The translations under genes were made by a program, and so were the position numbers. The notes beneath the pieces were generated by a model. That model saw only the letters and a list, made by a program, of their open reading frames with translations. It searched no databases and was not told the DNA's origin. This document shows positions 1-64,000 of a stretch of 64,000 nt of DNA, one piece after another (position 1 is the first letter of the stretch; each line of letters begins with the position of its first letter). Source of the stretch: Amia ocellicauda. Lineage: Eukaryota > Chordata > Actinopteri > Amiiformes > Amiidae. The stretch is taken from assembly GCF_036373705.1 (NCBI RefSeq), contig NC_089858.1, positions 36,853,137 to 36,917,136 of the forward strand, read 5' to 3'.

Positions 1-3000
1 TTTCAGCCTACGTTGCCCTTTAAGTGCCTCATTTAAAGAAAAGAAAAATGAGAAATTAACCAGAAGATAACCTTGATGTTAGAACCTGAAGGGATTGAAC
101 CCTGCTGGCAGGGAGTCAGGGAACTTGTGCTTATCAGCCCTGGCTGGGGAACAGCAAGGTCTCCTGCAAGAGTTGTTGTTACTGGCTGTACTGGGTCACG
201 GCATACTCCTGCAACACCCATCCTGATGCGAATTCCTCCAGCATAGCGCAGATAAATAACTTGGCCCCTTTCAAGATTCCTCCATGTGCACGCCTTGACA
301 TTCCCGAAGCCCCTCCCACTCGACTCGACACACACCTCTCCTGTCATTGTCTCTGCTTGCCTGAGCAAGTCTGGATTTCTTTCGATGAAATCCTCAAGTC
401 ACGTTTGCTAAGCACGCTCGGGGGGAAAAGAAAAACTAAATGGTGCCCAAGGCGAACATCCGGATTTGCAAAGAAACACCAGCTCTTAGGGTACTAGACA
501 CGGTCAACTCTGGTCTTGTCCGAGAATGCCCGAATTCAAGATCCGATGAATCTGGCCCATACTTACCGACAAATATCTATACGTTTTTGTAGCTGGGCTA
601 TACTAACTGCCAGCTCCTTAACCAATGAACAGCCTGCTACTGCATTAATACTCGGAGTAATCACCGTAGCCTTTCGGCAACCATGGCTGATTTTGAAATA
701 CACAATGTTAAAAATCAACAAAAACAGAGGCTGAAATACAAAAAAGAACCACAAAAATGGCCTAAATGTAATCCTTTGAAAACCAGATATAGCGGTGGTT
801 TAATTTCATAATTGGCTCAAACTCATGCATTTCCCTTAAGACTTTGCATGGTCATTCCAGAGGAAAAACAAACAACTGTTAGAGTTACAAGCGTCTCATT
901 CAGACAGCACTGTGGCTTTTATCACACGCTCGGACAGCAAAAGGAACATAGCTGGCTATTGCTTAATCAAACGATGGCTATTCTGCAAGCACAGCACACA
1001 CCCAATCTATGTTATGCAGTGTAGCTACAGGAAAAGACCAGAACACAATCTGCTCCTCTTATCTTGAAAGCCTGGCATCCTGTCACATAGAACAAACTGC
1101 TGCACAGAGCTGAAAGTGCAGGCAAACCACTCACAGCTTTAGAAATCTTAAAAACCTACACAAAAGGTACATGCATCTGCTCAACTTTTCAACCAAGTAG
1201 TTTTGGATCCATTTATACCAACAAGGCCTTTTCTTGTGTTCAAAAACTGGATGACCAACCTAAGTTACATAACACAAATGCTACATTGTGTAGAGATGTT
1301 CAAACCCCAAAAATGTGGAAGTGCAATTAAATGCACAGGGAAATGAAATCCACCAAACTATGACAACAAACTGAAGTGAAGGCAGCTAGTCAATTGGAAC
1401 AGAACCAAGAATTAAAATGTTTCTGCAGTGTGAAACGGTGTAATATACTAAAAAAAAAAAAATGCATCCACACAACACAGTTTATAAGTTTGAAGGTGGA
1501 AGAGAAGATCCGAGTGGTCTGAGGGTGTGAGAGTTAAACAGCTGTGTGTGAAGGAGGCGCAGGAAGGTGGTCAGACACTGGGCAGCTCATTCCACCGCTG
1601 TGGGGCACGCAGAGGAGGAAGACCTGCGAGACTGGGTGCTCGAACACGCGGGGCATGCAGGTCTAGTAGAGGAATGGAAGAGGCGAGAGCAGATATTGGG
1701 AGAGACAAGGGAGGAAAGGCAGGGTGGAGCAGTGTGGTGAAGAGAGGAGTGGGGAAAGGACCAAAGTCTTGAATTTAACACAGACCGCAACAGGAAGCCA
1801 GCAGAAGGAACGAAACCAAGGAGTAGCAACAAGCGAGAAGTGGAGAGAATATAAAGTGAGCAGCAGACAGTCGTTTGAAAAAGCAGCAGATAAAAGCCAA
1901 GCCAGAGCGACTTGTCAGAGGCCAGACAACAGCAGGGACCACATTCATCAACCGCTCTAGTGCAAACGGTGCCGACAACAATTTTAAGGAAGGGGGGGGG
2001 GGAACGCAGGCAATACAGAAACTTGTCTCTTCCAGTTTAGTCACCATTTCTGTATTGCGGTCGACTACCCCCCTCTAATTGATGAGCTGCATATTTCTCG
2101 ACAGACAATGCGGTGCAAACAACTCTGGTTCGGAGACCTTGCATTACATCGCCACCCTTCCAAAATAAATATGCTGACAGAAGTTGTTTTTGTGCGAGTC
2201 TGCTTTATGATGTTCCTGTTGACTGATTCACGTCCAGAAAGCCTTGGCATCATGTGAAGAACCCCATGTGGGCCAATCACGGGAGCAATGAACTCGCACG
2301 TGCAGCAGCTACTGTGCAAAAACAGTTCTCCAGGAGAGGCAAGGAGCGTCTTGGCCCAATCCTCGTCACACGGTCCCAATATTTGTTTTTTTTTTATATT
2401 CGGTCCTCCAAACGTGCATACTCGGAGACAGCTTTTAGGTGGATAGGACAGCGTTAAATGCGTTTTTGACCCCCTTGCGCCCTCTCCCTCTGCCTTTTCA
2501 TGGTGTTGCCTGATGGGTGACTTGGACTTGCTTTCCTTGACTACGGCTATTGTTGCGAAGCATGGCAGTGAACTTAGCAGCTCAGCGGAGATAGCATACA
2601 AATGAACAGGACACAGACAACAAAGAGACTCAAGTTCTGTGGGGCCGGACCATCATAACAAAGGGGGCATTGAGAAATAAAGGCAGTTCAATTCTTATTT
2701 GGCCAACTATTCCTTAAAGTCACACCAATGCAAGTGCTCTAATAAAAGCATACAAGAGCTCCAACTTTTTCTCTACAGCAGATGCATCTATAGCACTGCT
2801 CTTCTGGGGTCCCCAACAGGCAGCAAGTGAAACCTACAAAGCTCAATCCAGAGATGTAAAAAGCTCCCCTATGCAGACAGGTAGGCCAATCGTATAAAAT
2901 GTGAAGACACCAACAAGTATTATCCATGCCTTTTAATACATTTTTTAAAGTTTGCATGAATTTGAAACATTGTAATGATTAAGCATGCTTGCCTTCTGGT

Positions 3001-3050
3001 CAACTGCATCTCTTAGATATACAAATACTGCATTTTCTCCAACTGCTGTT
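1..3050. other. No recognised gene; unassigned sequence
   Basis: I see no conserved protein-coding exon on either strand here. The sequence is of mixed composition with a GA-rich stretch near 1,640-1,900 and short A-runs. A minus-strand open frame at 33-368 reads without stops for 111 codons and one at 2,065-2,601 for 178 codons, but neither shows a recognisable domain or a convincing splice-site pair. In the conserved vertebrate order CAMK2B would lie beyond YKT6, so part of this could be untranslated sequence of such a gene, but no CAMK2 association-domain exon was seen. Confidence 0.4.
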
Positions 3051-3059
3051 GCAGCAAGA

Positions 3060-4380
3060 TAATGAAGGGTGCAGAGCAAACAGTACTCCAACAGTACTTA
3101 AAGAAATGAGGGAAATTATTTATAGGCCGCTAACTCGATTATTCCAAATGACACTTGGAACAGGGGATGTGCCAACTGACTGGAAGACAGCAAATGTCAA
3201 ACCAATCCACAAGAAAGGGGACAAAACTGAGCGAGGAAATTACAGGCCAATCAGTCTCGCCTGCATCACCTGTAAAATATTGGAAAAAATTACAGAAAAT
3301 ATTGGAAGCTGTAGGCATTCAGGGTAATGTAATTAGATGGATTATGAACTGGTTGATGTATAGGAAACAGAGGGTGTTGATTAGAGGAGTTGCTTCTAAC
3401 TGGAGTGAGGTTGTTAGTGGAGTTCCACAGGGATCAGTACTAGGGCCTTTGCTTTTTCTAATCTATATTAATGATCTGGACTCTGGGATAGTTAGCAAAC
3501 TTATCAAATTTGCAGAGGATGCTAAAATAGGTGGCTCAGCAGATACAATCTCGACAGCACAGGCTATTCAGAGGGACTTAGATAATATTCAGTTGTGGGC
3601 CGACACCTGGCAAATGAAATTCAATGTGGACAAGTGCAAGGTATTACATGCAGGTAACAAAAATGTCCACTATAATTACATTATGGGAGGTACAGATCTA
3701 GATGAAGTAACGCATGAGAAAGACCTAGGAGTCTATGTGGACTCCTCACTTTCTCCATCCAAACAATGTGGGGAAGCAATAAAAAAGGCAAACAGAATGT
3801 TGGGGTATATTGTCAAAAGTGTAGAATTGAGAACAAGGGCAGTGATGTTCAGACTGTACAATGCACTAGTTAGACCTCATCTGGATACTGTGGACAGTTC
3901 TGGGCTCCACACTTCAAGAAAGATATCGCTGCTCGAGAGGCAGTTCAGAGGAGAGCAACCAGACTTATTCCAGGTCTGAAGGGAATGTCCTACTGAGAGA
4001 CTGAGGAACCTGAACCTTTTCACCCTGGAACAGAGGAGACTACGTGGGGACTTGATCCAAGTCTTCAAAATCATGAAAGGCATCGACTACATCAAACCAG
4101 AGGAGCTTTTCCAGATCAGCAGGGACACACGCACCCGGGGACACAAATGGAAATTGGGCTTCAAGGCATTCAAAACGGAAAACAGGAGACACTTCTTCAC
4201 ACAGAGAGTTGTCACAATCTGGAACAAACTCCCCAGCGATGTGGCTGAAGCTGAAAATTTGGGAACATTTAAAAATATACTGGATAGTATCCTTGGATCA
4301 CTTGGTTATTAATGGACACCAAACGAGCACGATGGGGCGAATGGCCTCCTCTCGATTGTAAACTTTCTTATGTTCTTATG
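3060..4380 (+). mobile_element. CR1-type non-LTR retrotransposon, 5'-truncated and dead
   Basis: The plus strand encodes pieces of a LINE reverse transcriptase. Visible in order are the RT block around 'NYRPISL' (about 3,240), 'GVPQGSVLGPLLFLIYIND' (about 3,420-3,475), the catalytic region (about 3,510), and the C-terminal CR1-type segment with 'LRNLNLFTLEQRRLRGDLI' (about 4,000-4,055) and 'FFTQRVVTIWNKLP'. The frame shifts near 3,300 and again near 3,970, and the usual catalytic FADD reads FAED. No endonuclease domain is present, so the copy is 5'-truncated. It ends after a short 3' UTR in a repeated TTCTTATG motif (4,364-4,380), as CR1/L2-clade elements do. Family assignment to CR1 is by recognition of the C-terminal motifs; the subfamily is not determined. 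Confidence 0.85.
3155..4312 (+). pseudogene. Broken CR1-like reverse transcriptase
   Basis: This is the readable reverse transcriptase remnant of the CR1-type element. One frame runs 3,155-3,979, and the thumb/C-terminal part continues in another frame at 4,052-4,312, ending in a stop just before the element's 3' UTR. Fingers and palm motifs are recognisable, but the second catalytic aspartate motif is FAED instead of FADD, and an upstream frame (2,989-3,327) carries the preceding fingers motif. With a lost catalytic residue, at least two frame breaks and no endonuclease it cannot encode a working enzyme. Confidence 0.8.
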
Positions 4381-4432
4381 TAGAGCCGCTCGGGCACAGA
4401 AGTTTCCAAAACATGCGCCTGAGCACCGAATC

Positions 4433-4602
4433 TCGCGTAGCGCAGATGCTCGCAGATCTGCGCGGCTCCACCAACGCGATCGAGGGGGATTTCTGCAGAT
4501 CTGCGCAGAACTGCGGACATCTGCGCCACAACCAACGTGACCACGGTACTTTTCCAGGCGTCGGAAATGTAGCGGGTTATTGGCATTTGAAAACATGGCA
4601 CG

Positions 4603-4633
<31 letters not shown>

Positions 4634-4890
4634 TGTAGAAGTCCAAGTCTTAACTGGTAAGAAGACAAACAAACCTCCACAACAACAAACACTGAGCACT
4701 AGGGTGGTGTGTGTGGCGTTGATTGATGAGGTTATACGCTCCTATTACTGCCTAGTGCAATTCTTAAAGCTCGCATAATAAAATAAAAATGTTAAGACTA
4801 AGGTCGCGTATAGCGCAGATTCCCGCAGATCTGCGGAATCCCACAGAGCCCATTGGTGGGGCCGCGGAGAACTGCGGAAGTCTGCGCTAC
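4433..4890. repeat. Pair of diverged GC-rich repeats (4,433-4,528 and 4,804-4,890)
   Basis: Two stretches about 370 bp apart share the same layout. Each opens with TCGCGTA(TA)GCGCAGAT and CGCAGATCTGCG, and each closes with GAACTGCGGA followed by a TCTGCGC-type motif. The middle parts differ. A shorter relative, ATCTGCGCAGCTCCACC, lies at 22,753-22,769. They look like copies of one short dispersed repeat. I do not recognise the family, and function is unknown. Confidence 0.5.
4601..4627. repeat. (CA)n microsatellite
   Basis: A run of alternating CA dinucleotides about 26 bp long, between the two GC-rich repeat copies. Nothing else is encoded here. Confidence 0.95.
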
Positions 4891-5149
4891 CAAACAACTC
4901 CACATCTGCGTGGTTATGGACTACTTTATCGTGTCGTGGGGAGTAGAAAATACTATAAAACCTATATTCAAGAACACGCACTGTCACTACATTAAAATAA
5001 ACACGGCAAAACAAATGGGAGTTTATGGCGTCTAGATTAAATGGAAGTGGCTCTGAACTGCAACAGCCGTTTCTACGCATTTCGACACTAGCCCATGCTT
5101 AGTTAAAGCACAGCACTTAAACAGCAGCACATGCAATAAAATAAGGGTG

Positions 5150-5480
5150 TCGTTTACTCCCGGCACCTTCCTCCGTCCTGCCCCGCACAACCCACCTGTG
5201 TCAGGTTCACCTCGTCCCCGGAGCGCGTCCTGTTCGGGGAGTCTGTCGGCATTGTCGCGACTGGAGCCGGTCTCTACCTGTGCGGGACAGCCGAAGTCGC
5301 TTGCTCATCCCTGGGCGGGTTGGGGACACCCCTGCTGTTAACCAATATCCGACAACGGCGTTCCCGAAAAATCAACACCTTGCAGAAAAACACACAACCC
5401 CCCAACGCGCATCTTTATCAGGAATGGGGAAGCTCGCCTGTCCCCAGGGGGCGGGACGCGGGGCGGGGCGGACACTGCGA
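5150..5480. promoter_or_regulatory. CpG-rich promoter-like patch with Sp1-type boxes
   Basis: About 330 bp of clearly GC- and CpG-rich sequence stand out from the AT-rich surroundings. GC boxes of the GGGGCGG/GGGCGGG type cluster at about 5,448-5,471. Unmethylated CpG islands of this kind usually mark promoters in vertebrates. If it is a promoter, the candidate minus-strand exon at 5,196-5,252 would lie downstream of the GC boxes. No TATA box is evident. This is inference from composition only. Confidence 0.45.
5196..5252 (-). CDS. Candidate first coding exon of an unidentified minus-strand gene
   Basis: Reading the minus strand, an ATG at 5,252 opens a 19-codon frame, MPTDSPNRTRSGDEVNLTQ. 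It ends exactly at a donor-like CACAG|GTGGGT, leaving phase 0. It sits inside a CpG-rich patch with GC boxes just upstream, as first exons of widely expressed genes do. I do not recognise the peptide and could not identify a second exon to its left in the window. A chance open frame in GC-rich DNA remains quite possible. Confidence 0.25.
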
Positions 5481-8400
5481 TTCGACTACTGAGAGCTCTG
5501 GGCGTGCCTTGAATATTAACAAGATAAGAATGATGACAGTAATAAGAACAATAGTCATGTTTTGACTGCTATTACCAATCGTAAGAAACCTTATTCTTCT
5601 GCATATAATAAGAAATATGTTTATATAGGCTTATACACACTCACATGTGGATCATTTTCAGGCTTCAGGAGCACAGTCTTATATTGTTCTCAAACCGCAC
5701 TGACGTAATGGAAGAGCAAATGATAGCAGGCTGTGCAAGTTTGCTCACGTTTGGACAGGGGCAGATCCACACTCTGCCGGGACGTGTTTATACCAGAAAA
5801 CAAGCCACAACAGGACTTTTGCTCTGAATCGACTGTCTGACAGGTTTCAACACCCAGGAGATACAAGAACCGTCTGACGTAACGATCATGAACTCAGAGC
5901 ACCTTGTCAAAAGCTTGTCAGCCTCATGGTTGAGGTTTAAGAGGTTCCTGTATTGCCCACATGAAACAGCAGTGCCTTCCAGGCTGCTTTATACATAGAT
6001 AGATTGGATGCCAGTGGCTCCTGCCAGCTGGAGTTGAGGGCTCTTGCTCCACCATCTCTGGGGTCCTGTAACCTTGCACCAGAGTTTTTGTTTTAAGCTC
6101 TGGTATCAGCAAGAGACAACTTCTTGCAAGCACAGCTGTGAAGGCTCTGTACTCCCTCAGTAGGACCCCTCCCCCCTTTCTATTATGCCTGCGAAGTCTC
6201 CTGAACTAAGAGACAGACAAGTTTACACAAAGGCCACTCTTGAGTGTGCCCTAGCCCCACCTACATATACAAACTTTGTCTCACCCCAAGTTCAATGGCT
6301 GTGGATCTGCCCAAAAAGGACACTAAACGGCATGGGGTGGGACCTGTATTTGTCATGTGCTACTGTGCCCCTCCCCTCAAGAAGCCTGATCTTTCATCCC
6401 TGGACTCTGGTTGCCCCAGTTTGATACTAGCCTGCTGTCTTCAATCAATTACTTAAGGATTTGGGGCAAATGGAAATGTGTGGAAAGGGGGAAAACAAAG
6501 GGATGTGTGCCAATGAGTTACCACAGCAGGGTACTAACTTAGCTTTGTGTGGGAGAGGTCTGTCTATTGTGCTCCAATGGGCAACTTCAAAACATGCCAT
6601 CTGGTAGAGGACCCCCCCTGTAAAGCTATAGCCAATAGGGCTGGAACACCCTACTGTGGAGGACAGTGCCAATACTTTGGCCACATCTGTCCCGAGCCTC
6701 ATGCAGTGTACGAGCCTGTTAAGGAGATGTCACCTCTCTCTTAGCTTGGTGGAGTGTTTAAGGCCCTCCCCCAGGATCAGGGTGTGGTCTTTCGGCGTAG
6801 CAGCTTTGTCACTCCGCTGGTGCAGCCGTGCGGAGCAGACGGGTGCTCTAAGATATGTCCGAGATGGTGTTAGGGCAAGGGGAATCCATTTTTGAGAGTG
6901 GGGAAGAAAAAGGATTTAGAGGGACCCTGATGGGGGCAGGGAGCCCTTGGGGACACCCGAAATAGGAATAACAGAAAGACAACAGAAATCTCTCACACAA
7001 ACACACAAGGGCAACAGAACAGTCTTTTTTTCAAAAGCAAATTTTTATACACTTTATAAGAGCAAGATTACAAGTCATGTAAACAGTAGGTAGAGAGAAA
7101 GAGAAAAACAAATTTTAGGCATCGTTGATTAGCACTTTCTTCTTTGTTTTTCAATTTTGAAGATCGTGGTCTGGCAGTTAAAAAAAAAAAAAGTCAAATT
7201 ATCTACATGAAGCACATTTACAAATCAGCTTGATTATAGAAAAGACAGAACGAAGATAAGCAAAAATGACTAGTAGAAAATATACTTTATTTTACGATAG
7301 AGATGTCCCTAGTAAGATCAAAACTTGTTTTTTCTCAGCTTCGGTTCTTCTGATTTGAATGCCCTTGTTGTATGAAGCAGCTCATTCTGTTTGTCCCGAC
7401 GGAGACTGGCTGCTGAAGGTCACCGCTTTTAAGTCAACCCTAATATAACACCAGGATTTGTCCACGTGCGTCCTTTAATGTTTGCCCAAGAGACTCAAAG
7501 CAGCATAACCCTAGATGCAAATTGGTTTTATTGCTGATCTTTACTGTGGTAGAAGTATTTTTATTTTTGAACAGTTTTTTGGCCTATTTCCAAACTACTC
7601 AAGCAAGAAAAATAAAAATAAAGGACAAGTTAAAAACAATTATGATAAGGCATTTCATAGCTTATTAAGCAAAATTATGTTGGGGAACCATTTGGGGGTT
7701 GCGCAATGCTTTGAGTAACACATTAACCATCCCCAGTGAGGGAATGCAACCCCCAGCGAAGAACCAAACTCATCATGTGCATTTTAACACTGATCAATAT
7801 ATTGGTAACACTATCACAAGTGACCAGAGATTACACATGGATTTATGATGACCAGTCTATAAAGTGTGTTAATAATTCACATCTACTCTACTGTTGAGCA
7901 GGGCAAACTTTGAAGAAGGCCAAAGAACTAGAGCTGTATGGACAGTATTTAATTCCTATAAACTGGTATTTTTTAATCTAGATTTTAGATTCTTCAACTG
8001 ACTGGAAACACACAGAATTATCGTTCCCAGTATGCACTGTTATGGAATATTTTTTATTGGTCCAAATCTAAAGTGTACAAATACAAAACAAAACAGAAAA
8101 ACAAAGCAACAATTTCAATGAAAATCAAGCAAAATTTCAAGTTTTGATCCTTAAATAATTTCTGTCTTTATTTAATGAGAATCAAATTTTACATGAATGA
8201 AATGTTTTTCGAGGTGGCGCAGGGCTTGGCGCAGAGGAGGAGGGATCGATCACAACACACTGAAGGCACCTCGAGTGTTTGAAAACGTCAAACTGCGCCA
8301 AACTGCGCCATCGCCAGCAAGACGAATGCCAACACCACGATATACCAGCCCAGCTCTAACCAGGGGGCACAAATTTAAAAACCGACACCATAGGAGACAG

Positions 8401-11223
8401 GATGGAGTGATATTGCACACAGAAACTTACAACTACACGGCAAGAGTCAATGGGTCCTTTCAACCCACTTTACAAACACTGTCTTGTTAGTAAGCACACC
8501 CGCACGCACACGCTCACAGATACACCCACATGTACACTGCCGAATTACACACAAACTCACAGCAGAAACACAAAGCTTCTCTTCAAGGCAATGGAGGCCC
8601 AGGCAGCCTGTTTTGGCTGGAGTTATGCCAGTAGAAACCATCTTTAAAAATCCCAAGCCTATCCAATCACAAACCATTTTCTTACAAGCAGCACAATATC
8701 TTCTATTATTAGTATTTCTTTACATTTATGTTAAAGTACTACTTCAACTCCGGTCCGCCCACCCACCCACTCGCCCTTAATTCCAGAGAGCCCACGGTTG
8801 TACGATATTTACTTCAGGGGTTGCTGCTCAAAAGCAAGATCTTCCACAGGACTCAATCTCCTGAATGGCGAAAACAGTATCACGGCGGGAAAAAAGGCCG
8901 TTTATTTTGTGCTGTGTTTGTTTAACAAGAGATCTGAAGAGACTCAGTTTTTGAGGACTGAGGTTTGCTACCCTAATCTGTGTCGCACCTACAGAGCCCT
9001 TGTTGGGATGTAGGATATATAGGGATACAGTGGCGACAACAGCTAGCAGATGCTTCCATCACCAGAAATAGTTGTGCTGGACATGTAAAAATCAGTGGAG
9101 TTTAAAAAGGATGTATTTATACCAATTTAGTCAACATTTTGGCCATTTCTTCATATTCAAAGCTGAACAACCTGCAAGGTCCATTTAATGGCATTTCAGC
9201 CATATTCTGCAGGTCCAGCACAGATCGACTTCTCCCAGCATCAGGGGAAGGGAATCGGAGTTACACAGCCAAAAGTCAACAACACTATGCAGCTGAAGAA
9301 TGCTGCGGTGTCGACTACATTTTTAACACTTCCTGTGACCATCCACTGTGCTGTACACATCACAGACATTTCACCTGCAACTTGACTGAAAACTTATGGA
9401 TATGGATCCCACCCCCTGGATCATAACTCAACTGGAGAGGCTGATGGCTTGAGTGGAGATGGAAAAAATACATTTGTGTTTTAGTTACAAAAGGTAAATC
9501 AGGGGAAACGATAAAAGAGCAAAATGGATCATGTGTAGTATGTACAGCACAGTGGTCAGCAATGCTAAGAGTTGTCAGAAAGGTCACTGAGAAGGCTTCG
9601 CACCCAGGGACAAGAGGGCCAATTTCCAAGTCAACAACCAATATCCCATCGATAAGGCTCATTCTATTCTCTGCTGTTTAGGAGGTGAGCAAGCAGACAA
9701 TTTTATTTCAGTAGGTGTAGGAGAAAAACTAAAAAGGACAACCCCTCGAGCAACCGGGGATCCAATCAGGACTCCTTTCTGGACACCAAACCTAGTTTAA
9801 GACATCAGCATTCAGCATTTTCATGTGGTGGTGAGAACTGCACCTAGACATACAGTAATAAGAGAGCAGAGATCCACACAGAAGGACCTGGTGCGTCTGA
9901 ATTCTGCATCGGGATGGGGCTCCACTGCTTCTTAAATGTGAGGCAGGCCTTGTGGAAACCACACCCGAAAGGTAAATAGGAACCAGGATTTGCAAGCACT
10001 CTCAAACTCGATCAGCACTGTGCATGAAGATATGGAGCCACCTAGTGGTCATGATGTAGAACACCAGAAAATGTTTTTCCTGCAAGGTTACTAAAGCACT
10101 ACTCCTATGCCCTGCTTTGCATGTCACCCACAAGCCATCTTCAATACAAAATACTTCAAATCCTTCCAAATAATGGCTTACAATTAATCTGAGACATAGG
10201 AGTCCCTGGGGTTGGTTTGACTGTACTAAGAGGAACTTTGCATTCTGCTCCTGAGGGATTGGGTTTTATTCCTGGCCTTTAAGTCTTCCTCTATGTCAGC
10301 CGTTGACTGTTCCTGCATCGTTCCACAGACAGAGATGCTGAGCTTCAAAAATGACTATGTGGGAGCCAGACTGCAGGAATAAACTTAGAAGCTGCATGAT
10401 CACTCGACGGCAAGTTCGTCCCGGGTGTCAGCGTGGAAGTGGACCGCAGCCAAACCTCTCGGGTGCTTCCCCACCACATCTATGGATAAAAATCCAGCAA
10501 CTGCCACTCCAGTTTTCCCGAATTTGCAAACAAGCACCTACAAGCTACAAACTCCAAGCGGCCACACAGCCCGCTGCACGCCATGCCACGGGATGACAAA
10601 CACACACAACGGCACTGGACACGAGCCTCGGCTTCAAGGACGACAATCCACCTAATATATAACGCGATGCATATTCTCAGCTTCCCTAGGCCCGGTGGGA
10701 TGAGACTGGAATTGTAAAAACCAAAACCCAGATGGTGTACACGAATCTCAAAGCATGTCCAAAGTGTTAACTACAAAGGGAAAGAAAGAAAAAAAAAAAT
10801 ATATATATATATTGGACTAGGAATGTGGTACAGCCTTATAAATCAACCCTCGTTTTCCATGATCTAAAACCAGTTTCACAATATCGAGTTAAAACAAAGG
10901 GAAAACAATAAACGCACTTATTTTTTCTTTTCTTATTTTCTCTCATGTCTTTAGCCTTCCGGTCCCCACCTCAATTAGTCAGAATGCATATATAGATTTG
11001 TTATGTGTTTTTTCTTTTTTAGGGGTTCTAGAGCTCTTTGAATTGGGAAAAGAGGTGACCGCGCTTAAGCACAGTTCCCCCATCCCCTGCCGTACCCACC
11101 CCCCACCCCCCACCCCCTGGGCGAGTTCTCCGCTGTACAGGCTACACGAGGCCGGGGTGTGAAGGCTCTGAAGGCTGCAGACGTCCAGGAGAGAGGCAGG
11201 TCCACCGAGCCGGGCTCCGACCA
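5481..11223. other. Gene-free stretch, probably including the ykt6 3' UTR
   Basis: No conserved coding exon is visible. The stretch is AT-rich with A-runs, a CA-rich patch near 8,500 and a short (TA)n near 10,800. On the minus strand ykt6 terminates at 11,224, so its 3' UTR must extend into this region. The nearest minus-strand AATAAA I see downstream of the stop is at 10,265-10,270, with others near 9,702, 8,887 and 7,528. Which is used cannot be told from sequence alone. Confidence 0.5.
10265..10270 (-). terminator. Candidate poly(A) signal for ykt6
   Basis: TTTATT on the plus strand reads AATAAA on the minus strand, about 950 bp after the ykt6 stop codon. It is the nearest canonical hexamer I found downstream of that stop. 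Further candidates lie at about 9,702, 8,887 and 7,528, so the choice is tentative. Confidence 0.35.
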
Positions 11224-11370
11224 TCACATGACCTCACAGCAAGAGTTCTGCTTCCGAGCCTGTGGAGACGCACAGAGAAAGGGAGCAGTGTTGGACATTT
11301 TTCCCATCCTGAAAAATGCAATCCTAATGTATTTATTTAAAAGTACAAGCTCATTCGGAGTATATTACTG

Positions 11371-11401
<31 letters not shown>

Positions 11402-14400
11402 TATATACACACATATATATACATACACACACACCTTCTATATATTATCATAAATACTTCTTTATATATATAGAGTGAGGGGAAAAAAGTATTTGATCCC
11501 CTGCTGATTTTGTACGTTTGCCCACTGACAAAGAAATGATCAGTCTATAATTTTAATGGTAGGTGTATTTTAACAGTGAGAGACAGAATAACAACAAACA
11601 AATCCAGAAAAACGCATTTCAAAAAAGTTATCAATTGAGTTGCATGTTAATGAGGGAAATAAGTATTTGATCCCCTATCAATCAGCAAGATTTCTGGCTC
11701 CCAGGTGTCTTTTATACAGGTAACGAGCTGAGATTAGGAGCACTCTCTTAAAGGGAGTGCTCCTAATCTCAGCTCGTTACCTGTATAAAAGACACCTGTC
11801 CACAGAAGCAATCAATCAATCAGATTCCAAACTCTCCACCATGGCCAAGACCAAAGAGCTGTCCAAGGATGTCAGGGACAAGATTGTAGACCTACACAAG
11901 GCTGGAATGCGCTACAAGACCATCGCCAAGCAGCTTGGTGAGAAGGTGACAACAGTTGGTGCGATTATTCACAAATAAACCCAAAACCCAAAATAACTGT
12001 CAGTCTCCCTCGGTCTGGGGCTCCATGCAAAATCTCACTTCGTGGAGTTTCAATGATCATGAGAACGGTGAGGAATCAGCCCAGAATTACACGGGAGGAT
12101 CTTGTTAATGATCTCAAGGCAGCTGGGACCATAGTCACCAAAAAAACAATTGGCAACACACTATGCCGTGAAGGACTGAAATCCTGCAGCGCCCGCAAGG
12201 TCCCCCTGCTCAAGAAAGCACATGTACAGACCCGTCTGAAGTTTGCCAACATCTGAATGATTCAGAGGAGAACTGGGTGAAAGTGTTGTGGTCAGATGAG
12301 ACCAAAATCGAGCTCTTTGGCATCAACTCAACTTGCCATGTTTGGAGGAGGAGGAATGACCCCAAGAACGCCATCCCCACCGTCAAACATGGAGGTGGAA
12401 ACATTATGCTTTGGGGGTGTTTTTCTGCTAAGGGGACAGGACAACTGCACCACATCAAAGGGACGATGGATGGGGCCATGTACCGTCAAATCTTGGGTGA
12501 GAACCTCCTTCCCTCAGCCAGGGCATTGAAAATGGGTCGTGGATGGGTATTCCAGCATGACAATGACCCAAAACACACAGCCAAGGCAACAAAGGAGTGG
12601 CTCAAGAAGAAGCACATTAAGGTCCTGGAGTGGCCTAGCCAGTCTACAGACCTTAATCCCATAGAAAATCTGTGGAGGGAGCTGAAGGTTTGAGTTGCCA
12701 AATGTCAGCCTCGAAACCTTAATGACTTGGAGAGGATCTGCAAAGAGGAGTGGGACAAAATCCCTCCTGAGATGTGTGCAAATCTGGTGGCCAACTACAA
12801 GAAACGTCTGACCTCTGTGATTGCCAACAAGGGTTTTGCCACCAAGTACTAAGTCGAAGGGGTCAAATACTTATTTCACTCATTAACATGCAAATCAATT
12901 TATTTTTTTGTTGTTATTCTGTCTCTCACTGTTAAAATACACCTACCATTAAAATTATAGACTGATCATTTCTTTGTCAGTGGGCAAACGTACAAAATCA
13001 GCAGGGGATCAAATACTTTTTTCCCCTCACTGTATATATATATATATATATATATAAACTCATTCAACAGTGTGTGTGTTCGTACTGCAGTTCACAGATA
13101 CTCACAGTCTTGTAAAAGGCTTTGGATTGGTTTCCCAAGTGCTCCGACTTCTGCACTAAATCGTCCAGCTTCTCTCCTCTCTCCAACAATGACTCCATTG
13201 TGTTGTGCTGCCAAGCAAGGGAAGAGACACTGAGGCCCAGCTCAACCCCCACACAATACCAACATTTATCCTGGACTCCTCTCCACCCACAAGCTTATAG
13301 ATAGTAAACCGCACGTCCGTAAGTTGACACTAGAAAAATCAGACGTGTTTGGCACCGGACTCACCAGGATGATTTTGGTTTCGTCGAGCTCGGCCTGGAC
13401 TTTAGTCATGGCATCAGCCTCCCGAGGATTCTGAATGGGGAAATAAAGAAAAACAAAAATCTAAGCCATGCTAAATCATTTCTAGTGGCTTCTTGCTACA
13501 CGGCAGGAAAAATAATTAAACTAAGCCGACTGCAGCCAGAATGAGTACTGAGAATATCAGAGCTGGGATTCAGAGGGGCGTGTGTGACTTCAGGACTGTC
13601 TCGTTCCCCTCACTCTCTCTCTCACCTGGTATTTGGCAAGGTAGCTGTCCAGGGCAGTGTAGTTGATGGTAGCTGGGGAGCCCGAGGGCCAGTCTATACT
13701 GTCCACCTGTTTGGAGAATTCATCTAATACCTAGAAGAAAGATGACAGTCCACACAGAGGGAAATCATGCAGCCTTCAATGCAAAGTTTGGCTAGTTTTT
13801 CCTTCCTTCCTTCTACAGCCCTACTGAGGATCTCAATCATTTTAATAATACAACTATTTATATAGCAAATTTCATACTAAAAGCAGCTCAAAGCACTATA
13901 CAAGAAAATTAAATATTTAAAATACAATGATTGTCATTTCTTCTCAACTTTCTTTCAATAATGTGGTGGAGAACCAAGTACCACAGTAAGGGAGGACAAA
14001 TTAATGCCAGGTCAAGTCCCATGTGATGAGCTGCTTCTTGTGTCATATGAATCAGATAATGAAACCAGCACTCAAAGAAATGCATTAAATTGGTTCCAGC
14101 ACTAAATCTGACTCTTTTTAGTTTTTGTTTGGGGGCGGGGGGGTGGGGGTTACCTTATCCATCAGGGTGAAGCACACTCTGGAGGGATACTCATTGTCAG
14201 CAATCAGCACGGCGCTCAGGGAGTCGTTGCGGACGTACACATGGCACAGATACTCTGGAGAGACAACACAGACACGCTACTCTGCTGTTCCTCCAAATTT
14301 CCGGGCGGACTAACATTCTGCAAGTGTCAGAGCACTTTGAGGGCCTAATTTTGCACCTATGAGAAGGGTGTGTTATGGGCATAATGAGAATGGGCAATAC

Positions 14401-17400
14401 CAGTGTATTAGAGTTACTGAAAAATACTTGCAAAGCCCCCAAGTAAATTATCTTAATTTGATAAAACGCAAACTGAAAGCGTTGGGGAACTACTGGTCTT
14501 AAGGCCGGTTTACACTCAGTTGCACAATCGTCATCGAAGGGCAAAACGACTTGCGACCAGCTCTGTGCTTAGTTCTGCCATGGTTGCCCTTCCGGAGAAG
14601 GATGGTGGCTAGTCTCGTCGGTGAACTTTGACCTGATCTATGGCCGTGTTGCTTTAGTTACCAGAAAACTGAAATGGATGACAGTCTGTCGAGAAGCTGC
14701 TCAGTTTAATAACCTTGGACCCCTGCGTTTATACAAGTGTCAGAGCAAATTTAAAATACCAAATACAAAAAGACTGCATCAGTTTTAATTGCTGAGCAAA
14801 TGCGATCAACTGATTAGTATTTTAAACTCAGTGTAAGTGTTAACCGTTTACCATGTAACGTATGGCATGCAATGTATCGTAAATATATATACAGTACTGT
14901 GCAAAGGTTTTAGGCAGGTGTGAAAAAATGCTGTAAAGTAAGAATGCCATCAAAAATTTACATTTTAATAGATTATATTTATCAATTAAATAAATGCAAA
15001 GTGAGTGAACAGAAGAAAAATCTACATCAAATCCATATTTGGTGTGACCACCCTCTACCTTCAAAACAGCATAAATTCTTCTAGGTACACTTGCACAAAG
15101 TCAGGGATTTTGTAGGCATATAGTCAGGTGTATGATTAAACAATTATACCAAACAGGTGCTAATGATCATCTATTCAATATGTAGGTTGAAACAATCATT
15201 TACTGAAACACAAACAGCTGTGTAGGAGGAATAAAACTGGGTGAGGAACAGCCAAACCCAGCTAACAAGGTGAGGCTGCTGAAGACAGTTTACTGTCAAA
15301 AGTCATACACCATGGCAAGACTGAGCACAGCAACAAGACACAAGGTAGTTCTACTGCATCAGCAAGGTCTCTCCCAGGCTGAAATTTCAAGGCAGACGGG
15401 GGTTTCCAGATGTGCTGCGCAAGCTCTTTTGAAGAAGCACAAAGAAACGGGCAGCATTGAGGACCGTAGACGCAGTGGTCGGCCAAGGAAACTTACTGCA
15501 GCAGATGAAAGACACATCATGCTTACTGCCCTCTGCAGACGGAAGATGTCCAGCAGTGCCATCGGCTCAGAATTGACAGAAAACAGTGGGACCCTGGTAC
15601 ACCCATCTACTGTCCGGAGAAGTCTGGTCAGAAGTGGCCTTCATGGAAGACTTGCGGTCAAAAATCCATACCTCCGACATGGCAACAAGGCCAAGCGACT
15701 CAACTATGCATGAAAACACAGGAACTGGGGTGCAGAAAAATAGCAGCAGGTGCTCTGCACTGATGAGTCAAAATGTGAAAACTTGGCTGTAGCAGAAGGC
15801 AGTTTGTTCACCAAAGGGCTGGAGAGCGATACACGAATGAGTGTCTGCAGGCAACTGTGAAGCATGGTGGAGGTTCCTTGCAAGTTTGGGCTGCATTTTG
15901 GCAAATGGAGTTGGGGATTTGGTCAGAATTAATGGTCTCCTCAATGCTGAGTTCAGGCAGATACTTATCCATCATGCAATACCATCAGGGAGGCATCTGA
16001 TTGGCCCCAAATGTATTCTGCAGCATGACAACGACCCCAAACATACAGCGACAGTCATTAAGAACTATCTTCAGCGTAAAGAAGAACAAGGAGTCCTGGA
16101 AGTGATGGTATGGCCCCCACAGAGCCCTGATCTCAACATAATCGAGTCTGTCTGGGATTACATGAAGACAGAGAAGAACTGAGGCTGCCTAAATCCACAG
16201 AAGAACTGTGGTTAGTTCTCCAAGATATTTGGGCCAACCTACCTGCCGAGTTCAAAAACTGTGTGCAAGTGTACCTAGAAGAACTGATGCAAAGGCAAAG
16301 GGTGGTCAAACCAAATATGGATTTGATGTAGATTTTTCTTCTGTTCACTCACTTTGCATTTTATTGATAAATATAATCTATTAACAACTATTTTTCAAAG
16401 CATTCATACTTTACAGCATTTTTTCACACCTGCCTAAAACTTTTGCCCAGTACTGTATGGGTGTGTGTGTGTGTGTGTGTGTGTGTGTTTAAAAAACAAT
16501 GCCAGAGACAAACCACCATTTTCTCACTCCCCCCCGGCCACACCAGCAAAGCGTGGATATAATAAGAATAATCGTGGGAAATAATTTTGAACATCTTATT
16601 TAATTTCAACTAAAGAAGATAAATATTTGAAGTCTCAGTGAGGTCTATGCTAAAAGAAGACTAGTAGTATTAGACCAGTGCCAATTGGAGTGTGAAAGTT
16701 TTGAGGAAGAAAACTGCAAGAGGAAACCTCAAAACCCAGCAGTGTGACATCTGACTGGCAGAAGGGAGAGGAGACAGGGTGATGTGGCTAAGGAGCTAAT
16801 CATTTAATGGAGATCCAGTCCATGGAAGCCTGTCTTTGGGCAAAGTATAAAAAAACTAAACGGAAAGAACATTGTACACAGTATATAAAAAAAAAAAAAA
16901 ACTAGTTAGGAACCTGATTAAGTGCTGCTTCTTCCCTTTTTCCATTTCTGTTCACACCTGTTTCTGATCAGACACATCTGCACTGGGCGCTTATATTTCA
17001 GCGTCCTACAATGGCAACTGGGAGACGATGCGCCAATAATAGAACACCCTATTGTGGTCAAGCGACGGAGTATTAAATTACCTTTACTCAGGTGTCCATC
17101 TTTTCCCAGCTTAGTAGGAAATTCAAAGCCACAAAAACACAAACATGGCGACATGCATGTCAAGTGAGGCATTAACGGTATCAACAGAACTCCTGACTAG
17201 AGAAACGTTTGCAGCCTCCTTCCAGTTAAGAAGACATTGCCTGTCTTACTGTTAGAGAAAGTCTCACAAGTGAAGGGCTGAGGTAGTGTTAGAAAACAGC
17301 ATGAAGTCAAAAGGATTGGTGACACTGGGGAAACTCCTCTCCTTACATTATCATGGTCAAATCTGCAGGCAAATTGCTCAAGGGTAACAATAAGAACACC

Positions 17401-17675
17401 ACCAAATACTGTTGGTCACGCTGTAAGACAACAACATACTCTGGTAATTAACTTGTCATTTAATTTCCTAATTACTGCAATAGCAACTTATCCATCAGGG
17501 GCCCTTGCCAAGTAGAGCTATATTTAAGAGAATTGTCTTGGCTTCAGTACAAGGCAGTGCCACAGCTGCCTTCCCATTTGCTGCTGATGATCTGTGCTTC
17601 ACTTAGTAACAATGCAGATACTCAGAAAAGACGAGATAGAGAGAGAGGGGGGGGGAAGAGAGAGTGTGGGGGGGA

Positions 17676-17715
<40 letters not shown>

Positions 17716-18625
17716 GGGGGGGGAGAGTGTTAATTTGTGGGGTCCCCCTTACCTTGCTCCTTGACTGACGCCCGGCTGCCTTGGCAGGAGCGCTCCACGA
17801 TCAGGGCGCTTGTAAAGGTCATGAACTCCTGCACACTAAGAAACACAGGAGGGAAACGCTCAGCTGGGGTTTCTGCGGACAAAACCGCCAGACGCCCACA
17901 GCCACACATTATTAATACTCTGCGCTGGCCTGCATCTTATCCAGCAGCAATTAGGGAGGATTTAACATCTCGGGATGAAAGAAAAGCCCATTTCAATAAA
18001 TCGAATATCACACCAGCGATGTTCTTATTCGAACCATGCGCCATTTTCGACAGGGAGTTCTGACAGTGTGGACATTCACATATAAGGAGGATTGCATTGC
18101 GCAACAACACACGCACAATCCACACGAGCGTGTCTTGCTGTAAAGATCAAGGCCACCCGGGTCTGTGGTTGGACACAGCAGCTGCTACACAGTACATGGA
18201 GCTGTTGGATCCTTGCCTCTTTCTGGGGTTTCCATGGAAACAAAAGGATGGACCCAATAAACTGGGAACTTTAATTTGATTTGACTTTTCGGCTGCTGAT
18301 TAAGATCTCGGGTCAAAAGCAAATGCTGTCTCATGTAATTTAATGTCCGAAACGAACGCTGAATTTGTATTAGGAGCTCTGATGGCTAAAGAGTAAATTA
18401 TAAACTAAATGATTATGGTGGTTGTTTTTGTGTGCCCTGAATTACATCATTAAAAAAACACCCGTCAATCACACATTCAGACAGACAGCATGCCAGAGGC
18501 GGAGGAAGGCACTTTCCATACCTGGACCTCTGGAAGAAGCTGAAGGAGGATAAATCATAGGCAGCTTTGAGGAGATTAGCCTTGTTGGCTCCCTTGTGGA
18601 GGACACTTAGGCTGAACAGCTTCAT
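11224..18625 (-). CDS. ykt6: Synaptobrevin homolog YKT6 (R-SNARE), complete, 7 coding exons
   Basis: YKT6 is a lipid-anchored R-SNARE acting in ER-Golgi, endosomal and autophagosome fusion. Coding exons in mRNA order are 18,625-18,522, 17,835-17,753, 14,254-14,154, 13,730-13,626, 13,430-13,365, 13,207-13,106 and 11,259-11,224. All junctions are GT-AG, the frame is continuous and the product is 198 aa, the same length as human YKT6. The N-terminal longin domain begins [12 protein letters not shown] and includes '[15 protein letters not shown]'. The SNARE motif is around residues 138-190 and contains '[18 protein letters not shown]' with the zero-layer arginine. The protein ends CCEVM: the first of the paired cysteines is the palmitoylation position and the second belongs to the CAAX box for prenylation. 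The ATG exon starts just after an acceptor (TTTCAG|GGGTGG), so a non-coding 5' exon lies upstream, probably near 19,474-19,740. Two Tc1 transposons sit in its introns, in sense for the plus strand. Confidence 0.96.
11371..11480. repeat. (TA)n-rich microsatellite
   Basis: Alternating TA with some CA runs from about 11,371 to 11,472, inside the last ykt6 intron. It abuts the left end of a Tc1 element, consistent with Tc1 preference for TA targets. Confidence 0.9.
11703..11797. repeat. Hairpin inside Tc1 copy A (45-bp arms, 5-nt loop)
   Basis: Arms 11,703-11,747 and 11,753-11,797 are reverse complements with one mismatch that I can see, separated by TTAAA. The right arm lies just upstream of the transposase start codon ([13 protein letters not shown] near 11,841). 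It is part of the transposon and not of ykt6. Confidence 0.9.
11841..12852 (+). pseudogene. Broken Tc1 transposase (copy A)
   Basis: The start '[22 protein letters not shown]' (first ATG near 11,841) is the helix-turn-helix DNA-binding region of a Tc1 transposase. Reading stops near 11,976, resumes at 12,053-12,256 and again at 12,277-12,693, and finishes with a C-terminal piece ending near 12,852. Catalytic DDE-domain landmarks are visible: 'WSDETK', '[10 protein letters not shown]' and '[11 protein letters not shown]', the aspartate-aspartate-glutamate triad of the DD34E class. The stops and frame shifts make it non-functional. Confidence 0.9.
14890..16457 (+). mobile_element. Tc1/mariner DNA transposon (copy B), inactive
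   Basis: The element is about 1.57 kb long and lies in the ykt6 intron between coding exons 2 and 3. Its ends are inverted repeats: ACAGTACTGTGCAAAGG and TTTTAGGCAGGTGTG at the left, mirrored as CACACCTGCCTAAAA and CAGTACTGTA at the right. TA dinucleotides border both ends. It belongs to a different Tc1 subfamily from copy A, since the termini and protein differ. The right end is followed directly by a (GT)n microsatellite. Confidence 0.93.
15313..16182 (+). pseudogene. Broken Tc1 transposase (copy B)
   Basis: The N-terminal part starts at '[19 protein letters not shown]' (15,313) and includes the paired-like DNA-binding domain with '[12 protein letters not shown]' and the 'GRPRKL' linker. 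It runs to a stop at about 15,713. The catalytic part continues in other frames: 'CTDESK' near 15,760, then 15,841-16,182 with '[11 protein letters not shown]' and '[14 protein letters not shown]', which supply the DDE residues. At least two frame breaks leave it inactive. Confidence 0.88.
16459..16488. repeat. (GT)n microsatellite
   Basis: About 15 GT units directly after the right end of Tc1 copy B, in a ykt6 intron. Confidence 0.95.
17640..17728. repeat. (GA)n / G-rich purine tract
   Basis: An almost pure purine run of GAGA and GGGG blocks just 25 bp from the donor of ykt6 coding exon 2 (17,753-17,835). On the transcribed minus strand this is a long polypyrimidine stretch within the intron. 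Confidence 0.9.
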
Positions 18626-18989
18626 AATGACTCAGACAGGCAGTCGCTTGTCCTTCAAGCCACCCCTGAAACAGACACAAAAACAATCACTGTGAAAGCA
18701 TGACTCACTCAGTCAGTCGAGCCCCCCAAGCCAAGCCAAGCCCTATGTGACCCCATTACACTCTCTTTTAAGAAGTAGCTCAATACGGATCGATAGCCGA
18801 ACATGCACGTTAACTAAAGCAACAATCAAATAACTTAAAAACACAACCATGCAATGGCAGTATCCTGCACTGACGTGTAAAACAAACTGGGGACGGGTCG
18901 TTGTCAGTATGTGTTGCACCCAAACACTCAGACTGTTTAGCATGTGGATTGCGCTCATTCAGCTCACACACTTATGTTGTTGTTTCGAT

Positions 18990-19745
18990 TGAATTAATAT
19001 GACAAGATGATGAAGACACACATGTCTCGGACCCTGCAGACCTGCGATCTCGGGCTTTCGTATCCGGGCACAGATCTGGCTCGTTAGTGGCCGTGTTTAC
19101 GTTCCCCATTTCAGAGCCCGGGGGTGGCATTTAAAAGGGTCGACGTTTAAGCTGCAAACTCTGGGGATCTTCAAATAAGCAGGACCGGGGGATGCGGGGT
19201 TAGGCTCGGTGTACGACCGCTATGCCGGTTTCCACAACCCTCCCTTCACTCGAGTCCCTACATTTGAGTCTTTAGGAAACTCCATTACTCGCACAGCGGC
19301 TATACAGTGAAATCACACTAACTGAGCAACAGTAACACTTGGTGCCTCTGAGTCAGGGGTAACCTGCTCACTATCTCCTACCACGACGTAACCGTAAAGG
19401 AAATGTCAACGTCTTCATCTTGGGCGACTGATCCGTCGCGGCGACACCACCTCGTCTGAAGGCTGGTTCTCACCGAGTGTGTCGCCTCTTTCCTGCCGGG
19501 TGAAAAGTCCTCTCCGCTTCTCTCGTGTCGCCGAGTTGAGGCGCGACTTAAAAACACCACTTTTGAAGTAGGCAGGTAAAGACACACGTACACAACCTCT
19601 ACCCGTTCAGTGACAGATGCGAAAATGAAAGCTGCCTCGATATACAAAAATCCGAGTGTCGGGCAGCGAAGAAACTCCCTTTTCCTTCCTTCGCCCCGAA
19701 CCACGTCACTCTCTCCGGGCGGAAGTAGCTCCTACCATCAAATGA
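18990..19745 (-). promoter_or_regulatory. ykt6: Probable ykt6 promoter and non-coding first exon
   Basis: This CpG-containing stretch lies upstream of the first coding exon of ykt6. The ATG exon opens after a good splice acceptor, so a 5' non-coding exon is required. On the minus strand a strong donor, CTCG|GTGAGA, falls at about 19,473, which would make 19,474 to roughly 19,740 that exon. No TATA box is obvious, as expected for a housekeeping gene. The exact start site cannot be read from the sequence. Confidence 0.5.
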
Positions 19746-19879
19746 GTCCGACCGGAAACAGATCCTTACGGAGCTGGAATGTAAACCAGCTGAAGATACT
19801 TTGTACGAGATAGGTCGTTTTGCATGACATATTGTTATTTTATTTAATATTTTGATGGTAGTATGCAGTGAAGGTAATC

Positions 19880-20310
19880 GGAGTAGTAATGATAATAATT
19901 ACACTTCTATAGCGCTTTATGAACACCCAAAGCGCTTTACACCTCCACCACCTGGATGATGCGAAGGCCAGTACGCTCACCACACATCAGTGGGAGAGAT
20001 GATTATATTTTTAGGAGGCCTTAATAGATTTGGGACATAGTTGGAATTTTGTCCAGGACCCTTACAGTTTTCAAGACATGCCTTGGGATTTGTAATGACC
20101 ACAGAGAGTAAGGAGCTTGGTTTTACATGTCATCCAAACAACGTGGCACTTATTCACGGCAGTGTCCCCATCCCTGTCCTGGGCATTAGGATCCAAAGCA
20201 CAGCAGATGTCTGCAGATTCCAGCAGCAACCTTAATTTTTCCCCAGGTGGTCTCCCATCCAAGTACTGGCCAGGTCCAGACCTACTTAGCATCAGTGGAT
20301 TTCCAGTATT
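19880..20310. mobile_element. Fish SINE-like repeat containing a 5S rRNA-derived segment
   Basis: The left part has the 'ATAGCGCTTTATGAACACCC' and 'AAAGCGCTTTACACC' motifs and 'CACCTGGATGATGCG', which recur in many fish genomes. The right part (about 20,243-20,295), read on the minus strand, contains GCTAAGTAGGTCTGG and CCAGTACTTGGATGGGAGAC. This corresponds to the internal promoter region of 5S rRNA. It is a degenerate dispersed copy and not a functional 5S gene: only part of the 5S sequence is present. Confidence 0.75.
20240..20302 (-). pseudogene. Partial 5S rRNA-derived sequence
   Basis: The minus strand carries the 5S internal control region with the block TACTTGGATGGGAGAC, preceded by a CTAAGTAGGTCTGG-like block. 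The 5' half of 5S rRNA is absent and the 3' side diverges after the GGGAGACC block. It is embedded in the SINE-like repeat, so it is a derived fragment and not a 5S gene. Confidence 0.7.
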
Positions 20311-20634
20311 GTTTTGGTTGTATTTGACATCTATTGTTCCCTTATGACACTTTTTGTCTTTCTTGTACCACACTTTGTGTGTCTTTTCCATATTTCTACA
20401 TAAAAAAACCTCCCTTTATACATTTTCCTAGCAACATATACAAACTGTAATTACAGTTTAATGTATAATAATGATTATATTATTCAATTTCTGCAAATGG
20501 TATAATAATTTAAACAGGCTAGCTTTATTTGAAAAGAACTCATAAAAACTATGATCCATATTTACTAACATCGATGCATGGAGAAAATATCAAATCTGCT
20601 ATGTCCAACAAGCAATATCCCAAAATATACCAAT

Positions 20635-21060
20635 TCCATACAGAGAGCTGACAAATTAAAGGAAACACCAACATAAAGTGTCTCAGTAAGGTGTTGGGCT
20701 CCACAAGCCGCCAGAACAGCTTCAATGCTCTTGGCACAGATTCTACGAGTCTCTGGACTCTACTGGAGGGATGAACACCATTCTTCCAGAAGATATTCCC
20801 TCATTTGGTGTTTTGATGATGGTGGCGGAGAGTGCTGTCTAACACGACGGTCTAAAATCTCCCATAGGTGTTCAATTGGGTTGAGATCTGGTGACGGTGA
20901 AGGCCATAGCATATGATTCACATCATTTTCATACTCATCACACCATTCAGTGAGCCCTCGTGCCCTGTGGATGGGGGTATTGTCATCCTGGAAGAGACCA
21001 CTCCCATCAGGATAGAAATGTGTCACCATAGGATAAAGGCTGGGCTGTGTTAACCACATA
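20635..21060 (-). mobile_element. Truncated Tc1/mariner fragment (copy C)
   Basis: The minus strand encodes the C-terminal part of another Tc1 transposase. It includes 'GLFQDDNTPIHRAR' and '[20 protein letters not shown]', which hold the second aspartate and the glutamate of the DDE triad. One inverted end is recognisable near 20,640 (GACAAATTAAAGGAAACACC). The N-terminal half and the other end are missing. Confidence 0.85.
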
Positions 21061-22735
21061 GGCTGCAGCCTAGGGCCTCTCGCCAATAGAGTGCCTCAGC
21101 GAGGCAAGTACAAATGTTAATTATAATGTTGGTTGTTTAGTAATCGCATTTCTCTGAGCTGTTGTCTTGCAAATATATAATCATACATATCGGTTTTGAA
21201 AATACGAAAATGTTTTTATTTCCCCCCCCCCTTGTGCTACGTCAAGTCAAACAGTCAAAACAGACATAGTAAAAAGATAAAACATGCAACAAGCAGTAGC
21301 AACAAATTCCCTCTTGCTTAGTGCATAAGAAATAACTCTGTATGAGCCAAAATGGCGTCAGTTACATCATCCAGACCGAGTATAGAGTGCCACGGATTAC
21401 GCTGTCAGAAAATGAGATTAGACGTTTATGCAATATTATATACTTTACATAATGTATGTGTGTGTGTATTACAGTTCATATTCATTGGGTACGTCTGCCA
21501 ATCAAATGAAAAATACAATAAATCACTATGAGGTCTGTTTTTGTAATGTTTTATACACTTTTTATACACATTTTGCACAAATTATTATTAATACTTGCAA
21601 GTCATCTTAAGTTAAATCAACAAAATGACCAATACTTATTATTATTAATAATAATTGAGATACACCTATGAGTAAGACATTTATTTAACAATACTATTAA
21701 AACAATATATGACATTTAATTAGATTAATCGTGTAGGCTAAATAATGTTAATGCTTCAAACTGTTGTTATCTACAGGACTTTAAATATATATTTGTCACA
21801 ACTGCATTGAATTGAACCCAGTCAAATATAGACTTTTCCATGCTTTTGTGGTGTGCGTCCTGATTCGGGCTGCATTGGTTCAGTCTCCTGATCAGTGAAC
21901 AAAATGAACAAAAGGAATCGATTCTCCAAACTGATCTGAATCAAATGAATCGAGTCACTAAAAATAATCGAACTGCCCATCACTATTATTTAAAATTGCA
22001 ACTAACAGAGACAAACTACACCTCACCAAAAAAAACACAAAAGCAGAATTCATTGTTCAACCTTAAACTGTTTATTTGAAAGTTGCAAATCTTTGTCAAT
22101 AATTTAAAGTCGCATTTCTGTTGTTTATCTGTGCTTAACCTGACTTGTCTACACCGATAATGTCACCTACTACTTCTCAACGCTAAACACAGCTTCAAAT
22201 ATGCGAGTAAAATCACAGTCCTAACGGAGCTGGTTTGCAAAACCTCGCTTCACTGATTGGCTGTGCACCTCTGCTTGAGGGCGGGACTAAGCGGAGTGAC
22301 AGTGCAGAGAGCCTTTGACAGATTATAATCATTTTAAAGAAAAAGTGGGAGGAAGTACTAATACTTTATTGTGAAACCGTGAAATATTAGTAAAATATAC
22401 ACCGATTTTGTGTCCTTCAAGTCCTTCAATTTCTGCACTGGTCACCATGGATTATGTTTATCTGACTGAAGGATAGGGGACGCCATACTGTTTTCCCTCA
22501 TGGTTATTGCTTTAAATATACTTGACTTGACCCGTCACACATGCAAGTGGGGAGAGTCTTCGTCCAAGCAAACAAACAGGACCTCAGCACTTGACTTTGA
22601 TGTCTGCTGAGGATCTGGTGCTCAGATGGACGTCACCGTTATCTATCAGGGAGCTGACATACCATCATCGGTAATTCGGATATTTTTTAATGCTTTACAT
22701 TGACCTCTCAAGAATCTCAATTTGTAGATGTAGTG
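21061..22735. other. AT-rich intergenic DNA, no gene seen
   Basis: Between the Tc1 fragment and the CpG-bearing patch at 22.9 kb I find no conserved exon. The sequence is mostly AT-rich with short TA and TTA runs and a C-run at about 21,221-21,230. Confidence 0.5.
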
Positions 22736-22935
22736 TCTGCAGTCGTGGGTGGATCTGCGCAGCTCCACCAGTGGGATGGCTGGGATTGTGTGTAATGTGC
22801 TGGGATTGTGCCCCCCTATTGTGGTCATCTGGTATAGAAGCACAATACACACAAAATAATAAGGAAACTAAGCCTTCTGTATTGCAGTATGGCCTGTCGT
22901 GTAACACAGGACTAAGGTTGAGTGTCTGAGATGCG

Positions 22936-23070
22936 CCGCTGGAATCCGAGAGGGAGCCCCTTCCACCTCCCGAGTCACTGCCATCCTTTCCTCTTGCCAT
23001 CCTGAGCCACAATCGAGCTCAACTGCGCCTGCGCGGCATCTTTATACATGCCACAGAGCATGCGCGCATG
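22936..23070 (-). promoter_or_regulatory. Possible minus-strand promoter with NRF1-like palindromes
   Basis: Two NRF1-like motifs sit close together: TGCGCCTGCGCGG at 23,024-23,036 and GCATGCGCGCATG at 23,058-23,070. Downstream on the minus strand an ATG at 23,000 opens a frame beginning MARGKDGSDSGGGRG. NRF1 sites commonly mark CpG promoters of widely or testis-expressed genes. I do not recognise the peptide or find following exons. Confidence 0.3.
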
Positions 23071-23829
23071 TTAATTGCTTAATTGTATCATGCAGTACAC
23101 CTGTTTGGAGGCATCTGCATTCGTTATGTTCCTCCACTCATTTACTCAGGTGTTTCTTTATCACCCGTCTGTATATGCAATCTGGCCAGTAATAAAGAGG
23201 GTGTCATGTATTGTGGACATTAATAAGAGTGATATTTACGGGGGAAAAGTTAAAATATGATACTTCACAGGAAGCACAAATGGCAGTTACATAGGGAAAA
23301 AACTTTGAAAACTGGTTGGTGAAGACATTCTCATCGGGTACTAATTTAATGCATGTTAATTAGACCTTCTGTAGGATTTGTGAGATATGTTCCCAGAAAA
23401 TTAGAACAGGTGGCAAAACTCCATAGGAGACATTGTCAACACAGACATGTTTGGTCATCCAATTTCTCCAAATGTTGCTAAATACATGTTGAGAAGTGGT
23501 CAAGGTTGTGGAAGGTATCCGCAGTTGTGACTATAATACATATTATATATAATGATCTATAGCACAAAAATGTAAGTAAACTTCTAAATTAAACTCAGCT
23601 TGTGCATATTAAATAATTAAAACACCCGTCCTCAGGGGTGGTGTGTTGGGTGTGAGGCATCGTCTGCTTCACTCATTCATTTGCAATAGTGTGTGTGAAC
23701 TAAAAAAGTTAAAATAAACCAATTATCAAAAATATTTTAAAATATTGGACTATAATGTAAAACATATTGTGACAACAATATTATAAGACAGTAAAAAAAT
23801 AACAAGGCAGGCAGGTTGCAATGCAGTTC

Positions 23830-23835
23830 TTTATT
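23830..23835 (-). terminator. Candidate poly(A) signal of the FSIP2-like gene
   Basis: On the minus strand the sequence reads CAAATAAAGAACTG, a canonical AATAAA about 2.16 kb after the stop codon at 25,992. It is a good hexamer, but no transcript evidence exists here and other signals may be used. If it is the true site, the whole inverted repeat at 24,057-25,902 lies in the 3' UTR. Confidence 0.4.
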
Positions 23836-24236
23836 TGAATGCCACTGAACAGGTCAGTCAGGCCCCGCGCTCACATGGTATGGAGGGTGACAAGTTCCAA
23901 AATTATGATTATGAACATGATAATGGGAATTAACATTATTAAAAACATGAAAATGCATATTGTCACCTTTTACAAAGTTGCCATGGAAACTGGTCAGAAG
24001 TGAGACATTTCCCCGCAGAGCACTGGTGGACAGACATTAAAACTTAAATAGTTTCCGTATTGTATTTTGTACCTTCTTATTTGGGAAAATGTGCAAAGAT
24101 ACATCTATTCACTCACACAATCCCTATAGATAAAGGGAGATGTTAAATTAAGTCCTACGTATTACTGCATTGTATGTATTTTAGGCTTTATACAATTAAA
24201 ATATTACTAGTTACTAGAAGTCCGCCTTATCTCCAG

Positions 24237-24238
<2 letters not shown>

Positions 24239-24300
<62 letters not shown>
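24239..24300. repeat. (GT)n microsatellite in left arm
   Basis: About 31 GT units. Its mirror-image (CA)n tract lies in the right arm at about 25,662-25,728. Confidence 0.97.
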
Positions 24301-24303
<3 letters not shown>

Positions 24304-24712
24304 CCCCCGTTAAGGTGGGTCCATGACAGTTCATCCCCAAATGGGGGCCAAACAGGCCATAATGCAGTGGATTGCGTGCATATTATATTGGTTCAGAATT
24401 TAACATGCATACCATGTCGGTTTGTGTGAGTATTATATGGGTTTGTGTGAGTATTATATCGGCTGTTCACGTGACTCAGGTGGGCGGGGCAGGATTGGGG
24501 ATGAAGGGAAATCAAGGTGGACGCAGCAGTGCAAGCTTTGTCCTCGAGCAACACATTACTGAATGACTTAACCATGTCATCTGAGCAAGACATTACAGAT
24601 TACTTTTACAGTATTGATCACACTGTGTCCATGGTTGACACAGGGGGCGCTGTTTGTGTCATTCATAATGTCATTCACAACAGCGCTTTTGTGCATGCAA
24701 ACACATTTTGTC

Positions 24713-25115
24713 CCCCGGAATGGACATTTTGTCCCATGAAATGATAATTTTATCCCACAAAATGATAATTTTGTCCCAATAAATGACCATATTGTGCACA
24801 CAATTCACATTTTGTCCCACAAAATTATCATTTTGTCCCATGGAATGATAATTTTGTCCCACAAAAACACCATTTTATCCCACAGAATGATCATTTTGTC
24901 CCACGGAATGGTCATTTTGTCCCACAAAATGACCATATCGTGCACACAATTACATTTTGTGGGATAAAATGATAATTTTGTCCCACGGAATGGACATTTT
25001 GTCCCATTAAATGACCATATTGTGCACACCATTCACATTTTGTCCCACAAAATTATCATTTTGTCCCACGGAATGATAATTTTGTCCCACAGAATGGACA
25101 TTTTGTCCCACGGAA
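24713..25115. repeat. Degenerate tandem repeats of a TTTTGTCCCAC motif (spacer of the inverted repeat)
   Basis: Units of roughly 20-26 bp of the form 'aatgataattttgtcccac' are repeated many times with variants, interrupted three times by 'atgaccatattgtgcacac'. The unit ATTTTGTCCCA recurs in direct orientation, with one reversed stretch near 24,955-24,970 (TTTTGTGGGATAAAATG). Short open frames across it are products of the repeat and not genes. Confidence 0.9.
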
Positions 25116-25657
25116 TTAGGAATTTTGTAGGTGAAAAGTAAAATGTACTTTCCTTCTGTGGGTGAAATGATGAAAGAGGGTTTTCATTTCGTCCAGTGAA
25201 GGCAAAGTACATTTTATATTTTACTTACAGATAATGTCCATTCCGGGGGACAAAATGTGTTTGCATGCACAAAAGCGCTGTTGTGAATGACATTATGTAT
25301 GACACAAACAGCACCCCCTGTGTCAACCATGGACACAGTGTGATCAATACTGTAAAAGTAATCTGTAATGTCTTGCTCAGATGACATGGTTAAGTCATTC
25401 AGTAATGTGTTGCTCGAGGACAAAGCTTGCACTGCTGCGTCCACCTTGATTTCCCTTCATCCCCAATCCTGCCCCGCCCACCTGAGTCACGTGAACAGCC
25501 GATATAATACTCACACAAACCCATATAATACTCACACAAACTGACATGGTATGCATGTTAAATTCTGAACCAATATAATATGCACGCAATCCACTGCATT
25601 ATGGCCTGTTTGGCCCCCATTTGGGGATGAACTGTCATGGACCCACCTTAACGGGGG

Positions 25658-25661
<4 letters not shown>

Positions 25662-25728
<67 letters not shown>
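25662..25728. repeat. (CA)n microsatellite in right arm
   Basis: About 33 CA units, the reverse complement of the (GT)n tract in the left arm. Confidence 0.97.
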
Positions 25729-25730
<2 letters not shown>

Positions 25731-25919
25731 CTGGAGATAAGGCGGACTTCTAGTAACTAGTAATATTTTAATTGTATAAAGCCTAAAATACATACAATGC
25801 AGTAATACGTAGGACTTAATTTAACATCTCCCTTTATCTATAGGGATTGTGTGAGTGAATAGATGCACATTTTCCCAAAAAAGAAGATACAAAATAAAAT
25901 ACCTTAAAACACGTCTGTC

Positions 25920-28900
25920 TGTGACTGGTGTGAGGGGTTGGGCTGGTGTGAGGGGTCAGGCAGGTGTGAGGGGTCGGCCTGGTGTGAGGGGTCAGGCTGG
26001 TGTGAGGGGTCGAGATGTTTTTAGGGGGCTGGTGTGAGGGGTCGGGCTGTTTTTAGGGGTCGGGCTGGTGCGGGGGCTGGTGTGAGGGGTTGGGCTGTTT
26101 TTAGGGGTTGGGCTGGTGCGGGGGCTGGTGTGAGGGGTTGGGCTGTTTATAGGGGTGGGGCTGTTTTTAGGGGTTGGGCTGTTTTTAGGGGTTGGGCTGG
26201 TGCGGGGGCTGGTGTGAGGGGTTGGGCTGTTTATAGGGGTGGGGCTGTTTTTAGGGGTGGGGCTAGTGCGGGGGGTTGGACTGTTTTTAGGGGTTGGGCT
26301 GGTGTGAGGGGTTGGGCTGTTTAAAGGGGTTGGGCTGTTTTTAGGGGTCGGGCTGTTTTTAGGGGTTGGGCTGGTGCGGGGGCTGGTGCGGGGGATTGGG
26401 CTGTTTTTAGGGGTGGGGCTGTTTTTAGGGGTTGGGCTGGTGCGGGGGCTGGTGCGGGGGCTGGTGTGAGGGGTTGGGCTGTTTTTAGGGGTCGGGCTGG
26501 TGTGGGGACTGTTGTGAGGGGTTGGGCTGTTTTTAGGGGTCGGGCTGGTGCGGGGGCTGGTGCGGGGGCTGGTGTGAGGGGTTGGGCTGTTTTTAGGGGT
26601 CGGGCTGGTGTGGGGACTGGTGTGAGGGGTTGGGCTGTTTTTAGGGGTCGGGCTGGTGTGGGGACTGGTGTGAGGGGTTGGGCTGTTTTTAGGGGTCGGG
26701 CTGGTGCGGGGGCTGGTGCGGGGGCTGGTGTGAGGGGTTGGGCTGTTTTTAGGGGTCGGGCTGGTGTGGGGACTGGTGTGAGGGGTTGGGCTGTTTTTAG
26801 GGGTCGGGCTGGTGTGGGGACTGGTGTGAGGGGTTGAGCTCCTTTCAGGGGTCGGGCTGGTGCGGGGGCTTATGTGAGGGGTTGGGCTGCTTTCAGGGGT
26901 CGGGCTGGTGCGGGGGCTGGGTTGAGGGGTCGGGCTGGTGCGGGGGCTGGTATGGGGGCTCGGGCTGGTACGGGGGCTGGTGTGAGGGGTTGGGCTGCTT
27001 TTAGGGGTCGGACTGGTGCGGGGGCTGGTGTGAGGGGTTGGGCTGCTTTTAGGGGTCGGACTGGTGCGGGGGCTGGTGTGAGGGGTTGGGCTGTTTTTAG
27101 GGGTTGTGCTGGTGCAGGGGCTGGGTTGAGGGGTCGGGCTGGTGCGGGGGCTTATGTGAGGGGTTGGGCTGCTTTCAGGGTTCGGGCTGGTGCGGGGGCT
27201 GGGTTGAGGGGTCGGGCTGGTGCTGGGGCTGGTGTGAGGGGTTGGGCTGCTTTTAGGGGTTGGGCTGGTGCGGGGGCTGGTGTGAGAGGTTGGGCTGCTT
27301 TTAGGGGTTGGGCTGGTGCGGGGGCTGGTGCGGGGGCTCGGGCTGGTACGGGGGCTGGTGTGAGGGGTTGGGCTGCTTTGAGGGGTCGGGCTGGTGCGGG
27401 GGCTGGTGTGAGGGGTTGGGCTGCTTTTAGGGGTTGGGCTGGTGCGGGGGCTGGTGCGGGGGCTCGGGCTGGTACGGGGGCTGGTGTGAGGGGTTGGGCT
27501 GCTTTGAGGGGTCGGGCTGGTGCGGGGGCTGGTGTGAGGGGTTGGGCTGCTTTTAGGGGTTGGGCTGGTGCGGGGGCTGGTGCGGGGGCTCGGGCTGGTA
27601 CGGGGGCTGGTGTGAGGGGTTGGGCTGCTTTGAGGGGTCGGGCTGGTGCGGGGGCTGGTGTGAGGGGTTGGGCTACTTTTAGGGGTCGGGCTGGTGCGGG
27701 GGCTGGTGTGAGGGATTGGGCTGCTTTTAGGGGTTGGGCTGGTGTGGGGGCTGGTGTGAGGGGTTGGGCTGCTTTTAGGGGTTGGGCTGGTGCGGGGGCT
27801 GGTGCGGGGGCTCGGGCTGGTACGGGGGCTGGTGTGAGGGGTTGGGCTGCTTTGAGGGGTTGGGCTGGTGCGGGGGCTGGTGTGAGGGGTTGGGCTGCTT
27901 TTAGGGGTTGGGCTGGTGCGGGGGCTGGTGCGGGGGCTCGGGCTGGTACGGGGGCTGGTGTGAGGGGTTGGGCTGCTTTGAGGGGTCGGGCTGGTGCGGG
28001 GGCTGGTGTGAGGGGTTGGGCTACTTTTAGGGGTCGGGCTGGTACGGGGGCTGGTGTGAGGGATTGGGCTGCTTTCAGGGGTCGGGCTGGTGCGGGGGCT
28101 GGGTTGAGGGGTCAGGCTGGTGCGGGGGCTGGTGTGAGGGGTTGGGCTGCTTTTAGGGGTTGGGCTGGTGTGGGGGCTGGTGTGAGGGGTTGGGCTGCTT
28201 TTAGGGGTCAGGCTGGTGCTGGGGCTAGTATGAGGGGTTGGGCTGCTTTTAGGGGTTGGGCTGGTGCGGGGGCTGGTGTGAGGGGTTGGGCTGCTTTTAG
28301 GGGTTGGGCTGGTGCGGGGGCTGGTGTGAGGGGTTGGGCTGCTTTTAGGGGTGGGGCTGGTGTGGGGGCTGGGTTGAGGGGTCGGGCTGGTGCGGGGGCT
28401 GGGTTGAGGGGTCGGGCTGCTTTTAGGGGTTGGGCTGGTTTGGGGGCTGGTGTGAGGGGTTGGACTGGTGCGGGGGCTCGGGCTGGTACGGGGGCTGGTG
28501 AGAGGGGTTGGGCTGCTTTGAGGGGTCGGGCTGGTACGGGGGCTGGTGTGAGGGGTCAGGCTGCTTTTAGGGGTTGGGCTGGTTTGGGGGCTGGTGTGAG
28601 GGGTTGGGCTGCTTTTAGGGGTCGGGCTGGTACAGGGGCTGGTGTGAGGGGTTGGGCTGCTTTTAGGGGTGGGGCTGGTGTGGGGGCTGGGTTGAGGGGT
28701 CGGGCTGGTGCGGGGGCTGGGTTGAGGGGTCAGGCTGCTTTTAGGGGTTGGGCTGGTTTGGGGGCTGGTGTGAGGGGTTGGGCTGCTTTTAGTGGTCGGG
28801 CTGGTACGGGGGCTGGTGTGAGGGGTTGGGCTGCTTTTAGGGGTCGGGCTGGTACAGGGGCTGGTGTGAGGGGTTGGGCTGCTTTTAGGGGTGGGGCTGG

Positions 28901-30250
28901 TGTGGGGGCTGGGTTGAGGGGTCGGGCTGGTGCGGGGGCTGGGTTGAGGGGTCGGGCTGCTTTTAGGGGTTGGGCTGGTTTGGGGGCTGGTGTGAGGGGT
29001 TGGACTGGTGCGGGGGCTCGGGCTGGTACGGGGGCTGGTGAGAGGGGTTGGGCTGCTTTGAGGGGTCGGGCTGGTACGGGGGCTGGTGTGAGGGGTCAGA
29101 CTGGTACGGGGGCTGGTGTGAGGGATTGGGCTGCTTTCAGGGGTCGGGCTGGTGTGGGGGCTGGGTTGTGGCGTCGGGCTGGTGCGGGGGCTTATGTGAG
29201 GGGTTGGGCTGCTTTTAGGGGTCGGGCTGGTGTGGGGGCTGGTGTGAGGGGTTGGGCTGGTGCGGGGGCTTATGTGAGGGGTTGGGCTTCTTTCAGGGGT
29301 TGGGCTGGTGCGGGGGCTCGGGCTGGTGCGGGGGCTTATGTGAGGGGTTGGGCTGCTTTTAGGGGTTGGGCTGGTTTGGGGGCTGGTGTGAGGGGTTGGA
29401 CTGGTGCGGGGGCTCGGGCTGGTACGGGGGCTAGTGTGAGGGGTTGGGCTGCTTTTAGGGGTCGGGCTGGTGTGGGGGCTGGTGTGAGGGGTTGGGCTGG
29501 TGCGGGGGCTCGGGCTGGTACGGGGGCTGGTGTGAGGGGTTGGGCTGGGTTGAGGGGTCGGGCTGGTGCGGGGGCTTATGTGAGGGGTTGGGCTGCTTTT
29601 AGGGGTCGGGATGGTGCTGGGGCTGCTGTGAGGGGTTGGGCTGCTTTTAGGGGTTGGGCTGGTTTGGGGGCTGGTGTGAGGGGTTGGACTGGTGCGGGGG
29701 CTCGGGCTGGTACGGGGGCTAGTGTGAGGGGTTGGGCTGCTTTGAGGAGTCGGGCTGGTGTGGGGGCTGGTGTGAGGGGTTGGAGTGGTGCGGGGGCTCG
29801 GGCTGGTACGGGGGCTGGTGTGAGGGGTCGGGCTGGTGCGGGGGCTGGTGTGAGGGGTTGGGCTGCTTTTAGGGGTCGGGCTGGTGCGGGGGCTGGTGTG
29901 AGGGGTTGGGGTATTTTTAGGGGTCGGGCTGGTGCGGGGGCTGGTGTGAGGGGTTGGGGTATTTTTAGGGGTCGGGCTGGTGCGGGGGCTGGTGCAGGAG
30001 GTCGGGCTGGTGCGGGGGCTGGGGCCGGAGGTTGGGCTTGTGCGGGGGCTGGTGCGGGAGGTCGGGCTGGTGAGGGGGCTGGTGTGAGGGGTCGGGCTGC
30101 TTTTAGGGGTCAGTTTGCTGCGAGGGGTTGGGCTGCTTTTAGGGGTCGGGCTGGTTTTAGGGGTCGGGCTGGTTTTAGGGGTTGGGCCGGTGCTGGGGCT
30201 GCTGTGAGGGGTCAGTTTGCTGCTGCGGGGGCTTCTTTTAGCGGTCAGGC
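25920..30250 (-). repeat. 4.3-kb coding minisatellite (48-bp unit built of 12-bp subunits; 126-bp higher-order unit)
   Basis: The array is built of 12-bp subunits arranged mostly as a 48-bp unit. On the coding (minus) strand the 48-bp unit reads as the 16-residue [16 protein letters not shown]. In places longer blocks recur: the block holding CGGGGGCTCGGGCTGG appears at 27,331, 27,457 and 27,583, a 126-bp (42-codon) period. Nearly all length changes are multiples of three, so the frame stays open for the whole array. The last roughly 70 bp (25,920-25,991) lie beyond the stop codon. The plus strand is strongly G-rich. Confidence 0.95.
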
Positions 30251-33200
30251 TGCTGTGAGGGGTTGGGCTGCTACGGGGTTCGTCAGACGGCTGTGCCGGC
30301 GGGGTCGGCTTTGAATGGTAGAGCGTGAACTCTTTCTCAACAGTGGAGAGAGTCTCTGTGGTGAAAGAGAGGAGAAACACAGGGAGTTCAGAACATGGAC
30401 TGCGGTGAGACGAGTCAGACCCCCAGTCTAATGCTTATTCTGCTCCACATTAGGAGTCTCAACAGTGCAGTCTAATCTGACAGGGTTTGAGGTGGATTTT
30501 TCTAGTGAGTGTCGGGGTGTCACAGTCCTTACTTGTTTTCCTGCCAGTTTGAGAGACCGTTCGCACCGGCTTCGGCGCCTCATGCTTCATGGAGGGTTTC
30601 TGCAGGAGACACAGAGAAACGTGTTAAATGCAGGAAGGGGCCCGTGTGAAAGCGAAATTTGCCTTGCTTTGGTCAGAGATGACAGCAGGAGGAGAGTCTC
30701 CATACCTTCCAGTGCTGCTCCAGCCTCAGCTCCCTTCGTGACTCCGTCTCCATTTTCTGCAGCATCTGGCGTTGGTTTGCCTTCCAGGCCTGGTCAGAGA
30801 ACACAGGGCACAGTGTGTCAACACAGCACATAGCATCATAGCGCCAGACACCAACATGGCATCTGGACTCCCGTCATCAGTCACTTGTGTTCACGTTGTG
30901 ACAATAGGTGTTCAACTTTAAAACATTTCATCATTAGGGAGAAATCTAAAATTTGTTTTCTTTTTTTACTAATCTTACATTAGTTAAGCAGGAAAGTATA
31001 CAATACATCAGTGCATTTCAGTTGTGCTCTGTTGCTGTATGTGGAGCCGAGCAGTAGCTATGTGTGTTTGTGGGGTTGTGGGCGGCGGTGTCCTATTTCT
31101 CTTACCTGCTCAGCGGCTTTCATGGCCTGTTCTGTCCGGCGATTGCCCAGCTGGTTCCTACAACACAGAACACATAGCGGGTCACCACATCTTTCTGTCT
31201 GTCTAGCCTTTTTCAAAGCTGACATACCCAAGCTCAAAAATATCCACATTAACACAACATTACAATGGCCAACATCATTCTAAAATCTCATTCCCACCTA
31301 AGACTACCAATTCATCAGTGTAAGTCTACCTGTCCAAATCTATCTGTCTCTACATGTTGCCACTGATCTTAACCCCCCTGCCTGTCCATCCACCTCTCTG
31401 TCCATCCACTCTGCAGTCACAGTCGCTGCTGTGCCTGCCTCCTACTCACCGAAGCCTGTGAGCCTCGCCCTGCTGCCCGAATGAAATCCAGCCCTGCTCC
31501 AGGAGCCACTCCGTCACGTCCTGGACAGACATGTCCTGCGGGACCTTCTCTTCCTCCTGTAGGATCAGGAACTGTTTCACCAGCTCCTTCTGCAAGACAC
31601 AACCAACACAGCTTGGGTCACATCCCTACAGCACCTGCTGACGGGCCGGGCCGACTCACCCCACCCACAGGCACACGGGACAGACGGATACACTGCTAAT
31701 CCGTCACAAACTGCAACTTTCACAGGAACTGAGCTGTGTGTGAGTGTGTCAGTGTTCTGTTGTATTGAGCTGTGTGAAAGTGTGTTACTGCATAGTGTGT
31801 TGTGTGCAGATCTCAGAGGGTCAGCTGTAAGGTACCTGTTGCTTCATGTAGTTCTTGTCCCAATCCATCTTGACGGACCTCAGGTAGTCACAGTAGCTAT
31901 TATAGTCCTTCAAGGAGCACGCTACCTGGAATTTAAAAGAAACAAAAGATCAGGAGTGATAGCTAACAATACTCTAACAGACACGCTGTAATGTGTACTT
32001 GTGCTGCTCTTACTTTCTTGTCTGCGGTGAGGAGGCCATGTTTGTACATTCTCCGCTGTCTGGTCTTGTTGCTGTAGAACTCCTTCAGGTGAGGATCTTG
32101 CAGAGAGTTGTATTCATTGTCCAGCAGGTGGCAATGGGGGTCCTGCAGATCAAACTGCGACCTTTCCTGATGCCGCTGCAGCAACAAACATAACACAATC
32201 ACACACAACAGCTTACCACAACAGCACAATAATGTGTTCATAGCATTTCTGATCACTGAGCCCTGCAGTGCCAGTCTGCTGCTTACCTTCTGGAACAGCC
32301 TCGTAGTGTGAAAGGTGCCATGGGTTCCTGCTGGCACAAACACCTTCTTCCCCAATGGCTTCTTAACATGAAAGTACCCTTCCTCGGTTTCGGCCACAGA
32401 AAGGGCACTCTGTAAAGTAACACAAATAAAACATGTAAGTACACACACAAAGCAAATTAACACTCAATACACACACAAACAAGAACAAATACATGGGTCA
32501 ATAACGTGATGCATGAAATTTGGTGTCCCAAGCATATTACAAATATTACATGTATTTATTTGTTATTAAAACTGAATATTATGTCTCAATACTCCTATCT
32601 TTATTCACTGATATGAGTATTTTTCATGACTATACAAATTTTTAGGAGTTATTAATCTCCAATCATCCAACATGTCATACCGGACTCTTAATTTAATTAC
32701 ATTTTGACATGAAAAAAACTTTTGTCCCCATATTGGGATTTGTTCCAGTGTCATCCTGGACAACAGACATTCAGGAGCATTTTTACATCAGAATGCATTT
32801 TGCTAGCAATGTGACAGGACATATTATGATTATGAAGGACTCCCAGGCTGTGCAGAAAGTTTAGTAAGTCTCTCCTAAAATGTTGATAATTTGACCTTTT
32901 CGATCACTGGTGCACTAGGGTACAAAATTCTGTGTCATATTGGACAACACTTAAAAAACATTTATAATATTGTTTTAAAAACAAATGTATATTTAATGTG
33001 AAAGATGACATTGAATAGTTTGAGGTCAAAGTAATACATTTATATAAATGGTTAAGTAATTGCCTGATTCATAAGTTAAAACCTGTATTTTGTCATACCA
33101 GAAAACGATTTTGTCAACCGGAAAACGATCACTTTCTGTTGTTCAACAATGTCACTCATTATCTGGAGTGACTTGCTTATACTTTTATTATTTTTAGGAG

Positions 33201-34861
33201 TATTTGTGAGCGTGTAGGCATCACATTTACATTGTCATGTTATTTTAACAACACAATAATATATTTATAACATTATTTCTGTAGTTTTAATGCAATTTTT
33301 GTCTGTGTGGATGTCCTTAAATAACAAACGAGATGGCAGATGTTTATGCCATGAAGCCATTTGCAAGTTTTAAGAGAATATATATTAAAGTTCACAAATA
33401 GCATAATTCTTATATATTTAAAATGTTATAATTTGAAAACATTCAATATACTTTTTAATCTGTTGAAATGTTAATTAATTGAATTGACTTCATGTCATAA
33501 ATGAGTTACAACATTGTTGTTACGGTTTACTTTTTTTAAAATGGCATATGTTTACAGGTTTCCTGTATAACCTTAAAAATAGTTAATGTGCTGAATATAT
33601 TTAATATGTTTAAATCTTAAAATGTTTTACTGCTACTGTTTTATCAAAGCCCGTGCCTTGAGTGGAATTGTATTACATCATATTGACTGCTCACTTCTGA
33701 TTATTTACTGTTAATTAAAATTATATATATACATTTAGTGACTCTATCTCTCGGTTAAATACAGAATTATTTTTTTAAGTACATCTTTGTTACTGAGACT
33801 ATATTTAGATATCATCCCATATGAAATCTCACAGTATGTCATTCCAAGTAACAGTATCAGTCAGGTAGGACAACACAGATTTTTCTTGTAAAAATACTTA
33901 AGTCAGTGTCCTTGAGTTAAGGATACAACAATTTTTCAGACATTTCCCATCATTTTTCACTATTCAGCGTTATGTTTTGGGTGACTAACTTCACAAAATG
34001 CACTGGTGTCGATGGAAAACCCCAAATTTGTGAGATTAATTGTGATTTGTTTGTGATCAAACTATGAATACTTATAACCCACTTTATGCTGACAAAAAAC
34101 TAAAGTCAAATAATCTGCAAATCTATCATTGTTATCCGGTATGACATATTTGATACTAGAAATCATATGATTTATAATAAAAAAGTATAAATTATTATTT
34201 TCACAAATAAAACTTTTTGAAATATATGCATAACATTCTAATGAAGGGTAGAAAGAGCTTTAATTTATATTTTAAACTATATTTTTTTTACCATTTTAAA
34301 ATCCTTATTCGTCACTGACCCACATACACATACACAGCTCACTAGAACAGGGATGAGTTCAGATAACATTCAGGATAACTTGACATAAGTTATCTAAATT
34401 TAAAGTCCAGATGAGTAAATTACCATAGGATATAGCCTGATTTAGTTAAACCAGGTCCAAGGAACGAGGCCCAGCATACTAACATATTATCAACACTGAG
34501 ATGCACATAAATAAACTCACGAACTGACACACGATGTACACACACACACATTAGAAAACTCAAAGTCAACATTTAACACACAAATGAAAAAGCACCTTTT
34601 CAATACAACACACCTTAATGAGCATTAAAAAACATAGATATATGTATACAAATTATACAAATGCATTTGCTTGGAACCAAATATAATTAGCTAATTAAGC
34701 AATCCCTTGACATGGCAGACATTGTGTACTAATACAACCTATGCAAATCGGGGACATCAATTAATTAATTAAGGCAGACATTGACATATCAATAAATCTA
34801 TTAAGGAAAAACTCACAGTTTTTTTCTTCTTCTTGGTTGTAATTGGTTCGTAGACAGACAT
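25992..34861 (-). CDS. FSIP2 N-terminal-like protein with giant Ser/Thr-Pro repeat tail, 9 coding exons
   Basis: I joined exons 34,861-34,817, 32,409-32,287, 32,175-32,014, 31,925-31,836, 31,589-31,450, 31,157-31,106, 30,789-30,706, 30,599-30,533 and 30,355-25,992. All junctions are GT-AG and the frame is continuous, giving 1,708 residues. Residues 1-255 resemble the N-terminus of fibrous sheath-interacting protein 2 (FSIP2), a sperm-tail protein: '[11 protein letters not shown]', '[20 protein letters not shown]', 'PHLKEFY', then '[19 protein letters not shown]' and 'KNYMKQQ'. A helical, charged segment with '[20 protein letters not shown]' follows. After about 30 unique residues (from '[16 protein letters not shown]') the last exon encodes about 1,420 residues of [16 protein letters not shown] repeats, with about one [ST]P every three residues. 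The repeat exon follows a strong pyrimidine-rich acceptor and is in frame. The true FSIP2 C-terminal domain is absent. FSIP2 homology is by recognition of motifs; function is inferred. Confidence 0.8.
32494..34322. mobile_element. Putative non-autonomous DNA transposon with TGGGTCA inverted ends
   Basis: This 1.83-kb AT-rich block fills most of the first intron of the FSIP2-like gene. Its ends are inverted: TGGGTCAATAACG at the left and CGTCACTGACCCA at the right, matching at 11 of 13 positions. A second, subterminal motif TGTCATACCGGA occurs near 32,674 and in reverse complement near 34,137. Related TGTCATACCAG and TGTCATTCC copies lie between. No transposase frame is present and I see no clear target-site duplication. 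I do not recognise the family. Confidence 0.45.
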
Positions 34862-34960
34862 CGATAAACATTAATTACAACTTCTTTCGCTGCTTTCCTC
34901 CGACTGAGTGGTAGCTTGGCCTTACAGTATTCTTAAGTTACGGAGACCATTGTGATATAA

Positions 34961-34970
34961 CCATGGCAAC
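34961..34970 (-). promoter_or_regulatory. RFX X-box half site upstream of the FSIP2-like gene
   Basis: The minus strand reads GTTGCCATGG followed by TTAT. This is the complete 5' half of the X-box consensus (GTNRCC-N-RGYAAC) with a weaker second half. It lies about 100 bp before the start codon, the usual distance for X-boxes in ciliary genes. It supports a cilium or flagellum role but is only a motif match. Confidence 0.5.
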
Positions 34971-35041
34971 AAATCAGAACGCAGAGGGCGTGGTTAACAT
35001 AAAATGTCATACAGTGTCCCTGGCACAGTTCCAACACTCAT

Positions 35042-35053
35042 TGCGCCTGCGCA
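35042..35053 (-). promoter_or_regulatory. NRF1-like site upstream of the FSIP2-like gene
   Basis: TGCGCCTGCGCA matches the palindromic NRF1 motif at all but one position. It is about 180 bp upstream of the start codon and 70 bp upstream of the X-box half site, consistent with a TATA-less promoter here. Confidence 0.45.
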
Positions 35054-35756
35054 TAATCATATTTATATATACATTATTTTTATAATTATAATAATAGTGA
35101 CTATTAGGCTTAAAATAATAATTATAACTGATCATAAGGAAATGGCACACAAGACTAATAAAACTGTTTACTCATATCGTGTGCGTGTTTACTTGACAGA
35201 AAACAGTAAAACGATGTGAACGATGTTGAAAAAAATTAAATTTGAAAATCTACTGCAAACGTCACCCTACTAAATGTGTACATGTAAGGGAAACATAACT
35301 TTATCTGTGCACGTTTTTGATCATAATGTTGGTCATATTAGGAAACATACGTAGTATCCTGTATAATGTAATGATTTTCTGTGTTTTGTTTTCCTAAATG
35401 GGTTTTGCATATTTAAAATAGCTCATGCATGTGGTAGCTGTCTAGTACTGAACAAGGCTAGTCTACAAAATGCTTTCTGTTTACCAAACAAGCTGCTCAG
35501 ATTCAAATAAATTGACACTCTCTGGCATATGCTCTGCCCAATAGTGCTAATTAGTGTCTTCATGTATCAATAGTGTATTAGCAATTACGGTAGTTGGATG
35601 GACTGTATTCTGTTTGTAGCACTATTTGGCAGTGACACAACTTCGCGTTCATGGGTGCTAAATATTAGCAGGTATCACTATTTGGCATAACATCCGGTCA
35701 GCCCACATTCCAATTAGAGCGCACCCACGTCAGATCTGTAAAAACAAGACATCGAG

Positions 35757-35993
35757 ACCTGTCCACCTGCTGTCCACCCTGTCCACCTGCTGTCCACCCC
35801 TGTCCACCTGCTGTCCACCTACTGTCCACCCTGTCCACCCCTGTCCACCTGCTGTCCACCTACTGTCCACCCCTGTCCACCTACTGTCTACCCCTCTCCA
35901 CCTGCGGTCCACCTACTGTTCACCTGCTGTCCACCTACTGTCCACCCCTGTCCACCTACTGTCCACCTGCTGTCCACCTGCTGTCCACCCGTG
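35757..35993. repeat. GTCCACC minisatellite
   Basis: About 235 bp of tandem, slightly variable units built from CTGTCCACC followed by TGC, TAC or CC, i.e. 9-12 bp per unit. It sits between the FSIP2-like promoter and the upstream gck exon and encodes nothing recognisable. Confidence 0.95.
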
Positions 35994-36960
35994 TTAGACG
36001 GATGAAGTGACAGGGAGGTTAAATAAGGTGAGACACTGCGAAGCACCCAAATGAGACGCAGTTGCCGACCTGCCCCTGTCACAAAGTGCTACAAGACCAA
36101 TGTTTTCCTATCTGATTTTGCTCCATTTAACAATTCCCTACTATCCCTTCGCTTCATCGATAAGTGTTTTCCATACCATAAGGTGAGCGTCCAGCGAATG
36201 ATTTCCAGAGCAACAGATTCACCATGTCTTGGCAACGGCCGGGGGTGGTCGTCAGCAGGTCGGGGGTCTCAGGCAAGGGGTGGCTTTGCGACGGTTGCTG
36301 CGGAGACGATAGGCAGTCCCCATTTTATTCAAACAAACGCAGCTACGTCCTTCTTGTGACTATAAAACAAGGAGGGAGATTAAGTGTGTTTCCAAACGTG
36401 CAAATGAAGGGGAAGCGCGCCACGTGTCCCCGGAGTTATTAGAATAAACAGCAGCGCCGGGAGGACGAGCACACGTGTGTCCCAGATCATGAACATGACA
36501 TACATATAGTCTTAGTTAACTTCATCAACACAGCATGGCCTCAAAATAGACACACTGCTAGGGCGAGATCACAGACTCATTGATGTACTTTTTTTGTATG
36601 GTTGGAAAAGCAATTCTGCATCTCAGCCGGCACAACTGAGGACCAGGCCACGGCAGGGATCATTGCAAAAGGGACACCGACCAACCGGAGCAATAAAGCA
36701 GTGGATTGAGGTGAAAATTGGCATTTCTTGCTTCTTGGGGTACAAATCCACTGGGATGAGCAATTCATGTCACGCATCTCCTTTAGAGTAAATTGGAGTG
36801 GAAATGAATCCATGGCGGAATAGCGACGTTTCTGAAGAGTCTGGGAGGAATGAATGCAAATGACGGGACTTGCACAATGAAGAGAGGAGCAGTCTGAATG
36901 CGTTGCAGCTCTCCTGGGACCACATGCAAGGTCGACACCGTATACTTTGCAGATAAAAAC
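35994..36960. other. Intergenic, no gene seen
   Basis: Mixed-composition sequence with some GC-rich parts (about 36,225-36,300) but no exon I can support on either strand. Confidence 0.45.
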
Positions 36961-36970
36961 CTGGTAGTTC

Positions 36971-37011
36971 TGTGTGTGTGTGTGTGTGTGTGTGTGGGGG
37001 GGGGGGGGGGG
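36971..37011. repeat. (TG)n followed by a run of 16 G
   Basis: About 13 TG units run straight into an unbroken G16 tract, ending 55 bp upstream of a TATATAA box. Poly-G tracts of this length are unusual in otherwise AT-rich flanking DNA and are prone to length change. Confidence 0.95.
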
Positions 37012-37065
37012 TAATTGACTACCTTAATTAAAAAATAACAACGACATAAGAAATAGACAGCAGCC

Positions 37066-37072
37066 TATATAA
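37066..37072 (+). promoter_or_regulatory. gck: TATA box of the candidate upstream gck promoter
   Basis: TATATAA lies about 140 bp before the ATG of the candidate upstream gck exon, which would place the transcription start near 37,097 and give a roughly 110-nt 5' UTR without an intron. The assignment depends on the exon being real. Confidence 0.4.
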
Positions 37073-37206
37073 CTAAAAAACAGACTGCACGAAACACACG
37101 CAGACAGCAGCAGTGTTGAAACGCGTGTCAGTTTGTTAGAGAGGTAATACAGGCAGTGCGGCACGATCCAGCCCATTCGCACCCAGCGCCCCGCACAGCA
37201 GCACCC

Positions 37207-37251
37207 ATGACCGGCGGAGGAAGCACCATGGACCACCATATGATGGAGAAG
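37207..37251 (+). CDS. gck: Candidate alternative (neuroendocrine-type) first coding exon of gck
   Basis: An ATG opens a 15-codon frame, MTGGGSTMDHHMMEK, which ends at a clean donor GAGAAG|GTGAGG in phase 0. The first shared gck exon (45,702) begins in the same phase, so joining them gives a 465-aa enzyme. In mammals the pancreatic/neuroendocrine isoform likewise begins at a far-upstream exon encoding exactly 15 residues that ends in Glu-Lys, giving 465 aa. Here the exon lies 7.6 kb upstream of the other first exon, in the same orientation, behind a TATATAA box. The peptide itself is not conserved. Identification rests on position, length, phase and the EK ending. Confidence 0.5.
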
Positions 37252-38197
37252 GTGAGGTTTAACCCGTCCAATTTTACTAATGTAATATTACAGGGAAATA
37301 TATCATTGAAATCGGCGATCACGCTTAGTACGTCCAATGATCCCTGGATCGCGCAGTTATTAACGGGGCGTGTGAGCTCCTCTGGACTGGACTCTTCTAG
37401 TCAGAGATGCTTAAAAATATTGACGTCACCGACCGCAGCAACAATCTCGATATTTCACTTTCCAGGCTTGAACCACATTGCACGTTTTTTATTCCCTCCC
37501 TGTAAATGTTACCACGAGTTTTAATGCATTGCTTGCGCTATCAGTTTATTACGATGAGCTTGCAAATAATATTATTGTCATAATTATTTTGTGGCGGATA
37601 TATATATATATATACTCCACAAACTTTCACCTTGAGGAGTGCACTAATACGATTGAGTGTAATAATGGTACAGTTCAGGTAGGCAATTTCAGCAGTCATA
37701 TTTTGAGAGTTATAAAATGGCAGTATTATTAACACATCTTTACATTTTAAGCTAATCTTTGTGGTGTATTATAAAAATTGTATTATGTATAAGACAGTTA
37801 ATTGGTTTGCACTCGGGGTTCCTGGGGATGTAGTTTTATCAGTCCTTACTATACATCTGACGTTTTACTCATACTTTAACCCTGTTTAAAGTTACATACA
37901 CGTTTAGCAATAATATAATATATAATATATAAGATATATAATATATTTAGCAATAATATATATATATATATATATATTACATTATGCTGTCCTAGTCTGA
38001 ATATTAAATGTTTTGTTTTCAAAACATGTTAGAGTGATCACTTTATTTCAGTTTTAAAACCTTTATAAAACCCTCCTCTCTGAAAATATATAGGAGGTAA
38101 TGGTCAGTGCTATGCCTCATTTTGGCTGTTTTTTCTTAAGAGTTGTGTTGTATATTCTTAGTCTGGGATGTTGTAGAATCTGACATAGAAATACCAC

Positions 38198-38199
<2 letters not shown>

Positions 38200-38242
<43 letters not shown>

Positions 38243-38342
38243 CATGCGTGCGTGCGTGTGTGTGTGTTCATGCGTGTGTGTGTGTGTGTGTTCATGCGTG
38301 TGTGTGTGTGTGTGTGTTCATGCGTGCGTGCGTGTGTGTGTT
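38200..38342. repeat. (TG)n microsatellite with TTCATGCG-punctuated higher-order units
   Basis: A long TG run is followed by repeated blocks of TGTGTG ending in TTCATGCGTG, recurring about every 32 bp. The poly-Cys/Val open frames across it are repeat artefacts. Confidence 0.95.
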
Positions 38343-38814
38343 CCTACAGTTTTACCATTAGTCACACTGTTCTGCCCCCCACCAACCTTTGAATAGGGCA
38401 GTGAACTGTGACTCATTGATGCCATCTACGTACATGTTACAGTACGAGAGCTCTAATTGTGTTTAATAAATCATGATAATCATCCCTACCAGGGTTCCTG
38501 GGACAATTTCAAGTGATGTCTGTATTTGGTGTGTGGCGCTAAGCACACACACTCCACCTGAATTCATAGTCAGACGAGAATTTCTCATAGTTTTTCTTTC
38601 TTTCCTTTCGCTTTCCTACTTTTGTCTTTCACAAACCCCATAACAGAGATGAATTTTCACCAAGCAGACAGTCAGTTATTTTAGATGCAGGCACTGCACT
38701 GCTAAATATGGTCGTCTTGTAGACCACAGCAATGCATTGACATGTTAGCTTTACTGCAGTGCTTCAAGTGCTTCAAATCACCCCCAATGAAAGGAAAGAA
38801 TACAGACATGTTCT

Positions 38815-38870
38815 TTTTTAATTTATTTTTATTTCTTGGCAGACGGCCTTATCCAGTCTGGAGAGCCCTT
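38815..38870 (-). mobile_element. SINE 3'-tail fragment
   Basis: TTGGCAGACGGCCTTATCC is the reverse complement of the conserved 'GGATAAGGGCGTCTGCTAA' tail shared by several fish SINE families. Only the tail region is recognisable. Confidence 0.55.
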
Positions 38871-41800
38871 ATTTTTATCATTACAAAGTGGAAGCCTTGC
38901 TCTTGATGCCTTTCCAAAAAGTACGGCCCTGTTTATGTTCAAAGATGTGCAAACAGTCTGCAAATTGTTCCACTTCACTTCTCCTCGTGACCGGCCATCT
39001 CTTAGCTACAGCAGACATTGAGCTAAAACAGGAGGAAACATGTAGAACTAGCTAATATAAAATAAAAGGATGAGTTCTGTGGGGTGAGTCTCTTTAATAC
39101 ACTGTCTTGACTAGTTTCTGCAGTGCTGGAGGATTGTGTGTGTGCATGTGTGCAATTTGTGATGACATTTCAGTGCAGAGAAGCTGGTGCTACTGACCCA
39201 GGATGCTTGTCCTTGAAACAGAGAGTCAAATCTAAATATAAACTGCAGTTTGTGTTGATAAGCTGGAGTAGTGTACACAGTAACCGCTGGCACGAGGCTG
39301 CAATCTGATTCACGCAGGTCATGGATTCATTAAACCCCCAGAGGTCCCTGCCTAGAAACCTGTTCAACCTGCAGTTAGGACTGGGCGATACACCGGTATC
39401 AAATTTGTACCAATATATATTTTTTAATGACTTTAAGGATTATACCAGTATTTCATTTTTTTGCATCATTTCCAGTTACATACAGATCCCAAATGAAGAT
39501 AAGTGTCTAAAGGGAAGAAAACTATTGGTGTACACCATTCATTTGAACAAACAATAGATATCTGATATTTATTCCTATACTAAAATAGGTTTTGTTTCAT
39601 CACCGTGCTCACTTCAAGTCTCATGGTCTGACCCATTTGGACTGCATAGGGAATTCTCAAAATGAGGGATCTGTACAGATATTGTAATTTGGACTACATT
39701 TACTTAAAACATATATTTTTTTAAAGAGAACTTCAGATTAAACCACTTAAGTCCCGTCCAGCTTGTTCGATAGCCTTTACAAACCCTCCCTGATTGGCCA
39801 GTTTGCATTGTCACGCCGTCCCATTTTTTGTTTTTCACTCATTAGGAACAGGTAGTAGGTGCTCTTAACTGACGGTAGAAAGAGCCAAGCAGGTGAAACT
39901 TCATCCCAATCAAGTGCCAGGTGTTTATTGCAATAGGTGATCCCTATTGCCTAATTAATGTCATTATTTACTCAGGTAGGCTCATGGAAAACTTTAATAT
40001 TTTATTTTTAGAGCCGATAACTTACATAATTCAAAACATTGAACTCACAGAACATTTCAGAGTCTGGAGAGCAGTGTTCAATTCACCCAGTTAATTGTTT
40101 CATTAACCAATTAAGGAGCCAAGAGCTGGGCTGGAATGGGACCCGGCAGACACTGTGGGACAATGGAGGATTTTCTAAAAAAATGTAAATACAAATACAG
40201 AAAATAATGCATAGTACTGTTATTCACCCAGTATAAAACAGTCTAATGTTACTTCTGCAGCAATACGTCTGACCTATATTTAAGTAGTTGTGCTGTCTGT
40301 TGCTTCAGGTTGACCAGTTTCCCTAAAGTAAATACATTTAGGATTGTTATAAGTGCCCTTTTATTCATGTTAATGCGATATTATCTTTAGATCTTCTAAA
40401 TATAAGGTATTTAACTTATGATAAGTTATTAAAAGTATCTACGACATTTAAGTGAGAGGAAGATGTTTTGTGCTGTTAATTGTCTTTTTCTGCTGTATGG
40501 CTATAACCAATAAAATGCTAGAGCTGACTTTTATATGTTTTTGCTCATTTATGGGCATGTAAGGTGGCAGGATAGCTCCCAATTCACGAAGTGGGGAGAA
40601 TAACACGTTGAGTTATAACATTAAAGTCACCTAAGAAAGGGTGGCAACCTTGGCAACACATCAAATGGGAATATATTGTTGTGGCATAAACCATATATCT
40701 TATGTTACATCTAGAATTCTGCAATATGCTTTTTGGACCATATAGACCACCCCTCTGGTGCGAGAGGCTGTCACCTCACGTAGCGGATGTAGACTGTGCA
40801 CTGCGTTCTCATCAAACACAGTCCAGACCGTTGCTTGGTACTTTAAAATGCCCACAGACAGAAGAGGGATTAAATCTGTCTCTTCACAGTCTTGGCAGTT
40901 TGATGCTGCTTAGTTTCTCCATTGTGGAATTGCAAAATTCCCTGCAGGATCAATGGGAACATTTTGCAATAGCCTCACACATTTGTGCTAATTTACTTCC
41001 CGATTGAGCACACACTTAACAGTTGACACACTTAACTGGCCCCTGGCATTCAACTGTGTCCACACTATTGCTCATATGGGCTGAAGCCGAGATCAGCAAG
41101 TCCCAGCCATAACCTCCCTCACTCTTCCGATCTGGTGTACCTCAGGCCAGTGGCTTGACCAGATAAACACAGGGGAGCCATTTTTAGTTACAAAGTGAGA
41201 AGTCAAGGACAAATTTCCTGGCTGAAAAGAATGTCTCCAAATATTATGAAACCTGCACAGAGATATGGAACACAACTCATTATCCCCCAGATCCTCACGC
41301 AAATTCGGCATTTTCAAAACGTTTCCCTGTGCCTTCATTTTCTTTGTCCCTCTATTCGACCCATGAGCGCTTTTTATTTGGTGGAGATTATTTTGATCAG
41401 GTGAGATGTAGTAGCACTTTACTCGGGCAATGGGAAAACACTTAAATATAGGATCTTGTCTAATAAATCAATGTAATATCCCAGCGGATGCAGAGGTGTG
41501 AGCTCAGCAGAGAGTTAAACATTAAAGGATGTTGATGGATTGTTGGACAAGTCAGGTTTCCCGTAAATTAGATCAGCGTCAGCTTCCACGTGTGACCGTG
41601 TTCAACTGAATCTTGGTTGCCTGGAGCATATTGTAGACACAGTCATGGTGGTTAGTGAAAACTAAGTGTTTTCTTCTTATTGAAGCACTAATAGCTGTTT
41701 TTACACTTACACTTCTTCACACACAGTTACCGGGTTCTGGGAGGTGGTGGTGGGGGTGTGGGGGTGTGTGCTGAACTACCTTGTGATGATGCTATTATAC

Positions 41801-42683
41801 TTTAACAGAAAACAACGCTAGTAACATCCCTCTGTTGTTGTCCATGGAAATCGAGTGCGGAAAAGGTCGTAAACACTCAAGCTGGCCGAGTTGTTTGTGT
41901 TTTGTTTGTAATGGGGGAACAAGAGCTAGAACAAAGTCAGGCAATTTCCTGTCATCTCCCTGTTCTTTCTTCTCTCATCCCATAACAATTTGAAACACTA
42001 AGATTAACCACGCAGAGGAGAATTATGAGATCTATCAAAAGTTTTTTCCTTCTTTGGGCCACTGTAAAGCAGCTGCCTTGCCATACTTTTCTTTTTAACC
42101 TTATTTTCATTAACCATTGTAATCAAATGCACGCTTCCATTTAGCCTGACCAAACTGACTAAATACTAAAAAGAACCAAGGGTAGGATTTTGGATCTCTA
42201 ACGAACCTTGACAGCACTTAGTCTTGTCCTACTTGTCCACAGACATAATAGACAGGGTAAGAGGAGCTGTGTGTTGACAATGCTGTTAGGCTGCTAATCA
42301 CACTCTTTAAAATGCTGCTAGTGAACAGATGATTGTGTGTCATCAGCGAGCACATTAAGAGGGCGGTACTTACCGGATTTCACATGGATTCAGGGTTAAT
42401 TATTACAGATCATTCTAGCAGTGTCAAAGCAGGCTGGGCCAATAGAAATGTGCTCTGAAAACGTGCGAGATCTTAATTGCAGTCATTCAATCCCATCACC
42501 ACCAAGTAAGGTTAAACACAAACTGAAGCCCAGCAAACAAGTGTATATAATCTGTACTTATTTACACATTTTAGTTAATTTTCATGCATCTTACCTTAAT
42601 AATGTTAATGTGGTTGTGGATTAAAACAAAGTGTTTTGTGAAGTTTTATTTCTGTACAGAGGGAGAATAAAAGCAAGCATAGA

Positions 42684-44235
42684 TACACTAACGTTCAAAA
42701 GTTTGGGGTCACTTAGAAATGTCCTTGTTTTCCATGAAAACATACATGAAATGAGTTTGAATAGGAAATATAGCAAAATGAATAGGAAATATAGTCATTG
42801 GCAAAGTTAGAAATAGTGATTTTTAATTGAAATAATAATTGTGTGCTTCAAACTTTGCTTTCATCAAAGAATCCTCCATTTGCAGCAATTACAGCCTTGC
42901 AGACCTTTGGAATTCTAGTTGTCAGTTTGTTGAGGTAATCTGAAGAGATTTCACCCCATACTTCCTGAAGCACCTCCCACAAGTTGGGTTGGCTTGATGG
43001 GCACTTCTTATGTACCATACAGTCAAGCTGCTCCCACAACAGCTCAATAGCGTTGAGATTCGGTGACTGCGCTGGCCACTCCATTATAGACAAAATATCA
43101 GCTGACTGCTTCTTCCTAAATAGGTCTTGCATAGTTTGGAGCTGTGCTTTGGGTCATTGTCCTGTTGTACGAGGAAATTGGCTCCAAACAAGTGCCGTCT
43201 ACAGGGTATGGCATGTCGTTGCAAAATGGAGTGATAGCCTTCCTTCTTCAAGATCCCTTTTACCCTGTACAAATCTCCCACTTTAACAGCACCAAAGCAC
43301 CCCCAGACCATCACATTGCTTCCACCATGCTTGACAGATGGCATCAAACACTCCTTCAGCAACTTTTCATTTGGTCTGCGTCTCACGAGTGTTCTTCTTT
43401 GTGATCCGAACACCTCAAACTTAGATTCGTCTGTCCTTTTTCCAATCTTGCTCTGTCCAGTGTCTGTGTTCTTTTGCCCATCTTAATCTTTTCTTTGTAT
43501 TGGCCAGTCTGAGATATGGCTTTTTCTTTGCAACTCTGCCTAGAAGGCCAGCATCCCGGAGTCACCTCTGCACTGTTGACGGTCAGACTGGTGTTTTGCA
43601 GGTACTATTTAATGAAGCTGCCAGTTGAGGACCTGTGAGGCGTCTGTTTCTCAAACTAGACACACAATGTGTTTGTCCTCTTGCTCAGTTGTGCACCAGG
43701 GCCTCCCACTCCTCTTTCTATTCTGGTTAGAGCCAGTTTGCACTGTTCTGTGAAGGGAGTAGTACACAGCGTTGTACGAGATCTTCAGTTTCTTGGCAAT
43801 TTCTCGAATGGAATAACCTTAATTTCTCAGAACAAGAATAGACTGACCATTTTGAGCCTGTAATCGAACCCACAATTGTTGATGCTCCAGATACTCAACT
43901 AGTCTAAAGAAAGCCAGTTTGATTGCTTCTTTAATCAGCACAACAGTTTTCGACTGTGCTAACATAATTACAAAAGGGATTTCTAATGATCAATTAGCCT
44001 TCCTAGAAATGATAAACTTGGACTAGCAAACACAACTTGCCATTGGAACACAGGACTGATAGTTGCTGATAATGGGCCTCTGTACGCCTATGTAGATATT
44101 CCATTACAAATCAGCCGTTTCCAGCTACAATAGTCATTTACAACATTAACCATGTCTACACTGTATTTCTGATCAATTAGATTTTGGAAAAAAAAAATGC
44201 ATTTCTTTGACCCCAAACATTTGAACGGTAGTGTA
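42684..44235 (-). mobile_element. Tc1/mariner DNA transposon (copy D), inactive
   Basis: The element is 1.55 kb long with inverted ends TACACTAACGTTCAAAAG (left) and the reverse complement of TACACTACCGTTCAAATG (right), each followed by TTTGGGGTCA. The transposase is on the minus strand. Its three other relatives in this window have different termini, so this is a separate subfamily. It lies about 660 bp upstream of the downstream gck first exon. Confidence 0.94.
42848..43890 (-). pseudogene. Broken Tc1 transposase (copy D)
   Basis: Read on the minus strand, the middle part (43,413-43,084) has 'MPSVKHGGSNVMVWGCFG' and 'LVQQDNDPKHSSK', the second catalytic aspartate. The C-terminal part (43,132-42,848) has 'WPAQSPNLNAIELLWEQLD', which holds the catalytic glutamate. 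The two are in different frames, and the N-terminal DNA-binding region upstream is interrupted by stops. Not functional. Confidence 0.88.
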
Positions 44236-44778
44236 GCTTTAAAGTTTCAATTATTGCTTTTTCTGGGTTCTGGGTAAATGACTTCCAAATATAGTTGTGA
44301 ATTAAATTATTCAGGATACACTGATGTGACGAGAGTAATTTAAAAATGAGAATTGCTCACCTAAAAAAAAAAGCTAACCTACAATACATAGAGGTATCAA
44401 AATGAACTGAGAAATGAAGGGAGACGCAGTTGGAATCATGCATTGCCATTCTGTGTATTCTGTGTGTTCATTTATAAACTTGCAATTGCAATGCCCTTTG
44501 AATCAGGTGGTTTACCAGGTCTGGGTCAATGCCTTTACTATAAATATAACTACTTTAGAAAAATAAACAGTATTTCTAAAATTACCAACTAGACATTTGG
44601 CCTTGACCTAATGCAATCTCTACAATCAAGTTTAGTAACTCTTTTGAGATAAGAGGGGAAGTTGACCTTGACTGGTAAGACTGGGATGAGTCTGTGAGTG
44701 TGTGTGTGTGTGTCTGATGGTGTAAGTGTGTGCTGTTGACTTAATCTGACCAGCCCACCCCCACCCCCCGTCTTCTGC

Positions 44779-44785
44779 ATAAAAA
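44779..44785 (+). promoter_or_regulatory. gck: TATA-like box of the proximal gck promoter
   Basis: ATAAAAA (in TGCATAAAAACAG) lies about 115 bp before the ATG at 44,894. It would set transcription to start near 44,810, giving a short unspliced 5' UTR. No other core element is clear. Confidence 0.5.
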
Positions 44786-44893
44786 CAGACCGGCTTCCTA
44801 ACCAGCTGTAGTCTGTCACCACACACACAGGCACGCACACACACAGATACGCACTCTTACACCGCCGCGGACACTCTGACGAACTTCCACAAG

Positions 44894-50914
<6,021 letters not shown>

Positions 50915-51973
50915 GGGATGTCCTTGCTGCCTCCTAGCACTAGGGGGAGCCTGTCTCCCCAACAATGGACTGTAGCCTACTGGACCGCTTCTCCGCCCTC
51001 TCATTTGTAGCCAGAATGGGCATCAATTGCCAGGGGAATGCTCTCTCCTAAACTGCAATTTTTGCATGTCATGGAGGGCACCCTGCAGCACACTGAAAAC
51101 AGCACAGGGGATTCTGGGATTCAGAGCTGTTTTGCACCAAAAATACAAAACACTGGTCAAAACTTGTAAAAACAGCCTCGTCTCCTACTTTGCGAGTCAG
51201 TATCCCCAGATAGGTCTTTAGTTCATAGCAGAGCTCCTTGTTCTGTGTTTAAGTAAAAGTTTTTTGCAGACTGGCTTGAAACTGAGGTAGCAGATAGGGC
51301 CTACTCTGTGTATGTGCAGGCCACAGCCACAGAAACTAAACTAAAATTATGATCTCTAATCTCTCTGCAGCTTCTTCGGCACACAAAGCCAAAGCAGTCT
51401 GTTTTTTTCCCCAGAATTGCTGAAATTAAGTGTTACTATTATTTATTCCATATTTTCAATCAGGATTTAGCCAGTTGTCTGATGTGTGATGTTGTAGGCC
51501 AAGTCCAGATTGTACAGTTCTGACTCCTGTATTGTAGTGATGTAATAATATCCTTGTATTAATGTTGTGGTCTTTTCTCAAATGGAAAAGGGAAAAATAA
51601 GCTCTGAACTCTATGTGGGCTATTTCTGGACTGAATCTCATATCCTGTGAAAAATGGTACATAATCTGTAAGCAGGAATGGTGTAAATGTAGGCCAGAAA
51701 CCTTTGTAAATAATGTTGTTAACCTGTAATCTGCTGTAGTGTGTGTGAGAAAAAAACTGTAAAGCTGGATAAACCTTTGATTTCATATGCTTTTATAAGT
51801 GCCTATATCCTCTACTATTGCATCACTTATTAATGTTGAAAGGCCAATTTTATATGCATATGTATGAGTGTGTCTTACACCAGATATGAAACTGCCTTAA
51901 TTACATGACATGAAAACAGGAAAGCTATATACATAAACACATTTAGTGATTAGTGCACTTCCTGATGTAACCA

Positions 51974-51979
51974 AATAAA
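51974..51979 (+). terminator. gck: Candidate gck poly(A) signal
   Basis: First canonical AATAAA I find downstream of the gck stop (1.06 kb after it). Further hexamers at 52,030-52,035 and 52,229-52,234 could be alternatives. Confidence 0.55.
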
Positions 51980-52029
51980 ATACCCACTACAGTATACAGT
52001 GCTTGTGTTCACTCCATGCAGCCTGTACT

Positions 52030-52035
52030 AATAAA
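52030..52035 (+). terminator. gck: Alternative gck poly(A) signal
   Basis: AATAAA in 'ACTAATAAAAGGC', 56 bp after the first candidate. A third lies at 52,229-52,234 and any of the three could serve. Confidence 0.35.
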
Positions 52036-53029
52036 AGGCATTTGACCTGGTGACGCGCTTTGACATGTTTCAGACTGTGCCGCATGGGCAGCAGGAGACA
52101 GAAAAGGCCCAATTAGGAGTCAGTTGCTCTGACAGGCTCTGACTGCACAGCCCTGTCTTATCAGGGACACGTATTGGCAGAAGATAGCCAGCTCAAATCT
52201 GTTCCATGTAAAGTAATGATCTGTAAACAATAAACTTGTATGTTTAAAAAAATAAAACGTTTTTTCTTCATTTCGCTCTCTGGTTCACACTCATACAGGA
52301 ACTGTAGATCACCAATCACACTGCTTTCAGATCACAACACATTTCGGAGATCTCCAGACATCAGCTGCGACAGACTCCTGACTTCCCTCTGCTGGGGTCT
52401 CTCGAGCTCGGGGGCTACAGAAGTTGTTGCGCTGCGCTGTACCATCCCGTCTGATTTTAGAAGCAACTCGATAAAAAGCAAAGCTGACACGTATGCGGTA
52501 CTAAAAAAAGAAAATAAATCAGGATAATTTTTGGACTTGGACTGATAGTGATCATTTCAAGAGGGCAGACTGACTGTGATCAACACTTTATGCCTGTAGT
52601 AAATGATGGGGGAAAAAAAAATCTTACGTACACAGAGTTCTGATATTCAGTCCCCATTAAGACCCCATTTAGGGCTAATTTCGACTAGTTCTGTAGGGTA
52701 GTATTGTCAGCGAATCAGTGTTGTGGATGATCTTACTACACCCCCATTTACAGTGCAGCACTTTGGTACGAAAGTATTCTATTTCAGTTGAAGGGCAGCT
52801 CTATAATCAGGTTCTGTCCGGCTCTGTACCGCTTTGCAGATCACAGGTACCAACTGTCCATGTGTATTTTAACTGTATTGCACTTTTAATATGGCGAAAG
52901 ACTGTTATGAAGGGAAAGTCCTGCTCTTTCACTCTCCTGCCAGACAGGGTGAGGTGACGGCCACCTGACAAAAACAGCGCCTCCTCCCGCTCCCTATCTC
53001 TCCCACTGCCGAGGAATCCGAGCTATTGG

Positions 53030-53140
53030 CCGCTTATCTTCGTCACTTGGGATGTAGGGCTGTGGATTGCCATGTAAGGGACTACAGTCCCCCGTCTCTT
53101 ATTATAGGAGCCCAGGAGATAAGGGGTGCCATATAACCCA
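53030..53140 (+). promoter_or_regulatory. myl7: myl7 cardiac promoter with GATA, NK-like and CArG-like motifs
   Basis: Within 160 bp upstream of the myl7 start lie TTATCT (GATA site, reversed, 53,034-53,039), CACTTGG (NKX2-5-like, 53,044-53,050), CCATGTAAGG (CArG-like, 53,070-53,079), GATAAG (GATA, 53,118-53,123) and CCATATAACC (CArG/TATA-like, 53,129-53,138). The last probably serves as the TATA element. GATA and NKX factors are known regulators of heart myosin light chain genes; binding here is inferred. Confidence 0.55.
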
Positions 53141-53186
53141 GCAGTGTCACGCCAGCCTGGGGCTCTGAGATCCACACGGCACAGAC

Positions 53187-55802
53187 ATGGTGAGTATGGC
53201 ATCCGCAGGTTTTTCCATAGCTTGGATTTTGGGGAGAGATCCAGCTGGGTTTTCAAAGGGCAACTTTTTTGTCACTGTAACTTCTACGGAAGAAAAAAAA
53301 AAAGTGCCACTCGGATTCAGATATATGGAAGAAATCTAATCAGCAAAGATGGGATTGATCAGTTTCTAGGCTATCAAATGTCTCGAAACCGCATGGTATT
53401 TGAGTAGAGTTTAAGAGACAACATACGTTTGTAATACACAGCAGAGGTAAGCCTTGCTGAAAGAGGGCAGGTGGTGATGATATGCAATGTAACCGTGTGT
53501 GAAATGTGACTCAGGCCAGCAGGAAAGCAGCGACGAAGAGCAAGGCTGCAGCCAAGCGCACTCAGAGAGGCTCCTCCAATGTCTTCTCTATGTTTGAACA
53601 ATCACAGATCCAGGAGTTCAAGGAAGTAGGTGTTTTTCTATGGGGGGGGGTATTATTATATTGTAATTTGTTTAGGAAACTCATTGTGATCAAATGTGTT
53701 GTGTATAAGAAAAAACACAGTTTGGATAAAAGCTTCTGTTAATGACAACTGCTAATTATTGTATAATTACATGGTGTTTACCTTCTAGTAGAGATTCAAT
53801 TCTCACAGTGCCCCAGGAGACAACCCATTCGGCGGGCCCTAATCACCAGTACACGCTGTTAGTGTCTACCATGCTGTAGATCACAGCCCTGTGAGCAGGC
53901 TGTGTATGAAACAAGGCTGCAGGTCAGAGTGTTTAATCTGTGTTCTTATCTGCAGGCGTTCAGCTGCATTGACCAAGACAGAGATGGCATCATTAAAAAA
54001 CAGGACCTCAAAGAGACCTACACTCAGCTGGGTATGATCCTGTGTAAATGTGTGGTTATTAACAATGTGAAATACATTTCAGCATAATTGGCCACAGGAA
54101 AAATACAATTAGTATATATATTTTTTAATGTACTTGTCACAGGAGTGTAAAAACATTATCCTATTTACTACGCTAAGCTATGCCCTAAGATCAGGAGAGG
54201 GTCAGACATATTTTGAAATTGGCCTAGAACACCCTTTACAGCACTAGTATGACCTAGAAACTAGTCAATATGCATTAGTTGATCTATTGTATATCATACA
54301 ATGCCATACACTTTTTAAACGTACACATATTGCAATATTTTAAAGTACTACAATGCCATGCTTACTACACCAGTGATGATTGCTGCTTGCATCTATATTT
54401 GTCTTAGCAATGACTTCAGTCTTGCCCCAGCTTTCGTAGGCCTAGTCTGGACTGCCCATATTGGGGTGTCCTGGGGCTAAACTCTGTGTTTGTGGGCTGC
54501 AGGGAAGCTGAACGTGAAGGACGAGGAGCTGGAAGAGATGCTTCAAGAGGGGAAAGGGCCAATCAACTTCACCGTCTTCCTCACTCTCTTCGGGGAGAAG
54601 CTTAATGGTAGGTGACTGAGTGTGCCTGTCTGCCCTACAAGGCTGAATATCACTGCCAGGACTGAAGTAAAGGCTCTCGTAAAGGACAGAGATCTCCCAC
54701 TGCTATGATGTACTTATTGGAGTCAACATGCAGTCTATCATTTGTTTATGAAAATCTGCAGCAAAACACCACTGGCTAATTAGCTAAATGGATGTTTTGA
54801 CCAAACAAACTCTAACAAAACTGACATCTGTTTTGGTTCACCAGGCACAGATCCAGAGGAAACTATCCTTGCTGCCTTTAAACTCTTTGACCCTAATGCC
54901 ACCGGCTTTGTCAACAAGGACGAGTGAGTACACACTTAAACAGGGGAGGAGGGATGGCTGGTCATTGGCGTGTGCAAAATAACAGACATGTTAGGAATAA
55001 TAACAACACGCATTGTTTGTACATGAGATGATCTGGTCTTCGTGAAAGCAAGCTTTGACAGTGCAGGATATAATAAATTAGTTTAAAACCCCTTGGCCTG
55101 TTCTTTTAGATTGTTTGTGTTTGAATTTTTGCAGATATAAACTGTTTACACCTTACTTTTCATTGATTGTGTGATTGTTTTCATGTGTTTGTTTGTTGGG
55201 TCCTGAATGACAGGTTTAAAAGACTTTTGATGACCCAAGCGGACAAATTCACAGAAGATGAGGTGAGTGGCTGGTGATTTTCCACACCCACATCACTACT
55301 ACATTTTTAAAAACAAGGGAATAAAATTAAAATATTGTGCTTTCTGATTTCCATTTCTAGTCAGTCAATATTTCTAGTCAATTCCATTTTACGAGCTTTA
55401 ATATTCTTGCAAAGGGTCCCCAAATAGCATATCTAAGGGAAAAGGTACTGTAATATTTCTCAGAGCCCTCTTCGTAAAGTTAACATTTATTTACAATATA
55501 GCACTAGATTAATATGAGTGTTATTACTTCCTGTGTTAGGAAAGGAATATACTCCAGTGGGTGAACAGAAAGTCATCGAATACCCAATTTTCTGGCCTTT
55601 CAACTGTCTTTATTGGCACACTTTATTGTGTCTGTGGATTCATGTGTGATTAGATCTTAGACAAAAGCCAGATTAACTGACAGGTGAATCTCTACAGGTG
55701 GAGCAAGCGTTTTCTGTTGCACCCATTGACGTCACCGGCAACATCGACTACAAGTCCCTCTGCTACATCATCACCCACGGAGACGAGAAGGAGGAATCTT
55801 AA
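53187..55802 (+). CDS. myl7: Myosin regulatory light chain 7 (atrial/cardiac), complete, 7 coding exons
   Basis: MYL7 is the atrial regulatory light chain, wrapping the myosin heavy-chain neck in heart muscle. Exons are 53,187-53,189 (ATG only), 53,515-53,625, 53,956-54,031, 54,503-54,607, 54,845-54,923, 55,214-55,262 and 55,698-55,802, giving 175 aa. The N-terminus is basic and ends in the phosphorylation site '[11 protein letters not shown]'. The first EF-hand loop, [12 protein letters not shown], is intact for divalent-ion binding, while later EF-hands ('[14 protein letters not shown]') are degenerate, as in the family. The C-terminus '[18 protein letters not shown]' is the fish myl7 ending. 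A first coding exon of just the start codon is typical of regulatory light chain genes. It follows gck by 2.3 kb on the same strand. Poly(A) signal at 55,925. Confidence 0.96.
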
Positions 55803-55924
55803 GGAGACTCCGTCCCAGCAAATCAAGCCCACAGTCCATCTCAGCCCCCTTCTTCATTATGCTTTCTGTACATTCATATCATGCTGGCAGTAAAAATGTG
55901 AAAGACAAACAAAATGCATACAAA

Positions 55925-55930
55925 AATAAA
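55925..55930 (+). terminator. myl7: myl7 poly(A) signal
   Basis: AATAAA in 'CAAAAATAAAAGATCG', 123 bp after the myl7 stop codon, with a T-rich stretch directly downstream as expected of a cleavage site. Confidence 0.8.
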
Positions 55931-55949
55931 AGATCGCTTTGTCTTTTTA

Positions 55950-58020
55950 ATTTGTCTTCTTTTTCTGTGACGTATGGTAAAATGACGAAACTACACAAGT
56001 TTTGACTTCAAAGCTCTACTGACCCATCCCCACGCCTCCAAGCACAATATATTAGACATACACATAGTCAATTAGCAATGTAGCAGTTCTCCATTACTGT
56101 TAGACATCATCTTACTATTGTACAGCACAATTGTGATACAATTACATTCAAATATACTGAAATGCCAGTAGAGTATTCATCTGACAGGCAGGTTTGCATC
56201 ACCTAGACTGCTGTGCTATTGTAAATTGCAATAACACTTCCCTTTCCACAAAATGGGACCCTGGGAGTTACCCTTCTGTCTCCTGCATCATTGTGTTTCC
56301 TATTCATGTATGTACGTATTGCTGGTGTAATAACTACATTAATGCAAAAGACAATTTGGCAGTCAAATATATTTTTCATAAGATAATAAAAATAAGTACC
56401 GATACTTAACTTGTCCATAATATCCTTAATAACATTAAATTCAGTTCATTTCTGTAATAAAAGCCATATCTTGAATTATGACAACTGTATTGAGCTTAAT
56501 TCTCAACATGTGTTATCTTCATGTATTCATCATAAACAATATTATATTCATCAGGCAATCAGAGATACTTAGACCTCTTTCACAGGCCACCAAAAACAGT
56601 GACGTCTGGTCATTGTGTCAGCAGTGAACATGTCTGTTGAACATGGCGAAAGAAAAATTGTGTTTACCGTTATCTCCTGTATCAACTGGAGAAATGGCCA
56701 CAATCATTCATATTTAACACTCCTACAATTTAAAAATGTCATAATGTTGGCAAAATAAATAAATGATGCCTTTGATTGTAGAGTACATACTCACGGTAGA
56801 TTGATACTACTGTATTATTTTTTCTGAAAACATAAGTGCCACATAATGTATATTAATATACCAGTTTTAGTTATTTTACAAAATGTAAAAGCAGTAGGTA
56901 TTAAGTAAATATACGTTTAAAAAGATGCATTGATAATGATTGAGTGCAAACAAAACACAAAACAATATGAAGGGTTACTAATGCAGCCAAATGAACAAAC
57001 TTCTACTTCTTGTATGTAACGGCAGCGCAATGGGGGAATCTGTGGGACTTTGTTTTGGGGGTAGACTGTGATTTTAATGGGGTTTTTAAACGTATTTTAG
57101 CATTATAATCCTCATACATAATGCGTGATGAAATGGGATTCATGCATTTTAATGCACTGTAGCAATACTGCAACATTGAAATTATGTATTCATTGTATGA
57201 TGCACTTATTCTTTATTCTTTAATGTTGTGACATGATTTGGCATGGTGTTACTATTATTGGCATACTATTAAGATTGATTGATTTAATTTGAATGAGGAT
57301 TAAAGATTCTCATTGTCAAAAATAAAAAGGCACATATTCCCAAAATGATTGAGCTAGTGAAGTGCTTTTACTATTGCTTTTTTATATTTGTAAATTGACA
57401 ATAATCTGTGAGCAAAAATGGTACCTGCCCATTTATAATCTTTTTTGGGAAGAATATGTGCAGCATATTCTGCAGCAGACTGGAGCTGCACTTGCTTTCC
57501 AGAGGGATAAGGGGGTAGGTTCAAGGTGGTGGTGGTGGTGGTGGTGGGATAGTGGGTTGGCAGTGGATGCAGGTGGTGGGTCATTTGGATGGTTCTATCT
57601 GTCCATAGTTTTCAGATTTGTCTGTATTGCGGTTGGTTTTGTTGGCATGTTTGCTTAATAACTTAATAACAACAAAAAATACATATAAATATTGGTTAAA
57701 TATTGTATAAACTTTGATATCCCTAATTGATAATTGGCACCCTTTGGCACTTATACAAGTATACAAACCAGACTTTGGGCACTCCAGCCAAAAAAGGTTT
57801 GCCATCCCTGCCTTAGGGGGTCTCTCACCTGTTCCATCGTTCTGTCTTTCTGGTTTAAGTTTGTTTATAAGTGGCAAGATTTTCACCAGCAAATTTTAGC
57901 TGTCTTATAAGGGAATTGATATAATTTACAGATCACAAGTGCTTCAAAACTAAAACAAATCTCGAGCGAAACTCCATACTGAATGCATTTTTAAACAATA
58001 CTAAATAAACGTGAGCAATT
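55950..58020. other. Intergenic between myl7 and pold2, no gene seen
   Basis: AT-rich sequence without a supported exon. A short GGT-rich tract lies at 57,525-57,550. Confidence 0.55.
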
Positions 58021-58033
58021 CAAGCGACCTCAC

Positions 58034-58045
58034 CAATATGGCGGC
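58034..58045 (+). promoter_or_regulatory. pold2: YY1 motif in the pold2 promoter
   Basis: CCAATATGGCGGC matches the long YY1 motif (AANATGGCGGC), typically located just at or after the start site of TATA-less housekeeping promoters. It sits at the head of the pold2 5' UTR. Confidence 0.6.
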
Positions 58046-58198
58046 GCTGCTGCGTCTGTCGGAGTGAAAGGTGAGAGTTCAAGGGGCAGGAACTAGCGGC
58101 GCGGGATTTCTTGATGTTGTGTCAGTGGTGTGCAGCGTGATCCGGCGCAGGAGGAGAAGATAGATCTGTCCGAGTTATTGTTTTAGATCAAAATACAG
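58036..58198 (+). other. pold2: Probable non-coding first exon of pold2
   Basis: A GC-rich stretch ends in a clean donor, AATACAG|GTAAGA, at 58,198/58,199. The pold2 ATG exon opens five bases after an acceptor (CTCTCTCTAG|CTGCC at 59,079), so an upstream non-coding exon is needed, and this one fits. The 5' end is placed at the YY1 motif by inference. Confidence 0.6.
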
Positions 58199-59045
58199 GT
58201 AAGAACGAGTTCGGGAACCGAGTTGCTAAATTGCAAGGTAAGCAACGACCAGAATTGGAAAGGAAGGCGGTCTGTGGGTAATAATAAATCATTTGACCTG
58301 TAGCAATGCAATGTGTCTGTGTCCGGACAGGGGGATTGTAAATCATCCAGGGGTTTAATGTGAAATTTGATCATATATGCCGGAGCACATGGATACACAC
58401 ATTAAATAAACGTATATATGCAGTGTGCGCATGTTGTGCTTTCTTGTTGCAGTGCATCCGTTAAAATTGTTAGCAAACTAAAAGTGCCATTTGTATCAGA
58501 AAGGTAAAAATACTTTGTTGTTAAAGGTAGCCTATGTATCTACGGAGCATCTTTTCAAATGCCCTAGATTGCAACTCACAAGGCGTAATTTGCATAATGA
58601 AACGAGCCGAATTTGCCTTTCTACACACACATCATTATTTGTTTGCATGTTTCATTTGATGTAGCCGAGTGTGTGTTGAGGAAATGGTAAGTGCAGTATC
58701 ATTTACGTTACAGTTTAGTCGTAAATCACTATTAAGTTTAGATAATGTGGAGAACTAACTTTATTTTTATTTTTATAGGAAGAGCATTTTGCACATTGCC
58801 CTGGCAGTCTCACTCCGGAAATAAATATGTGCTTCACAAGTACAGCTCTGCTTGACTGCCCTATTCAAGCACACTGTAGTCTTGCGATATGTATTGTATC
58901 TTGCACTGTATTTTGCTCCAATATGTGACTTGTTCATTGTTATCTTGCATTGTCTTTATATGTTTTAGTTTAATGTACATTTAAAATATATACTTTTGTA
59001 ACTTTGGCAAAGTGTGTCAACTATCTCTCTTTGTCTCTCTCTCTG

Positions 59046-59076
<31 letters not shown>

Positions 59077-59083
59077 AGCTGCC

Positions 59084-62000
59084 ATGTTCTCTGATCTGAC
59101 AGGCCAGAGACAGGGGACGCTTCTGGGTCCTCCTGCCCCTCAGGGCCCAGTGTTTGAGCGAGTGCGGCCCTCCTATGTCAACTGCTCGGAGCGCTTCAAG
59201 CTGGGCGAGCGCACCTTCAGCCGCCAGTACGCCCACATCTACGCCACCCGGCTGGAGGAGATGAGGCCCACACTCACCCAGCGAGCCCAGCAGACATGGG
59301 GTAGGGGCCTGCTCCGCTCCTGAGGGGTTTTTAGAATACAGTAATGCGGTTCATAAATAAGCTGGACTCGGTGGACGGTTTTTGCCGGGCATTGTTGAAA
59401 GGTTCGTTCACAAGGTCTGCTGTGCGATGACGGTCCTGGTATGGACGCCTCGGGCTCGATTTGTGATTGGAGTGAGACCCACAGATGAGATCGGAGGGTC
59501 TGTTCGGTACAGCTAATCAAATTCAAATAAACCAATCGGAACTGGTTCGGTAGCTCAGAATGAAAATAACAACTTTCAAACTATACGTATTAGCTGTAGT
59601 TTTATGCAGCTTCTCTGCTAGCTGGATACTGATGTGCTCATGAGGTACTAAAGAGTATTTACTTCAGTTTTTTATTGATTTTAAATCCAAATGTTCCTCA
59701 GATGTCAAAATGATGAGCCATTTGGGCACCTAGCATCTGGTTCCACGTTCTCCATGGAAGTCAACTTTAGTATCTCAGAAGAAGTGTTACAATGCTGCAA
59801 TGATCCAGAGTGTGAGCGCAGACTCCCGTTGCAGGTGCAAACGTGCAGGTCAAGAAGCTCTTTGAAATCGAGATGGGGGAGCAGTGCTGCATTGTGGGAA
59901 CTATCTTCAAGCACATGGAGCTGCAGCCGTCCATCCTACGGGAGATCAGTGAGGAGGTAGGCGCCAGGTGTTGACAGACTAGTTTAGACAATTCACGTCT
60001 TGTGGAAGGGAGAGATCGTAGTTCTTGCATCGTTTGCTATTGTTAAGATCGGACGGTTGCTTTGTGTTGTCCTATTCCTCACTCTGTCCTCCTCTCCCCC
60101 CCGCAGCACAATCTCCTGCCTCAGCCGCCCCGCGCCAAGTACATCAGCCAATCAGACGAGCTCATCCTGGAGGACGAGCTGCAGAGGATCAAGCTGGAAG
60201 GCAACATAGACACGCAGAAATTCGTCACAGGCAAGGAGGTCTTTTTGTCGCTGTGGCACTTGGTTGGGCTGGGTACAGCCTACGCAGTGATGATCGGAGA
60301 TAGTGCAAGTGACGAAGGGAATGCGAATGCTTTTATTTGAGACTTGCCCACTGTAAAGTGCCTTGATGCAGTTATTCTTGTGATTCCTGAGTGGGTTAAT
60401 CCACAGAGAATCCGTAAGCTTTTGCTGGTTTTGCAGATCTTACTAGCCATGTCATAATTACTTGACGCTAGAAGCGCTGACGTCTCGAACTACCTAGCAG
60501 CGCCAAAGCCGGTCATTTAACAGCTGAGATATGATAATCAAAGGCAAACGATCGTATAAAACTCAGAAGTTTTATTCATGAACATCAAATCCAACATTTA
60601 GGACCACATGTAGGACCACAGAGTAATTCAAATTTTAATAACCAAATTAGTCAAATTGACTGGCACGGCGCTTCTAGTGTTAATGTGAGAGTGTGTTTCT
60701 AGCTGACCTGGGTGGAAAAAAACACATTTGCCACAAAGGAGAGAGAAACAAGAACTCATATAGACTGTAACAGACTTTTAAGCAGGAAAATATCTGATGG
60801 GTCCACTGTTTAAGGCCTAGGCCTAATGGTTGCCCCCCACCCCCCTGGCAATAACATACGCTTATTATGAAAGGCTATTGACCCAGATTATTGGAAAGGT
60901 CTGCCGCAGACTCTGAGCATCCCTCTCCCCCTGTTGTTTCAGGTAGTGTGATCGCTGTGTTTGGAGCAGAGAAGAATGATGGGAAGTTCATGGTGGAGGG
61001 TTACTGTACAGCTGACCTCCCTCCCCAGCCCCCCAGGAAAGCTCTGGACACTGACCGGTGAGCTCCGCTGCTCTCAACCCATTAATTCACTAAGTTGGGA
61101 CAGAATGGAAAATGCTAATAAAAACAAAGAGGAGTGATTTGTAAATATACTTTGAACGTGTAAAGACAAGGTATTTGATGTTTTACCTAATCAACTGCAT
61201 CGTTTTTTGAAGGTAAACGTTTGTTTTGAAATTGTTGCATGCAACACGTTCCAAAAAAGTTGGGACAGGGGCAATTTAGGACTAATAGCGACGTGACAAG
61301 TTGAAATAAGAAGGTGATGTGAAACAGGCGAGGCAATCGTGTAATCATGGTAAATAAGGAGCCTCCAAAAAAGACCTAGTCCTTCAAGAGCAAGAATGGG
61401 TCGAGGCTCGCCAATCCGCCAACAGATGTGTCAGCGAATAATCCAACACTTTGAGAACAACATTCCTTTTTTGGAATTGGGGTTGTACATTTTACCCAAA
61501 ACATAGTAAATCTAGCTCAACTGCCCACCCCACCCCAGGTTTGTTCTGCTGGCCTCAGGGCTGGGGCTGGGGGGCACCAGTGCGGACAGTCTCCTGGGGC
61601 TGCAGCTGCTGGTGGACATGGTGACGGGGCAGCTGGGAGACGAGGGAGAGCAGAGTGGGGCGTCGCTCATCTCCCGGGTGCTGCTGGCGGGAAACCTGCT
61701 GAGCCAGAGGACCCAGGGCAAGGACTCGGTGAACAAGGTGAGCGGCAAGGAGGATGTATGGAGATTATGCAACTGGGAACGCTTGTTTTAATGTGCCTGG
61801 GCTGCGGGATCTCCTGTCCTGTGTTTTCATGGTCACGTTAGTTGTGTGACTGTTCTGCTTACCTTAACTACTTCAGTACCATGATGCACACACGTCTGTC
61901 AAATGAAAACCCTCACACAGTACCATGCTGTATCTGCGTACATCAAAATTCTTATTCTATTCTGTTAGTGCCTTCTCGGTCCAGCGTTTCAGGTTCATTC

Positions 62001-64000
62001 CCAAAGGTAGTGCTCATACTGCACAATGTGTATTGAAAGCCGTGGAGGCAATCATGCAACATTTTTATACAATCACGTCATTTAGAGCTTCCCTGTGAGT
62101 ATCTAGAAGTCTGATGTCTATTGTATTGTATTATTGCACTTTGTATTGCTCTTATATTTTGTAAGTTGCCCTGGACAAGCATGTCTGCTAAGAAATACAT
62201 AATAATTGTGACAATCCATTCACCTTTATTAGCAAAAGCTATGCAGTGCTGTGATGAGATGTTCAGAAAACAGGGCTGAATACAAGGCAGTGTGCCTAGG
62301 AATATCCAAGGAGTTTCAAAGGAGATTGACTGTTTTTGTAATAAAATCAGTATGTGCCTGAATGTGTGCTGCACTTTATATTTGTTCAAGTTATTTAAAA
62401 GGAAATTGTATTTCTGAAAGAAAAAAAAAAAAAAAAAAAAAAACATACTCAAAAATACAATTTCCTTGTCAAGCACATACCAGATCCATCGCAGTTCTGC
62501 ACAAATCCCTGTAGTGCATCTGTAGTGCATCCTTCCAGGTGTGTTGTTGAACTTTTCAATACATGTCACAGAGCAAGCCGGTGATGGCACAGGTTTTGAT
62601 AGATTGAGTTTTAGTTCATTTTACTGTTCATTGTTTATTATTATAGCGTTCCAGTGTATTATTTTAATCAGCATTTCTATGTATTATTATTTTCATATGT
62701 GAGTTCTAGTCTATTGTGTATTTGTGTTTTAAGTGTTTTGTTTATTATGTTTATTTGCATTTTAGTGTATTATTACAAAAGGTCATTATTATTATAAACT
62801 AATATTGTAAGCTAAAAAGCTATATATTTTGCATTTTGCATTGTTTGTTAAAAAAAAAAAAAATTGTTTCAATCTCATTATTGAACGCATGAAAAACGTT
62901 TTGTTTATTTTTATGTATTTCATTCATCATATATTTACATTTTAAAGCACAGGTTAATCTGCTGGTTTGAGTTTACAAATGCATCTACAACACTGGCATA
63001 ATCCTGGCGCTGCTGCTGTTCCTCCTCACAGGCCAAGTACCTGACCAAGAAGACGCAGGCAGGCAGCGTGGAGGCCATCCGCATATTGGACGAGATCCTT
63101 GTGCAGCTTGTGGTAAGGAACCTTCTCAGATTGTCCATTTAACTGACCACAGTCCATGTGATCTCTGTATCTCTCACTCTCGCACTTTCTTTTGCCGTCT
63201 ATGTTCCTGCCTAAAATTAACACCTGTCCCTTTGTTTACTCCAGGCCTCGGTGCCTGTGGACCTCATGCCAGGAGAATATGACCCCACCAACTACACCCT
63301 CCCCCAGCAGCCTTTGCACCGCTGCATGTTCCCCCTGTCCACAGCCTACCCCACCCTGCAGCTCGTCAGTAACCCCTTCCAGGCCGAAATCGACGGGATC
63401 CGGTGAGTGAAAGGGGAAAGATGGCAGGCAGCAAACAGGCCTACTTATTTTATTTGTATTTTTGTGTATTAAAATAGGAGCCACTGTGTTCCACAATCCA
63501 AGCAGGCATCTGCAGGTCACCCCCTGGGGTCCTGAAATGTTTAAGAACCCAACTACATGGGAAGCCTAAATAGAGAATCTCGCTGTGTAGCGTGGAAACA
63601 TGCACCGCTCCTCTCAAGTGCGTCCTTGCAGCCCTGTGTCTGAACGCTGGCCCTCCTGCTGTGTCTCAGGTTCCTGGGTACTGCGGGCCAGAACGTGAAA
63701 GACATCTGCAGGTACAGCAGCCAGGACGACCACCTGGACATCCTGGAGAACACGCTGCGACTCCGCCACCTGGCACCCACTGCCCCTGACACGCTGGGTA
63801 AGGAGAAGGGCAAGTTGAGATTGATATGGGGCCCAATGAGAGCTGAAGAGTCTTGAAAATGTAGTCTTGGTTGACCTTGACCCTTTTTTTTTTTTTTTTT
63901 TTCCCTCTCCCCTTTTAAAGGCTGCTACCCCTTCTACCAGAGTGACCCCTTCATTCTCCAGGAGTGTCCCGACATCTATTTCTGTGGCAACGCTCCTTCC
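59084..64000 (+). CDS. pold2: DNA polymerase delta subunit 2, 3' end beyond window
   Basis: POLD2 is the B-subunit scaffold of replicative DNA polymerase delta, joining the catalytic subunit to POLD3. Exons are 59,084-59,300, 59,835-59,956, 60,107-60,230, 60,943-61,057, 61,539-61,737, 63,032-63,112, 63,245-63,402, 63,670-63,797 and 63,921 onward, giving 408 residues up to the window edge. The N-terminus starts [15 protein letters not shown]. The OB-fold region includes '[20 protein letters not shown]' and '[20 protein letters not shown]'. The catalytically inactive phosphodiesterase-like domain includes '[12 protein letters not shown]', 'LLAGNLL' and '[17 protein letters not shown]'. Relative to the roughly 469-residue human protein, about the last 55-60 residues are missing. 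The intron after 60,230 has a GC donor instead of GT. Confidence 0.96.
61092..61487. mobile_element. Deleted Tc1/mariner-like (ISRm11-type) element
   Basis: The right end 'TTGGAATTGGGGTTGTA' is the reverse complement of TACAACCCCAATTCCAA, a familiar fish transposon terminus. The left part starts AAGTTGGGACAG followed by 'AATGCTAATAAAAAC', and a second AAGTTGGGACAGGGGCAA lies at about 61,257. A truncated 5' transposase region ('AGCAAGAATGGGTCGAGG') follows. About 400 bp remain of an element normally longer than 1 kb, and the left outer end is missing. Confidence 0.7.
62110..62205 (+). mobile_element. SINE 3'-tail fragment in a pold2 intron
   Basis: TAAGTTGCCCTGGACAAGCA followed by TGTCTGCTAAGAAATACATA is the conserved fish SINE tail. 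The tRNA-like head is not recognisable. Confidence 0.65.
62399..62467. repeat. Inverted repeat flanking a poly(A) tract
   Basis: AAGGAAATTGTATTT (62,399-62,413) and AAATACAATTTCCTT (62,453-62,467) are perfect reverse complements around a loop that holds a run of 24 A (62,420-62,443). It is located in a pold2 intron. Confidence 0.85.

Follow-up and report, generated by a model that had tools for sequence, protein, structure and literature searches.

The gene and its terminal exon

The window, a stretch of 64,000 nucleotides from Amia ocellicauda, carries on its minus strand a gene that adjoins those for hexokinase and DNA polymerase delta subunit 2, and which ends in an exon composed almost entirely of a Ser/Thr-Pro array (Table 1). 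The AG of the splice acceptor lies at 30357-30356, as originally predicted, and the exon runs from 30355. It joins the preceding exon in phase, in an exon-intron structure that over exons 2-9 is common to the three paralogs that could be aligned, and it is uninterrupted for 1,453 codons (30353-25995) before reaching the TGA. All but the first 26 residues belong to the array, so that the expectation of an exon made almost wholly of Ser/Thr-Pro units, with an [ST]P dipeptide about every three residues, holds well: there are 419 such dipeptides at a mean spacing of 3.4 residues. The 1,427 residues of the array comprise 440 P, 335 S, 333 T, 144 K or R, 83 H and only six D or E, with no aromatic residue at all. 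They are arranged in SPTPxx modules of 18 bases and SPxT modules of 12 bases, nearly all being multiples of 6 bases. When the array protein was searched against the 988-Mb genome of the species, all 21 matches fell at this locus, among the 150 of 1,624 candidates that were scored.

Table 1. Features of the gene and its terminal array, listed in the direction of transcription
Feature	Position	Strand	Remarks
X-box-like promoter motif	34957..34970	-	GTTGCCATGGTTAT; pattern match of own design
Probable exon 1	34817..34861	-	followed by GTGAGT; read from sequence
Exon 2	32287..32409	-	AG/GT borders common to C3a, C3b and C24
Exon 3	32014..32175	-	borders as in paralogs; best genome matches
Exon 4	31836..31925	-	borders by paralog alignment
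Exon 5	31450..31589	-	borders by paralog alignment
Exon 6	31106..31157	-	borders by paralog alignment
Exon 7	30706..30789	-	borders by paralog alignment
Exon 8	30533..30599	-	borders by paralog alignment
Exon 9, part homologous to the 82-base exon of the paralogs	30282..30355	-	ends ..QPSD
Place of the paralogs' exon 9 donor	30274..30281	-	GTGAGT in 3/3 paralogs; here GAACCCCG, no donor
Ser/Thr-Pro array	25995..30275	-	1,427 codons, 419 [ST]P
Seed motif	30198..30215	-	CTGACCCCTCACAGCAGC (LTPHSS); same sequence in body exon 11 of C3a and C24
4-base frameshift relative to the repeat unit	26024..26036	-	
TGA stop	25992..25994	-	within array DNA
Remainder of array DNA	25925..25991	-	out of phase, noncoding
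Possible poly(A) signal	25767..25772	-	ATTAAA; weak six-base match

Searching the genome with exons 3-5 gave 18 matches, of which three are the window gene itself (the copy on contig C9) and the others lie on contigs C3, C24 and C25. Twenty kilobases were examined at each of the seven paralogous places; C3a, C3b and C24 can be aligned over exons 2-9, while the four remaining places, being fragments or degenerate, were excluded from the counts. AG/GT borders flank each of these eight exons in the window gene and in the three aligned paralogs, the sole exception being exon 9 of the window gene, which has no donor. Further upstream, the donor region of exon 1 is similar in C3a, C3d and C24 but its coding part is not conserved, and the start codon placed there is a guess from the sequence. 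The promoter stretch holding GTTGCCATGGTTAT, which we take to be a motif of the X-box/RFX kind, is 75% identical to C3a over 72 columns.

Across exons 2-9, 264 codons in all, there is no stop or frameshift, where about 4-10 stops would be expected under neutral drift, depending on the branch length assumed. Over these exons dN/dS between the window gene and C3a, C3b and C24 is 0.57, 0.53 and 0.47, with bootstrap upper limits of 0.81, 0.74 and 0.67 respectively. This implies that the upstream gene has been kept coding for most of its separate history, although these values, being pairwise, do not date any constraint to the time after the array arose. The predicted gene structure, with constrained upstream exons spliced to an in-frame terminal array exon, is thus supported by both alignment and dN/dS. 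The same observations, together with the AG/GT borders retained everywhere save at the exon 9 donor, argue against the unlikely, though still serious, proposition that this is a decaying copy which has lost its body, the array being a neutral minisatellite open by chance and the tail inert even if translated.

The N-terminal exons are presumably FSIP2-like, as first suggested, but membership of that family is unproven. No Pfam family matched the 263-residue upstream peptide above the cut-off, and a PDB search with it returned nothing below an E value of 0.59. The FSIP2 body model PF15783 found no candidate in this genome, a result to be read alongside its failure to give a signal in any of 14 control genomes, and it matched none of three paralog pieces (C3b exons 2-9, C3b exon 11 and one C24 tail exon). 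Human FSIP2 has 6,907 residues (PMC11276731, PMC9830513). The window gene differs from FSIP2 both in having no FSIP2 body or PF15783 match and in its genomic position, next to the hexokinase and polymerase delta subunit genes.

Origin of the array

In all three body-bearing paralogs exon 9 is 82 bases long, ends in ..LSD and is followed by GTGAGT, and exons 9, 10 and 11 can be joined in frame to read VTVEELDTIAE..SLTPHSS... Matches to the body exons in the genome are confined to C3 and C24, with eight matches from one search (50 of 50 candidates scored) and six from another (26 of 26 scored), and none was found when these exons were sought in the window. The proposal that relatives keep a body which the window copy is missing is therefore upheld by the genome searches. 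One tail-exon match in C3a contains a TAG, and some paralogs may accordingly be incomplete. Homology between the window gene and the paralogs extends only as far as ..PSD, where the window gene has no donor and the array starts.

The strongest result on the origin of the array is the whole-genome count of the 18-mer CTGACCCCTCACAGCAGC. It occurs at six sites in 988 Mb: four in C3a, which has two copies of exon 11, one in C24 and one at the start of the array. About 0.03 sites would be expected by chance, and the reversed 18-mer occurs at none. At all six sites it is read as LTPHSS, and the frame of this seed agrees with that of the exons upstream. In the paralogs the motif lies 771-983 bases past exon 9. 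When the 152 bases at the head of the array were aligned locally to the body regions, the highest-scoring position in each of C3a, C24 and C3b was the exon 11 LTPHSS motif, with the score reached by none of 400 dinucleotide shuffles for C3a or C24 and by six of 400 for C3b, in which the motif has diverged to LTPHNS and the seed match is weak. Under laxer scoring, the corresponding numbers of codon shuffles were 0/300 for C24, 1/300 for C3a and 5/300 for C3b. The most diverged modules are found at the 5' end of the array, which is in keeping with their being the oldest units.

Hence the simplest history, given that the donor was lost where the array starts and that the LTPHSS 18-mer is shared with exon 11 of the paralogs, is one of deletion. 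A loss of 0.8-1.0 kb probably removed the exon 9 donor together with exon 10 and the beginning of exon 11, fusing exon 9 to the LTPHSS motif, which would then have expanded as a minisatellite in 6-base steps and so replaced the body. Unit lengths in steps of 6 bases would have kept the frame at first. Because constraint persists elsewhere in the gene, the array would presumably be translated as the last exon. The reading that we favour, at somewhat better than even confidence, is accordingly that of a duplicated spliced gene, one copy of which (C9) lost its body and gained as its tail an array grown from a single motif, a bulk spacer taking the body's place.

The open frame and selection within the array

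The openness of the frame cannot be taken as proof of coding, and was rejected as such, because the composition of the array and the behaviour of control arrays make it cheap. Only 102 of the 12,843 possible single substitutions in the array (0.8%) would make a stop, and the codon-aligned antisense frame is itself open for 1,146 codons. Among the other arrays of at least 250 bases in the 204 kb examined, two of three have a frame that is open throughout, and the third has one open over 55% of its length. This stop-poor composition, the open antisense frame and the two small control arrays that are open throughout are each what a decaying copy would be expected to show. Likewise, although 36,964 of 37,066 identical 15-mer pairs in the coding array are in one phase, this agreement is weakened as evidence because units of 6n bases hold phase unaided.

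No out-of-phase run of repeats is present from 30275 to about 26036, and the frame is kept through the array. A 4-base shift near 26030 then ends it, with repeats continuing out of phase to about 25925. As the TGA falls inside array DNA beyond this shift, the C-terminus is the array itself and not a separate end domain. The original prediction, while correct as to the open frame, had missed both the frameshift that made its end and the probable growth of the array from a body exon. That the frame is ended by a frameshift within the array is again consistent with a decaying copy. In the 3' flank (25960-25760), comparison with the paralog loci revealed no homology besides a dispersed element.

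The absence of internal frameshifts is weak evidence. With none observed, 1.4 would be expected from 21 changes (P = 0.25) and 3.7 from 55 changes (P = 0.03), the latter total being our own estimate, and P rises to 0.12 when the terminal frameshift is counted. In the calibration two of ten gaps, at alignment edges, were dropped, and six of the eight kept had lengths not divisible by three. Exon 10 and the beginning of exon 11 fell within its 'noncoding' part. Selection for maintenance of the frame is therefore suggestive at best.

Purifying selection at the level of codons is not seen in the array. Young changes, private to one array copy, comprise 14 nonsynonymous and seven synonymous (F = 8), against a neutral ratio of 75:25, giving an omega of 0.66 (P = 0.25); at other settings the counts were 14:9, 13:6 and 13:6. 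A first, module-based count was dropped for the purpose of measuring selection, as splitting the modules on the residues SP biases it at those codons. As the young changes are near the neutral ratio, which is also as a decaying copy would have it, the residues of the array are not measurably constrained.

It is improbable that the array lies outside the protein altogether, with transcripts ending early or cryptically spliced and the array left untranslated or read in antisense. The long antisense frame and the presence of poly(A) candidates, all of them weak, are compatible with such an arrangement, but no downstream body exon remains to which a transcript could be spliced, and the agreement of the seed frame with the frame of the upstream exons also speaks against it.

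Possible function and known parallels

The predicted product would have about 1,708 residues, consisting of the N-terminal part and, less surely, a disordered, basic, proline-rich tail with a net charge, calculated from the sequence without His, of +138. Proline-directed kinases could phosphorylate it at many places. The dense array of their sites that had been proposed is present as regards the minimal [ST]P motif, with 419 instances, but not as regards full CDK sites ([ST]Px[KR]), of which there are only three. Successive [ST]P are four residues apart in 243 of 418 pairs, and there are 255 [ST]xxx[ST]P registers, the type of register found in primed GSK-3 sites.

These figures, and the charge of the unphosphorylated tail, are the grounds for envisaging a charge-switchable spacer like the tails of neurofilaments, in which massed phosphorylation turns the basic tail acidic and alters spacing in the sperm tail. 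We regard this as decidedly unlikely, given the scarcity of CDK sites and the lack of residue constraint within the array. The resemblance to the KSP tails of neurofilaments M and H is of a general kind, both being long, disordered and C-terminal, with a high density of Ser-Pro among basic residues (PMC3337605); it is loose, as there is no KSP triplet in the 1,427 residues. No intermediate-filament rod was matched upstream of the array in the Pfam search of the 263-residue peptide. Moreover, in mouse NF-M axon calibre needed the tail and not its KSP phosphorylation (PMC3337605), and a bulk spacer therefore fits better than a charge switch. A switch acting in a sperm-tail sheath is doubtful for a further reason: in a review, Actinopterygii are reported to have no fibrous sheath (PMC11276731), and so a role there should not be assumed.

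An alternative use for a basic tail rich in [ST]P would be the binding of chromatin. SPXX/SPKK tails occur on some sperm histones, and the net basic charge and 184 instances of [ST]P[KRH][ST] are in keeping with such a tail. This seems very improbable, however, as [ST]P[KR][KR] is entirely absent and nothing upstream matches a histone or DNA-binding family. Tandem [ST]P arrays are also known from the RNA polymerase II CTD and the H1-like repeats of winter flounder sperm, but these have other units, in other proteins, and offer an analogy alone.

Judged from sequence, a spacer selected for its length and composition is the most likely function, with a useless relic as its main rival. Selection, if any, would act on the tail in bulk, through its length, its composition and the openness of its frame, rather than on its residues. 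The tail would then be likely to work as a long hydrated spacer or brush on the binding partner of the N-terminal part, replacing the body. A more specific version appears a long shot: that a copy of a scaffold-type gene became, in one step, a giant polyelectrolyte open to phosphorylation, exon 9 being fused by deletion to a single [ST]P motif of the body that grew about 240-fold into a tail of GSK-3 registers, on which selection in sperm or cilia acts only through length and bulk charge.

Duplicated genes in which a coding minisatellite has altered one of the copies have been described before, and exon 8 of the NPIP (morpheus) paralogs, in which one has expanded, is a good parallel (De Grassi and Ciccarelli 2009, PMC2812944). 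There, too, the genes are duplicated, a coding tandem repeat within a single exon has expanded to different extents among the copies, and the upstream exons are under selection of their own; the NPIP repeat reaches 39 units, or about 3 kb, with its frame mostly kept. Correspondingly, the array described here lies in a coding exon, represented by the 82-base exon 9 in three of three body-bearing paralogs. The window array differs from that account of NPIP in replacing the protein body after loss of a splice donor, in having a seed that can be named from the paralogs, and in its unit of 12-18 bases, encoding nearly pure Ser/Thr-Pro. A literature search, conducted mostly without full texts, found no description of the array-tailed gene. 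What is new is that an array for which both the seed and the lost splice site can be identified has taken the place of a body.

How a repetitive disordered tail arose can seldom be traced, while here a single genome preserves the parental exon, the splice site that was lost and the seed. The steps by which a folded or mixed body gave way to a disordered tail of 1,400 residues can hence be read, and relatives could supply their dates. Should the tail be made, it would provide a natural test of whether selection acts on the bulk properties of such tails while their residues drift.

Surroundings of the window gene

Directly 3' of the Ser/Thr-Pro array lies a palindromic dispersed element, the arms of which contain TG/CA runs and the core of which consists of ATTTTGTCCCACAAAATG-like repeats; among the fetched loci, kin of this element are present in C3a, C3b and C3d, all paralog loci of the window gene in the same genome. 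Fragments of reverse transcriptase and DDE transposase are also found in the window. The neighbouring genes include one of hexokinase type, presumably GCK, and one for a DNA polymerase delta subunit, probably POLD2.

Features in and around the window gene
Feature	Position	Strand	Detail
Reverse transcriptase and DDE transposase fragments	3152-3976 and 12172-12690	+	
Palindromic dispersed element	24207-25760		
Promoter stretch	34957-35010	-	
Hexokinase-type exons	46011-47559	+	3 pieces, of which 2 exceed the cut-off
DNA polymerase delta subunit OB-domain exons	58985-60337	+	2 pieces, of which 1 exceeds the cut-off

Comparison with the paralogs

The window gene has its promoter stretch, within which an X-box-like word is observed, in common with C3a and C3d. 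Comparing the window gene (30282-32409) with C3a, C3b and the third aligned paralog, C24, gives a K of ~0.22 for introns, exceeded both by the divergence of exons (0.35) and by that of synonymous sites (dS 0.53-0.63).

Repeats in exon 11 of C3a

Body exon 11, which carries LTPHSS, the proposed seed of the array, is present in duplicate in C3a (L009 5329-7867), with 36-residue tandem units surrounding the motif. This duplication and these units imply that LTPHSS is repeat-prone in C3a too.
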